Part shown: one piece after another, positions 1 through 64,000 of the stretch
How positions within the stretch are numbered: the stretch's first letter is position 1
How the letters are laid out: each line of letters starts with the position of its first letter
From: a virus
Virus record (IMG/VR): IMGVR_UViG_3300037141_000279
Span: 1 to 64,000 of that record
Strand: one strand, 5' to 3'
DNA: 64,000 nucleotides
Made by a program: the position numbers and the translations under genes
Notes under the pieces: generated by a model
Databases searched by the model: none
The model's input: the letters and a program-made list of their open reading frames with translations, nothing else
Told to the model about the DNA's origin: nothing

Positions 1-384
1 GTGATTCTCGTACGGAATGCGGGACCCCAGGCCAAGCATGTCGCACTTCAGCCGCAACGCCTGGACCATTGACGGCGTGATTTTTTTGTTGTTGATGGCG
101 CGGTTCAGTTGCACCATGAATTCTTCAATGGGTTCGGTTTGGAAGTGCCGATTCAGCGCCGCGACGATGCGAATATTCTGCATCAGCGAATACGACATCA
201 CGCGCGCGACCTCGCGGGTCTTGCACACGTAGGCAATGCGCGTGGCTTCCACCGCGTCGTAGTTTCCGTCTGAAAGTCCAAACTCGCAGTACGTCGCCAC
301 GAACAGTTTTTGTTTTTGCGTCAGAACCTGATACTCAGGTGTTGCCTGCAGGTCTTCCAACGACATTCGTTTTCGTTCGCTCAT
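1..384 (-). CDS. terminase small subunit, 3' end beyond window
   Basis: The reading frame starts at the ATG at 384, directly after the GroES stop codon (TAA then ATG), and stays open for 128 codons to the window edge. The N-terminal part has the pattern LTQKQKLFVATY, then a small-residue turn and an alternating helical stretch ending in RHF. This is the N-terminal HTH region of the Terminase_2-type small subunit, which binds packaging DNA and hands it to the large subunit. The large subunit should follow to the left, outside the window. The family call rests on the KQKLFV motif and predicted helices. Confidence 0.65.
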   Translation of the reverse strand, partial: MSERKRMSLEDLQATPEYQVLTQKQKLFVATYCEFGLSDGNYDAVEATRIAYVCKTREVARVMSYSLMQNIRIVAALNRHFQTEPIEEFMVQLNRAINNKKITPSMVQALRLKCDMLGLGSRIPYENH

Positions 385-666
385 TTAATTGCTCTTTCTT
401 AGGTATAACTCAATCTGCCCTTCGGAGAGAAGGCGGAATTCAATGCCTTCAAACGCCACCGTCTTGCCTGCGTACGGACCATAGCAAATCACGTTCTCGA
501 CCTGAGTGCGCTTCGCATCGGGTCCGACGAATACCACCGTACCGAACACCATCTCTTGCTGGCGGACGTTGTCGGGTTGAATGATCCCGTCGATGATGGT
601 GTCGACGTGCGGGTTGTCCACGACAAGGATGTTGCTGCCTGCTGGTTCCAGAAAATTCTTAGACAT
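385..666 (-). CDS. groES: GroES-like co-chaperonin
   Basis: 93 residues, with the usual GroES order: an N-terminal strand (NILVVDNP), a mobile-loop segment (TIIDGIIQPDN), a G-x-V strand (FGTVVFVGPDA), a GKTVAFEG turn and a C-terminal E-x-x-L strand. Such heptameric lids close the GroEL cage. A longer frame runs to 717, but it would overlap the upstream gene and lacks a Shine-Dalgarno site; the ATG at 666 has GGAGG about 10 nt upstream. It lies two genes downstream of the phage GroEL and abuts the terminase gene, so it is probably co-expressed with morphogenesis genes. Confidence 0.85.
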   Translation of the reverse strand: MSKNFLEPAGSNILVVDNPHVDTIIDGIIQPDNVRQQEMVFGTVVFVGPDAKRTQVENVICYGPYAGKTVAFEGIEFRLLSEGQIELYLRKSN

Positions 667-865
667 TGGCGTCAAGCCTCCGTGGGTAAACTTGTGCTGC
701 CAGAATCTCGCGGGCATTGATATCGTCGATCACATCCGTCGGAATCGGACGCCGCGTGATGATTTGAAGTTCTTCGCCATTCGGCAGAGACAGGCTCCAA
801 AAATATACGGTGCCTCCCGCCTGTACACCTGCGATTGGGTTATTTACTGTTCCTAGTCTATCCAT
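659..865 (-). CDS. small protein between groEL and groES
   Basis: 68 residues, not recognised. The ATG overlaps the end of GroEL by 8 nt, and the stop overlaps the start of GroES, so the three genes are translationally coupled. The sequence is mixed alpha/beta (GGTVYFWSLSLPNGEEL, then TDVIDDINARE), with no signal peptide or cysteines. Position suggests a role tied to the chaperonin or its client, but nothing in the sequence shows this. Confidence 0.6.
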   Translation of the reverse strand: MDRLGTVNNPIAGVQAGGTVYFWSLSLPNGEELQIITRRPIPTDVIDDINAREILAAQVYPRRLDANV

Positions 866-2447
866 TGGTGTTTCTCTCCTGTGGGATTTCAGATACAGTC
901 GCGCCCATCGTGAGGATGCTGCAAGCGACCGCTGAAGCGTTTTTCAAAGCCTCAACAACAACCTTGACTGGATCGATGATGCCCGATGCAATCAGGTCTT
1001 CAAAATCTCCCGTCAGCGCGTTGTATCCGAGGTTCGGTGTCGCCATCAACTGAGTCACCAAATTATCGGCGTCAATCCCTGCGTTCTCTGCGATCTGACG
1101 TACGACCGCTTCGCACGCGGTGTGTACAACCATCATCCCATCAAATTCACCATGCAGCAGAGAGTGCTTCATCCCTGCGCGGGCATTAAATAGTGCGGTG
1201 CCGCCGCCCGCGACGATCCCTGATTCAACCGCAGCCTTTGCTGCCGACATCGCGTCGACCACGCGGTCTTTCTTCTCTTCCATCTCGGTGACAGTCACGC
1301 CGCCGACTTTGATGATGGTGACGCCGCCGAGCAGAGCCGCCAGCCGTTTCTGCAGAGGTGCACGCTCAGCGGGAGATACAGTCTCCATGCACTGTTTGAT
1401 ATGTTCAATCCGTCCGACCAGTTCAGCCTGATTGCCTTTGCCTTCGAGGATTTGGGTCTTGGCCATATTCGTGATGACCTTGCGGGCGCGTCCGAGATCG
1501 GTCAGTTTCACGTTCTCAATTTTCATGCCCAAATCTTCCGTGTACGCTTTGCCGCCAGTCAATGCCGCGATGTCCCGCATCACTTCTTTCTTGCGCTCGC
1601 CGTACGCTTCCATGCGCACCGCAATCAGCGGCAGCTTGAGGCTCATTTTGTTTTTGATGATGCAGGATAAGGCTTCAGCTTCGTACCCTCCCGCGATGAT
1701 AATCAGCGGAGTGCCTGTCTCATTCACTTGCTTCAACAACGGGACGACGGACTTTGCCGTGGCGATCACACCCTCCCACAACAGAATGCTGCAATCAAGC
1801 AATTCTGCCCGCATATCTTCAGGGTGTGTGATGAACGCTGGTGAGATCAAATTCGATTTGTCCAGTTCGAGCCCTGGAACAGAATGGACGTATGTATCTG
1901 CGGTCACCGACGGCTCGGCAGTTACGACACCTTCCTTGCCTGCCTTCTTGATTGCATCAGCGACGAGGCGACCAATTTCAATGTCACCATGTGCTGAGAC
2001 GGTTGCGACTTGGAAAATCTTCTCTTCGGTGACTTCTACCGCCATGGCCTGCAAACGCGTGATGATGGCTTCGGTGGCTTTGTGGATGCCGCGTTCCATC
2101 GCCATCGGGTTCGCACCCCTCTTGATCCTGGCAAACCCCTCGTGGATCATTTTGCGGGCAAGAACAGCAGTGCAGGTCGTGCCGTCGCCAACGCTGTTGT
2201 CGGTTTTCTGACATGCCTCGCGAATCAGATCGGCTCCGAGTTGTTCGGTGGTGTCGGACGGATTGACATAATTCGCCACAGTTACGCCGTCCCTGGTTAC
2301 TTTTGGCGTCTGCCCCATAGCACGCTGCCCCAGAATCACATTGCGTCCTCGGGGACCCTCAGTTAATGCGACGGCGTCGACTAGGAAGTCAATGCCGCGC
2401 AGAAGGGCTTCACGCGCTTCGTTTCCATACTGGGTTCGTTTGCTCAT
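858..2447 (-). CDS. groEL: GroEL-like chaperonin
   Basis: 529 residues, close to the 540-550 of bacterial GroEL. ATP-site landmarks are present: TEGPRGRNV near residue 29, DGVTVANYV near 53 and GDGTTCTAVLA with Asp88 (equivalent to GroEL Asp87). Further on come the apical segment (AGGYEAEALS), the KDRVVDAMSAAKAAVESGIVAGG region with the second catalytic Asp, and an equatorial C-terminus. The GGM-rich tail of bacterial GroEL is missing, as in other phage chaperonins. It presumably folds phage proteins such as capsid subunits. The start ATG overlaps the upstream stop (ATGA). Confidence 0.95.
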   Translation of the reverse strand: MSKRTQYGNEAREALLRGIDFLVDAVALTEGPRGRNVILGQRAMGQTPKVTRDGVTVANYVNPSDTTEQLGADLIREACQKTDNSVGDGTTCTAVLARKMIHEGFARIKRGANPMAMERGIHKATEAIITRLQAMAVEVTEEKIFQVATVSAHGDIEIGRLVADAIKKAGKEGVVTAEPSVTADTYVHSVPGLELDKSNLISPAFITHPEDMRAELLDCSILLWEGVIATAKSVVPLLKQVNETGTPLIIIAGGYEAEALSCIIKNKMSLKLPLIAVRMEAYGERKKEVMRDIAALTGGKAYTEDLGMKIENVKLTDLGRARKVITNMAKTQILEGKGNQAELVGRIEHIKQCMETVSPAERAPLQKRLAALLGGVTIIKVGGVTVTEMEEKKDRVVDAMSAAKAAVESGIVAGGGTALFNARAGMKHSLLHGEFDGMMVVHTACEAVVRQIAENAGIDADNLVTQLMATPNLGYNALTGDFEDLIASGIIDPVKVVVEALKNASAVACSILTMGATVSEIPQERNTNG

Positions 2448-2620
2448 TTCTTTTCGCTCCGTGGCTCCGTATCAGGGATCAAATAGGATTCAAAATGTTG
2501 CGTTCTGTGTTTGCGCCCACAGGCATCGCAGGTGTGAACCAGTGCGGTATTTGCGTGCTCAAAAACATACAGGTCATACACATGGTACTTCCCGCACTCA
2601 CAAACGAAACCCTTGCTCAT
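2444..2620 (-). CDS. small Cys-rich protein upstream of groEL
   Basis: 58 residues starting at the ATG at 2620, preceded by GGAGG at good spacing. The stop TGA overlaps the GroEL ATG. It carries two CxC/CxxC pairs (CECGKYHVYD and CDACGRKH), which look like a treble-clef or ribbon zinc-binding site. No family recognised. Tight coupling to GroEL suggests the same operon. Confidence 0.65.
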   Translation of the reverse strand: MSKGFVCECGKYHVYDLYVFEHANTALVHTCDACGRKHRTQHFESYLIPDTEPRSEKK

Positions 2621-2632
2621 AGAGCCTCCGTG

Positions 2633-2932
2633 TTAGTTGACCTGCGGAGTGCGCAGCGATGCCAAATCAATGTTGTCCGCAGGCTCTTCTGGCGGCGGGA
2701 GCGGCGGGAGCAACAACTTCAACGCGGCGGCAGGCACGCACGTCACCGAGCAGGCGTCAATAGATAGCTGCTGCAACGCTCCGTCAATGACTGCCTTGCG
2801 CCTGATGGTGAACCACTCCTGCATCTCTGCGAGGGTGACAGCATTCTGATCGGCTCCGACCAGTTCCCATTCGTGCTTCTTTCCGCACGCGTCGCAGACC
2901 TGTTGCATTTTCTGACTGATGACTTCTTTCAT
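2633..2932 (-). CDS. small protein with one CxxC
   Basis: 99 residues. I chose the ATG at 2932, which overlaps the stop of the upstream gene as ATGA and has AGGAG upstream, over an in-frame ATG at 2992 that would overlap that gene by 60 nt. CDACGKKHEWE near residue 14 resembles the CDACGRKH of the next gene downstream, so both may share a zinc-binding motif. The C-terminus is proline-rich (LLPPLPPPEEP). Function unknown. Confidence 0.6.
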   Translation of the reverse strand: MKEVISQKMQQVCDACGKKHEWELVGADQNAVTLAEMQEWFTIRRKAVIDGALQQLSIDACSVTCVPAAALKLLLPPLPPPEEPADNIDLASLRTPQVN

Positions 2933-3240
2933 TTGAACATCTCCTGAAGCCCGTGAAGGGCGATTAGAAATCCGTTCTTGATCCGAAACCATCTGCCGAC
3001 TGGCGCAGGCGCATGCACGGGTGGTTTCAGTGGCAAATACGTCTCGCTCAATTCCTCTGTCCGCATAACTTCCCGACCCATGTCATTCACGTATACCACA
3101 ATTTGATGATACGCGCGGCATAGCGGGGTGTCGCGGTCTTGAATGAACACCGCCATCAAAAACGCACCCTGTGACATCACACCAGCAAAGCGATATCCTT
3201 CTGGTTGCTTCCACGATTGGTTCATGTCTTTCAACGTCAT
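2929..3240 (-). CDS. conserved-looking small protein, unknown
   Basis: 103 residues, mixed alpha/beta (GYRFAGVMSQGAFLMAVFIQDRD, then YHQIVVYVNDMGREV). No transmembrane segment, signal peptide or cysteine pattern apart from one Cys. It sits in the coupled minus-strand run that ends in groEL. Function not recognised. Confidence 0.55.
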   Translation of the reverse strand: MTLKDMNQSWKQPEGYRFAGVMSQGAFLMAVFIQDRDTPLCRAYHQIVVYVNDMGREVMRTEELSETYLPLKPPVHAPAPVGRWFRIKNGFLIALHGLQEMFK

Positions 3241-3320
3241 CGCTTCACCTTACACGGCGGACCCGACTTATTTGCCAGATCAGCCAAAAGCAACAGAGCC
3301 ATTGTGTCGTCCACGCCCAC
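3237..3320 (-). CDS. possible 27-residue peptide
   Basis: A short frame ends in a TGA overlapping the ATG of the next gene, the overlap style used throughout this run. Starts could be GTG at 3320 or ATG at 3302; neither has a strong ribosome site. The peptide is leucine-rich (MALLLLADLANKSG). It may be a real micro-gene or just the spacer after the protease. Confidence 0.25.
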   Translation of the reverse strand: MGVDDTMALLLLADLANKSGPPCKVKR

Positions 3321-3330
3321 CACGGATAAA

Positions 3331-4128
3331 TTAAATCGGGTCCTCGTCGTCGTCCTGGGGGCGTTGCGCTTTTGGGATTTCAGGGTGTTCAATCAGCTTG
3401 CCAAAATCCGCGCCCTTCAAATCCTTCTCGACGGTAGAGATGGGTTCAACCCACGCTGGCAGTATAACACCTTCGTTCCCTGCAATCAAGAGCCCAACAA
3501 TCTTTTTTGTCTTCAAGTCTACAACGCTGGAGCCTGATGCACCATGGGTTGCAAACTCTTGGACTCCGAAGAATCCAAGCATGTCTCCTGTCACCACGAC
3601 CGTAGTATTGACAATTCCTGGGCTGACGTACTTGGCTTGCCCTTCGGAGAAGTTGACATTCAGTGTCTTGCTGCCAATCTTCAAACTACCTTCGTCGCCG
3701 AGCGAGATCGTCGGGATGGGTTCTGTGGTCTTCAAATAGAAGACAGCGTAGTCAAGCAGCTGCAAATGCTTTTTGGCGTTCTCTTCTATGAAGATATCCA
3801 CGAAGCCGACCTTGATCAGTTCGATGGGGCGCGGCCCGTAGTCGATGTCGGACGCAATGAAAAACTTTAGGTCGTCAGGAAGCTGGGGATTCGCAGTCGT
3901 GCAGTGTCCTGCGCCGAGGAACAAATACCCTTCCTGAAACTTCTGGAACGCCGTAACCGTACACAAAAATTTGGGTGTGGGTCTCTCCCGATGCTCGCTT
4001 GTAGCATAGAGCGCATACGTCGCGGAGTAGACCTTTTTTTCAAATCCCTTGGGCGTGCGGATTGAGCCCGCCAGAGCGGGAAAAACAAACAGCAAACAGA
4101 GTAGAGCAGCGGTCAGCAGACGTTTCAT
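3331..4128 (-). CDS. exported trypsin-like serine protease
   Basis: 265 residues. Residues 1-20 form a signal peptide (KR, a hydrophobic run LLTAALLCLLFVFPALA, cleavage after ALA). The chymotrypsin-fold catalytic triad is readable: His75 in LGAGHCTT, Asp126 in LLDYAVF and Ser198 in HGASGSSVVD. The protein is therefore likely to act in the periplasm or outside the cell. It overlaps the holin-like gene upstream as ATGA. Phage prohead proteases are not exported, so a lysis, host-surface or exclusion role is more likely. Family clear, role inferred. Confidence 0.8.
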   Translation of the reverse strand: MKRLLTAALLCLLFVFPALAGSIRTPKGFEKKVYSATYALYATSEHRERPTPKFLCTVTAFQKFQEGYLFLGAGHCTTANPQLPDDLKFFIASDIDYGPRPIELIKVGFVDIFIEENAKKHLQLLDYAVFYLKTTEPIPTISLGDEGSLKIGSKTLNVNFSEGQAKYVSPGIVNTTVVVTGDMLGFFGVQEFATHGASGSSVVDLKTKKIVGLLIAGNEGVILPAWVEPISTVEKDLKGADFGKLIEHPEIPKAQRPQDDDEDPI

Positions 4129-4403
4129 GACTTCTCCTCGGGCGGGTTTTTCCCGTCGCGAACCTGTCGCTGCTCGGCGACATCATCCTTCCATGAGTGT
4201 ACCACAAGCAGTCCCTGCACCGCAACCACAAATGCAGTGAACGACGTGAGGTCTTTTCCGTGCAACCATCCAGCCACTCCGACAACTGAAAAACAGATCG
4301 CGGCAAACGTACACCGCCCTTGAAAGATTCCGAAGAACGCACTGGCAGCCGCGCCTGTTGTCGCGCTCGTCAGTGCCGTTTTGAATTTAGTGCCCAGAGA
4401 CAT
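4125..4403 (-). CDS. small membrane protein, holin candidate
   Basis: 92 residues with two hydrophobic segments (around 17-45 and 52-70) and a charged C-terminal tail (DGKNPPEEKS). The size and topology match small phage holins. It is coupled to the exported protease (ATGA overlap) rather than to a muramidase. The holin call is by size and topology only; it could also be a membrane partner of the protease. Confidence 0.45.
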   Translation of the reverse strand: MSLGTKFKTALTSATTGAAASAFFGIFQGRCTFAAICFSVVGVAGWLHGKDLTSFTAFVVAVQGLLVVHSWKDDVAEQRQVRDGKNPPEEKS

Positions 4404-4671
4404 CTGCCGCTCCCGTTTTGATTTCTACTACGTTGTCTTGCCCGCGAACACAAATTCCAAAGTACGTGCGCTCCCATGGGCCTTCCCCATCTTTCGGCAG
4501 CGTGAACAGTTCGCGAATTGGTGTCTGATCGATCCTGATATCATGACAGTGCCAAAGAACGCGTTCACTGTCTCTGTTTGCGCATTGTTCCACTTCCCAC
4601 AACCGAGCCTCAATCACCTTCCCCGTAATCGGATTATATGCGCGCGGATTTAACCGAACAAGGTACTTCAC
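4387..4671 (-). CDS. small protein, unknown
   Basis: 94 residues, overlapping genes on both sides (17 nt downstream, ATGA upstream). It begins with a basic strand (MKYLVRLNPRAYNPITGK) and has one His-Cys-His stretch (WHCHDIRI). No known domain recognised and no membrane segment. Confidence 0.55.
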   Translation of the reverse strand: MKYLVRLNPRAYNPITGKVIEARLWEVEQCANRDSERVLWHCHDIRIDQTPIRELFTLPKDGEGPWERTYFGICVRGQDNVVEIKTGAADVSGH

Positions 4672-5099
4672 TTATGCCACCCTAAATAAATCGCCAGCCC
4701 CTCCGCACACTCCTGACTGTCTTTTAGTAATCCTATCGCTAAATTGCAGCCATGGCACAATTCGCCTCGAATTTCGTCTGTTTCATGGTCGTGGTCGGTA
4801 TGCCATCCTTGGGGTCCTGGGTCAGAGGTTCGGCAGCCAGGATTCGCACATCGGCGGCCTTGCTGTTCAATGCGTTTTAGTTTCTCTTCGTATGGTTCTC
4901 CATATTCATATTTATGATGGGCTTTTTGACTGATTGACTTAACCTTTTCAGGATTCTTCTTGCGCCAATCTTGCTCATATTCTTTTCGCATGTCCTTATA
5001 CGCCCGAGTTTGCGTATGTTGCGATATGACTTTTTTCCCGTGCGCGGACTCACGATACCGCTTCTGAGCCTCCAATTGTGTTGCTTTATCTTTATACAC
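4668..5099 (-). CDS. endonuclease VII-type HNH nuclease
   Basis: 143 residues. The C-terminal half is a typical endonuclease VII (T4 gp49-like) fold: CANPGCR zinc pair, the DHDHET catalytic block, LCHGCN second zinc pair, then IGLLKDS. A lysine-rich N-terminal helix probably contacts DNA. Free-standing members in phages act as homing endonucleases or resolve branched DNA. With eleven other HNH genes in this window, a mobile homing gene is likely. Confidence 0.8.
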   Translation of the reverse strand: MYKDKATQLEAQKRYRESAHGKKVISQHTQTRAYKDMRKEYEQDWRKKNPEKVKSISQKAHHKYEYGEPYEEKLKRIEQQGRRCANPGCRTSDPGPQGWHTDHDHETDEIRGELCHGCNLAIGLLKDSQECAEGLAIYLGWHK

Positions 5100-5102
5100 G
5101 CG

Positions 5103-5327
5103 TCAATTCTCCGTTGGGTTCTGGGCTTTCGCCACAGCCTGATTGTGAATCAAGTTCTTCATGATCGCTTCGTTCATGCGCTTCTGCGCCCAGGGGATCA
5201 CGACTTCAAGCAGCACCTGCTCGGATGTCGCGTACGCAGGATCACTCGCTTCGGGCTCCATCAGCCAACCCTCAACACGAATATCCTTCCTAGTCAAAAT
5301 AACTGTGCCGTACTCTATGATCTTCAC
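5103..5327 (-). CDS. small protein, unknown
   Basis: 74 residues. It has a beta-rich start (IIEYGTVILTRKDIRVEGWL) followed by a helical, glutamine- and asparagine-containing C-terminus. It overlaps the upstream gene by ATGA. No motif recognised. Confidence 0.5.
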   Translation of the reverse strand: MKIIEYGTVILTRKDIRVEGWLMEPEASDPAYATSEQVLLEVVIPWAQKRMNEAIMKNLIHNQAVAKAQNPTEN

Positions 5328-5497
5328 TGTCCGCCGCTCCTTACCTGCCGAATGCGCTTCTCCAAAGCTAGGATGCTGTCAGCCCAGACCGATGTCCAAC
5401 CGAAGTACCCATCCAAGTGGGCTTTGAAAGACCCCGCGTGTTCAGCGACGCGATAGATGCGAGTGCCTACTGACAAAAACAAAATGGGTTTTCGCAT
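5324..5497 (-). CDS. small protein, unknown
   Basis: 57 residues from the ATG at 5497, which follows GAGGAG closely; an earlier in-frame ATG at 5524 has no ribosome site and would extend further into the upstream gene. Contains IYRVAEHAGSFKAHLDGYF. Function unknown. Confidence 0.5.
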   Translation of the reverse strand: MRKPILFLSVGTRIYRVAEHAGSFKAHLDGYFGWTSVWADSILALEKRIRQVRSGGQ

Positions 5498-5652
5498 TTC
5501 TCCTCTTTTAGTTCGTCCAGCCACTTCTCAAGCGTCTCGACCAGAATTTCTCGCTCGTTGTAAACGTAGCTTGGAACAAACTCCACGTCTTCCTTCAACA
5601 CGACGAGGTCAATGTCGCGCCGCCTGCTGACGAAGAGTGGACCGTGCCACAT
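5467..5652 (-). CDS. small protein with C-terminal Cys cluster
   Basis: 61 residues from the ATG at 5652 (GGAGA upstream). An acidic, helical body (ETLEKWLDELKEE) is followed by CENPFCFCQ at the very C-terminus, a possible metal or disulfide site. It overlaps the next gene by 31 nt. Function unknown. Confidence 0.5.
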   Translation of the reverse strand: MWHGPLFVSRRRDIDLVVLKEDVEFVPSYVYNEREILVETLEKWLDELKEEKCENPFCFCQ

Positions 5653-5654
5653 GG

Positions 5655-6017
5655 TTACTTCTCCAACCCTGGCATGGCGTTCGGCGAAAAGATCACTTGT
5701 CCGACGGGAATCGCATCGACGAATACCCACTTAGTCGGCGACCCGCCAATCTTCGTAAGATGTGATCCCTTGAATGGCAGGGATGCAGCGCGAACCGTTT
5801 CTGGATTGATATATGCGTAGGGTGATGTGCTGGCTACGATGCGTTCATACTCTGCAGGAAAATCCAGCATCGGCGCTTGGCTGATGATGAATTCCAGTTG
5901 AACCCGCTTCTGAAGCCCTGTCATCCAGGTATCCAGCAGGATGTCGTAGCGAACGCCTATCGCATCCAGTTCATCCTGATTGTCCCACCAACGACGAATC
6001 GCAGTCCAGATGCTCAT
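5655..6017 (-). CDS. small protein, unknown; first gene after a compact promoter motif
   Basis: 120 residues, tryptophan-rich N-terminus (MSIWTAIRRWWDNQ) and no recognised domain. The start at 6017 is 39 nt downstream of a copy of the compact bipartite motif, so this gene probably heads a transcript that reads leftward into the small-gene run. Confidence 0.55.
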   Translation of the reverse strand: MSIWTAIRRWWDNQDELDAIGVRYDILLDTWMTGLQKRVQLEFIISQAPMLDFPAEYERIVASTSPYAYINPETVRAASLPFKGSHLTKIGGSPTKWVFVDAIPVGQVIFSPNAMPGLEK

Positions 6018-6055
6018 CCGAATGCTCCAGAGAACTTCGTCAGAAATCCTCGTAT

Positions 6056-6078
6056 ACTATGGAACGGAAAGTCATGTT
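6056..6078 (-). promoter_or_regulatory. compact bipartite promoter-like motif (copy a)
   Basis: Minus-strand ATGACTTTCCGTTCCATAGT: GACTT, six bases, then CCATA. It matches the fixed-spacing motif found upstream of many minus-strand genes in this window. It precedes the gene starting at 6017. Confidence 0.5.
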
Positions 6079-6113
6079 CTGTAACCAAATTTCAGTACAG
6101 GGTCACGAGGGTT

Positions 6114-6470
6114 TTAACAATTTTTTTTTCGAATTTCGCCTCGATGCCAATCGCACTTCCCGAAGGAGGACTGCGAGCAATCAACACACCGCGCAGCTCT
6201 CCGCTTGACCTCTTCAGCCGCCATGCCGTGCTGATACCAACTTTCGGCCCAGCACTTTTGCTTCACGACATGACCTGCATCTTTCGAGACGGGGTTCATC
6301 GACCAATCTTGCACCGTCTCGCGTTCGTCTCGGGCAATATGGTGAGCCCAGTGCTTGCGCACGAACTTCCAGCCGACGCCGATGATCAAGCCGTCGAACA
6401 GCAGCATCAGGAAGATTTCAAACTCCCAGTGCGCGGCGTTGGCAAGCAGATCGCCGAATGTTTCCGTCAC
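6114..6470 (-). CDS. single-pass membrane protein with Cys-rich tail
   Basis: 118 residues. One hydrophobic segment at about 17-35 (EIFLMLLFDGLIIGVGWKF) is followed by a basic cytoplasmic-type stretch and a C-terminal CVDC...CDWH pattern that could bind zinc. It overlaps its upstream neighbour by ATGA. A poly-A/T tract follows the gene on its 3' side. Function unknown. Confidence 0.55.
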   Translation of the reverse strand: MTETFGDLLANAAHWEFEIFLMLLFDGLIIGVGWKFVRKHWAHHIARDERETVQDWSMNPVSKDAGHVVKQKCWAESWYQHGMAAEEVKRRAARCVDCSQSSFGKCDWHRGEIRKKNC

Positions 6471-6661
6471 GATTGCACCTCGGGCGTTTCATATGCGTGC
6501 CAGCGAATTGCAGGGGAGAGAAAATGTTTGTCGCCGTCGCTGTCGAGGAACACCAGCGCACCACAATCCTCAACGGTGACGCCTTGAACATGAAGGTACA
6601 CCGTCTCATGGACATCTTCAATATACACCGTGATGTTCTTCTTGACCTTGGTTTTGCTCAT
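6467..6661 (-). CDS. small protein, unknown
   Basis: 64 residues from the ATG at 6661 (GGAG upstream). Beta-rich (ITVYIEDVHETVYLHVQGV), acidic middle (LDSDGDKH). The small beta-barrel look could suit a binding protein, but no family is recognised. Confidence 0.5.
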   Translation of the reverse strand: MSKTKVKKNITVYIEDVHETVYLHVQGVTVEDCGALVFLDSDGDKHFLSPAIRWHAYETPEVQS

Positions 6662-6843
6662 CGGACTCCGTCTCTGCCGCAGCAGGCGCAACGATACGAT
6701 TCCATGGTGATCTCGTCACCATAGTATTCCATGTCAACGAAATGTGGGAAGTGCCCGCCAATCAGCCAGCAGACCAGTTCGATCAGCCAGCCGCCTCGGA
6801 CGGGCGTCCACACAATGTTATCGCGGATGTCGTTCCCGTTCAT
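6658..6843 (-). CDS. small protein with CxxC
   Basis: 61 residues, with GGWLIELVCWLIGGHFPHF in the middle and CACCGRDG at the end, possibly a minimal zinc knuckle. It overlaps the next gene by ATGA. Unknown function. Confidence 0.5.
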   Translation of the reverse strand: MNGNDIRDNIVWTPVRGGWLIELVCWLIGGHFPHFVDMEYYGDEITMESYRCACCGRDGVR

Positions 6844-6926
6844 TCAGGCATCACCCGCACGGCAATGATATCGGCAGAGCGTTCGTTCATGACCGCAAGC
6901 TGGTACGCGATCTCTTTAGCTTTCAA
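6840..6926 (-). CDS. possible 28-residue peptide, TTG start
   Basis: The frame opens at a TTG preceded by GGGAG and ends in a TGA overlapping the next ATG. It would overlap the end of the upstream gene slightly. It is helical and amphipathic (LKAKEIAYQLAVMNERSAD). The coupling style supports it; the rare start weakens it. Confidence 0.35.
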   Translation of the reverse strand: MKAKEIAYQLAVMNERSADIIAVRVMPE

Positions 6927-7134
6927 GGATGGACTCCCTTCGGGGTGCTCGGACTGGCGCGGGGATTACGGGCGCGTGACCGTACAGCTTCTCGAACGCA
7001 TCTCGGTATCCGTCGGCTTGGACTTCCTGAACGACCTGGACGGGTCCGCGGCTGCCCGAGTCACGAACGCTGAAGTCTGCGTCGACCTTATGCCACTTCG
7101 CATTTTCTTCGTTGTAGATGACATGCTCTTTCAT
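6916..7134 (-). CDS. small protein, unknown
   Basis: 72 residues from the ATG at 7134, which has AGGAGG at good spacing; an ATG at 7173 lies further upstream without one. The start resembles a short beta hairpin (HVIYNEENAKWHKVDADF), with an aromatic helix later. No family recognised. Confidence 0.5.
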   Translation of the reverse strand: MKEHVIYNEENAKWHKVDADFSVRDSGSRGPVQVVQEVQADGYRDAFEKLYGHAPVIPAPVRAPRRESILES

Positions 7135-7169
7135 CTTGCCTCCTGGGGTTTTCGAATTTCTTCTACTGG

Positions 7170-7385
7170 TCAATCGTACACGAGTTTTTTCACCTTGTCA
7201 AGCCTATCTGGATAACGTCCAAAACCTTCGTCCAGCAGTGCAGGGTAGTTCACACGCTGCAGAGCCCAGGTCAACGCCTTCTTGTACTCGGCGATGACCG
7301 CGTCCAACGTCTCAATGACATCACGCTCTTGGACGTTCTTGCTGTGCTGGCGGATGTCCGCCATTTTTGCAGAGGTGAGAATCAT
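7170..7385 (-). CDS. small helical protein, unknown
   Basis: 71 residues from the ATG at 7385 (GGAGGG upstream), overlapping the stop of the small membrane gene as ATGA. Mostly alpha-helical (ETLDAVIAEYKKALTWALQRV). Function unknown. Confidence 0.5.
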   Translation of the reverse strand: MILTSAKMADIRQHSKNVQERDVIETLDAVIAEYKKALTWALQRVNYPALLDEGFGRYPDRLDKVKKLVYD

Positions 7386-7486
7386 AGCGCCCTCCAAAGT
7401 CTTCGCAGAACCCAGAATAGAAAACACAAGTCCGCAACCAGCAGAACAAAAAGGAAAGGCAGCAAGGATATCAACCAGTCGGTCAT
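7382..7486 (-). CDS. 34-residue single-pass membrane peptide
   Basis: ATG at 7486 with GAGG upstream; the stop overlaps the next ATG. The peptide is one hydrophobic helix (LISLLPFLFVLLVADLCFLF) ending in basic residues (RRLWRAL), so an N-out or N-in single-span micro-protein. Similar micro-proteins occur at 10.3-10.9 kb. Role unknown; such peptides often modulate host membrane complexes. Confidence 0.5.
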   Translation of the reverse strand: MTDWLISLLPFLFVLLVADLCFLFWVLRRLWRAL

Positions 7487-7674
7487 CGCGGCACCTCGGG
7501 GAGAGCCCCATGGCGGAGCAGTGGGTTCTGGAAGAGGGCGCGAATCACGCTGCCGTGCTGCGCAACCGAACCGATATCATTCCAACTGTTCAAGACCCAG
7601 CCCGTGATTATAAGGCCATTCAGGAATATCTCAAACTGTCGGTAGCTGGTGAACGTCCGAAATGCGTATGTCAT
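7483..7674 (-). CDS. small protein, unknown
   Basis: 63 residues; ATG at 7674 with GGAG upstream, overlapped by the preceding stop (ATGA). Aromatic, beta-like first half (FRTFTSYRQFEIFLNGLII). Function unknown. Confidence 0.45.
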   Translation of the reverse strand: MTYAFRTFTSYRQFEIFLNGLIITGWVLNSWNDIGSVAQHGSVIRALFQNPLLRHGALPEVPR

Positions 7675-7898
7675 TCTGGTCTCCGATAGTACCGCGCGTT
7701 GACCGCTCGGCGTATCATCTGAGCCTGAGCTCGCTGTTCGTCGGTGAGCACATGATGGCCGTTCGCCCAGCCGCGGCCACTCATCGTTACGACAGATTCA
7801 ACGTGGTCTTCCAGACCTCTGCCCAAAGGACTCAGCCACCTGGGTCCGATCTCCAGACCGCTGTTGTCCTTGTGCTCCCAAACGAACCACTCTCTCAT
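7671..7898 (-). CDS. small protein, first gene of a promoter-led operon
   Basis: 75 residues from the ATG at 7898. Sequence includes WFVWEHKDNSGLEIGPRWL and a helical DEQRAQAQMIRRAVNA. A sigma70-type promoter lies about 105 nt upstream, and the leader holds a strong hairpin. An 18-residue frame (MRIKTVEQLRRLVKGVQS, 7895-7951) ends in a TGA overlapping this ATG and may be a leader peptide. Confidence 0.5.
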   Translation of the reverse strand: MREWFVWEHKDNSGLEIGPRWLSPLGRGLEDHVESVVTMSGRGWANGHHVLTDEQRAQAQMIRRAVNARYYRRPE

Positions 7899-7960
7899 GA
7901 CTGCACCCCTTTGACCAGTCGGCGAAGTTGCTCGACGGTCTTGATCCGCATCGGATGTGC

Positions 7961-7981
7961 CCCAGGAAGGTTCCCTGGGGT
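7961..7981. promoter_or_regulatory. hairpin in the leader of the 7.9 kb operon
   Basis: Perfect 7-bp inverted repeat ccccagg...cctgggg around a 7-nt loop, 20-40 nt downstream of the predicted start of transcription. It is not followed by a T-run, so it is more likely a regulatory or stabilising leader hairpin than a terminator. Confidence 0.45.
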
Positions 7982-7999
7982 TTTGACTGCACACCATGG

Positions 8000-8028
8000 A
8001 CTCTACAGGACCCCTCCGAATTTGTCAA
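8000..8028 (-). promoter_or_regulatory. sigma70-type promoter for the 7.9 kb operon
   Basis: Minus strand TTGACA (8028-8023), 17-bp spacer, TAGAGT (8005-8000). Near-consensus. It reads leftward into the gene at 7898. Confidence 0.65.
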
Positions 8029-8046
8029 GGGAAATCGTAACAAAGT

Positions 8047-8457
8047 TTAACGAATCATCCCAGGCAGCGTGTACTGCACAATGCGGTGGTGAGCAAGCCG
8101 CCCTTTGCATTTGTTCGGATAGTGGCTGAGATAGATAATCGCAGATTGGAGTTCGTCAGGAGAGTCTTGGAACAGCCCCAAAGCTGTGTTGTGGTTGCTG
8201 CAAATGATGCCTCGGTCGAGCCCAGTCTTATGGCTGTGGTCGAGGCAAGGAGTATTGCCGCTATGCTTCGCCCCGATAGGGTCCATCTGATGTCCGCCGA
8301 TCAAACAGCGACCATGCTGAGCGTCATACCGCGCCTGAAATTCGGCAGGTGTCATCCCTCGACGTGGGCGGCGCAACTTCCTTTGGATTTCTCGTTCGGC
8401 CTCAGCCTTACGAAATTTTCTCAGATGTCCTATGATACTGATGGGCTGGCGACTCAT
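8047..8457 (-). CDS. endonuclease VII-type HNH nuclease
   Basis: 136 residues. It has a basic N-terminal helix (KFRKAEAEREIQRKLRR), CLIGGHQM as first half-site, CLDHSHKTG catalytic block, GIICSNHNTALGLFQDS second half, all in the endonuclease VII order. The usual CxxC of the first knuckle is reduced to one Cys plus His. It has its own strong promoter, as expected for a self-standing mobile gene. Confidence 0.75.
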   Translation of the reverse strand: MSRQPISIIGHLRKFRKAEAEREIQRKLRRPRRGMTPAEFQARYDAQHGRCLIGGHQMDPIGAKHSGNTPCLDHSHKTGLDRGIICSNHNTALGLFQDSPDELQSAIIYLSHYPNKCKGRLAHHRIVQYTLPGMIR

Positions 8458-8482
8458 GGTGGATTTCTATCCCCCTGAAAAC

Positions 8483-8511
8483 ATAATACGATAGTTCGCG
8501 GGGATAGTCAA
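8483..8511 (-). promoter_or_regulatory. strong sigma70-type promoter for HNH gene
   Basis: Minus strand TTGACT, 17-bp spacer, TATTAT, about 25 nt upstream of the ATG at 8457; the leader carries GGGGGA. A second weaker candidate (TTGACA, 17 bp, TTACAC) lies 40-70 bp further upstream. Confidence 0.65.
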
Positions 8512-8760
8512 GCAAAAATTTTTTTTGGTGTAACAAACTTTCATTAAAGGTGTCAAGGCAGTGTAGCCAAGCCCAGCAGCAAGCCAGGACCTCTGGGGTT
8601 TTTCGCCCCGCAAGTGGAATGCCAAAGGGACCCCTGCATTTTACTGGCCACACTTTGGCCATGTTCGTGCGTGCGCACATCGCTGTGGAAATGAATGCTA
8701 ACTTCTTTGTTATCAATTGAATGATGGGGTGTGTAGTGTGTCGCGAATGAGTGCGTGGCC

Positions 8761-8799
8761 TGCGCCGCTGCATCGCCGCTGCATCGCCGCTGCATCGCT
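8761..8799. repeat. three tandem 11-bp repeats
   Basis: The unit gccgctgcatc occurs three times head to tail, followed by a partial fourth (gctgatgat). No spacers, so not a CRISPR. It could be replication slippage or a binding array near the palindrome cluster. Confidence 0.7.
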
Positions 8800-8937
8800 G
8801 ATGATAACGCAGCACTTAGCACGCACACCTCGACTATGACAAAATCATGATTCCGCATAATCATCTACATAACAAAGGACTTATGATGCGCGCTGCGTAT
8901 GACCGTCGCACCCACCTGAGACCTGTTCACATCGCGA

Positions 8938-9076
8938 GTGATAAATTATGTCACAGTGACAAATTGTGTCACACCAGTGACAAATAATGTCACATGCTAA
9001 GTCGTTTGATATCATCACGAGTGACAAATTATGTCAATAGTGACAAATTACGTCACCAAGTGACATAAAATGGCGC
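8938..9076. repeat. array of 17-bp palindromes GTGAC-N7-GTCAC (iteron-like)
   Basis: Five near-identical copies of GTGACAAATTATGTCAC begin at 8938, 8956, 8977, 9021 and 9040, and a degenerate sixth at 9060. Four of the five steps are 18-21 bp, about two helical turns, so bound proteins would sit on one face; one step is 44 bp. Each copy is itself a palindrome, as expected for a dimeric DNA-binding protein. Either replication iterons or a cooperative operator. Confidence 0.8.
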
Positions 9077-9435
9077 AATTAAATGTTTGGCATCAAAATT
9101 GCGGAACACCACACGCACCACGACAGTGTAATAACTACACGCTGTTCCTGGCTCCGCACAGGCGTGTGAGAATAAAACCACGACAACACTATACCGCACC
9201 ACACGGAATTCGCAGAAAGCGGGAACATCCGCACGTACGATACAGCGCCATGACGCTAGGAAGCCCACCACCGCATTATCTCGCCCTCCCTTACTCCAAG
9301 CATGTCTCTGCTCACTTAGTCTCTCTTGAAGCGTTCTACCTGTCTCTACGTGTGTTGTCTACCTGCGGTCAGGATAATCCCTTGAAGATCAATGCTTGAA
9401 GCGGGTCGGTAGCGTACGTGCACCACGCAATCAAA

Positions 9436-9939
9436 CTAACGCTGCCCCGCCTCTGCGCGGTAACGAAGCAACGGACGGTCAGCCATGTATACTCGCTCTG
9501 CGTCGGTCTGTCGGTCAGGGTATAATTCAAGGAAGCGCACCACAACGTGATTGCATGTCTGACAGACCAAACCTCGCACACATTCAGCACAGCCGCCCAT
9601 CAATCCAGTCTGCTTATGGTTATGTGAATTTGAGCATCTGTGACTGTGCTCAATCACAGGCGACTCTTTAAGGTTGGACGCGCGACTTTGAAATGGTGCA
9701 TGACAGAGTTTGCAGCACTCCACCTGCTCTTGCAGCATGCGGTTGTACTCTGCGGGCTCTACTCCATATTGCCACCGCCGTCTACTCTCTGCCCTGTAGA
9801 CGAGCAGCTTCGGTTTAGTTGAATCCGCAACCCTGCGATGATACCAATTGCGATGATATGCACGTAGCTCTTCTGGCGTATACGCCGCAATGTTTTGACT
9901 GTACGTACCGTTCGGTTTGCGTGGATGCAAAACACTCAT
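9436..9939 (-). CDS. endonuclease VII-type HNH nuclease
   Basis: 167 residues. Long basic N-terminus (RNWYHRRVADSTKPK), then CKLCHAPF, the catalytic IEHSHRC segment with an unusual His/Asn-rich insertion, RGLVCQTCNHVV as second zinc pair. It starts about 20 nt after a compact bipartite promoter motif. Likely a homing endonuclease. Confidence 0.75.
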   Translation of the reverse strand: MSVLHPRKPNGTYSQNIAAYTPEELRAYHRNWYHRRVADSTKPKLLVYRAESRRRWQYGVEPAEYNRMLQEQVECCKLCHAPFQSRASNLKESPVIEHSHRCSNSHNHKQTGLMGGCAECVRGLVCQTCNHVVVRFLELYPDRQTDAERVYMADRPLLRYRAEAGQR

Positions 9940-9958
9940 AAATACCTTTGTGCTCCTA

Positions 9959-9983
9959 CACTTATGGTATGAAAAGTCTTAAA
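9959..9983 (-). promoter_or_regulatory. compact bipartite promoter-like motif (copy b)
   Basis: Minus strand AAGACTTTTCATACCATAAG followed by TG: GACTT, six bases, CCATAAGTG. One of the best copies of the motif; it lies 20 nt upstream of the HNH start at 9939. Confidence 0.6.
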
Positions 9984-10061
9984 CTTTTAGAGAGAAAAGC
10001 GCGCGCTTTCTCAAAGAGAAATGACCCTGACCCACCTGAAATGCGACACGCACGTTGCGCA

Positions 10062-10280
10062 CTACGGCTGGATGCCCATGTCTCGCAGCCATTGCTTATC
10101 TGCCTCGGTCATATGCTCATATCGCTCTATCGGTCTGAGCACACCGAACGCATCATACAGCGGACCCATCAGGCTCGTCATGTCGACAGTGAACCCAGCA
10201 TCATGCAGGCTTCTGATCATCGTGGGCTCAGCCAAGAACGCCCGCACGGTGTCCAGATATCGATCCAGTTGTTCATCCAT
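10062..10280 (-). CDS. small helical protein, unknown
   Basis: 72 residues from the ATG at 10280, which has a perfect GGAGGT 7 nt upstream; an in-frame GTG nine bases earlier is less likely. Mostly helical and acidic (DEQLDRYLDTVRAFLAEP). Coupled to the membrane peptide upstream (TGATG overlap). Confidence 0.55.
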   Translation of the reverse strand: MDEQLDRYLDTVRAFLAEPTMIRSLHDAGFTVDMTSLMGPLYDAFGVLRPIERYEHMTEADKQWLRDMGIQP

Positions 10281-10378
10281 CACCGCCACCTCCAGCCCGC
10301 CCCGTCGCAGGTCCAGACAACCAACTCGATGAACCCGATCACCAGCCCAGCCAATAGGAATCCACTCAAGATTGCCAT
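10280..10378 (-). CDS. 32-residue membrane peptide
   Basis: ATG at 10378 with AGGAG; the stop shares a base with the next ATG. One hydrophobic helix (ILSGFLLAGLVIGFIELVVW) and a basic tail (GWRWR). One of four such micro-proteins in this run. Confidence 0.5.
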   Translation of the reverse strand: MAILSGFLLAGLVIGFIELVVWTCDGAGWRWR

Positions 10379-10520
10379 CACGTGCTCCTCTCTACGCTTC
10401 TGCCTCTACTCAGTCGGTCAAGATTACCCTCGACATGCACAGGGTGCGCCCGCCTCTTTGCAATGATACCATGAAGCGAATATGGTGCAGCCCATCTGCA
10501 ATGCCGACCGCACGTTGCGC

Positions 10521-10742
10521 TCACCAACTGGCATAGTCTGTGATGTCGGTCTGACTCCCACGCGCATGCTTTGGACAGTCAACCACCACATTCTGTCCGA
10601 TGCCGCTGGCTCTGCTCGCATAGATGCGCACGCCACTCTGGCATTTCGCATGGTCTGCCGTGAATTGCGCCAGGAGCCGCGCCTCCCCTGCGTTGAGCGA
10701 GACACCGTGCCATGTGCCATCCGTCAGTGTGAACTTGCTCAT
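10521..10742 (-). CDS. small protein, unknown
   Basis: 73 residues from the ATG at 10742 (GGAGG upstream). Starts SKFTLTDGTWHGVSLN, and its middle ...GEARLLAQFTADHAK is helical. It recalls small host-takeover proteins only in size. Function unknown. The 140 bp between its end and the gene at 10378 shows no gene. Confidence 0.5.
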   Translation of the reverse strand: MSKFTLTDGTWHGVSLNAGEARLLAQFTADHAKCQSGVRIYASRASGIGQNVVVDCPKHARGSQTDITDYASW

Positions 10743-10831
10743 CACAGCCTCCATCGCCGATAGATCAGCAACGCCACTGCGAAAATGAGAACCACGACAC
10801 GCACAGTCTGCATCACCTCAATAAACGTCAT
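10742..10831 (-). CDS. 29-residue membrane peptide
   Basis: ATG at 10831; its TGA shares the A with the next ATG (TGATG). A short N-terminus is followed by a hydrophobic helix (VRVVVLIFAVALLIY) and RRWRL. It overlaps the upstream micro-gene by 14 nt. Confidence 0.45.
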   Translation of the reverse strand: MTFIEVMQTVRVVVLIFAVALLIYRRWRL

Positions 10832-10922
10832 CGTCGTCCCCTGCATTCAGCACACCCCAGGCGGCCAGCCCAACACCCAGCAGCAATGCCAACGCTATCA
10901 CAAGCAACACGCCTTCAGCCAT
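10818..10922 (-). CDS. 34-residue membrane peptide
   Basis: ATG at 10922 with GGGAGG upstream. Hydrophobic helix (VLLVIALALLLGVGLAAWGV) and an acidic tail (GDDDDVY). The start is coupled to the upstream stop (TGATG). Confidence 0.5.
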   Translation of the reverse strand: MAEGVLLVIALALLLGVGLAAWGVLNAGDDDDVY

Positions 10923-11191
10923 CACAGCCTCCCGCCATACTGATCAGTCCAACTCGTACGCTTGAGCCTCCACCGCCACCAGCGATTACGCTGGCGAGCC
11001 CACCAATATCCTAAACACATCACTGCCTCCCCTTTGCAAGCACTTGGATCACCTTCCAAGTCTTCAATCTGTTGTTTCAACTCTGTAGTCTCGGTGCACC
11101 ACGGACAAGTGGTCCCCCGATTCCCCCGATTCCCCTGGTACACCGCCACCGCATAAGCGCCGTGCTCTTCACAGACTTGTTGGATTTGCAT
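10922..11191 (-). CDS. small protein with CPWC zinc-type motif
   Basis: 89 residues. CEEHGAY near residue 7 and TTCPWCTE near 28 could together bind one zinc. A coiled segment follows (ELKQQIEDLEGD). The C-terminal third is tryptophan/arginine-rich (RNRWWRWRLKRTSW). An internal ATG (MCLGYWW) has its own strong GGGGAGG site, so a second, shorter product of 32 residues may be made from the same frame. Confidence 0.5.
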   Translation of the reverse strand: MQIQQVCEEHGAYAVAVYQGNRGNRGTTCPWCTETTELKQQIEDLEGDPSACKGEAVMCLGYWWARQRNRWWRWRLKRTSWTDQYGGRL

Positions 11192-11203
11192 TTGCTTCGA
11201 TCC

Positions 11204-11392
11204 TCAACTCGCTAGAATTGGCCATCGCATGATGACCAGCCAGAGGTCCGTCCTGCTCGGCCAGATGAATACGTTCTCTGTACGCGTCAGGACTCCCTGT
11301 GCAAATGCCATCGCTTCGGCAAGGCTTTGAAAGTACCGTGTGGTCACGCTCCACTGACTCATATCGCTTGTTCGTATCGTTTTCGTATTCAT
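11204..11392 (-). CDS. small protein, unknown
   Basis: 62 residues, ATG overlapping the stop of the upstream gene. Contains WSVTTRYFQSLAEAMAFAQG, resembling a short alpha/beta unit, and a hydrophobic end (LWLVIMRWPIL). Function unknown. Confidence 0.45.
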   Translation of the reverse strand: MNTKTIRTSDMSQWSVTTRYFQSLAEAMAFAQGVLTRTENVFIWPSRTDLWLVIMRWPILAS

Positions 11393-11556
11393 CGCTTGTC
11401 CGCCATTTCAGTCAGCACGCGCTTCATGTACACGACGGGGAATATCCACATCGCAGCCACCAGCACCCAGAAGTTAATGGGAGGCAGTGGATATGCAGCC
11501 ATGATGATCAAGATGCCCAAAACAATTTCAAGTGCCCACCACTTACGCCATGTCAT
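11389..11556 (-). CDS. two-span membrane protein
   Basis: 55 residues from the ATG at 11556; an in-frame ATG at 11586 falls inside the promoter and cannot be used. Two hydrophobic helices (WALEIVLGILIIMAAYPLP and FWVLVAAMWIFPVVY) joined by a short turn. Holin-like in size, but no lysis gene is adjacent. Confidence 0.55.
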   Translation of the reverse strand: MTWRKWWALEIVLGILIIMAAYPLPPINFWVLVAAMWIFPVVYMKRVLTEMADKR

Positions 11557-11576
11557 GACTTTGCATCCATGTTGAG

Positions 11577-11605
11577 ATGATAGCACCAGTGGTACTGGAT
11601 GTCAA
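11577..11605 (-). promoter_or_regulatory. sigma70-type promoter with degenerate operator
   Basis: Minus strand TTGACA, 17-bp spacer, TATCAT. The spacer contains AGTACCACTGGTGCT, a degraded version of the GTAC-N4-GTAC palindrome found at other promoters. Drives the leftward small-gene run from 11556. Confidence 0.65.
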
Positions 11606-12030
11606 GCATAAAATCGTTTCAACCATGTGATAAACTGTCCGTATGGTGTCGTTCCTTTTGCGTGGTTGCAGAGAAAACAACACGGCACCACGTTTGCCAA
11701 CGTGTACCCCAGATTAGTGTTCTTGCGATCAATCCCATTGTACACGAATCGTCCGCTCTTAAACTCGCTAATCGTTTGAGGCTGAACTCGGCAATAATGA
11801 CAAGGCGACGCTGTGATGAAATCGAATTGCTCTTCCGTCAGTTCCCACACCAGTCCCCGTGCTTTGGCGTTTATATGATATCGTCGCCACACAGCATTTC
11901 TCGCTGCGCGCCCGCGTGGATATTTTAACGGGCCTCTCCCATATGGGTTGCACTCTGTGCATCGCCCTGATTGAATAATCTGCCCGATGTGACAGTGACT
12001 GCAAATCTTGATATCTCGTCTGTACGCCAT
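11602..12030 (-). CDS. HNH endonuclease (IDR-x-N type)
   Basis: 142 residues. An N-terminal zinc ribbon (CSHCHIGQ...CTEC), a basic helix, CHYCRVQP, then the block FVYNGIDRKNTNLGYT, NVVPCCFLCNHAKG and a terminal F-x-x-W-L. The same block occurs in the nucleases at 16633-17274 and 28582-29130, so the three are paralogues. Probably a homing endonuclease. Confidence 0.75.
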   Translation of the reverse strand: MAYRRDIKICSHCHIGQIIQSGRCTECNPYGRGPLKYPRGRAARNAVWRRYHINAKARGLVWELTEEQFDFITASPCHYCRVQPQTISEFKSGRFVYNGIDRKNTNLGYTLANVVPCCFLCNHAKGTTPYGQFITWLKRFYA

Positions 12031-12040
12031 GATGCTCTAA

Positions 12041-12070
12041 AGCATACACCCCACACCAGTTAGATGTCAA
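12041..12070 (-). promoter_or_regulatory. sigma70-type promoter for the HNH gene
   Basis: Minus strand TTGACA (12070-12065), 18-bp spacer, TATGCT. It is back to back with the rightward operator promoter at 12.08 kb, only 8 bp separating their elements. Confidence 0.5.
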
Positions 12071-12077
12071 GGAAATA

Positions 12078-12121
12078 AGTACTAAAGTACTATTGCATGT
12101 TTTTGGTTCTGGGCGCAGAAT
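12078..12121 (+). promoter_or_regulatory. GTAC-N4-GTAC operator with promoter (copy 1)
   Basis: Palindrome AGTACTAAAGTACT at 12078-12091, then -35 TTGCAT (12093-12098), 17-bp spacer and -10 CAGAAT (12116-12121). The palindrome abuts the -35, which is non-consensus, so an activator is conceivable. Confidence 0.7.
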
Positions 12122-12143
12122 GGTTGACATGGAGAACAACAAA

Positions 12144-12353
12144 ATGCAAATCCCAAAACAGACCATTGAATGGCTCGTGGCTCGCCTGCACTGCAGCGTG
12201 TCCGATGAAGATGTTGCGCGCGACATGCGCCGCCGTGTGCGCCAGAATCCAACCCTCACCGCATCCTTTGAAAAGCGTTGCGTCACGTACGCGCTGAAAT
12301 GTCACCACGAGAACCAGGGTCTCTATCGGCGCGTTGTATCGGGGAGGCTCTAA
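12144..12353 (+). CDS. small protein, first gene after operator promoter
   Basis: 69 residues from the ATG at 12144, with GGAG upstream. Earlier in-frame ATGs (12093, 12120, 12129) lie in or just after the promoter. Helical and basic (IEWLVARLHCSVSDEDVARDMRRR); the spacing of SDEDVARDM suggests a short helix-turn-helix but this is weak. Confidence 0.55.
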   Translation: MQIPKQTIEWLVARLHCSVSDEDVARDMRRRVRQNPTLTASFEKRCVTYALKCHHENQGLYRRVVSGRL

Positions 12354-12574
12354 TGCTACTGGCGGATGTCAAACTCGCTCTGAAAAACTGTGGCTATGTC
12401 TGCTTCTACTGGGGACACAACGGCGTCAAGGTATATTCCGAAAATGGTCGCACGCTGGGCGCAATGGACGGGCGATCATATCAAGGATTCCTGCGAACGG
12501 TGGCCCCCACGCTGCGCCGCACCGAGACAGGCAGCACGGAAGACCAGGACTTGATCATCTGCTGGAGGTCCTAA
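12353..12574 (+). CDS. small protein, unknown
   Basis: 73 residues; ATG overlaps the preceding stop (TAATG) and has GGGGAGG upstream. Alternating strands (CGYVCFYWGHNGVKVYSENG). Function unknown. Confidence 0.55.
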   Translation: MLLADVKLALKNCGYVCFYWGHNGVKVYSENGRTLGAMDGRSYQGFLRTVAPTLRRTETGSTEDQDLIICWRS

Positions 12575-12581
12575 CGAAATC

Positions 12582-12626
12582 GGTACTTTAGTACTATTGC
12601 CTGAATTGGGCGTCTACCCCCATAAT
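12582..12626 (+). promoter_or_regulatory. GTAC-N4-GTAC operator with promoter (copy 2)
   Basis: GGTACTTTAGTACT at 12582-12595, -35 TTGCCT (12597-12602), 18-bp spacer, -10 CATAAT (12621-12626). Same arrangement as copy 1. Confidence 0.7.
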
Positions 12627-12648
12627 GGTGGACATGGAGATCAACCAA

Positions 12649-12879
12649 ATGACGAAATTACAGAAAGCGCAAACGGAAGTCAGCCTCTTGTGGGTTAAGA
12701 TGTGCGCCGAAGAAGGCGGCCCGACCGACAGCAAGTTCGTCGTGTTCACGTCCACCAACAAGTACTCGCTCAAGTACAACACGGCGGTCAAGAAATTCTT
12801 CCGCCTGAAGTCCAACGCCCGACCGACCAAAGATCGCACGGATTATATGGCGGCTGCGCGAAATGCGGGGGTGCGATAA
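12649..12879 (+). CDS. small basic protein, unknown
   Basis: 76 residues from the ATG at 12649 (GGAG upstream). Lysine-rich (KLQKAQTEVSLLWVKM, KYSLKYNTAVKKFFRLK), so nucleic-acid binding is possible. Heads a coupled row of small genes. Confidence 0.55.
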   Translation: MTKLQKAQTEVSLLWVKMCAEEGGPTDSKFVVFTSTNKYSLKYNTAVKKFFRLKSNARPTKDRTDYMAAARNAGVR

Positions 12880-13034
12880 TGAAATCCAACGTCAGCTTCG
12901 ACATCACACGCACGACCAGCTTCCGCAACATGGAAGCGGACGCCACCTTGATCTATCACCTTGTGATGGCGGGCGCGGTACGCCAGCCAGATCGCCGCCA
13001 GGAGGCACGCAAATGCCAAACCGCTACCGCATAG
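12879..13034 (+). CDS. 51-residue protein, unknown
   Basis: ATG overlaps the preceding stop by one base (TAATG). Sequence SFDITRTTSFRNMEADATLIY. It overlaps the next gene by 22 nt. No motif recognised. Confidence 0.45.
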   Translation: MKSNVSFDITRTTSFRNMEADATLIYHLVMAGAVRQPDRRQEARKCQTATA

Positions 13035-13162
13035 AGAAACATTGGCGCGCTGGTAGGTTCGATTGGTGGGTGTATTTGGGTGACGATGCGGTAAGGGTAT
13101 TTCAACTCAAGAAATACGCTATCGCTTGGATTCTAGCGCAAGAAGCCCAAGAGGCGAAGTGA
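13013..13162 (+). CDS. 49-residue protein, unknown
   Basis: ATG at 13013 preceded by GGAGG. Basic, aromatic (YRIEKHWRAGRFDWWVYLG) with a helical end (AIAWILAQEAQEAK). Could be a DUF1508-like beta-alpha unit; unproven. Confidence 0.45.
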   Translation: MPNRYRIEKHWRAGRFDWWVYLGDDAVRVFQLKKYAIAWILAQEAQEAK

Positions 13163-13248
13163 TGCACGACATCCTCGACGCGGCAGGCACCATCATCGGG
13201 ATCGTCATCACTCTAATCTTGATGTTTGCAGAATGGGAGGCAAAATGA
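13162..13248 (+). CDS. 28-residue membrane peptide
   Basis: ATG overlaps the preceding TGA; the stop overlaps the next ATG. One hydrophobic helix (TIIGIVITLILMFAEW). Another single-span micro-protein. Confidence 0.45.
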   Translation: MHDILDAAGTIIGIVITLILMFAEWEAK

Positions 13249-13433
13249 AACCCGCGACACGCGAATCAGAAATATGGCTTCGGTCTGCAGCACGATACGC
13301 ACGAAACAACGAACCCGTCGCGGCTGCACTCTCTCAGCACCTAGCCCAGATAGCCCAGGAGACTCGCGACGAATTCGAAGAAATCAGACAGATTGCCGAG
13401 GCGATGCACAAAGCCGCGCAATTAGCGAAGTAG
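13245..13433 (+). CDS. small helical protein, unknown
   Basis: 62 residues from the ATG at 13245 (GGGAGG upstream). Almost wholly helical (EEIRQIAEAMHKAAQLAK). It ends 12 nt inside the convergent gene on the other strand. Confidence 0.5.
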   Translation: MKPATRESEIWLRSAARYARNNEPVAAALSQHLAQIAQETRDEFEEIRQIAEAMHKAAQLAK

Positions 13434-13619
13434 TGCTCCCAGCTCGATTAAGGCATCCTGGTGCAAGTCGAGGCTGCTGCGCAGTGCCTTCGCCACTTCC
13501 AGGTCAACCTCGCCGCTTCTGAACGGTGCGCGAGGCATTTCGTTTCGCACCGATAGAATCTCTTCGCACAACTTGAATAGGCGCGCGGTCTGCGCGTCAG
13601 TCAGTTCGATCTTGCTCAT
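13422..13619 (-). CDS. small helical protein, unknown
   Basis: 65 residues from the ATG at 13619 (GGAGGG upstream). The frame remains open to an ATG at 13715, which would add 32 residues including CYWC; that start touches a compact promoter motif and has no ribosome site. SKIELTDAQTARLFKLCEEI is helical. Function unknown. Confidence 0.5.
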   Translation of the reverse strand: MSKIELTDAQTARLFKLCEEILSVRNEMPRAPFRSGEVDLEVAKALRSSLDLHQDALIELGALLR

Positions 13620-13715
13620 GGTCGTACCCTCCGTGTGATTCGTCTCTACTCCCAAAATTTTAGTGAGCCGCTGACACCAGTAGCAGGTGCTCGGGTTGTG
13701 ATTGGCAATCATCAT

Positions 13716-13737
13716 CTATGGCTCGCAAAGTCTTAAA
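13716..13737 (-). promoter_or_regulatory. compact bipartite promoter-like motif (copy c)
   Basis: Minus strand TTAAGACTTTGCGAGCCATA followed by GATG: GACTT, six bases, CCATA. Lies upstream of the leftward gene at 13.6 kb. Confidence 0.5.
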
Positions 13738-13814
13738 TTTTTTGTGGCGGGGCGGCGCTGCAGTCGTGACCCTCTTTAATGGCTCCCGTGGCGTACCGAG
13801 CCAACCACGTCAAA

Positions 13815-14507
13815 CTAGAACTGGTCATTCTCCGATGCGCGCCTGCGGGGGAACTCCAGCATCACACCCACAACGAACCCGCCACCGATGCGCCTGTCCC
13901 GATTGCCGCACGTTTGCGGGCCGATACTGCCGTCGCAGTAGGGATTACCCTGAGCCCACACCTGCCCGAAGTAATTATCCTCGGACAAGCGAACACAAAA
14001 GGGTCCTGTGCACGCGATGCGTACCGTGAACGCGATGTCTCCGCCCTGCATATGGCTCGACTCCAGGCCGCTCGGCGTCACGCCGTTATTGAACTGCCTC
14101 AAATAGTCGAACGACAGTCGCGCAGGACTACCTGCAAGCACGCCACGATAGGTGAGCCCGCCGAAGGCGTAGTCCGCGTCCTTGGTCACCTTGGTGACGT
14201 TGTACGCCGAATCCTCAACGCGCCCGTTCAAGCCCCAGTGATTGGTGAGCCAGATATGCCCGCCGACAGACGCCAGATTCGCGCGACCGCCACCGAGGGC
14301 GACGTGTGATTCGACGGGCGAGAATGTGTCTTGCAAATCCAATTCGTAGTGCTTGAGAAATGGAATTTCGACGCGAGCCGTCACGCCCACACTGGAGTTA
14401 TCAAACGCGATCCCTCCCGAGGTGCCGAACAAGAACCGAGTCTGCGCATTTGCGCGCGTCGCGAACAGCGACACCAACAGTAAAGCGAATACGATGATAC
14501 GTTTCAT
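13815..14507 (-). CDS. exported beta-barrel-like outer-membrane protein
   Basis: 230 residues. Signal peptide 1-21 (KRIIVFALLLVSLFATRANA). The rest alternates polar and hydrophobic residues in strand-length runs (VGVTARVEIPFLKHYELDLQ, FGGLTYRGVLAG, RIGGGFVVGVMLEF), as in small outer-membrane barrels. One disulfide-like pair region (ACTGPFCV, NPYCDGS...TCG). A phage gene of this type may alter the host surface, for example block other phages. It implies a diderm host. About 100 bp downstream of the stop is empty apart from promoter motif c. Confidence 0.6.
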   Translation of the reverse strand: MKRIIVFALLLVSLFATRANAQTRFLFGTSGGIAFDNSSVGVTARVEIPFLKHYELDLQDTFSPVESHVALGGGRANLASVGGHIWLTNHWGLNGRVEDSAYNVTKVTKDADYAFGGLTYRGVLAGSPARLSFDYLRQFNNGVTPSGLESSHMQGGDIAFTVRIACTGPFCVRLSEDNYFGQVWAQGNPYCDGSIGPQTCGNRDRRIGGGFVVGVMLEFPRRRASENDQF

Positions 14508-14522
14508 GGTCCCTCCCAGGAC

Positions 14523-14777
14523 TTATTCGTTCAATAGTTCCGTGACGCCCGCCAGCCCTTGGTCGACATCGCTTTTGATCTCGATGGGTTGGTCTAATTT
14601 GATATGACGCACGAAGGGGGCAGTGCGCACTGTAGGCCCGAGCCCCATCGCCTTGCGCTTCTGTGCTTGTTCGCAGACAACCTCATGCATGCTGCGGCAT
14701 CGCCTGCAAATCAGCTTCGGGCAATGAGAACAGGACTCTCCCTCGAACGCGCCGCATCCATCACATTGTGAGTCCAT
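14523..14777 (-). CDS. zinc-binding protein with B-box-like cluster
   Basis: 84 residues. The N-terminal half carries CDGCGAFEGESCSHCPKL, ICRRCRSMHEVVC: four CxxC-like pairs plus His, enough for two interleaved zinc sites. The C-terminal half is plain and acidic. Could be an adaptor that binds a host protein; not identified further. Confidence 0.6.
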   Translation of the reverse strand: MDSQCDGCGAFEGESCSHCPKLICRRCRSMHEVVCEQAQKRKAMGLGPTVRTAPFVRHIKLDQPIEIKSDVDQGLAGVTELLNE

Positions 14778-14789
14778 GATTTCCTCCGA

Positions 14790-14990
14790 TTAAAAACAGT
14801 TTAGTCTTCGTCCCGCCAGCTTCTGTATCTCAGCAGCCTCTTCTCTCAATAGTTCCTTTAGCCGCTGCTTGGCGTGACTTGCACAAAAACACCCGTACGA
14901 TGCGCTGCGGATATTGAACACTTCATGTGTTGCTTTTTTGTCGCACGCACCTGCACCGCAGGCGTGCTCGATGATCTTAGCGTATGCCAT
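14790..14990 (-). CDS. small Cys-rich protein
   Basis: 66 residues from the ATG at 14990, with GGAGGAG upstream. HACGAGACDKKATHEVFN and YGCFCASHAKQRL give a C..C...C.C.H set, likely zinc-binding; the C-terminus is a charged helix (LKELLREEAAEIQKLAG). The frame overlaps the end of the membrane gene by 14 nt. Confidence 0.5.
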   Translation of the reverse strand: MAYAKIIEHACGAGACDKKATHEVFNIRSASYGCFCASHAKQRLKELLREEAAEIQKLAGRRLNCF

Positions 14991-15147
14991 CGCTCCTCCG
15001 CATGCGCCGAGGCACAGTGAAACCAAAGAGCCGATCATCGATGTGCATGAACCGACCTGTCTTGACTGCAGTGAATAGATAGGCGGTCAGGAACAGAGCC
15101 GCCGCGAGGCCCCGCAGAATCGTTTGAATTAAGGTAACGTATCCCAT
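14977..15147 (-). CDS. small membrane protein, probably leaderless
   Basis: 56 residues. One hydrophobic helix (ILRGLAAALFLTAYLFTAV), basic C-terminus (VPRRMRRSDGIR). The ATG at 15147 lies about 7 nt after the -10 of a near-consensus promoter, that is at the expected +1, so its mRNA is probably leaderless. Confidence 0.5.
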   Translation of the reverse strand: MGYVTLIQTILRGLAAALFLTAYLFTAVKTGRFMHIDDRLFGFTVPRRMRRSDGIR

Positions 15148-15153
15148 GTGCGG

Positions 15154-15182
15154 AGTATCCCACCTTTAGTACTACGTGTCAA
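15154..15182 (-). promoter_or_regulatory. sigma70-type promoter with degenerate operator in spacer
   Basis: Minus strand TTGACA, 17-bp spacer, GATACT. The spacer contains AGTACTAAAGGTG, a half-good copy of the GTAC-N4-GTAC palindrome, so the same regulator may block it. Divergent from the rightward operator promoter 27 bp away. Confidence 0.6.
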
Positions 15183-15208
15183 GCCTTATTTTCGTACTGT
15201 CCCAAATC

Positions 15209-15252
15209 AGTACCAAAGTACCATTGCGCTGCCGAAGCTGATTTGGTATTCT
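15209..15252 (+). promoter_or_regulatory. GTAC-N4-GTAC operator with promoter (copy 3)
   Basis: AGTACCAAAGTACC at 15209-15222, -35 TTGCGC (15224-15229), 17-bp spacer, -10 TATTCT (15247-15252). Confidence 0.7.
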
Positions 15253-15278
15253 CGACGTGTAAAGAGGAGGCAACAGAC

Positions 15279-15431
15279 ATGAGTCACGATCACAAGATGA
15301 CGCGCATGGAGCGGCTATACTTCGGATTCACTTGTTCCGCGCAACCAAAAATGGAATTTCTATCGGGCGGGGACCTGAAGCGGTGCCCCATCTGCCGAGA
15401 GCCTAACCCCATGAAACAGGAGCCCAAGTAA
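15279..15431 (+). CDS. small zinc-ribbon protein
   Basis: 50 residues from the ATG at 15279 (GAGGAGG upstream). FTCSAQPKMEF...RCPICREPNP forms a C-x(n)-CPIC half-ribbon. Heads the operon that contains the exported JAMM-like and transglycosylase proteins. Confidence 0.55.
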   Translation: MSHDHKMTRMERLYFGFTCSAQPKMEFLSGGDLKRCPICREPNPMKQEPK

Positions 15432-15619
15432 TGACGCCCATCATCCGACGACACATGCGGCCAGCAAAAGAGCAGGAGATAGATATATTCGCTCGGTGGT
15501 TTGGCGTGATTCTCCGCGACCTGCGAGACAACCACGACCTGCGTCTGAAGCAGCATTCTCACAAACGCAAAGCGTACGCGCACGAATCCCAAATCACCCA
15601 TGTGACGCACATCCGATGA
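15431..15619 (+). CDS. small basic protein, unknown
   Basis: 62 residues; ATG coupled to the preceding stop (TAATG) with AGGAG upstream. Charged and helical (EIDIFARWFGVILRDLRDNH), basic C-terminus rich in His. Function unknown. Confidence 0.5.
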   Translation: MTPIIRRHMRPAKEQEIDIFARWFGVILRDLRDNHDLRLKQHSHKRKAYAHESQITHVTHIR

Positions 15620-16014
15620 ACTACATACTCAAACTCGGCGTGATGTTCGCCCTGGCGGCATCCGTATACGCTGCATCCGCAGACACCATTCTGGATAGAC
15701 CCGATGTGGTCAAGTCCATTGCGCAGGCTCGACATGATAGCTTCGGACCGCCGCACATCGAATACGCTCTTCTTGTCCGCAAGGATAGCGTTGACTTTGT
15801 GGCGGGCTCGGGCGACAATGTGCAATTCACATGGGACCCCACAATCATTACAGTCATCCACACCCACCCCGATGCGGGATTTGAACAGCCATCTCCGCAA
15901 GACCTGCAGATGGCGATCAAATTTCAACAACCGATGTACGTGGTTTCGCGCACAGAAATTTGGGTTGCACTTCCGACAGGAATAGTGTACTGTGCTTCCT
16001 GCCGACAGAAGTAG
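15616..16014 (+). CDS. exported JAB/MPN (JAMM)-like metalloprotease
   Basis: 132 residues. Signal peptide 1-20 (MNYILKLGVMFALAASVYAA). The core reads HTHPDAGFEQPSPQD, the H-x-H-P...S-x-x-D zinc-binding signature of JAMM isopeptidase-like domains; a glutamate in IEYALLVRK may be the general base. Domains of this type usually sit in tail proteins or ubiquitin-like systems in the cytoplasm; an exported stand-alone one, next to an exported transglycosylase, suggests action on the cell wall or periplasm. ATG overlaps the stop of the previous gene. Confidence 0.6.
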   Translation: MNYILKLGVMFALAASVYAASADTILDRPDVVKSIAQARHDSFGPPHIEYALLVRKDSVDFVAGSGDNVQFTWDPTIITVIHTHPDAGFEQPSPQDLQMAIKFQQPMYVVSRTEIWVALPTGIVYCASCRQK

Positions 16015-16045
16015 TTCAGATTCAAAATCGCTTTTAGGAGGCTGT

Positions 16046-16636
16046 ATGAAAACGATTATTAAACTTGAAGTGGTCATCGGCTTGATTTTATTGCTGGCGT
16101 TTGCAGTTCCATCGTTTGGCGGACTGTACGCAAACATGGACGCCACCGAGCAGTTCCTGTTCGCCCGCCAGATGCCACATGCACCCGCGATGGCGTTCAC
16201 CTATTCAATCTTCCGCACCGCACCTCTGGAAGTCGCCAAGGTGTTCGGTCGCACACCAGGATGCGCTGACGCTGATGCGGACATGATTGAAGCCACCGCC
16301 CGCGCCGCCATTAAAGCTGGTCTTGACCCAGCCATCGCTGCCGCGACTGTAGGCGTGGAAAGTGGCTGTAACGCGTTCGCGGTATCCTCAAAAGGCGCAA
16401 TAGGATATTTTCAGGTGATGCCTCGCATTTGGAAAGATCGCTTCGACTTCGCAGGCACGGTGAACTTATTTAATCGGGATGATAATATGCGAACAGGCGC
16501 GAAAATTGAAGCGGACCTGATCGCACAGTATGGAATAGAAGGTGGTCTCAGGCACTATAACGGCATGGGCACAGGGTCCCCTGAATATGATGCTGGGTAC
16601 ACCAATAAAATCCTGGCGCTGGCAGGCAGAAAATGA
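16046..16636 (+). CDS. exported lytic transglycosylase (SLT family)
   Basis: 196 residues from the ATG at 16046 (AGGAGG upstream). N-terminal signal or anchor 1-25. The lysozyme-like domain shows the catalytic Glu105 in VGVESGCNA, then SSKGAIGYFQVMP and the late HYNGMGTGSPEY...YTNKIL motif, all SLT family 1. It cleaves peptidoglycan from the periplasm. Unlike virion transglycosylases it is small and exported, so it may serve as a SAR/export-dependent lysin or open the wall for another process. Confidence 0.8.
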   Translation: MKTIIKLEVVIGLILLLAFAVPSFGGLYANMDATEQFLFARQMPHAPAMAFTYSIFRTAPLEVAKVFGRTPGCADADADMIEATARAAIKAGLDPAIAAATVGVESGCNAFAVSSKGAIGYFQVMPRIWKDRFDFAGTVNLFNRDDNMRTGAKIEADLIAQYGIEGGLRHYNGMGTGSPEYDAGYTNKILALAGRK

Positions 16637-17274
16637 GCGAACGAGGGCGAGCGGCTGTCCAAGCGTATTGGGCAGCCACAGGCGTGGATGAGAAACGGCG
16701 TCGAATTGGGTTAATGAAGGCGGCCACTCGACGCAAGTATTGTCTCCCTGATGGTGCTCTTTTTGGTCGATGGACCATCAAAAACTACCACAGCGCGGCT
16801 GGATATACTTGCGTTTGCACGTGCGGCAATGAGGCAATCGTCCGTCGACGCCTTCTTGTCCTTGGTGAATCCCAAAGTTGCGGGTGCTTGGCTGCCGAAC
16901 AGCGACAATCTCGTGGTCGGGAGTCTGCATCAGAAGGAAATCTTCGAGCCTTATTTCGTTCTACCCAAATCAGAGCACGCCGTCAACACCATCCGTGGCG
17001 AATATCACTCAAGAAATTTCGGGCTTTAGTCTTTGAGCCCTGTCACTACTGCGGCGTCTTTGGAACAAATTATAAAAGGTCTGAACGCAAAGATAAGTTA
17101 GGGGCGTTTTATTACAACGGTTTGGACCGCGCAGACAGCACGCTAGGATATATTCCCACAAATGTGGTGCCTTGCTGCAAAGTATGCAACCGTGCCAAAT
17201 CTGATATGACGCGCAGCGATTTTCAGGCGTGGTTATCTCAATTAGTGGCGCACACAAATGGAGAAAAAGTCTAA
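16633..17274 (+). CDS. HNH endonuclease (IDR-x-N type)
   Basis: 213 residues. N-terminal region with FGRWTIKNYHSAAGYTCVC and CGCL (AP2/zinc-like DNA-binding part), basic linker, then CHYCGVFG, YYNGLDRADSTLGYI, NVVPCCKVCNRAKS and F-x-x-W-L. Paralogous to the nucleases at 11.6 and 28.6 kb. Overlaps the transglycosylase stop by ATGA. Confidence 0.75.
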   Translation: MSERGRAAVQAYWAATGVDEKRRRIGLMKAATRRKYCLPDGALFGRWTIKNYHSAAGYTCVCTCGNEAIVRRRLLVLGESQSCGCLAAEQRQSRGRESASEGNLRALFRSTQIRARRQHHPWRISLKKFRALVFEPCHYCGVFGTNYKRSERKDKLGAFYYNGLDRADSTLGYIPTNVVPCCKVCNRAKSDMTRSDFQAWLSQLVAHTNGEKV

Positions 17275-17363
17275 TGAACATCGTGGTCTATGTCTGTCTG
17301 GTTTGCTTCCTGCCGCTCGCGACCGTAGTGATTGCGATCTGCAGCCCGAGGGACTCCCGATGA
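17274..17363 (+). CDS. 29-residue membrane peptide
   Basis: ATG overlaps the preceding TAA; the stop overlaps the next ATG. Hydrophobic helix (IVVYVCLVCFLPLATVVIAI) and charged tail (SPRDSR). Micro-protein of unknown role. Confidence 0.45.
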   Translation: MNIVVYVCLVCFLPLATVVIAICSPRDSR

Positions 17364-17593
17364 CGCACTATTACACCAGCGGCACCACGACGCCATGGGA
17401 GCACGTCCCATCGTCCGATGCGACTGCTACGCATTTATACCTGGATGCATGGCAGGTGTGGACACGTTTGTTTGACGGTCTGCCCGTCTTCATCGTGTTG
17501 CCTCCGCTCCACACACCTGGGGAGGGGGACATCGGACACCATTCCCTTGCCTTTGCGCTCCGTGCCAAAGAGTTTAGTACTAGGCTAAAATAG
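17360..17593 (+). CDS. small protein, unknown
   Basis: 77 residues from the ATG at 17360, coupled to the preceding stop. THYYTSGTTTPWEHVPS, then an aromatic helix (LDAWQVWTRLFDGLP). The last codons run into the next operator. Confidence 0.5.
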   Translation: MTHYYTSGTTTPWEHVPSSDATATHLYLDAWQVWTRLFDGLPVFIVLPPLHTPGEGDIGHHSLAFALRAKEFSTRLK

Positions 17594-17636
17594 GTACTTT
17601 CGTACCATTGCCTGCACCATATGCTTTTGGTATCCT
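17593..17636 (+). promoter_or_regulatory. GTAC-N4-GTAC operator with promoter (copy 4)
   Basis: GGTACTTTCGTACC at 17593-17606, -35 TTGCCT (17608-17613), 17-bp spacer, -10 TATCCT (17631-17636). Drives the recombinase operon. Confidence 0.7.
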
Positions 17637-17662
17637 TGTCGTGTTAGAGGAGGCACACCGAC

Positions 17663-18220
17663 ATGAACTACTTACCCGAATCCGACCTAGCAAAAGTCTT
17701 CCGCTCCGCGTACGAAGCTGAGACCGAGAAGAGCCACCTACATCACATGGCAATGCTGGTGATGTACTTCACGGGAACGCGCGTGTCACAGATGCTGAAC
17801 CTGAAGGGCGAAGATATTTTCCAGCGTGATGGTAAGTGGGTTGTTCGGGTCGGCGCGGCGAAACGCGGAAAAGTCGTCGTGCGCAACCTGCATATCTCTG
17901 ATGACCCGACCGTCGACATGACCCCGATGATCGCGCTCGCGGCCACCAAAGGATTGTCAAAACTCTTCGGCGGACTCAGCCGTCAATACTACAACGACGT
18001 TTTGGAAAAGTACTTCGTGGCGGCAGGCATCCACAGCAGCTATGCTCACTCACATGTGTTTCGGCACAGCGCCGCGATGACCATCTACAAAGCAACACAA
18101 CGAATCGGAGCAGTCAGCGAATTTTTGGGACACAAATCGCCGTCTTCGGCTTTCGTCTACTTGCAAGAAAATGACGGCATGTTCGCCCAGGACGCCATGG
18201 ACAATCTGGTGCTGGCGTGA
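17663..18220 (+). CDS. minimal tyrosine recombinase
   Basis: 185 residues, only the catalytic domain of the lambda-integrase/XerC family; the arm-binding and core-binding N-terminal domains are absent. Catalytic residues are readable: Arg40 (GTRVSQML), Lys67/70 (AAKRGK), His131 and Arg134 (HVFRHSAAM), His157 (LGHKS) and Tyr166 (VYLQ). It could integrate the phage, resolve dimers or invert DNA. No att-like duplication was found nearby. The start follows GGAGG. Confidence 0.85.
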   Translation: MNYLPESDLAKVFRSAYEAETEKSHLHHMAMLVMYFTGTRVSQMLNLKGEDIFQRDGKWVVRVGAAKRGKVVVRNLHISDDPTVDMTPMIALAATKGLSKLFGGLSRQYYNDVLEKYFVAAGIHSSYAHSHVFRHSAAMTIYKATQRIGAVSEFLGHKSPSSAFVYLQENDGMFAQDAMDNLVLA

Positions 18221-18242
18221 TAGAATCCTTTGGAGGTTTGAA

Positions 18243-18776
18243 ATGACAAAATTCAACATCGGCGATGTCGCGTGGCGTGCGCATGCAGGACTCGATCATA
18301 TCTGGATCACCTGCCCCGAGTGCCTCGGCAGCGGGCGGTTGCGTGTAATCCTCGGCGACGATTCCGAAGTCTCTATTGCGTGCGAGTGCTGCTCCCGCGG
18401 CTATGAAGGATCGCCAGGGAAGATGCAGACGTACGCGTACCGAAGCGCACCTGAACCTGTGATCATTACGGGCATCGAAACCAGCAAGCATGACGAGACC
18501 ATCCGCGTGGTATATAAAATAGGCTGCTGGGTTACCGAAGAAAAAGACATCTTCGCCACGCGCGACGAAGCGTTACTCCGCGCGGCCACTCTCGTCGCCG
18601 AGCATGAAGCCGAAGAAAAGAAACGCCTCGGCTACAAGGAAAAGCAGCACAAGACTTGGGCGTGGCATGTGCGCTATTACCGCAGTCTGATTCGCCACGC
18701 AAAGGAAGAGATCGCGCGGGCCGAGGCGAAGCTGGCGATGGCCCCGAAGAATGTGAAAGAAGCAGACAAACTCTAG
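18243..18776 (+). CDS. protein with DnaJ-type zinc motif and coiled tail
   Basis: 177 residues. WITCPECLGSGRLRV and ACECCSRGYEGSPG form two CxxC(x)GxG-like knuckles as in the DnaJ central domain. The C-terminal 70 residues are a charged helix (EEIARAEAKLAMAPKNVKEA). A DnaJ-like zinc module near a phage GroEL/ES system is suggestive, but no J domain is present. Confidence 0.6.
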   Translation: MTKFNIGDVAWRAHAGLDHIWITCPECLGSGRLRVILGDDSEVSIACECCSRGYEGSPGKMQTYAYRSAPEPVIITGIETSKHDETIRVVYKIGCWVTEEKDIFATRDEALLRAATLVAEHEAEEKKRLGYKEKQHKTWAWHVRYYRSLIRHAKEEIARAEAKLAMAPKNVKEADKL

Positions 18777-18784
18777 GAGGCAAT

Positions 18785-19108
18785 ATGGCAACGATCACGA
18801 TTCGGATTGTCGACCACGACCAGCCTTATACTGTCCGCGAAATGCGGCGCAGGCTGGCGCAGGTGCTTTCAAAGTTGGACGGCGAGCAGACGGTGTCTTT
18901 CTCGTTCAGCGCGCGGATAGAGAACTACACGCCGCGGACGGTTTCAACACCGCGCGACATGACGCACCTCCGCGAGCCGTTCATTGACCTGGATGGAACG
19001 CGGACAGGAAGAATCAACACGATGCCTGCTGTCCTCGGCGCTCCATACGACCTGACTCGGGGCGGCCTGTTGGACTACGCAAAGAAGATGAAAGGACCCC
19101 GATGCTAA
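18785..19108 (+). CDS. small protein, unknown
   Basis: 107 residues from the ATG at 18785 (GGAGG upstream). Beta-rich start (TITIRIVDHDQPYTVREM), then helix and an Arg/Thr-rich second half. Unknown. Confidence 0.5.
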   Translation: MATITIRIVDHDQPYTVREMRRRLAQVLSKLDGEQTVSFSFSARIENYTPRTVSTPRDMTHLREPFIDLDGTRTGRINTMPAVLGAPYDLTRGGLLDYAKKMKGPRC

Positions 19109-19323
19109 TGAGCGAACCTATCACACAAGCAGAAGTGGATGAAATCTCTGCGTATTGCGAGACGCACCCAAATTGCCGCGTTCAAATGCATGAAGATGGC
19201 TCGTGGTGTATCGCCCTCTCGTGGAGTCAGAAGTACCGAGGATGGATGCACCCGCGCAGTTTCTTAGACTTGATTCGCGAAGAGGAATCAACCGCGCCCG
19301 TCGACATTCTCAAGTCTACTTAA
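19102..19323 (+). CDS. small protein, unknown
   Basis: 73 residues; the start may be the ATG at 19102 or the third codon (19108), which overlaps the previous gene's end. Acidic helix EVDEISAYCE, then CIALSWSQKYRGWMHPR. It ends 8 nt inside the convergent KTSC gene. Confidence 0.5.
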   Translation: MLMSEPITQAEVDEISAYCETHPNCRVQMHEDGSWCIALSWSQKYRGWMHPRSFLDLIREEESTAPVDILKST

Positions 19324-19546
19324 CCCGCTCAATGTGGAAATTGTCCTTGAGGAATTTGTGGTAGTGCTCTCCCTGGCTGGGCGCTGCCATAAATTCCTGG
19401 TAGTGCTCGGGCGAAACTCCGTGAACCGCATACTGATACCCATTCTGATACCGCACGGTCATCTTCCGCTCGTGTGAATCGTACTTCGCTCCGTCAATGT
19501 GACCACTGCTGATCGGCGTGAATCCATCAAATCTGTGTGCTGACAT
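19316..19546 (-). CDS. KTSC-domain protein
   Basis: 76 residues with the KTSC pattern: S-S-x-I near the start (ISSGHIDGAKYD), MTVRYQNGYQYAVHGV and a terminal HYHKFLKDNFHIERV. KTSC domains occur alone or fused to phage tail or lysyl-tRNA synthetase-like proteins; their activity is unknown. It lies just beyond the terminator of the non-coding unit at 19.6-20.2 kb. Confidence 0.65.
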   Translation of the reverse strand: MSAHRFDGFTPISSGHIDGAKYDSHERKMTVRYQNGYQYAVHGVSPEHYQEFMAAPSQGEHYHKFLKDNFHIERVK

Positions 19547-19561
19547 AAATCCTCCAGAAAG

Positions 19562-19590
19562 TAAAAGAGGGGAGCCTTTTGGGCTCCCCT
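19562..19590 (-). terminator. rho-independent terminator of the tmRNA unit
   Basis: Perfect 8-bp stem ggggagcc/ggctcccc around a 5-nt loop, followed on the minus strand by TCTTTTAC. It begins about 10 nt after the stop codon of the tag frame, so it ends the non-coding transcript. Confidence 0.8.
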
Positions 19591-19600
19591 CCTCGGCTGT

Positions 19601-19773
19601 TTAGGCCGCCATCGCATACTGCCGTGCAGGAACCACGACAGCGCGCTTGGCGAACATCACAACCTGTGCGAGTTTGTTTTTCGCATTTATGGTTTGATCT
19701 AGTTTTACGTCGTTGTCAGGACGGCACGAGCCCTCGGCCACTTGTCTCAAAGAGCGAAACCCAGTTCAGGCCC
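19601..19773 (-). ncRNA. ssrA: circularly permuted tmRNA, coding piece
   Basis: The minus strand from 19773 reads GGGCCTG (5' acceptor strand), AACTG, GGTTTCGC (D-loop region), then the P2 strand CTTTGAGA, a pseudoknot-like GC-rich stretch and an open tag frame ending YAMAA-stop at 19601. GGGCCTG pairs over 7 bp (one G-U) with CAGGTCC of the acceptor piece, which lies upstream, and P2 pairs with TCTCAGAG there. The likely resume codon is GCG at 19684-19682, preceded by ATAAAT (U and A at -5/-4 as in SsrA), giving a 27-residue tag starting AKNK and ending PARQYAMAA. Final -AMAA resembles the ALAA/AVAA degron. Confidence 0.75.
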
Positions 19774-19842
19774 ACCGTACCGCACACTTGTTAGATTCCT
19801 CAGACCTTTGGTCAGAGAAAACATCTTTGATGTGCGGCAGGG

Positions 19843-19890
19843 TGGACCTGGGCAGATTCGAACTGCCGTATCTCTGAGAAGCCACCGATT
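19843..19890 (-). ncRNA. ssrA: circularly permuted tmRNA, acceptor piece
   Basis: Minus strand, 5' to 3': P2 strand TCTCAGAG (19879-19872), T-stem GGCAG, T-loop TTCGAAT, T-stem CTGCC, then CAGGTCC and discriminator A. CC follows but no encoded CCA. No 5' partner for CAGGTCC exists upstream; the partner GGGCCTG starts 70 nt downstream, the order of permuted two-piece tmRNA genes in alphaproteobacteria and cyanobacteria. The segment between (19774-19842) would be excised. The 5' end of this piece is not fixed and may extend into the structured leader. Confidence 0.75.
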
Positions 19891-20201
19891 ATTGACGTGC
19901 GTAATTTAAGGTCGCCGTCCTATTCGCGTGTGACGCAGACATGTGTCCACAGTTATTGACGCGTGTTAACTGCACGACCAGCTTTCGGGGCGAAACGGCC
20001 CCAAGAAGGTTCCCGTTTGTCAAGTTATTACCCAACGTGCGGGGATGCTTGACGAGGTGACGGGACCCTTCTTGGAACCATTTCGACCTCCACCATTGAT
20101 TCATCAGTCTTAAACCTGATGTTAGAGGGTCGCTGAAGCCCGAAGTATATGGACAGAGAATGCGCGCTTATCTGTTTGCAACTTCGGGCTTAGTCGAACC
20201 C
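19891..20201 (-). ncRNA. highly structured RNA leader of the tmRNA unit
   Basis: No gene, but strong nested helices on the minus strand: an 11-bp perfect helix (20181-20191 with 20136-20146), a 15-bp helix with one mismatch (20061-20075 with 20001-20015), an inner 6-bp helix (20048-20053 with 20019-20024), and a GGGGC/GCCCC hairpin next to it. These could be the pseudoknot domain of the acceptor piece or a separate RNA made from the same promoter. Near its 5' end is GGGTTCGAC, as in tmRNA D-regions. Confidence 0.55.
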
Positions 20202-20207
20202 ACAGAC

Positions 20208-20236
20208 AGTCTAACAGCGAGTACTATTCTTGTCAA
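20208..20236 (-). promoter_or_regulatory. promoter of the tmRNA unit
   Basis: Minus strand TTGACA (20236-20231), 17-bp spacer with one AGTACT half-site, TAGACT (20213-20208). Predicted start near 20201. Near-consensus, as for stable RNA genes. Confidence 0.75.
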
Positions 20237-20315
20237 GAGTTTTGTGCAACAATTTTTCGCACTTGACGTAGGTCAGCCCCTTTTCCCTTAACTCCCGCAT
20301 ACGCTGAGTCGTCAT
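20211..20315 (-). CDS. possible 34-residue protein overlapping the tmRNA promoter
   Basis: ATG at 20315; the stop lies inside the -10 of the tmRNA promoter. Basic and helical (MTTQRMRELREKGLTYVKCE), with an HTH-like look. No ribosome site is visible, though a perfect inverted repeat (GTCTACC/GGTAGAC, 20321-20338) precedes it. Confidence 0.3.
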   Translation of the reverse strand: MTTQRMRELREKGLTYVKCEKLLHKTLDKNSTRC

Positions 20316-20349
20316 GATATCAGTCTACCCCAGGTAGACCTAGAAGTCT

Positions 20350-20393
20350 AGTACGAAAGTACTATTGCTTGTTTTTCAGGATTCACGTAGAAT
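20350..20393 (+). promoter_or_regulatory. GTAC-N4-GTAC operator with promoter (copy 5)
   Basis: AGTACGAAAGTACT at 20350-20363, -35 TTGCTT (20365-20370), 17-bp spacer, -10 TAGAAT (20388-20393). Confidence 0.75.
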
Positions 20394-20415
20394 GGTTGAC
20401 ATGGATGCAACACAA

Positions 20416-20925
20416 ATGAAGATGACACTCGCAGTAATCGTACTGGCTCTACTCTCGGCAGTTGGTGCTTCGGCTCATAAAGACAAACCTGTAACTCCTT
20501 GCACCGCATATTTCATGGTGGTTGAACAGGATGCCGCCACGGTCAATCTCGCCTTGACTGGACTTAATGGCCCTCAAGCAGATTGGTACAACAAACAGAA
20601 AAACATGAGTATCTGTTTTCTCAGCGCGGATGCATCAGGCAGGGGCAGGCGAGTGGTCGCCGACAAAGATGATTCGACCTTCAATTCGTATGTAGACTCG
20701 AAGGTTGGTTCCACACCCCTTTACATCATCGTTTGGGCAAATCAGCTTCTCTATAACCGTGCGGGGAACGCGTATTATGATGCCAGCGGGACCCTAAACC
20801 TTTGGGACACTAAGAAGCAAGATTTCGTTCCCGTTGGTCCAATCCACAACACAAATGCAACTATCTTTACTTCTTCGTCAGCATCTCTTCTTAAGGCAGG
20901 GATTGCAGAAATAGCACACCAGTAG
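20416..20925 (+). CDS. exported protein, unknown
   Basis: 169 residues from the ATG at 20416, preceded by GGATG; earlier ATGs fall in the promoter. Signal peptide 1-21 (MKMTLAVIVLALLSAVGASA). The mature part has single Cys residues near 30 and 67 that could pair, and SVFLSADASGRGRRV-type strands. No family recognised. It is the first gene of the operon carrying the receiver domain. Confidence 0.55.
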   Translation: MKMTLAVIVLALLSAVGASAHKDKPVTPCTAYFMVVEQDAATVNLALTGLNGPQADWYNKQKNMSICFLSADASGRGRRVVADKDDSTFNSYVDSKVGSTPLYIIVWANQLLYNRAGNAYYDASGTLNLWDTKKQDFVPVGPIHNTNATIFTSSSASLLKAGIAEIAHQ

Positions 20926-20975
20926 TGCTCCCGCCCTTGGCTCCGCTTAGGAGCCTGGGTCGAGGTGCATTAAAA

Positions 20976-21323
20976 ATGAAAATCCTAGTCGTAGACGATA
21001 ACGTCGACATGGCAGAAGCCCTCGCCATGAATCTGGAGTACGCAGGACACACCGTCATCACCGCCCACGACGGCGCGGAGGGTCTCTTCAAATTTCGGGA
21101 GTCCCAATTCTCTAACACTCCGTTTGACGCCGTCGTATCCGATTGGCAGATGCCGAAGATGGACGGTATCGAGATGATTCAACAGATACGCAGAATGGCT
21201 CCACTCGTCAAAGTGGTGCTCGTGAGTGGAGGCGGTCCGCACGTCCCCGAAAGCATCCCGTTTCTCGCCAAGCCGTTCGGACGAGCGGAGTTGCTGGCTG
21301 CCTTGGGGGTTGAATCCAAATGA
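20976..21323 (+). CDS. stand-alone response-regulator receiver domain
   Basis: 115 residues, a complete CheY-like receiver and nothing else. Acidic pocket Asp7-Asp8 (ILVVDDN), phosphoacceptor Asp56 (VVSDWQMPKMDG), Ser84 (VLVSGGG) and Lys99 (LAKPFG) are all present, so it should be phosphorylatable. No kinase is encoded in the window, so it would tap a host histidine kinase, either as a decoy sink or to signal to a partner. Confidence 0.85.
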   Translation: MKILVVDDNVDMAEALAMNLEYAGHTVITAHDGAEGLFKFRESQFSNTPFDAVVSDWQMPKMDGIEMIQQIRRMAPLVKVVLVSGGGPHVPESIPFLAKPFGRAELLAALGVESK

Positions 21324-21526
21324 TCGCGCGAATCCTATCGCGCCTGTTCCCGCCTCGCCTCCCTAGCCCACTCAAGGGATGGGAGGGTCCGCGCGGATCG
21401 TGGTTCAACGAGCAAGGCAGCGCGGGACCTGTTCGCCCAGGTCCTTACCGCGACGCCCTTGAACGCTACGACGCAGAGAACCACTTGCTTGCGCAACCCG
21501 TCAGAAAAGACTTGACACTCCAATAG
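21320..21526 (+). CDS. small basic protein, unknown
   Basis: 68 residues; ATG overlaps the receiver stop (ATGA). Basic, proline-rich start (ARILSRLFPPRLPSPLKGW) and a helical end (YRDALERYDAENHLL). Might be the partner of the receiver, by coupling only. Confidence 0.5.
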   Translation: MIARILSRLFPPRLPSPLKGWEGPRGSWFNEQGSAGPVRPGPYRDALERYDAENHLLAQPVRKDLTLQ

Positions 21527-21540
21527 TACTTTGGTACTAT
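21512..21540 (+). promoter_or_regulatory. consensus promoter with operator inside spacer (copy 6)
   Basis: TTGACA (21512-21517), 17 bp, TACTAT (21535-21540). The palindrome AGTACTTTGGTACT (21525-21538) overlaps spacer and -10. A bound protein would exclude polymerase, which argues for repression at this copy. Confidence 0.75.
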
Positions 21541-21546
21541 GCATGC

Positions 21547-21849
21547 ATGACCCCTACGGCGGCGTACAAACGCATCAACAAACTAATTTGGTACGGGAGG
21601 CTTCCCGTTGCCGTCATAAAAGTTGTTCCTGACGCCACAATTCCCACCTGCTATGGAATCACATTCCATGATGACCTTGTTGTCCGCCCTGTGATTCTGT
21701 TGAATGCAACAGTAAACCGATGGGGGAAGACTCTCATCCATGAAATGCTGCATGTCGCAGAACCTCGGCTTCAGCACGGCAAAATCTTCGAGGGCTTTGT
21801 CGAACGATATTGGAATATCGCAAGAAAAAAGATCAAGGGGTTGAAATGA
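21547..21849 (+). CDS. SprT-like zinc metallopeptidase, probably leaderless
   Basis: 100 residues. HEMLH (65-69) followed by His77 gives the H-E-x-x-H...H zinc site of the SprT/WLM type; the N-terminal half is a short beta sheet (VAVIKVVPDATIPTCYGITF). SprT-like proteins act on DNA-protein crosslinks. The ATG sits 7 nt after the -10, at the expected +1, without ribosome site. Confidence 0.65.
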   Translation: MTPTAAYKRINKLIWYGRLPVAVIKVVPDATIPTCYGITFHDDLVVRPVILLNATVNRWGKTLIHEMLHVAEPRLQHGKIFEGFVERYWNIARKKIKGLK

Positions 21850-22313
21850 AAACGAAGTGCCAGAAGAAGGGGTGCGAACAACCCCACAAGGCCCATGGGT
21901 TATGCAATCGCCATTCTCAGCAGAGATACCGAACACTGTACCCAGAACGCAACAAAGATATCCAACGAAAGTGGCGACAAAACAATATAGAACAGGCGTC
22001 CGTGCGAGACCACCATCACTACATTTTTTCTGGGATCCTCCCATCTTATGTGGGTTTGCCGTTTTGTCCTGCATGGAACCCAAGATGTGGCGGGTCTTTC
22101 CTCGCAGGGGCTCAATGGATTATTGAAAATTTGGGACGCCGACCTAACAACCGCCACCATTTGCACATCGTAGACCGTCACCTTGGTTTTGTACCAAACA
22201 ATTTGGTGTGGGTTCCAAAAGAAAAACACGTTCAAGAAGAAATGCTAAATCGTCTGCTGCTTGAAAACCAAAATTTACGCACTGAAAACGAAAGACTGAG
22301 GCTCACTCAATGA
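21846..22313 (+). CDS. HNH-type endonuclease
   Basis: 155 residues from the ATG at 21846, overlapping the preceding stop. N-terminal zinc cluster (CQKKGCEQPHKAHGLCNRH), then HHYIFSGIL, and the block RHHLHIVDRHLGFVPNNLVW, where His-x-His/Asp and N form the HNH site; coiled C-terminus (LLLENQNLRTENERLRL). Confidence 0.6.
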   Translation: MKTKCQKKGCEQPHKAHGLCNRHSQQRYRTLYPERNKDIQRKWRQNNIEQASVRDHHHYIFSGILPSYVGLPFCPAWNPRCGGSFLAGAQWIIENLGRRPNNRHHLHIVDRHLGFVPNNLVWVPKEKHVQEEMLNRLLLENQNLRTENERLRLTQ

Positions 22314-23671
22314 TCGGCAAATCTTGCGGATGGCGCACAAGTTCAGGAAGTCTCGGTCGCAGGAGTTACGGACACGGTCGATTCTTCAAAACTCGCACGA
22401 AGGACGAGGGCAGCGGAGGCGTCTTGTCATACATGGACTATGTGTCTAATGCCGCCAGTTGGGAGGCGTTTCAGCGTCACGAAGTTGATCCGCTTCTATC
22501 CGCTGAAACCCTCCCTGAAATCGGAAGCTTAATTGATTTCAAAGAATTCGCCACAGACTATCCAGATCGGCTGTTTCCGCTGCTAAACCAACTACGTCCT
22601 GAATTTCAAGAACTCTTCATCGAGTACTGGCTTCTGGGCAAATCGCAATCCTTCATCGCTCAATGTCACGGCTTTATTCAAACGCGGACATGGCAGAACC
22701 TTCGAATCATCGAACAGGCAATTGGTGCTCTCATTCTGCTGGGTCCTCGACCCACTGAAGCTACGCTGCGAACTGCTCTCGTCACCATGAACCTGGAAAT
22801 AACCCCGTACGGCAGCCTTGCGCACCTGATTCAACTATATGCATCCACGCAGAGCTACTCCTTCGTCGCTAAATCTGTCGGTGCGCCTATCTCCGCAATC
22901 CGCAAAATCTTTCGTCCTGCCATTGCGTTTCTTCTTGCGGCCAAAAGTGTACAGGCCGTCGCTGTCGGGTCATATTTGCGAAGTTTAATCCATCAGGCAT
23001 CGCTCAAGGGTGTGGGACTCAGCAAGCGGTGCATCGCGCGGACGAGGCGCGTCAAGACCTTGCGATTCAGTGCGCCGCCCACGGACACTTCGCCGCTGAT
23101 CTCGTTCGGCGCGGTTGCATCCCTGCGCGACACTCCGTGGTGCATGCTGGAAATTTCGTCGGAGCATCGCATGACGCAGATCGCACCTGGGCTCAAGGTT
23201 CAAGGGAAGAAAATCTTCGGCAAGCTGCCCGCACAGATATTCGCGCCCGTCAATGCCGAGGGTGAACTGACCTTCGGATATATCTTTGCCCGATGCGCAT
23301 CCGTGTCGCGGGTGCGATCCCTGACTCGTGTGCGCGGTATATCGGAAATGTCGGCTGTCTACAATGACGAAGGTGTCTTCAAGCATGCGGTGACGGTGCC
23401 CCACTCCGATGTCCTGGTCATGATGGAAGACCACGTTGCGCCACCAGTTCCTGATCTACGAGTGCATGACTTTGTGGAAATTCTGACAGGTCCTGCGGCG
23501 CGGTACTGCGGCGCGGTCACAAAGGTGAGTAACGGCGGCGAGGCGATATCTGTAGAAGTAAGGTTCCCAACGGGGCGGCACTTCATTGTGAAGGCGGATG
23601 CCAGTTGCGTCAAATGGTTAGGAAAAGTTCCCGAGGCTCGGCGGTCATTCTGGGGAGTGCGAACCGCTTAG
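22310..23671 (+). CDS. HTH + KOW-domain protein, putative transcription factor
   Basis: 453 residues; ATG overlaps the HNH stop (ATGA); an internal ATG at residue 42 is possible. Residues ~100-150 (FIEYWLLGKSQSFIAQCHGF...TWQNLRIIEQAI) and ~180-215 (SYSFVAKSVGAPISAIRKIF) look like two helix-turn-helix units similar to sigma region 4. The C-terminus (~385-445) is a KOW/NusG-like fold: VHDFVEILTGPAARYCGAV...KWL. HTH plus KOW suggests a factor acting on RNA polymerase. Function inferred only. Confidence 0.5.
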   Translation: MIGKSCGWRTSSGSLGRRSYGHGRFFKTRTKDEGSGGVLSYMDYVSNAASWEAFQRHEVDPLLSAETLPEIGSLIDFKEFATDYPDRLFPLLNQLRPEFQELFIEYWLLGKSQSFIAQCHGFIQTRTWQNLRIIEQAIGALILLGPRPTEATLRTALVTMNLEITPYGSLAHLIQLYASTQSYSFVAKSVGAPISAIRKIFRPAIAFLLAAKSVQAVAVGSYLRSLIHQASLKGVGLSKRCIARTRRVKTLRFSAPPTDTSPLISFGAVASLRDTPWCMLEISSEHRMTQIAPGLKVQGKKIFGKLPAQIFAPVNAEGELTFGYIFARCASVSRVRSLTRVRGISEMSAVYNDEGVFKHAVTVPHSDVLVMMEDHVAPPVPDLRVHDFVEILTGPAARYCGAVTKVSNGGEAISVEVRFPTGRHFIVKADASCVKWLGKVPEARRSFWGVRTA

Positions 23672-23940
23672 ACAGGTGCGCCGTATTTGCGCGCAATCGC
23701 TTGAATCGTGATCAGCGCAGGACCAATCGTGTAGTGCAAAATATTATGGACGCGATCCCACTTGGCTTGAGACTCGCGCGCAGCTTTAATCTCCGCTATG
23801 TCCGCCTGCAGGTTGCTGATGACCGATGACGGTCCATCAAAAAGACGGTTCTCCAATGACGTGACTTGCTGAGCGGTAGCGGTGCCGACAGACTTGATGT
23901 CGCTCAGTTCATTGATTACTAGCGTTTCAAACTCGGTCAT
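23668..23940 (-). CDS. coiled-coil protein with C-terminal membrane helix
   Basis: 90 residues from the ATG at 23940. A coiled-coil (FETLVINELSDIKSVG...TSLENRLFD...NLQADIAEIKAARESQ) leads to a hydrophobic C-terminal segment (ILHYTIGPALITIQAIA). This layout resembles XhlA-type hemolysin/holin accessory proteins. Confidence 0.5.
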   Translation of the reverse strand: MTEFETLVINELSDIKSVGTATAQQVTSLENRLFDGPSSVISNLQADIAEIKAARESQAKWDRVHNILHYTIGPALITIQAIARKYGAPV

Positions 23941-23947
23941 AAATCCT

Positions 23948-24427
23948 CTAGGAACAACGGATATGCTGATAAAAATCCGCAATTTTTCGTAGTTCTTCTG
24001 CGGTTGCGTCACTTTTCAGTTCGTTAGCCCGCCAACTTACCACAATGACGTTTCCTCGCACATAACCCAAAGCGGGAATAATGCGGTCAAGAGATGGAGA
24101 CGCGTCGCTCTTGCCCGAGACTGACACAACCAATTTCAAACCAAGGACAGGACAAAACTCGGGAATCTGAATGTCATCCACACAGAGGTTGAAAGGAACA
24201 CCCTTTCGTTTTGCATTGCATTTTGCCCGAATTAAAAGGCGTCTCTCTGGGTTTGCCAACCCGTACGCCTTGCTGCGAGCCAAACTATACTCCCGATTTT
24301 CCCGATACTGCTTTTTTCCCGCAGTTAACACTTCTTCCTTGTGGTCCTGATACCGCTGTTTTCCACGAGCCGCATGTTCGTCTCGATGCTGTGAATACCA
24401 ATTCCGCTGATACTCTGGGGATGCCAT
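23948..24427 (-). CDS. HNH-type endonuclease
   Basis: 159 residues. Long basic N-terminus (RDEHAARGKQRYQDHKEE) then FCPVLGLKL, SPSLDRIIPALGYVRGNV, VVSWRANELKSD, the pattern of HNH homing nucleases related to I-HmuI-like phage enzymes (SPSLDRI...GY..GNV). It follows the zinc protein at 24.4 kb by 3 nt. Confidence 0.75.
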   Translation of the reverse strand: MASPEYQRNWYSQHRDEHAARGKQRYQDHKEEVLTAGKKQYRENREYSLARSKAYGLANPERRLLIRAKCNAKRKGVPFNLCVDDIQIPEFCPVLGLKLVVSVSGKSDASPSLDRIIPALGYVRGNVIVVSWRANELKSDATAEELRKIADFYQHIRCS

Positions 24428-24430
24428 ATA

Positions 24431-24628
24431 TCACCCTGCTCCTATGCACATTTCGTGCAGGAAAAGTATATCAGATTCTGTCAGGAGCCACAAGTTCGGA
24501 TTATAGAGCGCCCCTTTGTGCCACGAATCAGCACAGAGACACGGATGAGTTGCCCCAGGACCAAACAGCGCGCCGTGAATGTCCTCATATTTCGAGAGGC
24601 AGACAGGGCAAATAGGCGACCTCTCCAT
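24431..24628 (-). CDS. small zinc-binding protein
   Basis: 65 residues. CPVCLSKYEDIHG and HPCLCADSWHKG give CxxC plus C.C..H, a plausible zinc site. It starts 15 nt after compact promoter motif d and precedes the HNH gene. Confidence 0.5.
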   Translation of the reverse strand: MERSPICPVCLSKYEDIHGALFGPGATHPCLCADSWHKGALYNPNLWLLTESDILFLHEMCIGAG

Positions 24629-24642
24629 AAAACAAGCCTCTA

Positions 24643-24666
24643 CTCATGGGATAAAAAGTCTTATTT
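24643..24666 (-). promoter_or_regulatory. compact bipartite promoter-like motif (copy d)
   Basis: Minus strand AATAAGACTTTTTATCCCAT followed by GAGTAG: GACTT, six bases, CCATG. 15 nt from the start at 24628. Confidence 0.5.
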
Positions 24667-24682
24667 CGTACCCCTCAAATCA

Positions 24683-24726
24683 GTACTTTGGTACTATTGC
24701 GCTTCCGATGGGCTCTGCGTAGAATG
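24683..24726 (+). promoter_or_regulatory. GTAC-N4-GTAC operator with promoter (copy 7)
   Basis: AGTACTTTGGTACT at 24683-24696, -35 TTGCGC (24698-24703), 17-bp spacer, -10 TAGAAT (24721-24726). Confidence 0.75.
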
Positions 24727-24749
24727 ATTGACATGGAGGCAACACGACA

Positions 24750-24947
24750 ATGATGGCAGCAAATTATAAGACCAAGAAAGACTTGAAAGCCGCCGTTGGC
24801 CAGCGGCTACGGTATGAAGAAACTTCATTCTTCGGACCCGAGTACAGAGCGGATGGGTCGTTCTGTGTCGTCGGACCGTCACCCACACAACGCAAGTGGT
24901 TCGCGTCGGTCACCATGGTCAACGGACTCATTTCCAAAGTCAGCTAG
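24750..24947 (+). CDS. small protein, unknown
   Basis: 65 residues; ATG at 24750 with GGAGG upstream. Basic helix (YKTKKDLKAAVGQRLRYE) then beta strands (SFCVVGPSPTQRKWFASVTM). Unknown. Confidence 0.5.
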   Translation: MMAANYKTKKDLKAAVGQRLRYEETSFFGPEYRADGSFCVVGPSPTQRKWFASVTMVNGLISKVS

Positions 24948-24985
24948 GATTGGATTCAAAAATCGCAACACCCGAGGAGAACACA

Positions 24986-25186
24986 GTGAAAAATATCAAA
25001 TTGACCTTGTCAACCACAGAGCGGCTATTGCTTGTCGCTGCGTTGATGAACTACGCAGGCAGCGACACCGATCACGACGCTTTTAGGGATAACACCGATC
25101 TCGCCGCCAAAATCATAGTCGGCGATCCAGCCGACGACGGACCCGAAGTCTCCATTCTCAACGTGAAGAAAAACACATGGGAATAA
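24986..25186 (+). CDS. small protein, GTG start
   Basis: 66 residues from a GTG at 24986 with GAGGAG at ideal spacing; no ATG is available. KNIKLTLSTTERLLLVAALM then an acidic loop (SDTDHDAFRDNTDL). Unknown. Confidence 0.5.
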   Translation: MKNIKLTLSTTERLLLVAALMNYAGSDTDHDAFRDNTDLAAKIIVGDPADDGPEVSILNVKKNTWE

Positions 25187-25248
25187 TTCTGCTGTTAGTC
25201 ACCATATTCTTGGGCGTAAGGGCAGTGATGGAGTACTTACTTCCCTAG
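25177..25248 (+). CDS. possible 23-residue membrane peptide
   Basis: ATG inside the end of the preceding gene; one hydrophobic helix (MGIILLLVTIFLGVRAVMEY). It ends 11 nt inside the convergent virion gene. No clear ribosome site. Confidence 0.35.
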   Translation: MGIILLLVTIFLGVRAVMEYLLP

Positions 25249-26745
25249 TTCGTAGGCAGTTCCCGCCGCCGTTGTGAGTGCGGCGGGGGCGACATATTTG
25301 GCAACCGTTTTGTTGCGCGCCACATTGCGGGCCGCCTTCTGGGCTGCTGCGGAATGACCAATCAGGTCTTCTGCGCCGTCATCACCCACGGCTTGTTGCA
25401 GGCGTCCTTTGTTGTAGATTTTGTTCAGGCGATTCATCAAGGATTTTGAATTCACTTCTTCAGGGACATCTGTTGCGCCCTGCATACCTGGGCGCACTCC
25501 TGTCGTGCTCATGCGAATTTGATGATTGGTATCATAGATGGCTTGGGCTTGTTTGAAATCTCCCTTGGCTGCAGCCACTGTCTCCTTCGGTACACCTTTG
25601 GCTTCAGCTTCGTCCATTATTTGGTTCATCTGCATTTCCAAACGAGTCTTACGGACAAGTAATGCCTGCTCTTCGGCATCGCTCGTCACCGACCGCAAAT
25701 CCAAATTCACCGATTTGAGCGCCTGCTCCGTTCCAGAAAAACGATTGTCCGTCGCATCATCAACCAGTTTATATCTCCCTTTGGAACGGGCATAAATAGA
25801 ATCGCCGACCTCTTGGCCCATGTCTTGAACGGACGCAGCCGTTGGTTTTGCAACGCCTGCTTTATCCGCAACCTGATTCCACACATCTTGAATGCCTGAT
25901 TTCAATGCGGGCTGAATATCTGAGCCTGTAAATTTGCTCGTGACTGCGGTCACCGCTTTACGGAACGGGTTAGGCGGGAGGACATCAGCAACTTTACCAG
26001 CGGTTTTGCCAGCGACTTCTCCAACTGGTTTGGCTATCGCTTCGGTGGTCTTGCCAACCCAGCTTGGCTTCGGCGCAGTCTCCCCTGTCAATTTTGCATT
26101 GAGACGTTCCAGTGCGATGATGCTACCCATGTCGGTCAGAGCACCGATGTGGTCGCCACTCTCCCAGCGATCCGCGATGGAATTCACAACAGAACCGAGA
26201 ACAGGCACATGTGCCAGGATTTTATCAACGGCACCTGACATGGACATTCCGACACCTGCCCACTTGTGCTGGTTGTCGTATAAATCTTTCGCGGCGGCGA
26301 GTTCGTTGTCGCCTTTTGCATTCAGTTGATCAGCAGGCGCATCGAGCAAACGATGATAGGCCAGCGTTGCGGTTGACGGGTGCGCCGCTATGGACGAGTC
26401 CATGTGGTTCGGGTCCTTCGGATCAAGCGTGCCTCGGGAGATATTGTAATCGGCAATCTTTTTCGATATCTGGGCTTGTTCTTCCGGTGTGACTGAGTCT
26501 TTGAACGCATGGTACATGGATGAAACAGCCCCGACGGTGTCGCGCTTCGCGGCGGCAAGGAAGCCTGTGTCAGATGCGGGTGCCGCAGGCGGCACAGTAC
26601 CACTAACGAGCGTGGCACCAGGAGGTAATCCTGCTGCCGTAGATGGTTGCGCAGCCGATGTATCAGCCGCTGCTGCGTCCGCTGGTTGCGAAGGCAATGC
26701 GCCGCTGACCAACGTTGCGCCAGGAGGTAGACCGTTGTTAGCCAT
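25237..26745 (-). CDS. putative ejection/internal virion protein
   Basis: 502 residues. The N-terminus repeats GLPPGATLVSG twice separated by an Ala-rich linker, then long helical stretches rich in Ala, Lys, Gln (KGDFKQAQAIYDTNHQIRM, QKAARNVARNKTVAKYVAPA) and a hydrophobic C-terminus (YVAPAALTTAAGTAYELG). The last gene of the leftward virion operon. Its length, low complexity and position after tail genes resemble podovirus ejection proteins; no enzyme motif is visible. Confidence 0.45.
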   Translation of the reverse strand: MANNGLPPGATLVSGALPSQPADAAAADTSAAQPSTAAGLPPGATLVSGTVPPAAPASDTGFLAAAKRDTVGAVSSMYHAFKDSVTPEEQAQISKKIADYNISRGTLDPKDPNHMDSSIAAHPSTATLAYHRLLDAPADQLNAKGDNELAAAKDLYDNQHKWAGVGMSMSGAVDKILAHVPVLGSVVNSIADRWESGDHIGALTDMGSIIALERLNAKLTGETAPKPSWVGKTTEAIAKPVGEVAGKTAGKVADVLPPNPFRKAVTAVTSKFTGSDIQPALKSGIQDVWNQVADKAGVAKPTAASVQDMGQEVGDSIYARSKGRYKLVDDATDNRFSGTEQALKSVNLDLRSVTSDAEEQALLVRKTRLEMQMNQIMDEAEAKGVPKETVAAAKGDFKQAQAIYDTNHQIRMSTTGVRPGMQGATDVPEEVNSKSLMNRLNKIYNKGRLQQAVGDDGAEDLIGHSAAAQKAARNVARNKTVAKYVAPAALTTAAGTAYELGK

Positions 26746-26747
26746 AA

Positions 26748-28580
26748 TTATTTCTTCGTGTAGTTCTTCAAATCAGATGTGTCGCCGCTGCCGTTGTACG
26801 TGTAGTGGACGCCGTTAATGTCAATGACATGCCCGCCCGCTTGCGCTGCTTCGCCGCGAATCTTCGCACGAGCCGCAGCCGCTTCAGAACTGATAATCGG
26901 AACAGGCGACGCGATACTGGCCGCAGGGGCAGCCGTACTCCACTGCTGTTCGTATGCTTTCTGTTTGCCTTCCAGCAATCCGTCAATTTCTTTAAGGTTG
27001 GTGATCAATTTTCCAGTCGTCATGCCTGGAGTTGTGAAATCAAGTTTCGATTCCCAGTCCTTGACTTCGCCTTCCGAAATCTGACCAGCGGCATATGCTT
27101 TTGACAGTTCGGTCGAGACCGCAGTGCGGTCAATGTCTAAAGCGCGAACATCCTTGTCGCCGAAAAACCCTGTCACTTTGCCTGTGAGACCACCTGATGT
27201 TCCTGGCGCAGTGGCGTGGTCAAACATGCGCGCCAAGTGCGTTTCCACTGTGTTGAGGGCGTTGATGCCTTTTCCTTCAGGACCTCCTGTAAACTTTTTC
27301 CGTACTTCGAGGTATGAAGGATATTTTGTCGCATCGTAATCAGGATACGCATGGTTGAGCGCGCCCAGAATAGTTTGGGCCGCCGCACTTCGTGATCCAG
27401 CAGGCGGCGGTGCTTCACGACCCTCATGAATCGCTTTAATCGTCCCCGCCGTACCGACGGGCAAGGATGCAATGTACTCGTCGCCAGTTTTGGTTTCATC
27501 GCCAGGAATCTGCGCGCCTTTGGCGAGGTTCAACATCTCTTGCCGCATGCCGTTGACGATATCCCGATTCGCTTGGGTATTTTGCGCCGTTTCCGTCTGC
27601 TGCAAAATCTTATCCACACGATCCAAATCTTTGGGGGTGGAGTTAGCATCCATGGCGTAGCCCTGCGGCAATTCTGTCGCACCCTTGTTCGATGCTTGAT
27701 ACCGCTTGAGCATGATATCGTTCATCTTTGTCGCGCCAGCCTCGCCGAATGGCGCGGTCGCTTGCGCGGTAGCTTCTTTAATCTTTGCGTCGTTGACGCC
27801 TTCCTGACCCTTCAATTCCGCCTGCAATCGATTATTGAGTGTGATCAGAGTCCCTGGAGGCGTGCTCGGGTCATCGATAGCTTTTTTCAAAGCAACAAGG
27901 CTTGGATTATCCGCAGGCAGAAGTTGCTCAGCGATGCGATGATTCATCTGGGCATTCGCTTGGATTTGATTTGATGTTTTCGCGTCCGTCGGGCCGCCCT
28001 TCACGAGTTGATCGATTTGAGCAGGGTTCATGCCTGTGCCTGCAAACAAACTATACTTCGCACTGGCCGCCGATGTTTGTGCTTCTTGCGCCTTGAAGTG
28101 ACTCTCGTCAACTTGGTCTTTCACAGTCGCGCCGAGGATCATATTATTCAAATTCGTTTTGTTAATTTCGCCGTTCCACATGGTGTGCTGAATTTCTGCA
28201 CTCTTCTTCGCCGTCGCGGCAGCGTCAGCTTCATTCTTTTGCCGTTGCTGTTCGCCTTGAAATCTTTGAACTTCTTCAGCCCCTCCCTCTCGCCCGTGCG
28301 TCGCTATGCTCTTTGAAGCGGCCCCAAGTCCAACCGCCAAACCTTGGATCATATTTAAGAGGGCTGCATGTTTAGGTGGATTTGGTGTACCAACAGGCGT
28401 TCCGCCAGCGGGTGGCGGCGGCGCAACCTGCGGGTTAATCCCAGGGGCAGCGGGTGTCATATCGGGAGGCGCAACAGCAGGAGTCATTGCGGCATCAGGC
28501 GGGGCAGATTGTTCAGGCGCAGGCATAGGCCCGCTTGCCGATACCCCAGGTGCTGCGAGATTGCCAAGATCAAGTGCCAT
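26748..28580 (-). CDS. putative ejection/internal virion protein
   Basis: 610 residues. Proline/Ala-rich N-terminus (about 1-70), then a helical Gln/Ala/Lys-rich body (GREGGAEEVQRFQGEQQRQK) and a C-terminal small strand unit (GHVIDINGVHYTYNGSGD). No catalytic motif recognised. Adjacent to the 502-residue protein with 2 nt between; probably delivered with it. Confidence 0.45.
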   Translation of the reverse strand: MALDLGNLAAPGVSASGPMPAPEQSAPPDAAMTPAVAPPDMTPAAPGINPQVAPPPPAGGTPVGTPNPPKHAALLNMIQGLAVGLGAASKSIATHGREGGAEEVQRFQGEQQRQKNEADAAATAKKSAEIQHTMWNGEINKTNLNNMILGATVKDQVDESHFKAQEAQTSAASAKYSLFAGTGMNPAQIDQLVKGGPTDAKTSNQIQANAQMNHRIAEQLLPADNPSLVALKKAIDDPSTPPGTLITLNNRLQAELKGQEGVNDAKIKEATAQATAPFGEAGATKMNDIMLKRYQASNKGATELPQGYAMDANSTPKDLDRVDKILQQTETAQNTQANRDIVNGMRQEMLNLAKGAQIPGDETKTGDEYIASLPVGTAGTIKAIHEGREAPPPAGSRSAAAQTILGALNHAYPDYDATKYPSYLEVRKKFTGGPEGKGINALNTVETHLARMFDHATAPGTSGGLTGKVTGFFGDKDVRALDIDRTAVSTELSKAYAAGQISEGEVKDWESKLDFTTPGMTTGKLITNLKEIDGLLEGKQKAYEQQWSTAAPAASIASPVPIISSEAAAARAKIRGEAAQAGGHVIDINGVHYTYNGSGDTSDLKNYTKK

Positions 28581-28581
28581 T

Positions 28582-29130
28582 TTATTTCTCCAAATGATTC
28601 ACAATCTTTTTTGCGTGATCCTGAAACTCCGTGACGTTCATTGTTCGCTTCCACTCATTGCATCGTTGACAACATGGGACGCTGTTTTCAGGCGTATACC
28701 CTATCTGGTTGTCTTGACGATCAATACCCCCATAAATGAAGGGCTCTGCAAACCGACTTCTTGTTTTTTCTCTCCCAGCGCCGTTTCGTGGGGGTTGCCC
28801 ACAATAAAAACAATCTTGCTGCGTCAAAAGATCAAACTGTTCGTCCGACAGATGCCAATCATATCCCCGTTTTTGGGCTTTTTTCTTATACCGCGATAAA
28901 ATTTCATTCCTAACCGCTGTCGATCCTGGGAGCCGTCGCGTATGCCCGAGTTCTGTTCGGTTAGCGCAAACGCCACATTGCGTCAATCGATGAACATGAT
29001 ACGCAAGCACGAGGCGAATCAGGCCACAAGCACATTGACACCGCCAACTTGATCTTCCTGCAAGCGGCTTTACATACTCAAGAACAACCCAGCTTCCAAA
29101 TTTATCTCCAATTGCAATACGAGGTCTCAT
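28582..29130 (-). CDS. HNH endonuclease (IDR-x-N type)
   Basis: 182 residues from the ATG at 29130 (GGAGA upstream); in-frame ATGs at 29154/29151 lie right at the promoter. N-terminal module WVVLEYVKPLAGRSSWRCQC, CGLI, CGVC; then CFYCGQPP, FIYGGIDRQDNQIGYT, NSVPCCQRCNEWKR. Third paralogue of the 11.6 and 16.6 kb nucleases. It interrupts the virion operon and brings its own promoter. Confidence 0.75.
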   Translation of the reverse strand: MRPRIAIGDKFGSWVVLEYVKPLAGRSSWRCQCACGLIRLVLAYHVHRLTQCGVCANRTELGHTRRLPGSTAVRNEILSRYKKKAQKRGYDWHLSDEQFDLLTQQDCFYCGQPPRNGAGREKTRSRFAEPFIYGGIDRQDNQIGYTPENSVPCCQRCNEWKRTMNVTEFQDHAKKIVNHLEK

Positions 29131-29155
29131 ATGGCTATCTCCTAACCGCATCAAC

Positions 29156-29185
29156 AGGATAGCACGTTTGTCTCCTCTTCGTCAA
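29156..29185 (-). promoter_or_regulatory. sigma70-type promoter for the inserted HNH gene
   Basis: Minus strand TTGACG, 18-bp spacer, TATCCT, 25 nt before the ATG at 29130. Confidence 0.55.
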
Positions 29186-29221
29186 GCCTAAAATCCACTA
29201 CCCGTCCCTGATAAGGTCCTT

Positions 29222-29935
29222 TTACGCCGCTGGCGGTGCTGCAGGTGTGCCTGCTGGGGCGGCAGGGGCTGCTGGAGCCGCTGACGCTTCTGGTGTGCCT
29301 TCTGATGTATCCCCGCCGCCTTGAGCCTCACCTTGAGCCTCTGGTGCGGATTCTTGGCCCTCTGGGGCCTCGTCGGCTTCAGGTGCGCGCAGTTGCGGAG
29401 CGTGTCCGCCATCTTTGGTTCCTGAGTGCGCCCGAGCCATGGCTTGCATGGGTTTGTACATGATCTGGGTGAGCATACCACCGAAATCAAACAGATTCAT
29501 TCCCGCGCCGTCTGCCTTCTTGACCAAATCCAATTGACTGTTCGCAGTCACGACATCTGGGTCATCTTTACCAATCAAAGACCCGAGGTTGTTCAAATGT
29601 TTTTGAGCGGCTTCAATTGAAGCCTTGGCGTGCTCGTTGTCTTTCGAGATGATAGTCTGCCGCAGTTTATCCGCAGGGTGACCAACGGTCTCCCCCTCTG
29701 CCGAATGCCATCCCTTGCCGCCTGCACGATGTGCGGACGTGATCATATTACCTGTCAGCCCGCCGTTCTGGTCTGCAGCCTGAGTAACCGCGTCGATATG
29801 ATCGGACATGGATTGACCTTCGACGTATGGTACTGTAAACGTGCGGCGCACTCCAGCTTCGTCAAACTGTTTCGCCAGTTTTTCGTTCAGCGCGCTGTAG
29901 CTATTTTGAATGCTAATTTTTTCGGCCATGAACAA
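29222..29935 (-). CDS. putative virion protein, Ala/Pro-rich tail
   Basis: 237 residues. Helical N-terminal part (ISIQNSYSALNEKLAKQFDE), a His-containing middle and a C-terminal 55 residues made of E/A/P/G (PEAQGEAQGGGDTSEGTPE). No family recognised. Between ejection-type genes in the virion operon. Confidence 0.4.
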   Translation of the reverse strand: MFMAEKISIQNSYSALNEKLAKQFDEAGVRRTFTVPYVEGQSMSDHIDAVTQAADQNGGLTGNMITSAHRAGGKGWHSAEGETVGHPADKLRQTIISKDNEHAKASIEAAQKHLNNLGSLIGKDDPDVVTANSQLDLVKKADGAGMNLFDFGGMLTQIMYKPMQAMARAHSGTKDGGHAPQLRAPEADEAPEGQESAPEAQGEAQGGGDTSEGTPEASAAPAAPAAPAGTPAAPPAA

Positions 29936-29939
29936 TCCT

Positions 29940-30560
29940 TTACTTCGGCATGAATCCAGCGGCCGCCTTCCCTAATCCAGCAATCCCGCCCAGAACACCA
30001 GAAAGTTCGTTCCACCCTTGTTCCTTCGCTTGCAAAACGCCGCCGCCTGCGCTCACTCCCGCGCTGGACGCGCCGAGTGATCCGCTGATGTCTTGACCTG
30101 CTGCGCCACCGTAGTCTGCCCCCACTTGCTGCAGCCCGCTAAGTGATTTCCACATATTTTCTTGTTTTAGGGCTTCATCTTGCGATCCGAGTTGAGCCGT
30201 TTCGCTCGATTTTTCCTGGGCTGCCTGCGAAGCGATTTGTCCAACTACTGCGCCAGTGCCGCCGCCGCCGACATCCGCCGCGCCGTGCGTCCCACCAAAT
30301 GCCGCAGCCGCGCCGATGGCTTGCTTGGCCGCGCGCGAGGTATTTTCGTTGATCGAAGTCGTGGCCAGATGCAGTTGCTGCGGCGTATATCCCATCGGAT
30401 TCGCCGCCTGATACGCCATCCGCGCATTCAGGTTACCCAGAATCTGGCTCTGATTGGCCATAGACGACGTATACGCCGCCGTCAGGTTAGTGTTCGCCTT
30501 CAGGTTCGCATCTTGCAATGCCTGATCGTCTGCTGCGACTTGTCCGCCACTGCTGCACAT
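29940..30560 (-). CDS. putative internal virion protein (T7 gp14-like in composition)
   Basis: 206 residues. Ala/Gln/Ser-rich (NLTAAYTSSMANQSQILGNL, GGGGTGAVVGQIASQAAQEK) with a glycine-rich hydrophobic C-terminus (VLGGIAGLGKAAAGFM). Size and composition recall the small internal core protein of podoviruses; there is no sequence signature to prove it. Confidence 0.45.
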   Translation of the reverse strand: MCSSGGQVAADDQALQDANLKANTNLTAAYTSSMANQSQILGNLNARMAYQAANPMGYTPQQLHLATTSINENTSRAAKQAIGAAAAFGGTHGAADVGGGGTGAVVGQIASQAAQEKSSETAQLGSQDEALKQENMWKSLSGLQQVGADYGGAAGQDISGSLGASSAGVSAGGGVLQAKEQGWNELSGVLGGIAGLGKAAAGFMPK

Positions 30561-30564
30561 TTGC

Positions 30565-31008
30565 TTATGCCTCTACTGGTTCTGCTGCTGGTTCCATCGC
30601 TTTGTTGATATCAAAACGAAATAGATTGCGGTCATCCTTCTCAAAACCTAAATGCAAGGCAACCTGCCCCATTGCATATGAATCTCGCGAGAGAGTTGTA
30701 ATCTCACGCACACCAAATTGAACTGCAAAAGCTGTAGCAAAATCCAGCAATCCCTGCATTGCTTTCAGTTTCTCTGATGCACGAGCATCTGGCGAAAACG
30801 CTAAGTGGGCCAAATGCATCTGAGCGTATAAAGGCGCAAAAGCTACAGGTTTGCCATCACAACACGCCACCAAGAATATACAGGTAGGATTATTTCCCTT
30901 GATAGTGCGCTGCACATCCCCTAAATCAATCTGTGGGTTGTTCTGCACCCACTCGGCAAATACAGGAGCGTCCGATGCATTCGCCCCCCGATATGTCCAT
31001 TCACTCAT
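30565..31008 (-). CDS. GNAT-fold acetyltransferase-like protein
   Basis: 147 residues. Order of elements fits GNAT: YRGANASDAPVFAEWV start, CIFLVACCDGKPVAFAPLY strand pair, MHLAHLAFSPDAR (motif A strand), EKLKAMQGLLDFATAFAVQ helix, ITTLSRDSYAMGQVALHLGFEKDD (motif B). The Q/R-x-x-G-x-G/A loop is not clear, so the CoA site is uncertain. GNAT genes are common beside podovirus tail and core genes. Confidence 0.5.
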   Translation of the reverse strand: MSEWTYRGANASDAPVFAEWVQNNPQIDLGDVQRTIKGNNPTCIFLVACCDGKPVAFAPLYAQMHLAHLAFSPDARASEKLKAMQGLLDFATAFAVQFGVREITTLSRDSYAMGQVALHLGFEKDDRNLFRFDINKAMEPAAEPVEA

Positions 31009-31012
31009 TCAG

Positions 31013-31546
31013 CTATCCCCAGGCAATGGTTTTAAGAACTCGTGTATCCCATGCTTTTTTACGATTCTCGCCAGATATAAACTTCGCCCGATGCGTCGCG
31101 GCGAGCGGTTGCCCCATCTTACTTGCGCTAATCCGCGCACATCTCTCTGGCGTATGCGAACCTCGAATTTTTCCTGCGTTTGCAAACCGCAGTTTTTTCT
31201 TTACCTCGGATGAAACGACATGACCTGTCGCATTTTTATTACGACGAGCCGCGTCCCCCATTCGCTTACGAGACGCAGGGGAGAGCGCAATTGGTATTTC
31301 GCCTCCCGCCGTCACATTATGAAGGCATCCAGTTCCGATATCTAGTCGCCCCCAATTACGAATTAGTTCCATTTCAGTGTTCAATGCGTCTTGTTCCGAC
31401 GCTCGTACGAGAATCAAAATACGAGACTTATCTCTTGGTGGTCTCAGGTTTCGGCGATGCAATACAAATGCTCGCTTTCCTGACCCCTTCCCCACGTAAT
31501 ACGGGGTGCCATCCTTCCGAAGCCACAGATAAGAATAGAATTCCAT
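31013..31546 (-). CDS. GIY-YIG homing endonuclease
   Basis: 177 residues. SYLWLRKDGTPYYVGKGSGKR replaces GIY with Y-L-W and keeps YYVGKG; Glu near 57 in LNTEMELI is the metal ligand. C-terminal half has NUMOD3-like repeats (SPASRKRMGDAARRN, SEVKKKLRFANAG, TPERCARISASK). Close paralogue of the gene at 42.9-43.5 kb. It is inserted in the virion operon 6 nt after a compact promoter motif. Confidence 0.75.
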   Translation of the reverse strand: MEFYSYLWLRKDGTPYYVGKGSGKRAFVLHRRNLRPPRDKSRILILVRASEQDALNTEMELIRNWGRLDIGTGCLHNVTAGGEIPIALSPASRKRMGDAARRNKNATGHVVSSEVKKKLRFANAGKIRGSHTPERCARISASKMGQPLAATHRAKFISGENRKKAWDTRVLKTIAWG

Positions 31547-31551
31547 GCTCT

Positions 31552-31573
31552 ACTTATACCACGAAAAGTCTTA
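31552..31573 (-). promoter_or_regulatory. compact bipartite promoter-like motif (copy e)
   Basis: Minus strand TTAAGACTTTTCGTGGTATA followed by AG: GACTT, six bases, GTATA. Only 6 nt from the start codon at 31546, so the transcript leader must be very short or absent. Confidence 0.5.
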
Positions 31574-31575
31574 AT

Positions 31576-32076
31576 TTACACCAGTCGGACATGATGCGAT
31601 GGGCTGCTTAGAACGTCCGTCTCTCCCCAATTTCCAAAACTTGTTACGTGCAAAGTGTGCGGCGCTGTGTGCACAGGCACCGTAAAACGAAGCGGTGATT
31701 GCGCGCCGCCTGCCACCAGGACAGGCTGAGCCTGCCCCGCGCGACGCAAATACACGTTCGCCCCCGCAAAATATGGGTCCCCTGCAGGATGCCGAAACTG
31801 AACGGTAACCGTCTTCTGTCCATTGACCGCCTTCTGCGTCACAACCCGCACCCCCGAAACATTCTGAGGTGTCGTGCGCGGCGGAACAACAGATGTGCTC
31901 GGCTGTGTAGTCGGCAGCACAATCGGCGTCTGGGGCTTCGCTGACCCCTTGGTCTGTTGAATTTTATTCTCTGTATTTTGCTTTGCTGGCCAAATAATTT
32001 GCGTCGCAGGGATCGACCCAGGATGCGGTGTGATCTGCGTGACGATTTGAGACAACCATGTGCCTGATTTGTTCAT
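31576..32076 (-). CDS. putative virion protein with Pro/Thr linker and Ig-like domain
   Basis: 166 residues from the ATG at 32076; a frame to 32142 would overlap the large tail gene. An N-terminal helix (TWLSQIVTQI), a Pro/Thr/Gln-rich linker, and a C-terminal FN3/Ig-like sheet (KTVTVQFRHPAGDPYFAGA, PLRFTVPVHTAPHTLHVTS). Likely a small tail or fibre-associated protein. Confidence 0.45.
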   Translation of the reverse strand: MNKSGTWLSQIVTQITPHPGSIPATQIIWPAKQNTENKIQQTKGSAKPQTPIVLPTTQPSTSVVPPRTTPQNVSGVRVVTQKAVNGQKTVTVQFRHPAGDPYFAGANVYLRRAGQAQPVLVAGGAQSPLRFTVPVHTAPHTLHVTSFGNWGETDVLSSPSHHVRLV

Positions 32077-32080
32077 CGCC

Positions 32081-35000
32081 TTAGTCCTGACTTTCCTTGA
32101 ACGCGATGGCCTTGATTGTGTTAGGAGCATTTTCAGGTTCAAATTGAATACGAACTTGCAAATGATGGATGTACTGGCTCATATCGAAACTGTTCACCAT
32201 ATTTATGGGCCAGCGCAACGCCAACAGAGATTTCGACGGATGATTTTGGCCGACAGGGGGCTCTTGCAATACTTCAGGCAGTTGAACGAACCCAACCCCT
32301 TGAGTGTCATTGACTTCATTCGGCAACAGCCAAATATTCGGCTGCGATGATCCGCCATTCTGAAGTGTGCCGACGGCATTGAAATACCCGACCACATGCT
32401 GCAGAGCAATCAGAGGTGCACCCAACTGAGACAACGTGATGCTGCCGATGACGACATTGCAAAGCGAATACGGTGTTCCATTATTCGCGCCATACACGCC
32501 GCAATCTCCCCAAGAGTTTGTGTCACGAGCGTAGAGATAATTCCCTGGGTTTTGATAGGTGACCGTCACCTGCACTTCAGCGATATCGACGTTAGGTGTC
32601 CCGCTCAGCCCCGTAAATGTGCTCGTGATGTCGAAGCCCAGCGCACCCGCGTTGAACGCAGTCGGGCTACCCCATGTCATCCCCCATGTATCAAGCACGC
32701 CGCCAAACGTGACAGTGGTGTTGGCGAGACCCAACGAAAATGTGTGAGATGTGGACCCCATGCCCGCACCCGTCGGTTTAATGGTCAGCGTCAAATCTCC
32801 GCTAATCTCAGACTGCTTCCCGATCACGGTGACCTGAACCCCTTGCACTACAGCAGTGAGCGGAATCAAGGTCAACGGAGTCGTGCCAAACGGATATGCC
32901 GCGCGTAAAGTTTGCGATGTGCCTGCCGCCGCAAATGTCGCTACCGCATATAATGCAGGATTTCCTGCAGTGATGTTGTTCGGATTCACCCAAGCCGCGC
33001 CTGTCCCAACGCTTGTCCCCGACAATGGATTCGCGGGGCCGAGAGTCGAGGTGATGCCACCTGTCGGTGACGCCAGCATGAGGCTGTTAAATCCAACCGA
33101 CGTTTCAACTGAACGCAACGCACCCGCGCCGCATGCAGGAAACGCAGGAACGCTCCATGCGGGGACATTGCTTCCATACCGCAGCACTTGGTCGACGCCG
33201 TTGCTGACGAACGTGCCCACATCAAGTCCGTTGCGATGTGTGGTCGCGTAGGTCTTGATGGCAGTGAAGTTTGTCGTCAGATAATCGGAGATATGTTCGC
33301 CGATCTCTAGTTTTTGCGTGCCAACCAATTCAAAATATTGTCGCTGCGTCGTGAACAAACCAACGATTGATCCGTCGCGGAATATCGCGTTCGGGTTCGA
33401 GATTCCAAAGTTGCTCAAGAAATCTGTGGGATAGAAACTGATCGTCTCAGGTCCGCCCAGGATCGCGTTGACGCGGTCGGCCAAGAAAACCATCAGTCCG
33501 ACGCCGTCTGCGGTCGGCTCGATGCCGAGTACAGGTCCAGCAAATTGAAAGCGATTGCCTGGAGGCCACGCTTGTTCAGGACGCCCGTTTGTGCAATCAG
33601 GCCCCGCGTTGAAATAAACATAGTTTCCGTTCACCATCCACAATCGCCCACCCCAGTATGCGAGAATCGTGCCTGCGTTGTAGATGGAGATGGATTTGAA
33701 CAGAGAAGACCCTGGCCCTCCTGGCGGGGGATCGTTCTGGTGGTACAGCGGCGCAACCAGAAGAATATCCAGGTCGGCATCAATCACAAAATCGTCATAG
33801 GTCCAGACAACACCCGCGCCTGGGTTCGTCACCGCACCGTCGAACAGATATGTGCCACCGCCATCACTCGTGCGATAGATTTCAACCGCATTGAACGTCG
33901 CTGTGCCTGTTTCCACTGTCTGAACATAGTTCGCATTTTCAAAATAAATATGAAACCATGTGTTCTGAGTCCCCACAGGCTGGTCTACAGCGATGACCTG
34001 GAATTGCTGGCCATTCAGGAATGTCGCACCCGTCATCCCAGCCAAGGTGACCCAAAGCCCGTCTTGAAAATTATTGCTGGCTGTAATCGTCACCACGTTC
34101 GCTGTGATACTCACCGCGGTAATGGTGGCGATAGAGTTACAAAGAGGTGAGCCTGTCCCGACCCCTGTGATGGTCGCCATCAAAGGAATTGCTACCCCTG
34201 AATCCAAAGCCAGCGAGACCGCGCCGAGCGTTGTCACGGCTGTCCAATTACCGTTAGCATTCACCGTCCCGATATCACCAGTGGGTCCGTATGCCACATG
34301 TGCCACAAAACCCGTTGACTCAAACTGGGTCGTAGACAAACCTGTTGCGCTAACTGTGACCGTCAACCCGTTGAGCCATGTCGCGGTTCCAACGCCGCTA
34401 AACGTCACCGTCTGCCCCGCCACCAAATTGTTGATCGCTTGGATAATCAATACTGCGCCGCCCGTCACTTCGACAGAGGTCAGCGGAAAGATTGAGGATG
34501 GCACGGCGGACGTGACCGTGAACGAAAGGTTATTCACCGAGGTGCCTGTCGTCAAACCTCGGACAGTGAAAACATTCCCTATCGCGAAGTTGTTTGATCC
34601 GTAGAACGTAACAATGTTTGGCGTTCCCGCCACGATTTTGAAACTCGTAATCGATCCGTTCAGAGGTCCGAGGATCGCGCCTGTGTTCGGTGAGAACGGG
34701 CTCGCCGTGGTCAAGTGATCGTAGATCGTACGATAAGCATAAACGTACTCATATCCAGTGAACGCAAGACCTGTGCCTTGCCCGAGGTTTGTCCAAGTAT
34801 ACGACCCATCAACAGTCAGGCCGCCGTCTGTCGTGTTCCAAACTGGAGGAATGACGCCAGTCACCAACGGTGTCGTTGTCAGCGCCCAGTACGGAACGAT
34901 GAGCGAAGAGCCTGTCGCCGCGTAGGCTGCGGATGGTGTGATTCCTGTGTTGCCCGCGACCAGAGAAATCCAATACTGTCCGCCAAAAGAGACCACTTCG

Positions 35001-36877
35001 CCGACAGCGTACGGGGTAGCCACGTCCCATGCAGGAACTGGGTTCGCAATATATGTGCTGAGTTGCAAATTTCCGTTCGGGTCCAAGATCACTACAGGTG
35101 TCGGATATCCTGTGACGGGATACCATGTCTGAATGTTTCCGTAATTTGTCCAGGTCAGCCCGCCATCCACCACGTTGTTGCCGACGTTCGTCGGCCACAC
35201 AGGTTCGTTCGCGCCCGTGATTCCAGGTCCGCTTTGACCACTTGCCAATGTGTAATATATCGTAACCGTCGGCTGGTTCGGGAAATCAAAACCAACTTCA
35301 GGAACCACCGACCCACCAACGATGGAGGAGATGAGTGCCGAGATAGCGACACCGAAACCAGATGGTCCGTTTGCATTAAGCTGCGCCGCTGTCGGTGTTA
35401 TTCCCCAGATGCCCGCGACGTTTGTAGGTCCACCATACGTTGCGAATGTGTATCCAGCCTGTGACCAGACAGTTGACGCAGCCACATCTGATCCTGATAC
35501 CGAGCCGCCGATCACCAGTTTCACCGAGTGGTCTTGAACTGCGCCGAGCCCCACGTTCCACTGCGGGATCGTCACTTCGATTCCCACGACGGTCGCGCCA
35601 GTAGGAACAGCGTTGTTGAAACTCTGCAAGAATAAATATGGCGTCCACCCTGTCGCGAGCGTGGTGAGCGGAAACACAACCGTAAGCCCGACCGCTTCGC
35701 CTGAACCCGAGAAACTCCATGTCGGACTGGCTGAAGTCACCGCACCATAATATGCATTGGCTAATGTATCAGTGCCGAGCGCGGTGATTGATGCGCCTGG
35801 GGTATATCCAGCGGGCGCGGACCCTGCAAACGATCCAACAAGAAACGACGTGCTGAACACAAGTTGTGTGCCGCTAAATGCTACCGTGCCTGTATCGAAT
35901 GATGTGGGGTGAACCACAAAATTGCTTGCGCTGGTTGTCGCGGTGGCGCTGATGCCTGAAAACTCATGCGCGGTGATCTCAAACGCTGGATTACTGAGCA
36001 CGACCGAAATGGTCGGCACCCCGCCGACAGTCACAGGCGTAGTCCAAACCCATTCAGTCGAATAATAATTATTTCCACCACCGCCAGCGTAGACGCCTGT
36101 ATGCATTGCCTGCTGAGAGTAGACGTTCCCCAAATCATCGGTCACTGAGATGGCAGACGGAATGACGTTGGTCGTCAGTATACCAAACGTAATTACAAGG
36201 ACGTTGCCGACGGTCACCGCAGAGGGAAGAGTGATCGTCCCTGTTGTGGATGCGGTGGCTGATGCGTTTTGTTGAATGTGGCTATATCCTTCTTGGACTG
36301 CGTACCCACCATGAATTGGATCGTAAGTCCAGGTAAGCGCAAGACTCCCACCCAAAGCCAATGTGCTCGCGGCAGTTGGAAATTCAAACGCACCGTTCGG
36401 AATCAAAATCGCGGTGACCGTCTCCACATTTCCATTGGTATCGAGAATACTGTCGCCGAGACTAAATGTCGTGAACGGCTGCCAAAAACCCAGACCATTC
36501 ACAGTCGGCGTGATCGTCGGAGCCGCAAGACCCCAAATTGACAGATTGGTTCCATCCCACGCATATAAATCTGCAGGAGCCCCGTCTGAATAATACGTCA
36601 TATTGCCGATGGTGTTGATGTACCCCTGGGCAATGGTCGTCTTGGGGATGATGGTCGTAAGCGAGGTATCCGTAAAGGTCGCCAAGCGGTGGTTTGTGTC
36701 CACGAAGGCAGAGACCTGCCCGTTCAAATTTCGCGATGAGTAAAACTGATTGACGATTTCCGAATCCGCCATCGGGATCGGACAGAAAATAGAGAAGCCA
36801 GGGCGGCGCTGCCATTCATAAAGGTCAGTGTCTTCCATGTTCGCGCCGTCAATCACAGGATCGTGAAACGACACCAC
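32081..36877 (-). CDS. large tail structural protein (nozzle/TTPB-like start)
   Basis: 1,598 residues from the GTG at 36877. The beginning NMEDTDLYEWQRRPGFSIF and a later segment (SIYNAGTILAYWGGRLWMVNG, GPETISFYPTDFL) resemble tail tubular B/nozzle proteins of podoviruses, with several Ig-like Thr/Val/Gly-rich insertions between. The true start is probably upstream: the frame stays open to 36949 without a start codon, and a well-placed ATG at 36993 (AGGAG) opens an 18-codon frame that stops at 36937 one base out of phase. See separate entry. Largest gene of the window. Confidence 0.6.
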   Translation of the reverse strand: MVSFHDPVIDGANMEDTDLYEWQRRPGFSIFCPIPMADSEIVNQFYSSRNLNGQVSAFVDTNHRLATFTDTSLTTIIPKTTIAQGYINTIGNMTYYSDGAPADLYAWDGTNLSIWGLAAPTITPTVNGLGFWQPFTTFSLGDSILDTNGNVETVTAILIPNGAFEFPTAASTLALGGSLALTWTYDPIHGGYAVQEGYSHIQQNASATASTTGTITLPSAVTVGNVLVITFGILTTNVIPSAISVTDDLGNVYSQQAMHTGVYAGGGGNNYYSTEWVWTTPVTVGGVPTISVVLSNPAFEITAHEFSGISATATTSASNFVVHPTSFDTGTVAFSGTQLVFSTSFLVGSFAGSAPAGYTPGASITALGTDTLANAYYGAVTSASPTWSFSGSGEAVGLTVVFPLTTLATGWTPYLFLQSFNNAVPTGATVVGIEVTIPQWNVGLGAVQDHSVKLVIGGSVSGSDVAASTVWSQAGYTFATYGGPTNVAGIWGITPTAAQLNANGPSGFGVAISALISSIVGGSVVPEVGFDFPNQPTVTIYYTLASGQSGPGITGANEPVWPTNVGNNVVDGGLTWTNYGNIQTWYPVTGYPTPVVILDPNGNLQLSTYIANPVPAWDVATPYAVGEVVSFGGQYWISLVAGNTGITPSAAYAATGSSLIVPYWALTTTPLVTGVIPPVWNTTDGGLTVDGSYTWTNLGQGTGLAFTGYEYVYAYRTIYDHLTTASPFSPNTGAILGPLNGSITSFKIVAGTPNIVTFYGSNNFAIGNVFTVRGLTTGTSVNNLSFTVTSAVPSSIFPLTSVEVTGGAVLIIQAINNLVAGQTVTFSGVGTATWLNGLTVTVSATGLSTTQFESTGFVAHVAYGPTGDIGTVNANGNWTAVTTLGAVSLALDSGVAIPLMATITGVGTGSPLCNSIATITAVSITANVVTITASNNFQDGLWVTLAGMTGATFLNGQQFQVIAVDQPVGTQNTWFHIYFENANYVQTVETGTATFNAVEIYRTSDGGGTYLFDGAVTNPGAGVVWTYDDFVIDADLDILLVAPLYHQNDPPPGGPGSSLFKSISIYNAGTILAYWGGRLWMVNGNYVYFNAGPDCTNGRPEQAWPPGNRFQFAGPVLGIEPTADGVGLMVFLADRVNAILGGPETISFYPTDFLSNFGISNPNAIFRDGSIVGLFTTQRQYFELVGTQKLEIGEHISDYLTTNFTAIKTYATTHRNGLDVGTFVSNGVDQVLRYGSNVPAWSVPAFPACGAGALRSVETSVGFNSLMLASPTGGITSTLGPANPLSGTSVGTGAAWVNPNNITAGNPALYAVATFAAAGTSQTLRAAYPFGTTPLTLIPLTAVVQGVQVTVIGKQSEISGDLTLTIKPTGAGMGSTSHTFSLGLANTTVTFGGVLDTWGMTWGSPTAFNAGALGFDITSTFTGLSGTPNVDIAEVQVTVTYQNPGNYLYARDTNSWGDCGVYGANNGTPYSLCNVVIGSITLSQLGAPLIALQHVVGYFNAVGTLQNGGSSQPNIWLLPNEVNDTQGVGFVQLPEVLQEPPVGQNHPSKSLLALRWPINMVNSFDMSQYIHHLQVRIQFEPENAPNTIKAIAFKESQD

Positions 36878-36936
36878 GTTGATGCCGATGTTTTTGAACG
36901 GGGCAAAAAGCTGACTTCTATGTGTGTAAAAACCGC

Positions 36937-36993
36937 TTAAAGAAAGAACTCAATTGCAAGTGCGGGATCACTTTGCGATAATTTTCTAGCCAT
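36937..36993 (-). CDS. short frame, likely true 5' end of the large tail gene
   Basis: ATG at 36993 with AGGAG 9 nt upstream, overlapping the stop of the GIY-YIG gene. It codes MARKLSQSDPALAIEFFL then TAA. The main frame continues in the -1 phase, open from 36949 and reading GFYTHRSQLFAPFKNIG before the annotated GTG. The overlap is a pyrimidine run (GTTCTTTCTTTAA). Either programmed -1 frameshifting, or a one-base deletion in genome or assembly. Confidence 0.5.
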   Translation of the reverse strand: MARKLSQSDPALAIEFFL

Positions 36994-37655
36994 TGTGTTC
37001 TTTCTCCTTTCGGGCTCGGCGAGCCGCTTCTCTTACTTTCGACGCCACTGATTTTTTCGCACAGGTTTCTTCCGAATCCTTGAACCCCGTGCGGGCGGCA
37101 GATTGTTTATTTCTCGTCTCTAAGGTGACCACATGATTTTGCAATCTCGCGGAGATAGCGGCACACTCTTCAGAAGATTTTACGCGCCCGCGATTCGCCG
37201 CCGCCGTTTTCTCAATAGCGGGCGGACTGCTTGCACCCTTTTCGAGATTGCCCATTCCGCACCAAAGCCACACGACCTTCAGGAGAAAATTCACGTTTGC
37301 GGGTAGATGCCCGTGCAGTTCGTTCAGATGTCCACAGACTTCCGCCTGCTTGGATGTTATATCCATGCGGCTGCTTGGTCTGCAGCAAAATAATCCAAAC
37401 TTTTTCAAGATTGTCAAGTTCCTGGGCTGACTGAGCCACGGACAAGGTCTGGTGTTCGAACGACTCCGCACCATATTTGCGAATGGCTTTTGCAATCAAT
37501 GCGCCATATCCAGGGTGATGTGGAAGGCGCGCCGCCGTCAGGTGCTTGCCCCAACGTCGTGACACACCCACAGTCGTCTGCCCCACATACCCCTTGTCCG
37601 AGGCAGTGTTCCAATGCAGATAGATTTCTCCACGAAATGGCGCAGCAGCATTCAT
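36986..37655 (-). pseudogene. GIY-YIG endonuclease split by a frameshift
   Basis: The first part (frame from the ATG at 37655) has GEIYLHWNTASDKGYVGQTT, RRWGKH, the Glu in LDNLEKVWI and GYNIQAGGS, all GIY-YIG. It stops at 37212. The C-terminal NUMOD3-like part (SSEECAAISARLQNH, SEETCAKKSVASKVREA) is in another frame, open to 36986. The switch lies near 37200-37230. One indel would restore a ~220-residue enzyme, so this is a broken gene or a sequencing error. Confidence 0.6.
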
Positions 37656-37680
37656 AATGTGAGCGAGGCGTTTAGCCCTC

Positions 37681-37704
37681 TATCTATGGTTTGGGAAGTC
37701 TTAT
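37681..37704 (-). promoter_or_regulatory. compact bipartite promoter-like motif (copy f)
   Basis: Minus strand ATAAGACTTCCCAAACCATA followed by GATAG: GACTT, six bases, CCATA. 26 nt before the GIY-YIG start. Confidence 0.5.
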
Positions 37705-37714
37705 TTTGAGTTTG

Positions 37715-40399
37715 TTAGAAGCCCGCAACCGCAGGATACGAGCCCCGCGACCACGCGAGTGCAGGAGCCGTGATCGTGCTATTTAAGGCCCCTCCTGAAG
37801 TCGTCCCCGTGCCGCCACCAGGAGCCGCTGCGTTGGTAAACATCAAGTCACGTACTACTGCCGCATCCCCTGATATCCTGATTCCAGGGGTCACCGCGTT
37901 AGATGTGACAGCTACAGCGTACCACCCTGGAACCATGTTCACGGTCACAGGGCCGCCAGCCAGCGGGATTTTCATATCAGTTGCGTTTGTGGGGCAGATG
38001 GTAGTCCCTGGCAGTGCTCCTGTGTGGCAAACCAGCGGCACGTTTGCCGCGCCGTTTAGACACCCTGGACCATAAATGCCGATGTCGTAAAGATTTGAGG
38101 TATTGTCTGACAAGGTACCTTCATGGTAGGTTATATATGATAAAACAGAAACAAAATATGGGAGGTAAAAAGAATAAAGGAACGTGGCGTTTTGCGTGAG
38201 CCCTAGTATGACGTTTGCACTTGAAGTTGACGCCCCAGTGCTGAACGCAGTGGCTCCTGCTGGAAAAAGCGCCGTCGCCAACACGACCGCACCAGTTCCT
38301 GTCACGCCATTTGAGAGATCAGACGCAGCCAACGTCGCGTCCACATAGTCCGTCCCGTTGCCTCGCAGCACATGCCCTGCTGGCGCTGCGCCACCGATCT
38401 GAAACCCTACAGATGTGTTGATCACCCCTGTCACAGACAGCGGCGCGGGCATAGTTATTAAAGTTGCCCCAGGCGTGCCTGCGTGCGCGAAGACGAGCGT
38501 TGCAGTCGGGTTTGTGCCTGCCCCTATCACATCACTAAGAGACCAACTGTCGTAGGCGGACGCAGCGCCGTTCCAATATTGTCCGGTGATCGCTAGATAC
38601 CCAGAACTTTGATTCAAGATGTTGGTCGCGGGGGTTGTCGCTTGAATCGTAATATCCGTAGATGCGAACAACGCAGATGAAGATGTGATATTGCCCGCGT
38701 TAAGCGTTCCGACGAAATTAAATCCACCACCACCACCATACCCAGCATTCGTGAATGTCGTCACCATGCCTGGGTTTGTGCCTGCCGAGACCGTTCGCGT
38801 AATCGTGAACGAAGCATCTGCGCTCGCAGCGCCATTCCAATAAGTCGCCCCGAGTTTGAAAATAGGCGAAGACTGGTTTGCCCCGCTCGTCGCAGCGATC
38901 TTCAAATCAAGCGAGGTATTTCCGACGAAATTTACTTTTCCGCCTGCTGCGTATATGGCATAGTTGTTCGCGCCTGTCCCGAAGTCCTCGATGTACAAAC
39001 CGTAATTGTTCGTGGCGATGCTGTTCGCCTCCGAATAGAACCCATAAAGATTCGTGATAGTCGGAGTCGCTAGGTTATTTGCAAAAGTCAGCGCCTTAAA
39101 AGCGATGGCATTTGTAATGGTCGGAATGCCGACGGTTCCCAAAGTTGATTCTGTCTGACCCCCAGCACGCACTCCGATAAGGTTAGTTATTGAAGTACCC
39201 GCATCGTGCGAAACCCCAACCGCAAAGTGTCCGCCTACTGCGGTATCGGCATGGCTCCCATCCCAAACGGTCGCCTGAACCACAATACCCAATAGGGCGG
39301 CATTGGATGGAATATCGCCAGTCAAATTGCAATGGTCGTAAAGATCAACGTCAAAAAATCCGGCAGAAACAAAAGAATTTGGGTCTGTGACGCTTCGTAA
39401 ACCTGCAGATGCACGAATTCCGACAGTATCGACAACGCTTCCCGTGACATTAGATACAAGGTTCCAACACGCGATAGCCGCGCCAGGGCCATTCTGCGCG
39501 ATGACCTGAAACGCCGGAAGGTCTGTCGTGTCTGCCGTTCTGCTAGGGCTTATCTCGGTGATCTCATTTCTTGCTGTGACACCATATGTGAGAACATTTG
39601 TAACCCAATAAGGATCGATGCTAGAGTTTGGGTCTCCGAAATGCGTACTCGGTGTAATGATTGAAGGACTGGCAACTGTAACTAGCCCAGTGATTTTATT
39701 GTACGTGAATCCCGCGTTGCCGCCGAATGCACCACTGTCGTTGAATTGCACATCTGTGTTCAATCCGCCTGGAGTCGCTGGCGGAACAAGACCTGTGATA
39801 TCCGCTGCGTTAATCGCACGAAACGTCGGCAACGCATCTGATCCACCCGAGCCAGGACCTGCCAAAAAGAAATGAGGATGTTGAGGAAGCAGAGTCGGTG
39901 TCAGCGTTCCAATAGCTGTGACAGGCGCACTCGCTGTCGCGGTGAACAGCACGCCATCCCCTGTAAACGAAACAGAGGTGACCCCCGCAATAAAAGTAGT
40001 CGGGTAAAAAATGATGTTCCCGCCCGTCGTCGCATACGGCACCATCTGCCCGATGTCCACCGTTGTGCCCGTGGCTTCAGGGAACTGCCACCACATTGGA
40101 GATTTGTTGATGCGCGCGCCATTTTGGTCATAGAACGTGACCAAATAATATGTGCCCAATCCGTTCACATTCTGAGGATTCAATTCTGCGTTGCTGTAAA
40201 TTTGGGCAATGGGGTCAGGAGCGTTCGGCAGAATGTCGCCGTTTGCATCAAATTGAAAATACACCTCTAACTCTGCGGGCACAATTCCGTACGGAGCCGC
40301 GATGATCGTCGCATCAACATTGAGTTGAAACGAGATCGACCCGTTCGGCACCGCCAAACTTGAGATGTTCTGTATATGCCCGTTCACTAAAGTGATCAT
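37715..40399 (-). CDS. tail fibre/spike-like protein
   Basis: 894 residues from the ATG at 40399; a frame to 40474 would overlap the upstream gene. Residues 1-140 match the small protein just upstream (shared ITLxNGxIQN, PNGSISFQLN, IYSNAELNP, NGLGTYYLV, YDQNGARxxKSP, TVDIGQM). The rest is Gly/Thr/Asn/Val-rich beta repeat (GVTPYTF-free, GNTSLDLKIAATSGANQSS), typical of a trimeric fibre shaft and tip. The N-terminal domain is probably the virion attachment module. Confidence 0.65.
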   Translation of the reverse strand: MITLVNGHIQNISSLAVPNGSISFQLNVDATIIAAPYGIVPAELEVYFQFDANGDILPNAPDPIAQIYSNAELNPQNVNGLGTYYLVTFYDQNGARINKSPMWWQFPEATGTTVDIGQMVPYATTGGNIIFYPTTFIAGVTSVSFTGDGVLFTATASAPVTAIGTLTPTLLPQHPHFFLAGPGSGGSDALPTFRAINAADITGLVPPATPGGLNTDVQFNDSGAFGGNAGFTYNKITGLVTVASPSIITPSTHFGDPNSSIDPYWVTNVLTYGVTARNEITEISPSRTADTTDLPAFQVIAQNGPGAAIACWNLVSNVTGSVVDTVGIRASAGLRSVTDPNSFVSAGFFDVDLYDHCNLTGDIPSNAALLGIVVQATVWDGSHADTAVGGHFAVGVSHDAGTSITNLIGVRAGGQTESTLGTVGIPTITNAIAFKALTFANNLATPTITNLYGFYSEANSIATNNYGLYIEDFGTGANNYAIYAAGGKVNFVGNTSLDLKIAATSGANQSSPIFKLGATYWNGAASADASFTITRTVSAGTNPGMVTTFTNAGYGGGGGFNFVGTLNAGNITSSSALFASTDITIQATTPATNILNQSSGYLAITGQYWNGAASAYDSWSLSDVIGAGTNPTATLVFAHAGTPGATLITMPAPLSVTGVINTSVGFQIGGAAPAGHVLRGNGTDYVDATLAASDLSNGVTGTGAVVLATALFPAGATAFSTGASTSSANVILGLTQNATFLYSFYLPYFVSVLSYITYHEGTLSDNTSNLYDIGIYGPGCLNGAANVPLVCHTGALPGTTICPTNATDMKIPLAGGPVTVNMVPGWYAVAVTSNAVTPGIRISGDAAVVRDLMFTNAAAPGGGTGTTSGGALNSTITAPALAWSRGSYPAVAGF

Positions 40400-40407
40400 G
40401 ATTCCTC

Positions 40408-40767
40408 TTATGGCACAAACGGCGTCATCTGTCCGATATCTACTGTGGACCCTGCGACCTGGGAGAACTTCCACAGAAGGGGTGACTTATGAAGCCGAGC
40501 ACCATTTTGGTCGTAAACCACCACCAAATAATACGTCCCCAACCCATTGGCACTTTGCGGATTCAATTCCGCATTGCTGTAAATCTGGGCGGGTTGGATC
40601 AAACTCCCCACACCATCAAACTGAAACGTGACCTCTTGCTGCGCTGGAATCTGTCCATATGGCGCTGCGACGACACGCGCATCCTTGTTCAACTGAAAGC
40701 TGATGCTCCCGTTCGGTTGAAATATACTGCACGGGTTTTGGATGTTCCCATTGATCAGCGTAATCAC
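40408..40767 (-). CDS. short paralogue of the fibre N-terminal domain
   Basis: 119 residues, nearly collinear with the first ~120 residues of the 894-residue fibre: ITLINGNIQN, PNGSISFQLNKDA, IYSNAELNPQ, NGLGTYYLVVVYDQNGA, TVDIGQMTP. It ends where the fibre's shaft would begin. It may be an adaptor or a fibre stub that binds the same site on the virion, or the remnant of fibre gene duplication. Confidence 0.6.
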   Translation of the reverse strand: MITLINGNIQNPCSIFQPNGSISFQLNKDARVVAAPYGQIPAQQEVTFQFDGVGSLIQPAQIYSNAELNPQSANGLGTYYLVVVYDQNGARLHKSPLLWKFSQVAGSTVDIGQMTPFVP

Positions 40768-40774
40768 ACGGCAC

Positions 40775-40798
40775 CTATCTATGGAACCAAAAGTCTTA
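40775..40798 (-). promoter_or_regulatory. compact bipartite promoter-like motif (copy g)
   Basis: Minus strand ATAAGACTTTTGGTTCCATA followed by GATAG: GACTT, six bases, CCATA. It lies across the last codons of the GIY-YIG gene and 8 nt before the structural gene at 40767. Confidence 0.5.
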
Positions 40799-41489
40799 TC
40801 TTGGCTTGTCGTGCTTTTTGCGATGCCGACATTTTCGCTTTCGTTTCCTCAGATGCAGGCTTGCGATGAGCATCTGCATTCTTGCGTTTCGATTCTTCGG
40901 AGTGCTGTCGACCAAAAAAGGGATTAGCTTCGCCGACCATCGTGCCTTGGCGAATCTCACTCGCCCGCCTGCGCTGTTCTACAGATTTCTTTTTCCCCAA
41001 ATTCGCTTGCCGCAGTTTTTCAATATGGTCCGCCGATGGATGAAATTGCGGTCCCAATTCCTGACGCATCGCCAACCATTTCGCTGACTGTTTCTTTCCT
41101 TTCATCCCCGCTTGACCGCCCGCGTCATAATATGCTTGCAGGCTTTCACTTCGTTTGCGCCGAGTCTCCTCCGACTGCGGACCTGTGTTCCCTTCGCCGC
41201 CACGACAAATGTTGTATCCCACTTCTGGGTGCTGAGTATTCAACGCTTTAATCAGCCACCGCTCCCAATAGTCGCACTCTTCTCTCGTCTGCAAGTCCGA
41301 AATCAGAGGATGAATACTCCACGCTTCTTTCGAGTGCAGCCGCATGGATGCGAACAAATGCGAGTTACCACCTCGTCCTTGTTTTGCGTCAGATAGTTTC
41401 GTCTGCAAATATTTCTGCAGAGTCTGCCCCTTATGCTGCCCAATGTAAATCTTCAGTGTTTCCGAATTAACGATTGCGTAGATGAACAT
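40779..41489 (-). CDS. GIY-YIG homing endonuclease
   Basis: 236 residues from the ATG at 41489. FIYAIVNSETLKIYIGQHKG is the GIY-YIG core; Glu in CDYWERWLIKALNT is the metal ligand; GYNICRGGEGNTG ends the catalytic domain. The C-terminus is a string of NUMOD3 motifs (SEETRRKRSES, SVEQRRRASE, SEESKRKNADA, SEETKAKMSAS). Paralogue of the gene at 48.4-49.0 kb. Confidence 0.85.
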   Translation of the reverse strand: MFIYAIVNSETLKIYIGQHKGQTLQKYLQTKLSDAKQGRGGNSHLFASMRLHSKEAWSIHPLISDLQTREECDYWERWLIKALNTQHPEVGYNICRGGEGNTGPQSEETRRKRSESLQAYYDAGGQAGMKGKKQSAKWLAMRQELGPQFHPSADHIEKLRQANLGKKKSVEQRRRASEIRQGTMVGEANPFFGRQHSEESKRKNADAHRKPASEETKAKMSASQKARQAKIRLLVP

Positions 41490-41500
41490 GATACCCTCCA

Positions 41501-41524
41501 CACTTATGGTATCATAAGTCTACT
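41501..41524 (-). promoter_or_regulatory. compact bipartite promoter-like motif (copy h)
   Basis: Minus strand GTAGACTTATGATACCATAA followed by GTG: GACTT, six bases, CCATAAGTG. 12 nt before the GIY-YIG start at 41489. Confidence 0.6.
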
Positions 41525-41533
41525 TTCCTGTCA

Positions 41534-42934
41534 TTACATCATGAGAGACCGCAGCGGAGTCAACCCTTGTACTGAATCCTCCCTGTCTTCGCTCGCTAAT
41601 GCCGCCATCAAAGCCATTTGGGCTGATTGGGCTTGCGCCTGAGTTTCTGATGCGGTTATTCCGTAGGCAAAACGATGACCCTGCCAAAGCAACATTTCAA
41701 ACAGCACGTAAGACAGATCATCAGGCCATTGAAAAACCGATTGAGGGCTCGTGAACTTCGGCGACTTCGCCTGATACACGACGTTGAATGCGAATGGATA
41801 TGTGCTGACAGGCTGCGACAACCGAAACTTCACTACACCGTTGCCGTAATCAATTTCGCAAGACAGGTTGACCGCGTCTCCTGTCGATTGGTATTCAGGT
41901 GCGAGCCGATGCACAGCGTCAATCGGAGTCACGGGCAGAGGAAAACTCGGGTTGTTGATATCCACAAGGGCTGCCGATTCCACCCACGCCAAATTCCAAA
42001 TTCCTGGTGCACCTGATGCTGCCGCGTGGATCGTCCCACTGTCCGCGCCATTCGTGATGACTACCCCTGTCGGTGTTGTGAACGTCACCGTTGTGGATGT
42101 CGCCGAAAGCAGTGTCACAGTTTTCCCGATCAATCCAGGGTTAATCGCCACGCTCGCGAATGTCATGATGTCGCCCGCCGTCAAGGCGTTTGAAACCTGA
42201 ACTGTCGTCACGCCGCCCGTCGCCGAGATATTCGTGATCGCACCCGACTGCCCTGGCGTCCCCTGCAGCACGATGTGAAAATTATCAGGGATCGCGATCA
42301 AGGTGTAGCTGTCGGTCCACTGGCTGGTCTGAGTCAGTTGATTGTACGTGAACGTGCTGTTGAACGCGGGATTGACGACACCCGCAATAAGAATTTGTGA
42401 AGTGCCGATGTTCCCCACCTGAAACGGATGAGGATCAAGAAATTGAACAGTAAAAGTGCCAGCAACAGGATCAAATACGATACCCGCTGTTTGCCAGTTC
42501 CCTGAAGGACCATAGGAGTTACCCCCATTGAACGGACCGTAGACCACTTTCGCGGCTCCGTTCTGGTACGTCCCTGGGTTCAGGTCAATGCCCGCGCCGC
42601 CTGCTGGCAGTTGTCCGCCAGGAAGCACGCTGTTGATCAGAGCGAAGCAGGACGCACCTGCATGATGAAAATCTTGGAAGCCCATTTGCGTAACAAAAAA
42701 ATGAGGGTTTACTGCAGGGTTGTTGGAACCCATCTGGACCCGATTCCACTTCCATGGCATACGCCTCGTCAAAAGCATCTGTTGCACATTTTCCGAAAGA
42801 CGCGCCATCGGTTGCATATTGATTCCACCAACCGCGAAAAAATTCTGCAATTTTGTATGAATTTTTAGAGCATCAGCCATGGCCTGCATCGTGGTCGTCA
42901 TGTTGACGTTCGGAACCAAATTAAAATTTGCCAT
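41534..42934 (-). CDS. structural protein, unknown
   Basis: 466 residues. A helical N-terminus (MQAMADALKIHTKLQNFFAV, RLSENVQQMLLTRRMPWKWNR) is followed by a long beta-rich Gly/Thr/Val region (GAITNISATGGVTTVQVSNA) and an Ala/Gln-rich end (TQAQAQSAQMALMAALAS). It may be a neck, tail or spike-base protein. No specific family recognised. Confidence 0.5.
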   Translation of the reverse strand: MANFNLVPNVNMTTTMQAMADALKIHTKLQNFFAVGGINMQPMARLSENVQQMLLTRRMPWKWNRVQMGSNNPAVNPHFFVTQMGFQDFHHAGASCFALINSVLPGGQLPAGGAGIDLNPGTYQNGAAKVVYGPFNGGNSYGPSGNWQTAGIVFDPVAGTFTVQFLDPHPFQVGNIGTSQILIAGVVNPAFNSTFTYNQLTQTSQWTDSYTLIAIPDNFHIVLQGTPGQSGAITNISATGGVTTVQVSNALTAGDIMTFASVAINPGLIGKTVTLLSATSTTVTFTTPTGVVITNGADSGTIHAAASGAPGIWNLAWVESAALVDINNPSFPLPVTPIDAVHRLAPEYQSTGDAVNLSCEIDYGNGVVKFRLSQPVSTYPFAFNVVYQAKSPKFTSPQSVFQWPDDLSYVLFEMLLWQGHRFAYGITASETQAQAQSAQMALMAALASEDREDSVQGLTPLRSLMM

Positions 42935-43487
42935 ATCTATCCTCGTGTGCTTTTCTGCGTGCTGCCGACCACGGCTGCCCTCGTTTAGTGGCTGCCATTT
43001 TTTCTACCGACTCCGCTGACATTTTTCGTCCTGTCGCAGAGATACGCAAATTGTTCTTATGCTCTTCCGAAAACTGTAAGCCTTTGCTCCAAGGTACCTG
43101 CCCTTGACTGGAGTGGCGCATTTTTCGTTTCGTTTCGTCCGAATGATGTCGACCTGTCATCCCAAGGGTTTTAGGGTGACCCGACAGCGCCAAACTTATT
43201 TTCTGCTTGGCGGATTCAGAGTGCTGCATCCCTGAAACTCCATCACCACCAGCAGTCAGGTTCCGCAGACAACCTGTGCCTTTATCTTTGCGTCCAAAAA
43301 ATTCAATCAGTGCGACTTCAGACTCAAACGCATCCGCTTCACTATCTTGCGGGAAAATCACAATCCGAGCACTATTTTTTGGAGGATGAATGCGGACATG
43401 AGAAACAAACGCCCGCCGTCCTGTCCCCTTCCCCGCATAATACGGGGTGCCGTCTTCCCGAAGCCAAAGATAAGCGTAAAATCCCAT
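42921..43487 (-). CDS. GIY-YIG homing endonuclease
   Basis: 188 residues from the ATG at 43487. GFYAYLWLREDGTPYYAGKG core, Glu in FESEVALIEFFG, then NUMOD3 repeats (SESAKQKISLALSG, SDETKRKMRHSS, SEEHKNNLRISATG). Paralogue of the 31.0 kb gene. It overlaps the next structural gene by 14 nt. Confidence 0.8.
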   Translation of the reverse strand: MGFYAYLWLREDGTPYYAGKGTGRRAFVSHVRIHPPKNSARIVIFPQDSEADAFESEVALIEFFGRKDKGTGCLRNLTAGGDGVSGMQHSESAKQKISLALSGHPKTLGMTGRHHSDETKRKMRHSSQGQVPWSKGLQFSEEHKNNLRISATGRKMSAESVEKMAATKRGQPWSAARRKAHEDRYGKF

Positions 43488-43490
43488 GCC

Positions 43491-43515
43491 CACATTATAC
43501 CACAAAACCCTAAAA
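43491..43515 (-). promoter_or_regulatory. degenerate compact promoter motif (copy m)
   Basis: Minus strand AGGGTTTTGTGGTATAATGT: a weaker match (GGGTT, five bases, GTATA) at the same place, 4 nt before the GIY-YIG start, as copy e before its paralogue. Confidence 0.3.
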
Positions 43516-43553
43516 TGACGAAAGCCGCCCCGTCAGTGATGACGAGACGGCTT
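43511..43553 (-). terminator. possible terminator after the coiled-coil gene
   Basis: Imperfect stem aagccgccccgtc/gacgagacggctt with an 6-nt loop, followed on the minus strand by TTCGTCATTTTAGG. Downstream of the gene ending at 43634. Confidence 0.4.
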
Positions 43554-43633
43554 CGCCTGTTCGGAGCATCCAACGAGTTTTTAAGGGTTCGTGTGAGCAG
43601 CACGCCCCATCTCAATTGGAAGATCGGTGATGC

Positions 43634-43933
43634 TTAGATTTTCTTTAATTCGGCTTCGACAAAAGCGACGGCCTTGCCCGCTTCGACTTCGGCTTCGGCC
43701 AACAGCTTCTTGGCTTCGGCTTCCGCCTTCGCCACTTCGGCCTTCAACTTCCCCAGCAGGTGATAGCCAGCCTGGATCGCGCCGTCAACAGCGTTGACAT
43801 TCGCGATGGCTTGCTCTTTCTGCTTGATGAAGTTACCAATTTCTTGCTCAATCAACTGAATCGCCGTCAGGGCTTTCTTCGGGGCCGCAACGGGTGTTTC
43901 CACTACGGGTAGTGCCTGTTGTGAATCGCTCAT
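43634..43933 (-). CDS. coiled-coil protein of the virion cluster
   Basis: 99 residues from the ATG at 43933 (GGAGG upstream). Residues 30-97 form a Lys/Glu/Ala coiled-coil (EVAKAEAEAKKLLAEAEVEA). Size and composition suggest a scaffold or chaperone for the neighbouring structural proteins; not proven. Confidence 0.5.
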   Translation of the reverse strand: MSDSQQALPVVETPVAAPKKALTAIQLIEQEIGNFIKQKEQAIANVNAVDGAIQAGYHLLGKLKAEVAKAEAEAKKLLAEAEVEAGKAVAFVEAELKKI

Positions 43934-43982
43934 TTCTATTTCCTCCAAACGTAGAGTTTACTTCTGGTACAAAATCGGAGCG

Positions 43983-44021
43983 GGGGTCATTACGCCCAAC
44001 GGGCGCTCAAAGAATGACCCC
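43983..44021 (-). terminator. strong hairpin after the 287-residue structural gene
   Basis: 9-bp stem ggggtcatt/aatgacccc enclosing an inner CGCCC/GGGCG hairpin. A short T-rich stretch follows on the minus strand. Such structures often follow highly expressed capsid-type genes. Confidence 0.5.
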
Positions 44022-44036
44022 GTAGCTCAGAACTTT

Positions 44037-44900
44037 TTACTGATACAGCGGGATGTGGTACGTCGCGCCGTTCACGGACACCACCAAGTACGACGTGGTG
44101 ATTGTGCCGAGCCCAGCACCTGAGTGCTGGAAGAAATGCTGTCCGCCTGCCGCCAAATCCGTCACGTCGAACAAGTTCGTGGCGTTGGCTGTGGCCTGGA
44201 ACAACGAGTTGATAACCGCAGCCGTTGTGTTGGTGACGGTAATCGCGTTGATGTGTGTCGAAGCGGCGATGATGGCTGCCGATGCGGTTGCGCCCATGTC
44301 GATCCACAAACCTTGCAGCGGAGACGTTACAGCAACAGCAGCGGACAGGTCAAGTTGACCCTGCAGAGCTGCCGAGTACTCGCCGTTCGTGGTGGCGAGA
44401 GTGCCGCGCACGATGATCTTGCCCTGCACGCCGTACAGGTAACCCTTGATGATGCTGGTTGCAACAGTCACCGTCGGATCAACGCCCGCAGTGCCTGTTC
44501 CGGCAGTAGCGCCCGTGTAAGTGCCACCAATCGTGATCGCGCCGCGCACCGAAGCGATGCTGGCAGCCGCCGCGTTCGTCGGAGCCCCGAGAGGAAATGG
44601 GTTCGTCTGAATCGAGACGCCCGTTTCATGAGGATAGTTGAACAAAATTTCAGAGTCGATGGGGCGAATGTTCCCAGGAACAAACGCTGCGCCGAAAGCC
44701 GTGTATGCGCCAACACTGAACGGCACATTGGGATGAGACCCAGGAGTGCTGTTAGGTCCAACAACAGAAGCCACGCCGTTTTCGCCGCCTTCATGCGCGA
44801 AGGATGACACGTTTCCGCGTTCGTACAGTACTGCGTCGCGAACATGCAGAGGACGAAAGTTCGCATTGGAATAAATCTGGTTCTGGGTTCCTGTTGACAT
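44037..44900 (-). CDS. structural protein, probably abundant
   Basis: 287 residues, Ala/Thr/Gly-rich, beta-type (IASVRGAITIGGTYTGATAG, YGVQGKIIVRGTLATTNGEY, TTSYLVVSVNGATYHIPLYQ), no cysteines. Between the DUF3494-like gene and a strong terminator hairpin, a context of high expression. It could be a capsid or decoration protein, but no HK97 signature was seen. Confidence 0.5.
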   Translation of the reverse strand: MSTGTQNQIYSNANFRPLHVRDAVLYERGNVSSFAHEGGENGVASVVGPNSTPGSHPNVPFSVGAYTAFGAAFVPGNIRPIDSEILFNYPHETGVSIQTNPFPLGAPTNAAAASIASVRGAITIGGTYTGATAGTGTAGVDPTVTVATSIIKGYLYGVQGKIIVRGTLATTNGEYSAALQGQLDLSAAVAVTSPLQGLWIDMGATASAAIIAASTHINAITVTNTTAAVINSLFQATANATNLFDVTDLAAGGQHFFQHSGAGLGTITTSYLVVSVNGATYHIPLYQ

Positions 44901-44915
44901 TGCCGTAACCGCCTT

Positions 44916-46127
44916 TTATAGTAAGAACCAATCGTATTCTTGAGCCACGGGGGTTGCAGCCACCAGTGACGAGTTTGCGTACCGCACGCGAATGATCGCG
45001 GCGCGCCCTTGCGAAGTCCATGTGACGCTGCCGTCGATGGTTGTTGCGCCCTTCGCGAAATTGAAAGCCTTGATCCCGATGAAGGTCGAGGCAGTGGTTC
45101 CTGCCACGGTCGCCTTGTAGAGATATCCGTTCAAAACGATGTACGCGGCGGGAGTATAGTCCGCCACAACAGCCTGCGATGTTCCTGGGTACACAGGAGC
45201 GTTGCAATCGCATCCGTCGATGGTGATTCCTGGTGTTTCGGTCACGCCATTCGGTCGGGCAAATTGAACTGACTTCTGAGCCTTCCACTGCGCGCCTGTG
45301 TTCGGAACCACGACGACGTAATCTGCCGTGCCATTTGCGGGCACGATAGGGAGCGGGTTCTGAATGCCAGCAACCAACCCGCCGAGTGGGTTTGTGATGA
45401 CCATTGCCGCTGCGATTGTGACCGCACCGTTGCCGCTGCCGACTGCCAGCGCGCGTCCGACGAGAGTGCCGCCACCCAAAGTGATCGAGGTGACTGCCAA
45501 AATTGTTCCGACCATGTTCGATGTCGCCACCGAGGTGAACGAGGAACCAACCAGCCAGATGACAGTGGTGTTGGCCGCAGTTGCGCCGCCTGAGAACGTG
45601 ACGGACTGACCTGACGCCAAATTGATTGTCGAGGAGCCCTTGAAAATATATACACCTGGGCCATTCAAAACAAGCCCAGCAGAGCAGGTGGCCGCGCCGA
45701 AGGAATAATTCCCTGGCACGACGATGTTGGAACCAGTGAACGCGGTAGATAAATCCAGCGCGCCGCCCAAAGATGTGAAACTCAAAGCCGCATACGCCGT
45801 ATACGCAGCAAGGCCATCGATGCGAGCCTGAGCCGCACCAGCGTTGTCAATGACGTACGGAGGGATGATTTGACCAGCGCCACCGTCAGACTGAAAGATT
45901 CCTGTGATGGACGCAGTCGGGAACGATCCGACGTTGCCGCCGTTAATCGTGGACGAGCCTGTGTTGGTCACGCCGCTGTATGCCAGAAGAGCATACTTGC
46001 CCGCCGCGCCAAGGGCTGCGGGGGATGCGGGGAGAGTGCCGAAGTCGGCGGGGTTCACTTGGAAATATGCCCCAGGCACGTTGGTGCCGCGATAGCTTGA
46101 CGTGTAACCTTTAGACGATGTGGTCAT
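44916..46127 (-). CDS. DUF3494 (ice-binding-like) domain structural protein
   Basis: 403 residues. Residues ~35-260 follow the DUF3494 pattern: LLAYSGVTNTGSSTINGG, VGSFPTASITGI, an AYTAYAALS helix with DLST, GNYSFGAATCSAGLVLNG, PGVYIFKGSSTINLASGQS, VIWLVGSSFTSVA, GTILAVTSITLGGGTLVGRAL and a closing GAVTIAAAMVI strand. This is the right-handed beta-helix of ice-binding/adhesin proteins. The last 140 residues are a separate beta domain. No signal peptide, so it is presumably a virion component used as a beta-helix scaffold or adhesin. Confidence 0.65.
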   Translation of the reverse strand: MTTSSKGYTSSYRGTNVPGAYFQVNPADFGTLPASPAALGAAGKYALLAYSGVTNTGSSTINGGNVGSFPTASITGIFQSDGGAGQIIPPYVIDNAGAAQARIDGLAAYTAYAALSFTSLGGALDLSTAFTGSNIVVPGNYSFGAATCSAGLVLNGPGVYIFKGSSTINLASGQSVTFSGGATAANTTVIWLVGSSFTSVATSNMVGTILAVTSITLGGGTLVGRALAVGSGNGAVTIAAAMVITNPLGGLVAGIQNPLPIVPANGTADYVVVVPNTGAQWKAQKSVQFARPNGVTETPGITIDGCDCNAPVYPGTSQAVVADYTPAAYIVLNGYLYKATVAGTTASTFIGIKAFNFAKGATTIDGSVTWTSQGRAAIIRVRYANSSLVAATPVAQEYDWFLL

Positions 46128-46183
46128 GATATTTTTCCTCTAACCATCGGGAACCGATGGGACGCCCGCAAATTTGCTGGGCT

Positions 46184-46348
46184 TCACTTATGGTTTGGAA
46201 AGTCAACTTTCTGTTCGGGCCAGTATCCATACATCAGCGCAAACGCTCGGCATGAATAACAAACACCGATGAACTTTTCTTTCTCGGCCTTCAATTCCTT
46301 CTTGCAGTGAGGACAGGTTTTCATAAAATGAAAAACCCCCAGGTGCAT
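46184..46348 (-). CDS. small zinc-ribbon protein
   Basis: 54 residues; CPHCKKEL and CYSCRAFAL form a CxxC...CxxC ribbon. The start is uncertain: the ATG at 46348 has GGAG close by but lies inside a hairpin, the ATG at 46324 just after it has no ribosome site. The last codons overlap compact motif i. Confidence 0.5.
   Translation of the reverse strand: MHLGVFHFMKTCPHCKKELKAEKEKFIGVCYSCRAFALMYGYWPEQKVDFPNHK
46185..46210 (-). promoter_or_regulatory. compact bipartite promoter-like motif (copy i)
   Basis: Minus strand GTTGACTTTCCAAACCATAA followed by GTG: GACTT, six bases, CCATAAGTG. 58 nt upstream of the DUF3494-like gene. Confidence 0.6.
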
Positions 46349-46362
46349 CTTGCTCCTGGGGG
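46331..46362 (-). terminator. rho-independent terminator
   Basis: 8-bp stem cccccagg/cctggggg and TTTTTCATTTT on the minus strand, 26 nt after the stop of the gene ending at 46388. It overlaps the 5' end of the zinc-ribbon gene, which could therefore be attenuated. Confidence 0.65.
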
Positions 46363-46387
46363 TCGTCAATGTCAAGTTTTTTTTCGT

Positions 46388-46900
46388 TTAGGCCACAGAT
46401 TCAAGCTGCAGCACGATTCGGTAGTCCTTGTGCGCCTCGACCAAGTACGCCTTGCCGCGAGGATTCTTGTCGTCCATGACACCGATGCGCCATTCGCGCG
46501 GGTGAATCCAGTCATGACAGACCACGCAAATGCCGCGCGGCTGATGATCGGGCTGGTTATGCACGAGATTGATGGAACTGCGCCCGTTCTTGTCCTGGTG
46601 CGGGCACGCGGCGCGCCGTGCGGCGGTGATGCGCGCGATCTCGGCTTCGTCCTGCTTAGATTTCAGGGATTCGCGATCTTCACGCAGGATGCGCGCAAGA
46701 AATTTCGGGTCCGCATCTACGCGGGTTGCTTCACGAAACTTCTCAGGCGTAAACGCCATATCTTTGAAAGCAGGCATGAGACCTGCCAGCAATGCGCCGA
46801 CGGCGTCTTGGACGGCTTTGGCTGTGGTGGTATTGATGATTGCCAGGGCTTCTGGCGATAGTGCACTGCTTCTGTTATTGTCGTGCTCGTTTCCTGCCAT
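46388..46900 (-). CDS. protein with C-terminal zinc-type motif
   Basis: 170 residues from the ATG at 46900 (GAGGAG upstream). Helical N-terminal two thirds (AKAVQDAVGALLAGLMPAFK), then ACPHQDKNG...CVVCHDWIHPREW, a C-x-H...CxxCH zinc set. Not a known family to me. Preceded by compact motif j. Confidence 0.55.
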   Translation of the reverse strand: MAGNEHDNNRSSALSPEALAIINTTTAKAVQDAVGALLAGLMPAFKDMAFTPEKFREATRVDADPKFLARILREDRESLKSKQDEAEIARITAARRAACPHQDKNGRSSINLVHNQPDHQPRGICVVCHDWIHPREWRIGVMDDKNPRGKAYLVEAHKDYRIVLQLESVA

Positions 46901-46939
46901 GATGATGCTCCTCTGAATGCTTGCGTGCTGGATGCCCTT

Positions 46940-46966
46940 CACTCATGGTTTGATTAGTCAGTTTTG
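46940..46966 (-). promoter_or_regulatory. compact bipartite promoter-like motif (copy j)
   Basis: Minus strand ACTGACTAATCAAACCATGA followed by GTG: GACTA, six bases, CCATGAGTG. 40 nt before the gene at 46900. Confidence 0.45.
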
Positions 46967-46976
46967 TAACAAGATT

Positions 46977-47573
46977 TCAGCAGTCTCCGATGACGTTCGC
47001 CAGATTCCGATGCACGATCCCGTCGCCGCCGTAGCGGAAATCCGCAGTGATTTCGCACCATCGCTGCTCGTTCCACGAATCGTTCGGTTCGCCGAAGTTC
47101 GCGACCACTTGATCCCAGGTCAGCGCACCCTTCATCAGACAGTAAACCAAGACTGTCCGCCAGCCGCGCCGTTCTTCGGTCGGCAGATCGCGGTCATCCA
47201 CGAACGCGTAACTAAACTCTGTGAGCCAGTCCTTCGGCAGACCTGTCAGAAATTGAATGCGCCCGAGCGCGGTTGCGTATAGTCCCCAATCCTCGGGAAA
47301 ATTATACTGGGACTGCACTGCGATATGCGGGTTCAGTTGCTGCAGGCGGTAGATCAAATCTGACGAGTGCATCACCACACCCTTGCGCCGCGAAAAATCC
47401 TTGAACCAAGAATGATCGGATTGGCGGTACATGGTGAGCATCGGCTCAACTTTTTCGGCGATATATCGTTCGCGTGCTTCTTCCCATGGCTCAAAGTCAC
47501 TTGGCTTGGATGTCCGAATGCGCTCCCAGTTTTTCTGAGCGAAGTGTTCCGCCGAAAATAGATCGAGCGGCAT
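46977..47573 (-). CDS. protein of the virion cluster, unknown
   Basis: 198 residues from the ATG at 47573, coupled to the preceding stop (TGATG). Charged N-terminal helix (FEPWEEARERYIAEKVEPML), aromatic middle (QYNFPEDWGLYATALGRIQF) and WNEQRWCEITADFRYGGDG near the end. No family recognised. Confidence 0.5.
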   Translation of the reverse strand: MPLDLFSAEHFAQKNWERIRTSKPSDFEPWEEARERYIAEKVEPMLTMYRQSDHSWFKDFSRRKGVVMHSSDLIYRLQQLNPHIAVQSQYNFPEDWGLYATALGRIQFLTGLPKDWLTEFSYAFVDDRDLPTEERRGWRTVLVYCLMKGALTWDQVVANFGEPNDSWNEQRWCEITADFRYGGDGIVHRNLANVIGDC

Positions 47574-47752
47574 CACGCCCCCTTGATCTGCTGAATTAGA
47601 TGCACCCAATTGTTGATCGCCTGAGATTGTTCCCGACCTGCCCCGCAACTACACGGTATAGATGGAGCAATCTTCGGGCATCCCATTTTATGCCCGAGCA
47701 CCCGCACCAATTCACTGCCCACTACAATCAGTGTTTCTTCACGAGCGGTCAT
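47573..47752 (-). CDS. small protein with Cys motif
   Basis: 59 residues. GCPKIAPSIPCSCGAG near the middle (C...CSC) may bind metal. Start at 47752; the stop shares a base with the next ATG. Confidence 0.55.
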   Translation of the reverse strand: MTAREETLIVVGSELVRVLGHKMGCPKIAPSIPCSCGAGREQSQAINNWVHLIQQIKGA

Positions 47753-47841
47753 TTACGGAACCTCCAGATGGTGTACCAGCGATGAACAAACCCCGCGACG
47801 ATCATCACAATAAGATAAGCCACGACCCACTTTTTCACCAT
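47749..47841 (-). CDS. 30-residue membrane peptide
   Basis: ATG at 47841; hydrophobic helix (WVVAYLIVMIVAGFVHRW) and basic tail (TIWRFRK). The stop overlaps the next ATG, and it overlaps the upstream gene by 7 nt. Confidence 0.5.
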   Translation of the reverse strand: MVKKWVVAYLIVMIVAGFVHRWYTIWRFRK

Positions 47842-48116
47842 TTGACACTCGCTTCAGCAAGAAATTTTTCATCATCTGGCGTCAATCTAAATATGGTAGA
47901 GGATTTCACGAGCGGGGCGGGGTGGGATGGTTTAGAAGTAGCCACGTCGTCGTAATTCGCGGACAAGGTAATACCATTCTCCGTCCAACTTGCGCAATCC
48001 ATCGGATGATGGACGGTGTTGTGGGTGTTGACGCGACCAGCAAGACCAAGGAGAGTCTCGCCGTGCAGAAAGATGCCGCAGTGCGTGCAATAGTATCTAT
48101 GGTTTGAGGCTGCCAT
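47835..48116 (-). CDS. small zinc-finger-like protein
   Basis: 93 residues from the ATG at 48116 (GGAG upstream). YYCTHCGIFLHGETLLGLAG...HNTVHH gives C-x2-C...H...H, near a C2H2 finger. Plain beta-like second half. It overlaps the upstream gene by 20 nt. Confidence 0.5.
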   Translation of the reverse strand: MAASNHRYYCTHCGIFLHGETLLGLAGRVNTHNTVHHPMDCASWTENGITLSANYDDVATSKPSHPAPLVKSSTIFRLTPDDEKFLAEASVKW

Positions 48117-48294
48117 TATCGCGCTGCTCCGCGCAAACAAAAACGACGTAGGATTTTCGTACTTCACTGCTTTTCAAACATTCAAAACATGTGGTCTCGT
48201 CATGGTCAGAGACTCGGGTCCCCAGTGGATACAAATGGGTCATGATGTGACCTCTCTCGCACTTAAAGGTGAACCTCCATCGCGTCGCTGCCAT
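48097..48294 (-). CDS. small zinc-type protein
   Basis: 65 residues from the ATG at 48294 with AGGAGG. FKCERGHIMTHLY and TTCFECLKS form a C..GH...CxxC zinc set. The frame stays open upstream to 48387 without a good start. A weakened compact motif (GACTT without CCATA) lies near 48.41 kb. Confidence 0.55.
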   Translation of the reverse strand: MAATRWRFTFKCERGHIMTHLYPLGTRVSDHDETTCFECLKSSEVRKSYVVFVCAEQRDNGSLKP

Positions 48295-48396
48295 GGCTCC
48301 ACCTCCTGGTCCCAGAAAAAGTATGTCGGCGTATTTCTTGATTGGCCCCAATTCAATGATGAGCCTTGGCGCGCCGACCTCGCACAAATTTGTCCT

Positions 48397-49005
48397 TCAA
48401 TGTTGTTTCAAAAGTCTTATTCTAATTTTCTGTTTTGTCTTTTCAGACACAGCATGCCCCATCAAAGCGGCGCTGATTTTTCGTTTTGTCTCTTCCGAAC
48501 GCTTAGTGCCTGTCAGCCTAACCTTCATTCCCCATCTCGTCGCATCAGAGTGTTTTCGCCCCACGCCAGCCTTGCTAATTTTCTCTCTGGTTTCAGGAGA
48601 CGCTTTCTTTCCTTTTCGGTTATGATTACCTAAAGCGGAAATTCGCATTTTTTCTCGGGCGGCAAGAGTCATCTTTTTTCCTTTATTCCACGGGACGCCC
48701 GTATGCCCTTCGCCACCCCGACAAATGTTGTAACCAACTTCGGGATTCTGGGTATTCAACGATTTAATCAGCAATCGTTCCCAGTAGTCGCAGTCTTCTT
48801 TAGTCTGCAAGTCCGAAAACAGTGGATAAATACTCCACACACCGTGAGGATGAATTCTCATAGATGCGTAAAGATGCGACCGAGTTGAAATCCCTCTCTT
48901 CGCTTCGTACATCTTCTGCTGCAAGTACTGCCGCAGGTTGGTGCCTTTGTGCTGCCCAACATAAATCTTTAGAGTCTCGCTGTTGACAATCACATAGACG
49001 AACAT
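48397..49005 (-). CDS. GIY-YIG homing endonuclease
   Basis: 202 residues. FVYVIVNSETLKIYVGQHKG core, CDYWERLLIKSLNTQ with the metal-ligand Glu, GYNICRGGEGHTG, then NUMOD3 repeats (SPETREKISKAG, SEETKRKISAALMG, SEKTKQKIRIR). Highly similar to the gene at 40.8-41.5 kb. Starts 13 nt after compact motif l. Confidence 0.85.
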   Translation of the reverse strand: MFVYVIVNSETLKIYVGQHKGTNLRQYLQQKMYEAKRGISTRSHLYASMRIHPHGVWSIYPLFSDLQTKEDCDYWERLLIKSLNTQNPEVGYNICRGGEGHTGVPWNKGKKMTLAAREKMRISALGNHNRKGKKASPETREKISKAGVGRKHSDATRWGMKVRLTGTKRSEETKRKISAALMGHAVSEKTKQKIRIRLLKQH

Positions 49006-49017
49006 GATTTATTCTCC

Positions 49018-49044
49018 CACTTATGGAGAGAAAAGTCAACTTTT
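49018..49044 (-). promoter_or_regulatory. compact bipartite promoter-like motif (copy l)
   Basis: Minus strand GTTGACTTTTCTCTCCATAA followed by GTG: GACTT, six bases, CCATAAGTG. Immediately after the endolysin stop codon. Confidence 0.6.
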
Positions 49045-49050
49045 AAGTCA

Positions 49051-49533
49051 CTACGAATTTATTCGGTTCAACCACCCTTTCAAAAACTCTCGATTGGTAG
49101 GAGTCGCGTTTGCAATATTCAATGCGTGGGCTCGCAAATGAGTTCGATACTGTTCAAGAAAATTTGCCGACGTTCCATCCATTGCGTTCGTCGCCAGCAA
49201 CGACTGTGCGTCAAATACCTTCGTCCAGAAAGAAGGCGCAAAATTCAACGCGCGCTGCAAAAGGTATGCCGCCTCCCCAATCCCGAAGAGAACTCCCATA
49301 TCGAAAAGTTTGGTCGCCACGGCTTGCGAAGCGATTTGCGCGTACAAGGGTTTCCAGTAATGTTCGCGATAATAATTCGTCGCCTCAATGACAGACAACA
49401 TGGCGATGTCCGCCCCGGGCATGTCCGCATGCGTGATCCCGTATTTGGTCTCTCCGCCTGAGTCATTTGGGTTGTTGACGTATCCTCCCTCGTACTGCAG
49501 GGTGATTGCAACCGCTAGGTTAAAATCTGCCAT
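49051..49533 (-). CDS. GH108-family endolysin (N-acetylmuramidase)
   Basis: 160 residues. The signature EGGYVNNPNDSGGETKYGIT holds the catalytic Glu15; YYREHYWKPLYAQIASQAVA and FDMGVLFGIGEAAYLLQRAL complete the family pattern. No signal peptide, so release needs a holin. Start ATG at 49533 has GGGAG upstream. It is the first gene of the leftward virion block. Confidence 0.9.
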   Translation of the reverse strand: MADFNLAVAITLQYEGGYVNNPNDSGGETKYGITHADMPGADIAMLSVIEATNYYREHYWKPLYAQIASQAVATKLFDMGVLFGIGEAAYLLQRALNFAPSFWTKVFDAQSLLATNAMDGTSANFLEQYRTHLRAHALNIANATPTNREFLKGWLNRINS

Positions 49534-49553
49534 TTCAATTCTCCCAAACTAAT

Positions 49554-49598
49554 AGTACCAAAGTACCAGTTGCGCTGTCAAGACTTTTCTGATATTCT
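49554..49598 (+). promoter_or_regulatory. GTAC-N4-GTAC operator with promoter (copy 8)
   Basis: AGTACCAAAGTACC at 49554-49567, -35 TTGCGC (49570-49575), 17-bp spacer, -10 TATTCT (49593-49598). Divergent from the endolysin. Confidence 0.75.
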
Positions 49599-49604
49599 TT
49601 CTGC

Positions 49605-49790
49605 ATGTCCGAATCTTCATACAAAGAAGCCGCCGAAAAAGGATGGACTCAGCCGCATGTTTGCGAAATCTGCGGCGCGGAATGGGAGTGCATGTACTCA
49701 TTCTGCTGGGAGCCGTTCACCACAACCTGCGCTGCGTGCAAGTGCGGCCCCCTAGTCTGCGGCTTCAAAGAACCGTTCAGTCTTACTTGA
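49605..49790 (+). CDS. small zinc-binding protein, probably leaderless
   Basis: 61 residues. HVCEICGAEWEC and TTCAACKCGPLVC form two CxxC pairs plus single Cys. The ATG at 49605 is 6 nt after the -10, at the expected +1, so the mRNA is likely leaderless. The lone rightward gene of this stretch; convergent with the next gene by 8 nt. Confidence 0.6.
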   Translation: MSESSYKEAAEKGWTQPHVCEICGAEWECMYSFCWEPFTTTCAACKCGPLVCGFKEPFSLT

Positions 49791-49947
49791 GCCTGTTCTT
49801 TTTTCGGTACTCCCGCACCGTAGCCACATAATGGTCCGCACATCTCTTAGTCGGAAAATGCGCGACGTAGTCCACCATCTGCGCGCACCATTCTTCCCCA
49901 TGATACGCAGTGATGTCTTCCCAAATCTCATACAGTGCGTGCGGCAT
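49783..49947 (-). CDS. 54-residue Myb/SANT-like protein
   Basis: ATG at 49947 with GGAGGG upstream. Three short helices with spaced aromatic residues: LYEIWEDITAYHGEEW, MVDYVAHFPTKRCADHYVAT, REYRKKNR. The W...W and FPTKR-x-x-DHY pattern resembles a single Myb/SANT repeat, a small DNA-binding fold. Similarity is by eye only. Confidence 0.5.
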   Translation of the reverse strand: MPHALYEIWEDITAYHGEEWCAQMVDYVAHFPTKRCADHYVATVREYRKKNRLK

Positions 49948-50188
49948 TAAGACCCTCCAGTCGGACAGTGATAACCAGATTGCCGCCCATGCGCTCGACC
50001 GAATAGTAGTTGGCGAGGTTGAGTGCAACCGTGCCCATCTTTGCACGCAGGTCTTTCTCGAATTGATTCACTGCGTCGGTGATAACTCTCTCTTTCAAGT
50101 TCGTCACATGTTTGGCGATATCAGCGTGAAAATCCCGCATTAGACGATCTTCAAACGTGCCTTGGGGCACTGCGACTACTGGTATCAT
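49928..50188 (-). CDS. small protein, unknown
   Basis: 86 residues from the ATG at 50188, overlapping the membrane peptide's end (an ATG at 50200 is also in frame). Helical (FEDRLMRDFHADIAKHVTNL), then a strand pair (GGNLVITVRLEGL). Unknown. Confidence 0.5.
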   Translation of the reverse strand: MIPVVAVPQGTFEDRLMRDFHADIAKHVTNLKERVITDAVNQFEKDLRAKMGTVALNLANYYSVERMGGNLVITVRLEGLNAARTV

Positions 50189-50292
50189 CGGCTGTTCCAA
50201 TTCTCGCGCACAAACGACACCACCCAGACTGCGACGCCAACCATCAGAATTGAGAACCCGATCTTCATAATCAAATCACCAGTCGTTTCCAT
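50185..50292 (-). CDS. 35-residue membrane peptide
   Basis: ATG at 50292 (GGAAAT upstream). One hydrophobic helix (IGFSILMVGVAVWVVSFV) and ENWNSR tail. Stop overlaps the next start. Confidence 0.5.
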   Translation of the reverse strand: METTGDLIMKIGFSILMVGVAVWVVSFVRENWNSR

Positions 50293-50307
50293 ATTTCCTC
50301 CCGTCGA

Positions 50308-50673
50308 TTATTCCTGAGACGACATTTCCTGTTCCATTGCTGCCGTTCGACCTTGATTGCGAGCATGTTGAACCATCGTCTTCCCTGCTTCGGCATCCAC
50401 ACCATGCATCGCACGATATCCTGCGAACGTGAACACAAAGCGCGCCGTGCGCCCTTGGGGAGCCAGTTCAACGTATTTGAATTCCCACCAGGGATAAAGT
50501 TCATCCAGGCGCGTGGCCGTCTGCATTAGGATATCATCGATGCCGTCGGGGTTGAACCCCTGCTTTGGTCCCGCGTGCTGAACGAAAGTTTTCGTTGGAA
50601 AGATCGCATCGGGATACACGATCTTGACCGTCACCTTGCGGAACAATCGGTTCCCAGCTTTATCTTTCATCAT
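50308..50673 (-). CDS. small protein, unknown
   Basis: 121 residues from the ATG at 50673 or the next codon (GGAGG upstream). Basic beta-rich start (LFRKVTVKIVYPDAIFPTKT), aromatic middle (YPWWEFKYVELAP). Possibly an inhibitor-like small domain; not recognised. Confidence 0.5.
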   Translation of the reverse strand: MMKDKAGNRLFRKVTVKIVYPDAIFPTKTFVQHAGPKQGFNPDGIDDILMQTATRLDELYPWWEFKYVELAPQGRTARFVFTFAGYRAMHGVDAEAGKTMVQHARNQGRTAAMEQEMSSQE

Positions 50674-50899
50674 TGAAAACATCCTCCACTGTTTGGATGA
50701 TGATGGTCTCATCCTGTATCTGGGCGATCTGTTCAAACGTCACTTCACCTGATGGGTACCGCTGGCAGAACACACAATCTTCTGCCCGAGCCTTGCCGTG
50801 CTGGCATGGGTCGCACTCGCAGTGATCGCACATACACGCGTCGCAGGTGATGCAGACGCCTACAATGTGTCGGCAGAAATCGCAGTCAGGGTCTCTCAT
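50660..50899 (-). CDS. Cys-rich zinc-binding protein
   Basis: 79 residues from the ATG at 50899. CDFCRHIVGVCITCDACMCDHCECDPC packs ten cysteines into the first 40 residues, then CVFCQ. This looks like a metallothionein/RING-like zinc cluster. The C-terminus is acidic. Confidence 0.55.
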   Translation of the reverse strand: MRDPDCDFCRHIVGVCITCDACMCDHCECDPCQHGKARAEDCVFCQRYPSGEVTFEQIAQIQDETIIIQTVEDVFNDER

Positions 50900-50900
50900 G

Positions 50901-51113
50901 TTAAACCTTTTCGGCCAGAGCAGCACCCAACTTCACTTGCAGGGCGTCATACTGCGCCAACAGAAAACGCTGGTCGCCTGGGGTGACGGCGAGGTTCGCG
51001 CCGAGGTTCCCACGGATCGCCTTGAAAATTTCTTCCAGCGTGCGTGTCTCTTTTACTACACGCTGGCTGTTCTTGACCGCGCGGGCTGCCTGTTCGCTAA
51101 CTGAGTGAGCCAT
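50901..51113 (-). CDS. small helical protein
   Basis: 70 residues from the ATG at 51113 (AGGAG upstream). Entirely helical and basic to neutral (EQAARAVKNSQRVVKETRT, LEEIFKAIRGNLGANLA). First gene after a sigma70-type promoter. Confidence 0.5.
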   Translation of the reverse strand: MAHSVSEQAARAVKNSQRVVKETRTLEEIFKAIRGNLGANLAVTPGDQRFLLAQYDALQVKLGAALAEKV

Positions 51114-51193
51114 ATATTCTCCTAGCAGATTGAATTTTAAGGAAGCGACGGATTGTCTGCTCACAACCCGTCGCCATATCGCTGTCAGATTGC

Positions 51194-51222
51194 ATCTTGC
51201 CAGAATCTCAACCCAATGTCAA
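51194..51222 (-). promoter_or_regulatory. sigma70-type promoter
   Basis: Minus strand TTGACA, 17-bp spacer, CAAGAT. It begins 12 bp beyond cassette 1, the same layout as the promoter beside cassette 2. Confidence 0.55.
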
Positions 51223-51233
51223 GTCTTTTCTTT

Positions 51234-51658
51234 GGGAATTATATAGTTGACTACCTTGATCCAACGTTCCGCAACGCAACCAAGGATATTTCTCTAAGGG
51301 ACTCCCCTGCATTGTGTTCGCAAAAATTGTGGCGACTCACAATCCATTCGGCCCACTCTTCTACAGAGGGGTTTCCAACCAAAGTCTTCCGTAACTCATC
51401 GGTCGGCATTCCATCAATCAGATAACGAACCATTTCTTCGGCTTGCGTAGCGTCGAACAAATTAGTCCCTACGGGTTCGTGCTTCATCGGATAAGCCGTA
51501 TGCTCGTTGAAGTTTGGTTTGAAGCTAATTCCTGCATCGGGGTTGAAGTTTTCAGGTAGCCTCCATTCAAGGAAACGATCTACCATGTACTTAATTTGTT
51601 CATCGTTCATCTGGCATATCTCCTTTATTTTCATGTGGGAGTTATCTATATAATTCCC
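51234..51658. mobile_element. gene cassette 1 bounded by 22-bp inverted repeats
   Basis: Ends are 51234-51255 (gggaattatatagtt...) and 51637-51658 (...ctatataattccc), inverted to each other over 22 bp with 3-4 differences. The 425 bp between hold one gene. Cassette 2 has nearly the same ends. No transposase, so a passive cassette or a paired hairpin module. Confidence 0.5.
51251..51613 (-). CDS. cassette 1 protein, unknown
   Basis: 120 residues from the ATG at 51613 (AGGAGA upstream, just inside the right repeat). Helical: EQIKYMVDRFLEWRLPENFN, AEEMVRYLIDGMPTDEL, EEWAEWIVSRHNFCEHNAGE. The stop codon lies within the left inverted repeat. DUF551/phage Gp-like small proteins have this look, but no family is certain. 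Confidence 0.55.
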   Translation of the reverse strand, partial: QMNDEQIKYMVDRFLEWRLPENFNPDAGISFKPNFNEHTAYPMKHEPVGTNLFDATQAEEMVRYLIDGMPTDELRKTLVGNPSVEEWAEWIVSRHNFCEHNAGESLREISLVALRNVGSR

Positions 51659-51665
51659 TTTTCTT

Positions 51666-52001
51666 TTATGGTGTTGGAATAATCGCAGAGACTTCATTCG
51701 AAAATGCAGACTCTGCCGTGCTGTTTACGGCAGTCACTACGTAGAAGTAAGTCACCCCTGCGATATCATTTTTGTCTGCAAATGAAGTCGCAGTCGATGA
51801 GCCGATCTTGGTGTATGGGCCGCCGTGGGTTCCCGAAACATACACGTTGTAGGAGGTGGCACCTGTCGATGCAGTCCAGGTAAGCGTGACCACATGACCC
51901 ACCACCACCACATAGGTTTTTGATGCTTTATCCTGTGCCCTCGCGCCGACAGCCGAAGCCATCAGCGCGAGAGCCAGGACGAATGTGCGAAGCCACTTCA
52001 C
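51666..52001 (-). CDS. exported fibronectin type III-like protein
   Basis: 111 residues. Signal peptide 1-22 (FVLALALMASAVGARAQ). One FN3 domain: VTLTWTASTGATSYNVYVSG, GPYTKIGSSTATSFADKN, TYFYVVTAVNSTAESAFSNEV. Exported, presumably to the cell surface. Coupled to the next upstream gene (ATGA overlap). Confidence 0.65.
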   Translation of the reverse strand: MKWLRTFVLALALMASAVGARAQDKASKTYVVVVGHVVTLTWTASTGATSYNVYVSGTHGGPYTKIGSSTATSFADKNDIAGVTYFYVVTAVNSTAESAFSNEVSAIIPTP

Positions 52002-52666
52002 GAACGATTGCCTCTCACGAAGAGAGAAGCAACTTCAATTCGTGCCTTGATTTCCATCTTGACGATGTTTGTCGCAGAATCAGTGACTGTAATCGTAAAC
52101 GTGAACGACCCCGCCGCCGCTGGTGTACCAGAGATCACACCTGTGGAAGACAACGTGAGGCCTGTCGGCAACGATCCGGTAGTGACTGCGAACGTATATG
52201 GAGTCACACCGCCTGTGGCAACAAGGCTTGTCGTGTAGTTCACGCCAATATTAGCCGCGGGCAGAGATGAAGTTGAAACGGAAAGCGTTGGAATCACAGT
52301 CACAGTGTACGCCTGTGAAGCAGCGACCGTAGGCGTTTCTGCGTCTGCAACGTGAATTGTGAATGTGCCGGAACCTGCAGTCGTCGGTGTACCTGAAATC
52401 ACACCAGTGCTTGCCGCAAGCGTGAGTCCCGCAGGAAGGGTGCCTGCCGCCACAGAAAACGTATAAGGTGCAAGTCCACCAGCGGCGCTGACTGTAGTTT
52501 GATAAACAAGACCAACCATCCCACCAGGAATACTTGTCGGTGTGATTACCACCGCACCTGCGTTGACGGTCAGCGTGAGTGATTTGGTTGCTTTATCCTG
52601 AGCCCGAGACAGCCCAGGAAGAAACAACATGAACACCAATGCAAAAAGAATCTTACGAATTCTCAT
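51998..52666 (-). CDS. exported protein with two He_PIG Ig-like domains
   Basis: 222 residues. Signal peptide 1-22 (ILFALVFMLFLPGLSRA). Two He_PIG repeats, each GGLAPYTFSVAAGTLPAGLT...GVISGTPTTAG and GGVTPYTFAVTTGSLPTGLT...GVISGTPAAAG. Such domains are adhesive modules on bacterial surfaces. It overlaps the lipoprotein gene upstream by 14 nt. Confidence 0.75.
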   Translation of the reverse strand: MRIRKILFALVFMLFLPGLSRAQDKATKSLTLTVNAGAVVITPTSIPGGMVGLVYQTTVSAAGGLAPYTFSVAAGTLPAGLTLAASTGVISGTPTTAGSGTFTIHVADAETPTVAASQAYTVTVIPTLSVSTSSLPAANIGVNYTTSLVATGGVTPYTFAVTTGSLPTGLTLSSTGVISGTPAAAGSFTFTITVTDSATNIVKMEIKARIEVASLFVRGNRS

Positions 52667-53000
52667 CTGTCTTTCCTCCTATTTGAATGTCAGCCGAGGA
52701 CGCAGCCGAGTCGATTACTTGAATTGTAAAACTAAACGAGCCCGAACTACTTGGAATGCCTGAGACCACACCAGAAGAACTCAAGGTGAGACCAGCCGGA
52801 AGACCTCCAATCACAACACTCCATATGTATGGTGCCGTCCCTCCAGTCGCCGTGAATTGTTGAGCGTACACCTCTCCAACTGTTGCGGCTGGAAGATTAA
52901 CAGTGATCGTCAACACTGGCGGGGGTGGCGCAGGCGTTGGTGACGTACACCCCGCCAGCATCACCACAAACAACAGAGCCAACAGATAAACAAATCGCAT
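52653..53000 (-). CDS. lipoprotein with He_PIG Ig-like domain
   Basis: 115 residues. Lipobox LLAG-C at residues ~14-18 (FVVMLAGCTSPTP), a Pro-rich linker, then one He_PIG repeat (GGTAPYIWSVVIGGLPAGLT...GVVSGIPSSSG). Tethered to a membrane. First of three exported Ig proteins; its promoter is just upstream. Confidence 0.75.
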   Translation of the reverse strand: MRFVYLLALLFVVMLAGCTSPTPAPPPPVLTITVNLPAATVGEVYAQQFTATGGTAPYIWSVVIGGLPAGLTLSSSGVVSGIPSSSGSFSFTIQVIDSAASSADIQIGGKTDENS

Positions 53001-53020
53001 TGATATCTCCCTCGCCCAAC

Positions 53021-53049
53021 ACTCTAATCTGCGTTCAACTCAATGTCAA
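53021..53049 (-). promoter_or_regulatory. sigma70-type promoter for the Ig-protein operon
   Basis: Minus strand TTGACA, 17-bp spacer, TAGAGT, about 20 nt before the ATG at 53000. Confidence 0.65.
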
Positions 53050-53060
53050 GGATTTTTTTT

Positions 53061-53525
53061 GGGAATTATATAGTTAACTCCCTCGCTCTTAGGCCAGCGT
53101 GAAGTCAACATAGTATTCTTTGCCTTGCTCGAATTGAGCTAAAGCTGCGTCGTTGAGTACATTTAAGTTGAGGTTTCCGCCCGGAGTAGATGCGAAGAAT
53201 TTCTTATTCTCCTCGCTGCCGGAGTAAACCGGATACAAGTACACTGTTTTGTTCTTTTCATCCTTGAAACTGCATACCATTTTTGCTCGAACTGACATTT
53301 GGTGCTCCTTTTGCAAGGCCATTCGTGCGGCCTCGACAAGCTTAACGAGCGCATCAGAACGCTCCCTAATCTCTTCTGCTGTGGGATCATCATGGCGAGG
53401 CCCGAGACGAATATGCTCGATGCAATCACAACGCCTGTCTATAACCTGACCGTCGCCAACCCATTTATTTTCATCATTGAGGACTTTCATCGCTTCTCCT
53501 TAAGGGAGTTAACTATATAATTCCC
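53061..53525. mobile_element. gene cassette 2 bounded by 22-bp inverted repeats
   Basis: Ends 53061-53082 and 53504-53525 are perfect inverted copies over 22 bp (gggaattatatagtt...ccc). Each end can also fold on itself (8-bp stem, 6-nt loop). The 465 bp hold one gene. Same type as cassette 1, 1.8 kb away. Confidence 0.6.
53089..53490 (-). CDS. cassette 2 protein, unknown
   Basis: 133 residues, ATG at 53490 with AGGAG upstream, close to the right repeat. A CDC pair early (DRRCDCIEHIRLGPRHDD), helix, then a beta-rich end (AKMVCSFKDEKNKTVYLYPVY). Unknown. Confidence 0.55.
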   Translation of the reverse strand: MKVLNDENKWVGDGQVIDRRCDCIEHIRLGPRHDDPTAEEIRERSDALVKLVEAARMALQKEHQMSVRAKMVCSFKDEKNKTVYLYPVYSGSEENKKFFASTPGGNLNLNVLNDAALAQFEQGKEYYVDFTLA

Positions 53526-53928
53526 TTTTTTTTTCATATTTCTCAAACCAGAACACTATCGGAATTTTTACCTCAACAACCAAACCAAATCTCTCTGCGT
53601 GCCGAAAAGCAGAATAGTTTCGCCGACATACGTCTACCCGCCTCTGCATCTGCTGTCGCCATGATTCAAGCGGAGATGCATGTTTGTCTATATTGCACGC
53701 TCGACAAGATGGAAAGAGATTGTCTAACCTATCGTTCTCTGGTCGCTCGAAGCCCGCCACCGAGCCAGGATGTCTCAAAAGCCATTCCGCAGTCTTCCAC
53801 CACTCCCGATGGACAGGATCAACATGGTCTGCGTGCCACCCTTTTTCGGGAAGTTCACAACCACAATATGCACACTTCCCTCCAAACTTCAAACGTAAAA
53901 CAGAGCGTTGTGTTTTATTTAATGTCAT
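53509..53928 (-). CDS. HNH endonuclease
   Basis: 139 residues from the ATG at 53928. Classic HNH: CAYCGCELP, WHADHVDPVHREWW, NLFPSCRACNIDKH. Its last codons and stop lie inside the right inverted repeat of cassette 2, so the cassette may have inserted at the gene's 3' end. Confidence 0.8.
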   Translation of the reverse strand: MTLNKTQRSVLRLKFGGKCAYCGCELPEKGWHADHVDPVHREWWKTAEWLLRHPGSVAGFERPENDRLDNLFPSCRACNIDKHASPLESWRQQMQRRVDVCRRNYSAFRHAERFGLVVEVKIPIVFWFEKYEKKRELYS

Positions 53929-54269
53929 TTCTTTTTTGACCAATGTGGCGTGCGGTCACTGTGCGCATCCTGGTGGCACTTCGGGCAGATGAAGACCGAA
54001 TTATCCAGCGAGATTTCGCCACCCTTGCCGCGGTGCTTCTGTTCGTGCATGTGTCCTGACTTTTCAGTCACTGGCGTGGCGCACAACTCACATTCACCTT
54101 TACATCGGAGCCAAAGTTGATGCCTTATATCTGCGACGACAGGCGCATAAAACGCTTGGGTGATATCCTTGCCTGATGCTTGTGCGAATGCCTGTGCTGA
54201 TTTTCGATTTTTGAAAATACGAATCGCATGCTCTGTTTTGTTTATCTCTATCCAAACAAGTTTTCTCAT
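53925..54269 (-). CDS. HNH-type endonuclease
   Basis: 114 residues. N-terminal strand-helix (KLVWIEINKTEHAIRIFKN), then CELCATPV, HMHEQKHRGKGGE, SLDNSVFICPKCHQDAH, a standard HNH with two zinc pairs. ATGA overlaps on both sides. Confidence 0.75.
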   Translation of the reverse strand: MRKLVWIEINKTEHAIRIFKNRKSAQAFAQASGKDITQAFYAPVVADIRHQLWLRCKGECELCATPVTEKSGHMHEQKHRGKGGEISLDNSVFICPKCHQDAHSDRTPHWSKKK

Positions 54270-54715
54270 TTATATTTCTCCAAATAATCGGCGCAGGCAC
54301 GCAAACGCTCCACTGATTCTTTGGCGTTTCCAATGGTAAAATTGCACGGATGGCATAAAATTCCACGAATCTGCTTCGTGGTGTGGTTGTGGTCCACACA
54401 CCAAGGGTTAATCATTTTGCGTTTTTTAGGATAATACCCAACTTTAGAACTTCTGCATGATGCGCACTTACGCCCCTGCTTTTCAAACTTGATTGCTTTT
54501 TCTTCTGCTGTGATGCCGTAGGTTCTTTTTACTCTGGACCTGCTTGCAGTTAACGCGTGCTGTTTCTTATGACTTCGTCCCCACAATTTAGAACGAAGCC
54601 GACCGCAAGAAAGACAGTACGAATCAACTTTTCCTTTTCGTGTGATTTGACGAGGCTTCCGATGACATCTGCAACAGAGGCCTTTCGGCTTTACCCATGT
54701 CTTATTCTTCTGCAC
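54266..54715 (-). CDS. endonuclease VII-type HNH nuclease
   Basis: 149 residues. N-terminal zinc ribbon (CCRCHRKP...CLSCGRL), basic helix, CASCRSSK, WCVDHNHTTKQIRGILCHPCN, IGNAKES. Third HNH in a row, so 53.5-54.7 kb is a cluster of mobile nuclease genes. Confidence 0.8.
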   Translation of the reverse strand: MQKNKTWVKPKGLCCRCHRKPRQITRKGKVDSYCLSCGRLRSKLWGRSHKKQHALTASRSRVKRTYGITAEEKAIKFEKQGRKCASCRSSKVGYYPKKRKMINPWCVDHNHTTKQIRGILCHPCNFTIGNAKESVERLRACADYLEKYK

Positions 54716-55328
54716 TATGCGCCCCCAAAAACTCCATAGCCCATTTTAGCACAACATCCTTCCTTTGCATAGACGCAGAAATAGTTTTTTTCGTCGCGGG
54801 CTCGCAGTGTTCAGCCGCTTTGATTGCATCTTCAATCGTCGCGCGGTCTTCAGGCGAGACGTAGAAAGAAAAATCTAAGTCCATCCAATCCCCCGACTCT
54901 TCAGGCATTTTGAGGGTAGTAGCTATCAGTTTGTGAAGGTCTTTAACTGTGATTTTTGAGTCAAGAGCCGCCTCAAATAGCGTTTGAGGTAAAACGATGG
55001 CATAGTCCTTGGCTTGCCTCAACTTCATCGCCTTTGATATACCCATAACCTCTAATTGGGCGAGAGTAAACGTGTCACTTAAATCCCTAACTGTCAAGAA
55101 GTACCGATGAAGGACTGCCGCTGATTTCTTCGACACCATCGCAACCTCCCGCAGATAGTCGCGAAAGGTATCATGGTTGATTCGCCAATATTGCATCTCG
55201 GAAACCTCAAGCAGCAACCACCCCAAAGTTGCGTACCCACGCTCGCACTCATCTTCAGCTTCTGAGAGACCACACGCTTGGTTATTCACACGACCCAAGA
55301 CGTACTCACCTGTTCTTGGTTCTTCCAT
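54702..55328 (-). CDS. helical protein, unknown
   Basis: 208 residues from the ATG at 55328, immediately after the ribonucleotide reductase stop. Helical throughout (EDECERGYATLGWLLLEVSE, FTLAQLEVMGISKAMKLRQA, SPEDRATIEDAIKAAEHC). LAQLEVMGISKAMKLRQA recalls a ParB/KorB-like helix-turn-helix. Unknown role. Confidence 0.5.
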   Translation of the reverse strand: MEEPRTGEYVLGRVNNQACGLSEAEDECERGYATLGWLLLEVSEMQYWRINHDTFRDYLREVAMVSKKSAAVLHRYFLTVRDLSDTFTLAQLEVMGISKAMKLRQAKDYAIVLPQTLFEAALDSKITVKDLHKLIATTLKMPEESGDWMDLDFSFYVSPEDRATIEDAIKAAEHCEPATKKTISASMQRKDVVLKWAMEFLGAHSAEE

Positions 55329-55329
55329 A

Positions 55330-56985
55330 TTAGGCTCCACACTCCCCACCTTTTGAAAGTTCACAGGCGTTACCTGCCTCTTCAAATACCTCACCCACAT
55401 GTTTCAACGCTTCTGACAGCGGAGCGGCGTTCAGCGGCTGCCCGTCCCGAGCCCCGTCTGGGTACACAGTGATGCCGCGCATCTTCGGAAGATATTTCAA
55501 AAGCATCTTACCGAACGACTGCACGGTGTTTTCGTTGTTCAGCTTAGAACCCCAAGCGGGCAGATTTATTGTGCTGGATATTGAATGATCAACATATTGC
55601 TGAACCCACGCCTGAAATGCTGTGCGGCGTTCCACATCTTCAGCTAAGGAATAGGCATCTTCAATCAAGTCCAGGGACACACCAGAGTCTAGCAGTCGTT
55701 TCGCAGTCGGGTCAACCACAAACTGATATTGCCAATTTGACCCCTTCAGATATCGCCGTTTGTATGCGGCGCAGAAAATCGGTTCAATTCCAGTTGTGGT
55801 TTCCGCGATGATGCCGATAGTCCCGACAGGAGCAATCGCGCGGGTCTTGACGGGTTGAGACAAATCCCATTTGTCCGCGTACGGTTTCACCAGCACGCCC
55901 GACTGCGCGTAGACCTGCAGATATTTCTCCAACTCTTCGTCTGCGCCGTACCTCTTACCGTGTACCAGCAACCATTCGTGAATCCCCATCAGGCCGAGAC
56001 CCAGGCGGCGGTTCTTGCTGCGGACTTGGTCAACTTTCGGAAATGGGACATTTGAATAAACCGTACCTGCGAGCAGGAATGCCGCACCCAGTTCGGTCAC
56101 TTCTTGCATTTCACCCAACGATTCAATACGGGCTAGATTGATGGAGCCCAAGTTACACACGTCGTTGTCATCCGCCGATGTGACTTCCGTGCATGCGTTG
56201 CGGAGTGTTTCCTTGGAGTTCTTGCCGCAGTCAATTGAAAACCCAGGCTCCCCTGTCTGCAGCATGTGTCGTAAGGCGGACCAATACACCATCTGAGCCA
56301 GAGAGTGTTTTGTGTGTTTCTCGTCGAAATATGCTTCAAAAAATTCATCATTGATTTGAACGCTGATGTTCGTCCCGTCCATCGTCGCTGGGAAGTTGTA
56401 ATCTTTCGCTTTCAACGCGCGAACTTCAGGGCTCCAGTTTTTGAGTGTGATGAATTTCATGATGTCGGGATGATCCCAACGAAGCCCCGCCCAAATAGCA
56501 GAGCGGCGGCTACCACCTTGCATGATGTATCGCCCTGCCTCGTTGACCATCTGCATCAGAGCGAGAGGTCCTGTGGAGAATCCACCTGTTTTCCGAATCA
56601 ACCGACCTTCGGCGCGTACCTCACTATAGTCGCTGCCTATTCCACCGCCCGTCATCAAACTGAGTGTAGCCTTCTGCATCAGTTCAGACCAACCCTCGCG
56701 AGAGTCTTCCGCGCGGAACAGGAAGCAATTATTCACTTGGTGGTACAACCGACCTGTCGCCGCCAGATATCGTCCGCCAGGGATAAACTTTCGCCGAGCA
56801 ATCAATTGCTGCAATCTCTCGGTGGTTCCTTTTCCAGCATGGACGGCGCGCATCACATGCTTCGGAACACGGTATGCAATGTTATGCCACTGTTCAGGCA
56901 TTCCATTTTCTAACGTATGGCTGTACTTCTGCAGCATGATAGTCTCTGCAAACTTACTCAATTCAACCTTCGGTAGTTCAATCAT
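55330..56985 (-). CDS. nrdJ: class II (B12-dependent) ribonucleotide reductase
   Basis: 551 residues, typical of short phage NrdJ. N-terminal redox Cys87 (VNNCFLF), TGGGIGSDYSEVRAEG, the radical-site loop NACTEVTSADDNDVCNLGSI, then LGLGLMGIHEW and the phosphate loop TTTGIEPIF. C-terminal Cys pair (CELSKGGEC) for re-reduction. It makes deoxynucleotides from ribonucleotides and needs adenosylcobalamin, not oxygen or an NrdB partner; none is present. The C-terminus lies directly before the helical gene at 55.3 kb. Confidence 0.85.
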   Translation of the reverse strand: MIELPKVELSKFAETIMLQKYSHTLENGMPEQWHNIAYRVPKHVMRAVHAGKGTTERLQQLIARRKFIPGGRYLAATGRLYHQVNNCFLFRAEDSREGWSELMQKATLSLMTGGGIGSDYSEVRAEGRLIRKTGGFSTGPLALMQMVNEAGRYIMQGGSRRSAIWAGLRWDHPDIMKFITLKNWSPEVRALKAKDYNFPATMDGTNISVQINDEFFEAYFDEKHTKHSLAQMVYWSALRHMLQTGEPGFSIDCGKNSKETLRNACTEVTSADDNDVCNLGSINLARIESLGEMQEVTELGAAFLLAGTVYSNVPFPKVDQVRSKNRRLGLGLMGIHEWLLVHGKRYGADEELEKYLQVYAQSGVLVKPYADKWDLSQPVKTRAIAPVGTIGIIAETTTGIEPIFCAAYKRRYLKGSNWQYQFVVDPTAKRLLDSGVSLDLIEDAYSLAEDVERRTAFQAWVQQYVDHSISSTINLPAWGSKLNNENTVQSFGKMLLKYLPKMRGITVYPDGARDGQPLNAAPLSEALKHVGEVFEEAGNACELSKGGECGA

Positions 56986-57263
56986 CAGTTCACCTTTGGC
57001 CGATAGTTGCTCGGCGCGATACCTGGATTCTTTTTCTTGGTCGGCTTCTCGTCGTCTTTCTCGTCGTCAATGGAAGTGAAGATGGTGCCGACGGTCTGCC
57101 GTTTCGATTGCGCGGCACCTGAGGATGCAGGACGCACACAGGGCCAGCAGGCAGATTGCCACTCCCCCTTCGCGTCTTTCTTGGCGTACCCTGCTTCTGC
57201 TTTTCCGCAGAAGCCACACTTGCCGCGGGCTTCAGGGAACGTGTAGTCTGTCGCCTTCACCAT
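56985..57263 (-). CDS. zinc-finger protein upstream of nrdJ
   Basis: 92 residues. KCGFCGKAEAGY and SACWPC are CxxC pairs of one zinc ribbon; the C-terminal half is basic and unstructured (DEKPTKKKNPGIAPSNYRPK). ATG overlaps the DUF4326 stop; its end touches the nrdJ start. Confidence 0.6.
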   Translation of the reverse strand: MVKATDYTFPEARGKCGFCGKAEAGYAKKDAKGEWQSACWPCVRPASSGAAQSKRQTVGTIFTSIDDEKDDEKPTKKKNPGIAPSNYRPKVN

Positions 57264-57574
57264 AAAGTTGCCTCCTGTCGTCTCCAGTTCAGGTATCCGG
57301 CGATGATGTCGCCGTGACAGAATTCAGGACGACACCAACAACCGAGAATCTCATTATCGTCGATTGTGATGTCAGCCATGTGGCGCAATTTCCACTGCTC
57401 AGGATCATACCAGTACGCGGCGAATTTTGCAATCACTTCCGCGCGCGTGCCGTCTTTCCCGATGTGGAATGGGTTGTGAAATGGTGACGTCGGGATGCCG
57501 CCATACTCGCGCCCGATGTAAAGGGTGCACGTTAGTTTCGTGTTCAGGGTGATCTTCACCACTTTAACGGGCAC
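57257..57574 (-). CDS. DUF4326 protein
   Basis: 105 residues if started at the GTG at 57574 (a TTG at 57598 is possible). The DUF4326 pattern is clear: LYIGREYGGIPTSPFHNPFH, GTRAEVIAKFAAYW, LGCWCRPEFCHGDII, YLN. The CWC...CHGD core suggests a catalytic or metal site. Common in phages near nucleotide-metabolism genes, activity unknown. Confidence 0.75.
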   Translation of the reverse strand: MPVKVVKITLNTKLTCTLYIGREYGGIPTSPFHNPFHIGKDGTRAEVIAKFAAYWYDPEQWKLRHMADITIDDNEILGCWCRPEFCHGDIIAGYLNWRRQEATLW

Positions 57575-58064
57575 TGGATGCTCGCCTTCTGCGGGCAAGA
57601 ATAACCGCGCTCGCTCCGCTGCCGCCGTTCGCGAAAAACGTCCGCATGGCTGTTTTCAATTCTCGTTCTGTCAACCCATCGGCGAATTCGGTGAGTGCCG
57701 CTTTGATTTCATCGCCAGGATAAAGATTCAGCAGTTCGGCGACCGAGGTTGCCGACGGCAAAGTTCCCGTCAACTCATAAGTGAGCGAAGCCAACTCACC
57801 AACGACTGGGTTCTTCAAATCAAGCGGCGCGGGAATTTCACCAGCTTTGCCGAGCCGCGAATCCACCACTTTTAGGTATTCTGAGATAGGGTATCGAGGC
57901 GTCTCAGCCAGCGCGGTGCACCATTCATCGAAATCCCGCGCGACGGCGGCAGCCCCATACGCTTCAGCAAGGAGCCCCAAACGGCTTTTCAGTTCAGGAT
58001 ACACCCCTCGGGTGTTCTTCAGCACCCGCGCGGCGATCCTGGGTAGTTCTTTCATCAGGTTCAT
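57564..58064 (-). CDS. helical protein, unknown
   Basis: 166 residues. Entirely helical (RIAARVLKNTRGVYPELKSR, ARDFDEWCTALAETPRYPIS, SATSVAELLNLYPGDEIKAA), basic C-terminus (ILARRRRASSAR). It follows the repeat region at 58.1-58.3 kb and heads the nrdJ operon. Possibly a DNA-binding replication factor; unproven. Confidence 0.5.
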   Translation of the reverse strand: MNLMKELPRIAARVLKNTRGVYPELKSRLGLLAEAYGAAAVARDFDEWCTALAETPRYPISEYLKVVDSRLGKAGEIPAPLDLKNPVVGELASLTYELTGTLPSATSVAELLNLYPGDEIKAALTEFADGLTERELKTAMRTFFANGGSGASAVILARRRRASSAR

Positions 58065-58080
58065 TGTTTGATCCTCTCGC

Positions 58081-58290
58081 AGTCAAATACATTTGGACAT
58101 TTGGACAAAGACGGTAACCCCTTGATAATAAGAGAAATGAACGTGTCCAGAAGTCTATCCAGAAGTGTTTGGGACTTCTGGTTACGTGACCAAATGTCCA
58201 AATGTCCAGAAGTGGTTAAAAGACTTTTGGTCATAGATATATATAATAGAATCATATACATACAAACTTGTCCAAATGTATTGTAACTTT
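58081..58290. repeat. iteron-like repeats TTTGGACA with AT-rich stretch
   Basis: Gene-free ~230 bp beside the primase-helicase. Direct and inverted copies of ACATTTGGACA: two at 58089-58107, two inverted at 58190-58209, one inverted at 58269-58280. CCAGAAGT recurs three to four times. An AT-rich run (atatatataatag) lies between. The layout fits an origin or operator. Confidence 0.55.
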
Positions 58291-58295
58291 CGCAG

Positions 58296-60200
58296 CTAGG
58301 AGACATCATCAACACCCTCATAGTGAAGTAAAGGCGAACGCTCCCCATCCATTTCTACCTTCTCTGCCCCAACTTCGTGCATCTCAGGGAGAGACCACAT
58401 CACGCAAGACACAGTTCGATCTTTGTTGTTCGGCGGTTTTGTGCTTGTGGCAGGAACAATAATTGATTGAATCTCCGATTTGATGGGGATTGCATCCGCC
58501 GCGCGATTCAACGTGCTCCGACTGATGCGTGCTAACGCCTCCGCGCGCGCATAAACCACCTTACTCTCTTTCGGGCCAGATTGAAGTTCCTTCTCCAGCC
58601 ACTCAATGGCTTTTTGTTGGGCGATGTTGGGTCGCCCCATCTGTTTTTGTTCAGGCTCAGGTTCTTCCGTGGCTTGGACAGGCACCAAACGCCCGCCCTC
58701 GAACTGAAGAGTGAATTTCTCGGCAGGAGCGTTGCGTGGAAGTATGGTTAAGACCCTCTGGGGGGCTGTGCCGTCGTCATCCTCGGAGAATTCGAGTACA
58801 CAGACCGTTTCACAGTTCCGACCCCATGCTTCGCTTCCTGACAGCTTATCCCGCTTGGCGGCGTAATCCTCTCCCCGCTTGGTTTTGGGTGCGCCGACAC
58901 TACACACCAAAGCGATGTGGAAGTGAGCGGCGGTCTCTTGTAGTTGGCGCATGAACGGCGACACGACAGACTTCTTGTTGGCATCATCAAGAAGCATGTC
59001 CAGCCCCTCGATGAAGATGACGTTTGGGGTTGGGTTCATCTTTTCAATTTCATTGATAATCCCCTGCACAGCGTCCGTCCCGAAAGCAAGCGGAAGCGGA
59101 GTCGTAGGGATATCTGTCGGAAGGAGGTTCAACCTTCGCATTGTGCGTGTAAACGCGTTCCTGCCTCGGTCGTAAGCCAGGACTTGAAACGTGTATTTAT
59201 GGGTACTGTGTTCGAGCACAGGATATCCTTGCTTTTGTTTATGCAGCATTTCAAAAATCCAGGTTGTCTTTCCTGTGCCGCTTGCCCCGCCGATCAGGCT
59301 GATGTCACCGAGTGGAAACCACCCATCCTCTTGTCCATTCGCAGGCGCAACCACATAATCACCATCAGGGTCAGGCAAAGCAGGAGTGTGAAATTCAATA
59401 GACTCAGAGACGAACACAGGTTTGCCCGTGCGTTCTGTGTCTATCGCCGCTTTGATGGTACGCTGGCGATAATCGGCACGATCCCGCCATTTATCCCGCT
59501 GCCCAAGAGCCGAGAACCCGAAAAACTTCTCCATCTTCGCAGGATCGTTTTGCGTGAGTCGTGCCAATTCACGCATCAGGGCGTAGTCGGCACTGGAATC
59601 ATCCCCCTCGAATGTGGACGTATCTCCCAACCACAGCAGCTTGAATTTTTTATCTTTATTTTTGGTGATCAGCATGTACGGGAGGGTCATATCGGCGATG
59701 GGGTTCACATCATGGCCGATGACTTTTTCCCCTGTCATTGTGAAATATCTGCCGCCCTCTCGACCGTGGTAGATTTCAATGCCGACGTGACCTTGAGATA
59801 GTTTGCGCCCGCCCTCGGGGAGAACGTCACACTCCACAAAAGCGTGCAGACCTCGCCCACTGGGAGAAGTTTCGGTGTACGGACTGCCGAGAAGGTTCAA
59901 AATCGATAAGGCGTATGGGTCGATGATGCCTTTGTTCGTGATGGCGCTGTCAAAATCAATTCCCACAAGGTTGGTGCCGCCGAGTTCAAATCCAACGCCG
60001 TTGTAATCCCCACCTTTTAGGACATCGGCAGCATCCATCGCCTGTTCAAAAGTAGTCCAGGTGTTGGGGTCGTCCGCCTTCGCCATGGCTCCTGTCTTTG
60101 CATTGAATGGGACCTTGGTTTCCTTGCCATCTCGAACAAGTGCTTTCCAGCACACCCAGTTCGGGCGTTGTTTGAGCACATCAGGAATATCATTCAGCAC
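58296..60200 (-). CDS. primase-polymerase/helicase fusion
   Basis: 634 residues, GTG start with GAGG upstream. N-terminal ~190: PrimPol-like, with WVCWK, VGIDFDSAI (Asp82, Asp84 metal ligands), SGRGLHAFVE, GIEIYHGREGGRYFTMTG. Middle and C-terminal: RepA/DnaB-type ATPase, Walker A GGASGTGKT (304-312) and Walker B NVIFIEGLD (~393-401). C-terminal ~90 may be a winged helix. It would prime and unwind at the phage origin. Confidence 0.8.
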   Translation of the reverse strand: MLNDIPDVLKQRPNWVCWKALVRDGKETKVPFNAKTGAMAKADDPNTWTTFEQAMDAADVLKGGDYNGVGFELGGTNLVGIDFDSAITNKGIIDPYALSILNLLGSPYTETSPSGRGLHAFVECDVLPEGGRKLSQGHVGIEIYHGREGGRYFTMTGEKVIGHDVNPIADMTLPYMLITKNKDKKFKLLWLGDTSTFEGDDSSADYALMRELARLTQNDPAKMEKFFGFSALGQRDKWRDRADYRQRTIKAAIDTERTGKPVFVSESIEFHTPALPDPDGDYVVAPANGQEDGWFPLGDISLIGGASGTGKTTWIFEMLHKQKQGYPVLEHSTHKYTFQVLAYDRGRNAFTRTMRRLNLLPTDIPTTPLPLAFGTDAVQGIINEIEKMNPTPNVIFIEGLDMLLDDANKKSVVSPFMRQLQETAAHFHIALVCSVGAPKTKRGEDYAAKRDKLSGSEAWGRNCETVCVLEFSEDDDGTAPQRVLTILPRNAPAEKFTLQFEGGRLVPVQATEEPEPEQKQMGRPNIAQQKAIEWLEKELQSGPKESKVVYARAEALARISRSTLNRAADAIPIKSEIQSIIVPATSTKPPNNKDRTVSCVMWSLPEMHEVGAEKVEMDGERSPLLHYEGVDDVS

Positions 60201-60208
60201 GAGAGCCT

Positions 60209-60550
60209 CTATTCAAAAAGAATGGTGTTGATTCCTAAATCTGCGCACGCTCGCAAGAAACCTTTTTGTTCTGGTTCGACGATAGACGCTAGTGCGTAGG
60301 TCTCACTCTCGCTTAGTTGGCGCATCGTATGGGTGTTGGCGGGCATAGCGTTAATACTGAGTGCACCTTTACCCCCATTGCACTCTCTACAGGCTGTGAT
60401 GTAGTTGCTGAGAGAGTCAGGACCACCGTTCGCCTGCGAAACCATGTGGTCACACTCCAGCGACACCTCTGGCGGTTTTCTGCCGCAGTATTGACAGGTG
60501 AAATTATCCCGCTGAAGGGTCAGAAAGCGGTCTCGTGGTCTGATACACAT
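60209..60550 (-). CDS. HNH endonuclease
   Basis: 113 residues from the ATG at 60550 (GGAG upstream). RDNFTCQYCGRKPP, LECDHMVSQANGGPDSLSNY, CRECNGGKG: a textbook HNH of the 5-methylcytosine-McrA/phage type. C-terminus helical. It sits between replication genes. Confidence 0.85.
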   Translation of the reverse strand: MCIRPRDRFLTLQRDNFTCQYCGRKPPEVSLECDHMVSQANGGPDSLSNYITACRECNGGKGALSINAMPANTHTMRQLSESETYALASIVEPEQKGFLRACADLGINTILFE

Positions 60551-60560
60551 AAATGATATT

Positions 60561-61736
60561 CTACTCCGATTCCTTGCCAAAGTCAAATTCGTCCAGTTGT
60601 TTTCTCTCTAACAGCATGTCCCGCAGTTCAGGCTTGTTCGCGCAGATGCCTCGCATGCTGCAATTTTCACATTTATTGTTGGGCCAGCGCACGCCTGATT
60701 GCATGGGCCAGAATTCCTTTTCATTCGCCGCCGCGATGTTGATCACGTCGCGCTTGATGGACCGCCCGATATCCTCGGCGCTGTCGGGAGTGATGACGGC
60801 GCTCTTGAATTGCACGCGCTGCTTGGTGAGTGTGTTCGCCAGCACATGTTTGCCGTGAAGTGAGATGTACTCCGTTTTTGCCGCCTCCACCGCTTTACTT
60901 TTGCCGACGAACAACGTGTTCATTTCCTCTTCGACCTTGGGGTCTGCTGTGACCCAGATGCCGAAATCATCTTTCGCCATGACAGTCACAGCAGTTCCAG
61001 GCAGAAGCCCTGCGTACGGCTCCAGCATTGTCGCGGCATCTCCCTTGGAAATCTCGCGACCCATTTTGCGGAACCACAGGAACGCGACGTTCGGGTAAGA
61101 CTTCACCCAGGAGTAGCTGCGAAGCTGCGGGTCCATCACAGTCAACTCGGGTACATCCTTGCCCGACGTTTTGATGTCGATAATGAGCGGTTGACCGCCA
61201 GGGACGACAGAACTTGAAGTTGGTTTCGTTTCAGCAATCAAGTCGATATACGACGTGAATTCAATCCCTGCCAACTTTGTGCCTGGGAAAACTTCAAAGT
61301 CGGTTTGGACTTGAAAATCCTGCGGGTTGTTCACGACGTACGGAAATGTCGGGTAGAGAATGGCGTATAGCTTGATCAGTTCCTGCCCTGTGCGGTTCAA
61401 GCTATCCCAGTCACGGTCGGTTTTGGAATATTGGTAGCGAATGATTTTCGGCTGACCCTCTGCGGGCTCCACATCCTTGTGCTCGGCCCACAGGCGGACG
61501 AATTCGGCGACAGCGCCCGCGACATCAAGACGGCGCTGGTGATAGAACGTGATGCCCTTCTCCAGCGCGATGCCGAAATGTGTGGACGACCGCTGCACTT
61601 TCTCGGCCCAACCCTGCACGCGCTCAAGGTAATATTTCCTCGCACAATAATTGAAAGAATCGGACCCGCTGTAGGAATGGCGGGTGACGAAAAATCCCTT
61701 ACTGTTGATGTAAAGATGTGGCTTCATTGTGCTCAT
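60561..61736 (-). CDS. Cas4/RecB-like PD-(D/E)XK nuclease with Fe-S cluster
   Basis: 391 residues. The first Cys (Cys31 in FNYCARKYYLERV) and the C-terminal triplet Cys356, 359, 365 (CENCSMRGIC) form the 4Fe-4S set of AddB/Cas4 nucleases. The catalytic core reads GIEFTSYIDLIAE...PLIIDIKTSGKD. A nuclease for recombination, end processing or host DNA degradation. Overlaps the next gene upstream by 4 nt. Confidence 0.8.
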   Translation of the reverse strand: MSTMKPHLYINSKGFFVTRHSYSGSDSFNYCARKYYLERVQGWAEKVQRSSTHFGIALEKGITFYHQRRLDVAGAVAEFVRLWAEHKDVEPAEGQPKIIRYQYSKTDRDWDSLNRTGQELIKLYAILYPTFPYVVNNPQDFQVQTDFEVFPGTKLAGIEFTSYIDLIAETKPTSSSVVPGGQPLIIDIKTSGKDVPELTVMDPQLRSYSWVKSYPNVAFLWFRKMGREISKGDAATMLEPYAGLLPGTAVTVMAKDDFGIWVTADPKVEEEMNTLFVGKSKAVEAAKTEYISLHGKHVLANTLTKQRVQFKSAVITPDSAEDIGRSIKRDVINIAAANEKEFWPMQSGVRWPNNKCENCSMRGICANKPELRDMLLERKQLDEFDFGKESE

Positions 61737-62290
61737 TTTACCCCTCGCTGAACCAAAGAATCAATGCCTCGTTGAATGAATGTGGAAAAGTCACACAATG
61801 CTTGATAGTATACCATCAAAACCTGCTGTATTTCATTTTGGTCCCAGGTAGGGTCCTCTTTTGCCGCCAACAGTAACTCCATCTTCCCTTGCACAAATTT
61901 GAGCCTCTCTTTCGCCATGCTCAAGCATCGGGTGTCGCCCACATTCAGCGGGGTCAGGGAGATTTCCAAAGATGGAGCTTCGGTATTTTCATACCCCTCT
62001 GGGTTGAACGGGGTGTCTGGATTGTCGGAACTTGATGGAGTTGGGGTGATAATCCCTACCGACTCTTTGTATCTATCTATCCAGTAATAAGCGGTTTTGG
62101 GAGGAATCCCCACTTTATGCCACATTGCATAAAGTCCAGGCTCTCCTCGACGGTTCCCTTGTTTCTTCAATGTTTGCTGCCAATCAAAATTCACGCGGCC
62201 AAAAGCCAGCCCATGTTTGTCCGTGGATTGATATGCCAGCCATGCCGCTTGGATTTGCTGTTCGGCGAGAGTTTGGTCAGTATCCTGCAT
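61733..62290 (-). CDS. HTH-containing protein, unknown
   Basis: 185 residues from the ATG at 62290 (an ATG at 62317 overlaps the Mom-like gene further). LYAMWHKVGIPPKTAYYWIDRYK looks like a helix-turn-helix. Acidic, Ser/Thr/Pro-rich linker follows, then a helical C-terminus. Likely DNA-binding, in the replication-recombination cluster. Confidence 0.55.
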   Translation of the reverse strand: MQDTDQTLAEQQIQAAWLAYQSTDKHGLAFGRVNFDWQQTLKKQGNRRGEPGLYAMWHKVGIPPKTAYYWIDRYKESVGIITPTPSSSDNPDTPFNPEGYENTEAPSLEISLTPLNVGDTRCLSMAKERLKFVQGKMELLLAAKEDPTWDQNEIQQVLMVYYQALCDFSTFIQRGIDSLVQRGVK

Positions 62291-63191
62291 GTTTGGAATT
62301 TCGGCAAGGTGTGTCAAAGTAAGGTAGCCCCCTCTCTAAGTCTTTCACGTAGGCGATCTTGCCTGATTCCTTTTTCATGACGGCAGACCCATCTGCCAAG
62401 GCAGCGTGAAGTTTTTGAGCGATACCGATTCGCTCCGTAGGGATTTTCGGCACCCAAACCCATCGGGTTCCGTGGCGGTGTTTCTCTTCCCGAAGGATTT
62501 TTTTGTCTTCGGGGACCTGATTCCAAAAATCAGGCTCGGAATGGTAGTTGTTGTATTGGTCTAAATTGCGAATGGGATACCGCCGCCCGTTCCACCAAAT
62601 CGCTTTTGTTTTCAGAACCTCTTTGACTTTATGAAACCCAGTGGCTCGATATATCAAACCTGTGTGTTTTCCGTCAGGATGGTCGGCACGTACTTCGTTC
62701 GGGTCGGCGTAGCTGAGGACCCGCTGGATTCCCTCTTGTCGGAGAAGTCGAAACATCACACTAAGCACTCGACTCTCGCTGTTTTTAGGGGCGGCGTCAA
62801 GAAGCACTAATCTCCGCAATTCAACAAGGCGCAGATTCCCATTACCGTTGTATTTACGTAGAGTTTGAGTCTGACCTGGAATTCCAAAAATCGCCGCCCC
62901 AAGCATTCGACCTGTCTGTTTATTAACCACCCGATAAGTATGCGTCGGAGTCATACCTTTGGCTGAGTGAGTGTAATGGTGCGCCACAACAAAAGCCGCA
63001 GCTTCTCGGGCAGAGCACGGCTCGACACAGAATTCTGGAAGTTTTTGTTGACTACCTCCGCTATGGTGTTTGTGAAAATGTTTTTTCCGTTGGTTGTTGG
63101 ACGGAAACACAAGACTGCAAACCTCACAAATATGGAGCGGAGGAGGCGGAATCGAACCGCCGTCCACGATAGGACTCGTGTGCTCTGCCAT
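62277..63191 (-). CDS. Mom-like DNA-modification protein with C2H2 finger
   Basis: 304 residues from the ATG at 63191. The body (~75-220) matches the Mom/GNAT-like adenine-modification family: HHYTHSAKGM, RMLGAAIFGIPG, LVELRRLVLLDAAPKNSESR, VLSYADPNEV, IYRATGFHKV. In front is a C2H2 zinc finger (CEVCSLVFP...HFHKH), unusual for Mom. The first ~20 residues (MAEHTSPIVDGGSIPPPP) are encoded by the tRNA-like sequence, and its GGAGGT serves as an ideal ribosome site for this ATG. A later start is possible only at non-ATG codons. Confidence 0.6.
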   Translation of the reverse strand: MAEHTSPIVDGGSIPPPPLHICEVCSLVFPSNNQRKKHFHKHHSGGSQQKLPEFCVEPCSAREAAAFVVAHHYTHSAKGMTPTHTYRVVNKQTGRMLGAAIFGIPGQTQTLRKYNGNGNLRLVELRRLVLLDAAPKNSESRVLSVMFRLLRQEGIQRVLSYADPNEVRADHPDGKHTGLIYRATGFHKVKEVLKTKAIWWNGRRYPIRNLDQYNNYHSEPDFWNQVPEDKKILREEKHRHGTRWVWVPKIPTERIGIAQKLHAALADGSAVMKKESGKIAYVKDLERGLPYFDTPCRNSKHAGY

Positions 63192-63205
63192 TAAACTACC
63201 TCCGC
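63133..63205 (-). tRNA. tRNA-like gene, probably Gly-type, with odd anticodon loop
   Basis: Minus strand: acceptor GCGGAGG/CCTCCGC (7 bp), D-arm GTTTAATGGCAGAGC, anticodon stem CACGA/TCGTG, T-arm GGCGG-TTCGATT-CCGCC, discriminator T and encoded CCA. The anticodon loop has only six bases (GTCCTA), and one extra T separates T-arm and acceptor. The anticodon is read as TCC (Gly) or CCT (Arg). It overlaps the start of the Mom-like gene. Could be functional, decayed or a tRNA mimic. Confidence 0.6.
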
Positions 63206-63218
63206 ACTACCTACTTTA

Positions 63219-63881
63219 TCAAACCGATGCAGGGATGTCAACTGAAATCGACATCCCTTCCCGAAAATCTTCAACGAAGCGTTCGGGGACTCGGGCAAAA
63301 ATGGAATCAAGGTCCTGAACCTTCCCGAGTTTGAATTTTAACTCGTCGAGCAAGAAATCCAGAACGAATTCCCGAGCCTGCATGCTGACTTTGTCAGAAT
63401 TATCATGGTAAACCGTGCTTACCACCTGGGTTGCGTCGAGGAGTTGGTTCCCCATCCCGTGGTTATCCGCTACGACGGAGAAGGATCGTCCTTGGGTGGC
63501 GTCGGTGCTCACGGTCAAGGTCTCGCCGACCTCATAGTCCACGTGGTGTGCGTCGAGCAGGTTTTTGGTATCATCGAATGATTTGGGTGGGGTGGAGACA
63601 TGGAACTTTGCTTCATGTGACGCCAGCCATCCCGCGATGCGGTATGCGATAGGGCTTTGGCGAATCACATTAACGCTGGATTGATACTTCTCTTCTCGGG
63701 TGAGTTTCGGGGCGGGAGCAGGGGATAGCGCCAGTAGGTTCCACGCACCCTCAAAGCCGTCTTTGAGTAAGCGTAATCGAACCCAAAAAGGTTCCGCAGG
63801 AAGGGTGTCTATAACTTGAGCCTTGCCTTCTCCTCTTACTTTAACCCAGGCTCCAACTTTCAAATCATCTTTGCTCATCAT
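63219..63881 (-). CDS. protein with N-terminal KOW/SH3-like segment
   Basis: 220 residues, two ATGs at the start (63881), GGAG upstream. LKVGAWVKVRGEGKAQVIDT is like a small SH3/KOW barrel. A Thr-rich middle and an acidic helical C-terminus (DNSDKVSMQAREFVLDFLLD) follow. Promoter with operator just upstream. Unknown function. Confidence 0.5.
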   Translation of the reverse strand: MMSKDDLKVGAWVKVRGEGKAQVIDTLPAEPFWVRLRLLKDGFEGAWNLLALSPAPAPKLTREEKYQSSVNVIRQSPIAYRIAGWLASHEAKFHVSTPPKSFDDTKNLLDAHHVDYEVGETLTVSTDATQGRSFSVVADNHGMGNQLLDATQVVSTVYHDNSDKVSMQAREFVLDFLLDELKFKLGKVQDLDSIFARVPERFVEDFREGMSISVDIPASV

Positions 63882-63905
63882 GTCAGTCTCCTTGACTACA
63901 CCCCA

Positions 63906-63949
63906 ATGCTACCAGATAGGCTTCGGACCGTCAATAGTACTTTCGTACT
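63906..63949 (-). promoter_or_regulatory. GTAC-N4-GTAC operator with promoter (copy 9)
   Basis: Minus strand: palindrome AGTACGAAAGTACT (63949-63936), -35 TTGACG (63934-63929), 17-bp spacer, -10 TAGCAT (63911-63906). Same layout as copies 1-5, 7 and 8, on the other strand. Confidence 0.75.
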
Positions 63950-64000
63950 GGTCCATCCACTCTTGGAAAATGGCGGAACTGGTGATAGGGTGAAATTGAG

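Follow-up and report, generated by a model that had tools for sequence, protein, structure and literature searches.

A putatively exported JAMM protein encoded beside an SLT lytic transglycosylase in a metagenomic phage

Results

Gene arrangement of the locus

The window analysed here, a stretch of 64,000 nucleotides from a soil phage, is included in a 96,295-bp IMG/VR virus record (IMGVR_UViG_3300037141_000279). An operator and promoter are followed on its plus strand by two small ORFs, the JAMM gene, the SLT gene and an endonuclease VII-like gene without any Pfam match at E ≤ 1 (Table 1). These ORFs are presumably read as one transcript. The boundaries originally given for the JAMM and SLT genes were exact.

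Table 1. Features of the operon and of the control elements, in window coordinates unless a locus is named
Feature	Position	Strand	Basis
Palindromic operator AGTACCAAAGTACC	15209..15222	+	one of 10 GTACnnnnGTAC sites in the record
Sigma-70-like promoter TTGCGC-17 bp-TATTCT, abutting the operator	15224..15252	+	sequence
50-aa ORF, first gene of the operon	15279..15431	+	ORF; 40% over 45 aa to an L049 ORF
62-aa ORF, ATGA overlap with the JAMM start	15431..15619	+	L063 homologue directly upstream of SLT, 40% over 52 aa
Predicted JAMM-fold protein, apparent signal peptide, 132 aa	15616..16014	+	E49, H82, H84, S93, D96
AGGAGG ribosome-binding site of SLT	16036..16041	+	sequence
SLT lytic transglycosylase, export signal, 196 aa	16046..16636	+	PF01464, E = 9.8e-8
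HNH/endonuclease VII-like gene, overlapping the SLT stop	16633..17274	+	phrog_1035, E = 2.9e-13
GTACnnnnGTAC sites	12079, 12583, 15210, 17594, 20351, 21526, 24683, 49555, 63937, L002 4172

Sequence evidence for the JAMM protein

The JAMM signature HTHPDAGFEQPSPQD was present as predicted, with a core of E49, H82-T-H84, S93 and D96. Of the 777 stop-to-stop frames in the record with 60 codons or more, 2 matched a JAMM-like regular expression, and HxHP was found in the window JAMM only. The Prok-JAB HMM gave E = 2.7e-4 and 21.2 bits for the window protein, against a cut-off of 25, the match covering residues 76-113 and therewith the zinc-motif half. A single homologue was found, in record 3300018026_000007 (G003), with 46% identity over the alignment; with 25.8 bits it lay over the 25-bit Prok-JAB cut-off. 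All five residues E49, H82, H84, S93 and D96 were identical in the two proteins, and both had the spacing H-x-H-x8-S-x2-D, where the usual JAMM gap from HxH to S is x7. Identity at codon positions 1, 2 and 3 over 127 aligned codons was 0.58, 0.62 and 0.31, a pattern as expected for a protein under selection. The start codon was supported by its upstream context in both phages: the preceding ORF overlaps the ATG in the window, and in G003 the ATG (L051 6001) comes just after the end of the preceding ORF (5996).

In viral contigs, the protein query returned two stretches, neither of them confirmed as a JAMM homologue; a two-row alignment query returned 40, of which one was confirmed and was G003 itself. 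A DNA pattern gave three, one in the G003 record and two without a JAMM motif in the ORFs listed. No JAMM homologue was confirmed among the 63 and 135 stretches obtained from genome contigs. The protein and alignment scans of viral and genome contigs relied on short peptide patterns, which distant relatives may escape. Among phages, the window protein matched Medea1 protein K only (E = 0.03, over the motif) and the G003 homologue matched nothing; the latter had no match among plasmids either. Searches of the PDB by sequence with the JAMM protein and of PADLOC were likewise negative.

Predicted fold

AlphaFold (AF2) models, built from the two sequences only, had a pLDDT of 72.2 and a pTM of 0.64 for the window protein, and 69.7 and 0.66 for the G003 homologue. 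In these models a strand begins at or beside the glutamate, a later one ends with HxH, and SxxD opens a helix. Foldseek against the PDB returned nothing at E ≤ 0.001, the best match being the Brr2-Prp8 Jab1 complex at E = 0.15. VIA-align, a structural realignment of Foldseek's own candidates, gave best Z scores of 9.0 for the window model and 8.4 for the homologue model; P. furiosus JAMM1 (5ld9) aligned with Z = 8.5 and an rmsd of 2.9 over 101 positions. A Z of 7-8 would not decide the matter by itself, and it is the uniformity of the VIA-align list that makes the MPN/JAMM fold persuasive. The best 50 chains listed per model were all of MPN/JAMM type by title or by subunit identity. BRCC36, Rpn11, P. 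furiosus JAMM1, AMSH, Cap3 and RadC were recognised by title, and the EMC (EMC8/9), COP9 (CSN), eIF3 and proteasome-lid subunits are ones which we take to be MPN/JAMM-type. Among the viral models of BFVD there were eight matches at E ≤ 0.001, one of them named a deubiquitination hydrolase, with RadC-like JAB proteins lower. The models indicate that the window protein has an MPN/JAMM fold with the full E/HxH/S/D catalytic set.

Apparent export signals and the SLT enzyme

Signal peptides were judged from hydropathy and by eye. In keeping with the apparent signal peptide ascribed to the JAMM protein, both homologues have a hydrophobic N-terminal stretch, and the sequences of the two stretches differ. 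In the window protein the signal is moderate, the best ten-residue Kyte-Doolittle mean being 2.23, with one basic residue and a possible site between ASA and D; the stretch was stronger in the G003 homologue, with a mean of 2.95. An initial filter that required a basic residue before the hydrophobic stretch had missed the window protein, the n-region of which is weak. On the strength of these N-termini, the JAMM protein is likely exported.

The following gene encodes, as proposed, an SLT enzyme with an export signal: it matched PF01464 with 32 bits against a cut-off of 21.3 and has a hydrophobic N-terminus. Its E105, which by motif we take to be the catalytic glutamate, was invariant in five aligned phage proteins. 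The enzyme shares the SLT domain with ES, AVSS-GAIG and YNG motifs with known SLT lytic transglycosylases but differs in being a small, phage-encoded form with an export signal.

Operator sites

The operator-promoter predicted upstream of JAMM and SLT was confirmed and recurs in this phage. The 96.3-kb record contained 10 copies of GTACnnnnGTAC, whereas 50 first-order Markov simulations gave a mean of 0.36 and a maximum of 2. Seven of the ten sites abut the -35 box of a sigma-70-like promoter with a spacer of 17-18 bp, namely six plus-strand copies between 12 and 25 kb and one on the minus strand at 63948. The motif was absent from 24.7-49.5 kb and beyond 68.2 kb. Four related loci had 5, 5, 4 and 8 sites; by eye, this promoter layout was shared by many of them and lacking at the three sites of Tunturiibacter phage Tunturi_3. 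In G003, a site lies upstream of the ORF preceding JAMM (L047 9986, minus strand). The recurrent operator-promoter may stand for early expression, for repression in lysogeny or for activation; an early timing of JAMM and SLT would be deduced only from the positions of the sites.

The phage and its relatives

The portal protein (PF23899, SU10-type) showed 71-83% identity to the portals of 35 other metagenomic phage loci and was distantly related (23.6%) to that of Tunturi_3, a phage isolated on a host of the Acidobacteriota (PMC11924767). An acidobacterial host is a reasonable guess for the present phage as well. The identified head genes (portal, terminase, major head protein) are situated beyond 68.2 kb, far from JAMM and on the opposite strand. 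The block at 25-46 kb looks structural by eye; none of the nine proteins tested from it matched a tail family by HMM, and one of the nine matched any family at all, weakly, a head-decoration one (E = 0.0024).

The record holds further genes. A GroEL-like chaperonin (858-2447, minus strand; PF00118, E = 8.8e-54) lies near a GroES-like gene (385-666, minus strand; PF00166, 27.1 bits, over the cut-off), and a stand-alone CheY-like response regulator receiver (20976-21323, plus strand; PF00072, E = 1.5e-17) is found in the accessory region. Homing-type nuclease genes, of the endonuclease VII/HNH-like kind and of the GIY-YIG kind with NUMOD3 (NUMOD3 over its cut-off, GIY-YIG just under), are scattered amid the phage genes at 9436-9939, 11602-12030, 16633-17274, 40779-41501 and 48397-49005; the gene at 28582-29154 resembles them by eye and has no Pfam match. 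The phage also encodes a permuted tmRNA (19510-19932, minus strand), 1.3 kb from a tyrosine recombinase gene, with an Rfam RF04321 match of 63.4 bits (cut-off 47; 19601-19900). Its tag according to ARAGORN is AKNKLAQVVMFAKRAVVVPARQYAMAA, with 27 residues long next to usual tags. A tmRNA was also detected in the related phage loci L047, L048 and L049 at 70-77 bits, in L048 by Rfam only.

Distribution of JAMM and SLT

Both genes were looked for in 25 of the 35 portal-bearing records, leaving out ten short ones (less than 9 kb each). Most of the 25 are far shorter than the present record and probably fragments, so that absence from them is weak evidence. SLT was found in four of the 25 and, by alignment search, in three more records, which makes eight with this phage. 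JAMM was present in two of these eight, adjoining SLT in this phage, and was not found in the other six, three of which exceed 96 kb. In G003 the two genes share a strand, JAMM preceding SLT by 4.2 kb, and an IS605 OrfB/TnpB-type gene is found in the interval. The original prediction had taken JAMM and SLT as a set; a fixed pair was rejected on this synteny. A strict enzyme pair is unlikely too, given the six records without a detected JAMM and the distance between the genes in its other carrier.

A related record, G027 (L063), bears on the history of the operon. There, the homologue of the 62-aa ORF is joined to SLT directly, through an ATGA overlap with its start, whereas in the window this ORF overlaps JAMM instead. 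Since the ORF abuts SLT in G027, the ORF-SLT operon appears to be the older arrangement and JAMM an accessory cassette inserted into it, the alternative being loss of JAMM in G027. Judging from these gene orders and counts, SLT is more widely kept and JAMM is accessory. The phage protein encoded at 13815-14507 on the minus strand carries an export signal and weakly matches an outer-membrane-barrel family (PF13505, 13 bits, under the cut-off). In G012 and G006, a homologue of this gene precedes SLT and is read in the same direction, adjoining it in the former and separated from it by an HNH-like gene in the latter.

Discussion

The JAMM protein is most likely a periplasmic zinc (iso)peptidase that acts on the host envelope. 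We argue for an active periplasmic metalloenzyme because the full residue set is kept and the protein is apparently exported. Its export, zinc, activity, substrate and timing are what we infer. The JAMM cassette would have entered a regulated phage operon in which an exported SLT was already present; the signal peptide would direct the protein to the periplasm, for the hydrolysis of an amide bond by Glu49 and a zinc with His82, His84 and Asp96 as its ligands. Prok-JAB and archaeal JAMM1 proteins (PF14464; PDB 5ld9, 1oi0) share the single-domain JAMM fold and the E, HxH, S and D residues with the window protein. The latter differs from them, however, by its apparent signal peptide and its x8 spacing, and no ubiquitin-like partner was identified for it.

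As to the substrate, isopeptide bonds to side-chain amines are what JAMM enzymes cleave. In combination with a wall enzyme as neighbour, this makes a chemically reasonable target of the peptide cross-link in host peptidoglycan, where an amide is formed with the side-chain amine of mDAP. JAMM, cutting cross-links, would complement SLT, the cutter of glycan strands. Peptidoglycan cross-links are one plausible substrate, with an envelope protein nearly as likely. The argument is weakened by the loose linkage to SLT, and no wall enzyme is plainly missing from this phage since its record also encodes a GH108 endolysin-like protein. An exported zinc JAMM (iso)peptidase, carried as an accessory cassette and with the cross-link as its likeliest single substrate, is our tentative choice. 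The stronger version, in which a phage periplasmic JAMM would be a cross-link isopeptidase forming a new catalytic class of wall hydrolase, derived from the deubiquitinase superfamily, that works with a lytic transglycosylase under phage control, appears unlikely to us. Among the literature matches listed (titles and abstract starts), neither an exported JAMM of a phage nor a peptidoglycan hydrolase of the JAMM type was recognised.

A possibility to be held with comparable reserve is a protease of the periplasm by which an envelope protein is cut or released, for instance to prevent superinfection, with the proximity to SLT reflecting a common envelope-directed accessory set. Candidate targets would be a receptor of the host, one of its defence or stress-response proteins, or an envelope protein encoded by the phage itself. 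JAB enzymes are described in PMC1779556 and PMC3482391 as peptidases of ubiquitin-like proteins. The patchy occurrence of JAMM would suit such a role, as would the other export-signal proteins of the phage, such as those at 13815-14507 and 3331-4128 (no Pfam match). However, the one protein found to end in GG (last four residues, from rough gene calls) is not on the list of export-signal proteins.

Destruction of the incoming DNA of competing phages by a periplasmic JAMM nuclease is rather improbable. A nuclease function was predicted in PMC3482391 for divergent JABs without the ubiquitin-tail tunnel, and such a role is proposed for RadC and toxin JABs, but the nuclease activity of JABs is given in that paper as a prediction. 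The G003 homologue weakly matched DUF4329 (Tox-JAB-2; 13.8 bits) and RadC (11.7 bits), and the VIA list for the homologue model included the RadC structure 2qlc. These scores are far under the cut-offs, 28.6 bits in the case of DUF4329 (PF14220), and the window protein matched neither family. It has the residue set E, H[ST]H, S and D given for Tox-JAB-2 (PMC3482391), yet it is a stand-alone protein of 132 aa.

We consider it doubtful that the JAMM protein is an auxiliary lysis enzyme, made late and acting alongside SLT and the GH108 endolysin-like protein. An operator copy does lie 33 bp upstream of the GH108 start, and the SLT with its export signal might act without a holin. The promoter layout at this copy, however, points the other way, and the genes that elsewhere follow the operator-promoter layout are the tyrosine recombinase, small ORFs and the gene at 63219-63881.

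That the protein belongs to the virion or tail, like those of the lambda gpK type (JAB with NlpC/P60), is very improbable: the best PHROG matches were to tail families (phrog_2635, phrog_30), phage JAMM proteins with a similar HxH..S..D segment, and the argument from location is limited as tail genes were not found by HMM, but these matches span the zinc-motif region only, and the 132-aa window protein has an apparent signal peptide, has Prok-JAB as its sole Pfam match at E ≤ 1, without NlpC/P60, and is encoded away from the identified virion genes. Tunturi_3 gp141 (PP885686), annotated as a minor tail protein, is likewise a JAMM gene product, over the Prok-JAB cut-off, of a distantly related acidobacterial phage. 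Unlike the window protein it lacks a hydrophobic N-terminus (by eye), and a two-row profile built from the exported form missed it.

In conclusion, the preferred reading remains a periplasmic zinc (iso)peptidase directed at the host envelope, and the JAMM protein is small and easy to test. According to a 2012 paper (PMC3482391), the prokaryotic JAB domains identified earlier were all intracellular and toxin JABs were new there. An exported phage JAMM beside a wall enzyme would, if true, widen the range of the superfamily to include the periplasm and perhaps peptidoglycan.

Follow-up and report, generated by a model that had tools for sequence, protein, structure and literature searches.

A circularly permuted tmRNA gene in tailed phages related to the Acidobacteriota phage Tunturi_3

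A minus-strand locus in a 64,000-nucleotide stretch of viral DNA (the whole of which is hereafter called the window) raises the question of whether a tRNA-like T-arm and 3' acceptor strand, placed ahead of a matching 5' acceptor strand and an open frame, constitute a genuine two-piece tmRNA (ssrA) gene and, if so, what such a gene might do for a phage. The window takes in the first 64 kb of a viral contig of 96 kb, which carries phage genes for a terminase, a portal, a major head protein, a DNA polymerase, RecA and ribonucleotide reductase. The proposal of a phage-encoded, circularly permuted tmRNA had been made in an earlier note from the letters of the sequence, and is borne out by two independent detectors in conjunction with covariation and synteny. 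When the whole window was searched against all of Rfam, the tmRNA_permuted model (RF04321, cut-off 47) aligned end to end with minus-strand positions 19900-19601 at 63.4 bits (E=6.7e-10), and ARAGORN independently called a permuted tmRNA with a 27-residue tag, AKNKLAQVVMFAKRAVVVPARQYAMAA. The segment 19905-19562 has a folding z-score of -9.0, and its minimum-energy structure displays both acceptor strands, the T-arm and P2. The locus shares with the permuted Rfam families (RF04321, the alpha-type RF01849, the beta-type RF01850 and the cyanobacterial RF01851) a gene order in which the T-arm and 3' acceptor come first, as well as the two acceptor strands, P2, PK1, the resume context and a tag. 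The closest of the older subtypes is beta_tmRNA; however, the RF01850 scores of 37.1 bits for the window and at most 70.7 for its relatives (a range of 37-71) all lie below the cut-off of 84, and hence it is not a typical beta-type member. It further differs from these families in that the phage tags are 24-37 residues long as opposed to about 10, and in that PK2 is absent from the clade of the window.

A permuted gene can be mimicked by a chance tRNA T-arm lying upstream of the 5' half of a standard tmRNA, and this artefact does occur: of 396 Acidobacteriota genomes, 13 gave RF04321 scores over the cut-off, and 12 of these matches overlap a standard tmRNA, mostly with a tRNA-Asp just upstream, while the thirteenth adjoins the same tRNAs where a contig ends. 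The false positives L336-L341 and L363-L369 show this arrangement of a tRNA-Asp just upstream of a standard tmRNA. Because the matches overlap standard tmRNAs or stop at a contig end, we see no credible permuted ssrA among the 396 genomes of this phylum. The window locus, on the other hand, has neither an upstream tRNA nor a downstream standard 3' half, its terminator follows the tag, and the standard tmRNA model RF00023 reaches only 11.7 bits there, which is below cut-off. With acceptor strands that are complementary and covary across relatives, and with no downstream T-arm, this explanation is refuted for the window, and we regard it as having next to no chance of being correct.

Direct reading of the sequence confirmed the positions that had been assigned to the T-arm, both acceptor strands, a P2-type helix, a frame ending YAMAA-stop, a promoter and a terminator, all on the minus strand. 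The unit begins with a promoter-like TTGACA-N17-TAGACT (20208..20236; 10 of 12 consensus matches), and a TTGACA-N16..18-TAnnnT site occurs 119-367 nucleotides upstream of the T-arm in all seven members of the window clade. This is followed by a leader hairpin (approximately 19973..20092; fold z-score -4.95 for 20130-19930), a long stem containing GAAAUGGUUCCA...UGGGGCCGUUUC. The two segments GAAAUGGUUCCA and UGGGGCCGUUUC are conserved in G000, G020, G034 and, by eye, G003, while the sequence of the distal stem varies; the leaders of G020 and G034 form a similar long hairpin with a distal stem different from that of the window. The hairpin had no credible match in Rfam, and no second copy was found in the phage genomes. 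Next are the 5' strand of P2a, GCACG (19896..19900), which pairs with CGTGC (19728-19724), and the 5' strand of P2b, TCTCAGAG (19872..19879), which by sequence and minimum-energy fold forms an 8-bp helix, 19879-19872 with 19752-19745. The T-arm, GGCAG-TTCGAAT-CTGCC (19851..19867), was placed by the RF04321 alignment, and all five of its pairs covary. The 3' acceptor strand CAGGTCC (19850-19844) together with A73-C74-C75 occupies 19841..19850 and pairs over 7 bp with 19773-19767. A76 is not encoded in the window, where ACC is followed by C; the 3' end of the acceptor piece would be expected near 19841, after trimming and addition of A76.

The spacer between the acceptor strands (19774..19840) is predicted by the minimum-energy fold to form a hairpin continuing the acceptor helix. 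The expected start of the coding piece is the 5' acceptor strand GGGCCTG (19767..19773), as indicated by sequence, RF04321 and covariation, and is followed by a D-like segment, CTGGGTTTCGCTC, with the 3' strand of P2b (19745..19766), delineated by the RF04321 alignment and by comparison with relatives. Relative to the common form GGTTTCGAC, the D-like segment of the window has one extra G and an A to C change; in the D-loop, whose conserved form is GGUUUCGAC, the window has GGGUUUCGCUC and most relatives have GGUUUCGA. Next come the 3' strand of P2a, CGTGC (19724..19728), supported by covariation, and the PK1 region CGTCCTGACAACGACGT (19706..19723), which is near-invariant across most of the clade. 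One further match to CGTCCTGACAACGACGT, L053, was set aside as due to chance. The tag frame called by ARAGORN (19601..19684) consists of a GCG resume codon after CCATAAAT, 27 codons encoding the tag, and TAA. An intrinsic terminator with a 13-bp stem and a T run (19564..19594) begins about 6 nucleotides past the tag stop, leaving no PK2 between them. The genes of Tunturi_3-like phages (see below) retain a structured 3' part that is longer and includes a CCTNGCAACAGAA-type segment, and given that in the window clade the terminator lies almost directly after the tag, the downstream pseudoknot PK2 appears to have been lost in that clade.

Comparison of 12 distinct phage tmRNAs revealed that the P2a, T-arm and acceptor helices are paired in 199 of 204 cells, relative to a mean of 153 and a maximum of 167 when the letters of the 3' strands are redealt. 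As the helix segments were placed by hand, guided by RF04321 alignments, and the shuffle ignores relatedness, these numbers are indicative; the stronger point is that there are many different compensated pairs, with changes on both sides in 11 of the 17 helix pairs. All seven acceptor pairs form in the window and covary across the 12 sequences, whereas G1-C72, G2-C71 and G3.U70 are invariant in all 12. G3.U70 is the alanine identity element. The 7-bp acceptor pairing noticed earlier stands, though the identity pair lying within it had been overlooked.

Searches with exonuclease, capsid and terminase sequences recovered many relatives of this phage. The permuted tmRNA is present in seven related contigs of the approximately 97-kb type, namely the window, G001, G002, G003, G018, G020 and G034, of which G001, G002 and G003 are largely collinear genomes of 97-98 kb. 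That a lineage of related phages has the same gene indicates that it is a phage gene and not a stray host fragment. Its downstream neighbor, outside the RNA, encodes a 76-residue KTSC-domain protein (19316..19546, minus strand; PF13619, E=1.5e-13), and a similar KTSC-type gene starts after the terminator in G001, G003, G018 and G020, as it does in the window. Among searched records of at least 70 kb, six of seven in the window clade and eight of nine in the Tunturi_3-like group (the latter including near-duplicates) are positive for the tmRNA. The near-complete G035 has no permuted tmRNA detectable with RF04321 or a clade-specific model, from which it follows that the gene is common in the lineage and not essential. 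No DNA similarity to phage records was found at the locus or across 24 kb.

This distribution bears on the prospect that the gene is a decaying relic or a bacterial passenger that is nonfunctional in the window phage. The score of the window copy is among the lowest in its clade, and with its deviant D-loop, GGGTTTCGCTC, could be drifting; that loop and the absence of the gene from G035 both speak for decay. Nevertheless, the gene has been kept in phages with terminases about 22% identical to each other, its helices show compensatory changes, the tag frames are open with conserved C-termini, the tag core is under purifying selection, and promoter and terminator are conserved, all of which makes decay improbable. 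An origin as the remnant of an integrase attachment site also deserves consideration, as tmRNA genes are common integration sites and an ORF with a Phage_integrase domain (17663-18220; E=2.2e-15) lies 1.4 kb from the tmRNA. However, attachment fragments are short 3' pieces, whereas this tmRNA is whole, permuted, flanked by phage genes and similarly placed in other phages, and the sampled Acidobacteriota genomes offer no credible permuted ssrA with which to recombine; this origin is accordingly very improbable. The integrase-like ORF itself encodes a plus-strand, 185-residue tyrosine-recombinase-domain protein that is 87% identical in G003, and Tunturi_3 likewise has a gene annotated as an integrase. 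Also near the tmRNA is a stand-alone response-regulator receiver domain protein (20925-21323, plus strand), with no homolog in the relatives compared. Elsewhere in the window we observed, on the minus strand, a phage GroEL (858-2447; about 40% identical to other phage GroELs) near a GroES-like Cpn10 protein (385-666), a pair conserved in three full relatives, and a Mom-family DNA modification protein (62277-63191; PF25680, E=4.8e-22), which is absent from the four relatives compared.

The tag had previously been described as long and hydrophobic. It is indeed long, with 27 residues, but it is not set apart by hydrophobicity, for its GRAVY of 0.43 falls among the values of 0.37-0.85 for host tags, and those of phage tags in general are similar. 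The window tag is basic, with a charge of +5, as are most phage tags (+2 to +5), in contrast to the short host tags, which carry no net charge or are acidic. Readable phage tags have 24-37 residues; those of the window clade are AMPKKLAQVVMFAQRPAAFVPQALAA (G001), VKQTLAKVIEFVVPVRSRELAMAA (G002), VKPTKLAKVLMFARPAAFVPQALAA (G003), AKRKLAQVIAFPGVFAVASARPQALAA (G018), AKTKLAQVVMFASRTNVASARRLAMAA (G020) and AKTKMAKVLAFPAMRTVAPARQFALAA (G034), and our own reading of the frame gives VNKIDRSVVAVVPASRKVRVAQFATMLAA for Tunturi_3. ARAGORN tags for the G057 type (GKADEW...) and G523 (DEKYS...) were excluded, as they lie well past the coding region of the model. The window tag ends in AMAA-stop, and AA is found at the C-terminus of 11 of 12 tags. 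Over the eight-residue core KLAQVVMF of the window clade, pS is 0.735 and pN 0.182 (seven sequences, with synonymous sites near saturation), which indicates that the tag peptide, and not the RNA alone, is conserved. The tag-core motif was found in tmRNA frames and nowhere else in the phage proteomes. Within the Tunturi_3-like group, conservation of the core is much looser, and the endings of G063, G523, G529 and G531 differ. Two members of this group, G523 and G524 (L417, L418), have a 110-bit permuted tmRNA whose tag, by our reading, is about 35 residues long, acidic and devoid of a C-terminal AA. Mollicutes tmRNA tags are also long, similarly about 27 residues, and are degraded by Lon, but they are encoded by a standard one-piece gene and are unrelated in sequence. 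The retained peptide core suggests that the longer tag may have an added recognition function. A more specific conjecture, which we consider rather unlikely, is that the conserved basic core of the K[LM]A[KQ]V[VIL]xF type would be a distinct targeting signal and not a mere degron extension, sending rescued polypeptides to a fate chosen by the phage, such as another protease, an adaptor or sequestration. If true, the phage would reprogram trans-translation in a host whose own tmRNA gene differs in form and encodes a short tag that is neutral or acidic.

The probable host provides a contrast in gene form. The best matches among isolates are to the Tunturiibacter phage Tunturi_3 (28% identity for the major head protein and 24% for the portal), a podovirus with a genome of 97.6 kb that infects a member of the Acidobacteriota (PMC11924767). 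We found that Tunturi_3 has a permuted tmRNA too (L050, 39172-39396 on the minus strand of PP885686; RF04321, 63.3 bits), although no tmRNA is annotated in the record and this copy escapes ARAGORN; many Tunturi_3-like contigs also have one by RF04321. This distant kinship and, weakly, RecA suggest that the window phage infects Acidobacteriota: the three best RecA matches of 18 genomes are from this phylum (60-66%), with Verrucomicrobia and an Acidimicrobiia genome close at 63%. A capsid search of the 396 Acidobacteriota genomes, which lacked a positive control and is uninformative, returned no match. We speak of a soil origin on account of the kinship with Tunturi_3 and the report that related IMG/VR contigs come from soils and peat (PMC11924767). 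The host phylum of Tunturi_3 has one-piece tmRNA with tags of 8-10 residues; Tunturiibacter (Edaphobacter) lichenicola has a standard one-piece gene (165.6 bits) with the tag AEPQFALAA, and of the 61 genomes sampled from its class, 55 have a standard tmRNA scoring over cut-off.

Based on these observations we propose that a single transcript comprises promoter, leader hairpin, acceptor piece, spacer, coding piece and terminator, and that its fold would bring the acceptor strands together. RNase P and the 3' tRNA-processing enzymes would excise the spacer, the host CCA-adding enzyme would supply A76, and AlaRS would presumably charge the RNA through the observed G3.U70 pair. The two-piece RNA could then enter stalled ribosomes with EF-Tu and the SmpB of the host, which would be needed as no SmpB gene was found in 16 phage records. 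Translation would resume at GCG with addition of the 27-residue tag ending in AMAA, for which the frame and its conservation are observed and the activity is predicted. During infection the phage tmRNA might supplement or outcompete that of the host and keep ribosomes cycling, and truncated chains would go to host proteases such as ClpXP, in view of the LAA-like C-terminus, or Lon, a handling predicted only from that C-terminus. The most likely benefit would be sustained translation in infection, with stalled ribosomes cleared by a phage-controlled tmRNA; as we infer, the phage may thereby control ribosome rescue or mark proteins with its own degron. The cellular two-piece tmRNA of Caulobacter offers a functional precedent in that, as cited from Keiler 2000 in PMC3985003, one precursor yields two RNAs active in trans-translation. 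It shares the mechanistic model but differs in being a cellular gene with a short tag and a downstream pseudoknot.

A different role is that of a decoy or competitor RNA, which would bind host SmpB, AlaRS or EF-Tu and inhibit the host tmRNA with no tagging. This is a real alternative, for which phage DS6A supplies a precedent: according to PMC11915505, its tmRNA-like RNA, which has no CDS, inhibits the endogenous tmRNA on expression in E. coli. The phages here also have no SmpB of their own. Yet a pure decoy would have no need of a tag, and here conservation is seen at the resume codon, in the tag core, at the C-terminal AA and at the stop codon, making this role unlikely. We therefore favor, with considerable confidence, the reading that the locus is a genuine circularly permuted ssrA belonging to tailed phages of approximately 97 kb, relatives of Tunturi_3 that probably have Acidobacteriota as hosts, with processing and host SmpB-dependent tagging as proposed.

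The earlier note had also taken a permuted tmRNA in a phage to be new. This does not hold, as two-piece tmRNAs have already been reported from marine phages (PMC9004378): the authors counted 53 such structures in phage genomes with ARAGORN in 2022, 50 of them marine or aquatic, and placed these genes alongside alphaproteobacteria and further marine host lineages. Those phages (Melnitz, which has a glutamine riboswitch, Mosig and others) share with the window a phage-encoded permuted ssrA. The IMG/VR contigs that match a generic resume pattern, used as a contrast set only, are mostly permuted tmRNAs with short tags (ANDNFASEELRLAA). What seems new, among the papers and collections searched, is the Tunturi_3-related lineage with long basic tags whose core the window clade has kept, that clade's apparent loss of PK2, the mismatch with the gene form of the host, and an unannotated copy in the cultured isolate Tunturi_3. 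Beyond the marine examples, phage two-piece tmRNAs now include those of a widespread group; its cultured representative, the soil phage Tunturi_3, has a host from a phylum with one-piece tmRNA. As a phage tag can be told from a host tag by its length, charge and sequence, mass spectrometry of infected cells could assign tagged proteins to one or the other tmRNA, and the purpose of a phage tmRNA could thereby be tested directly with a phage and host that are both in culture.
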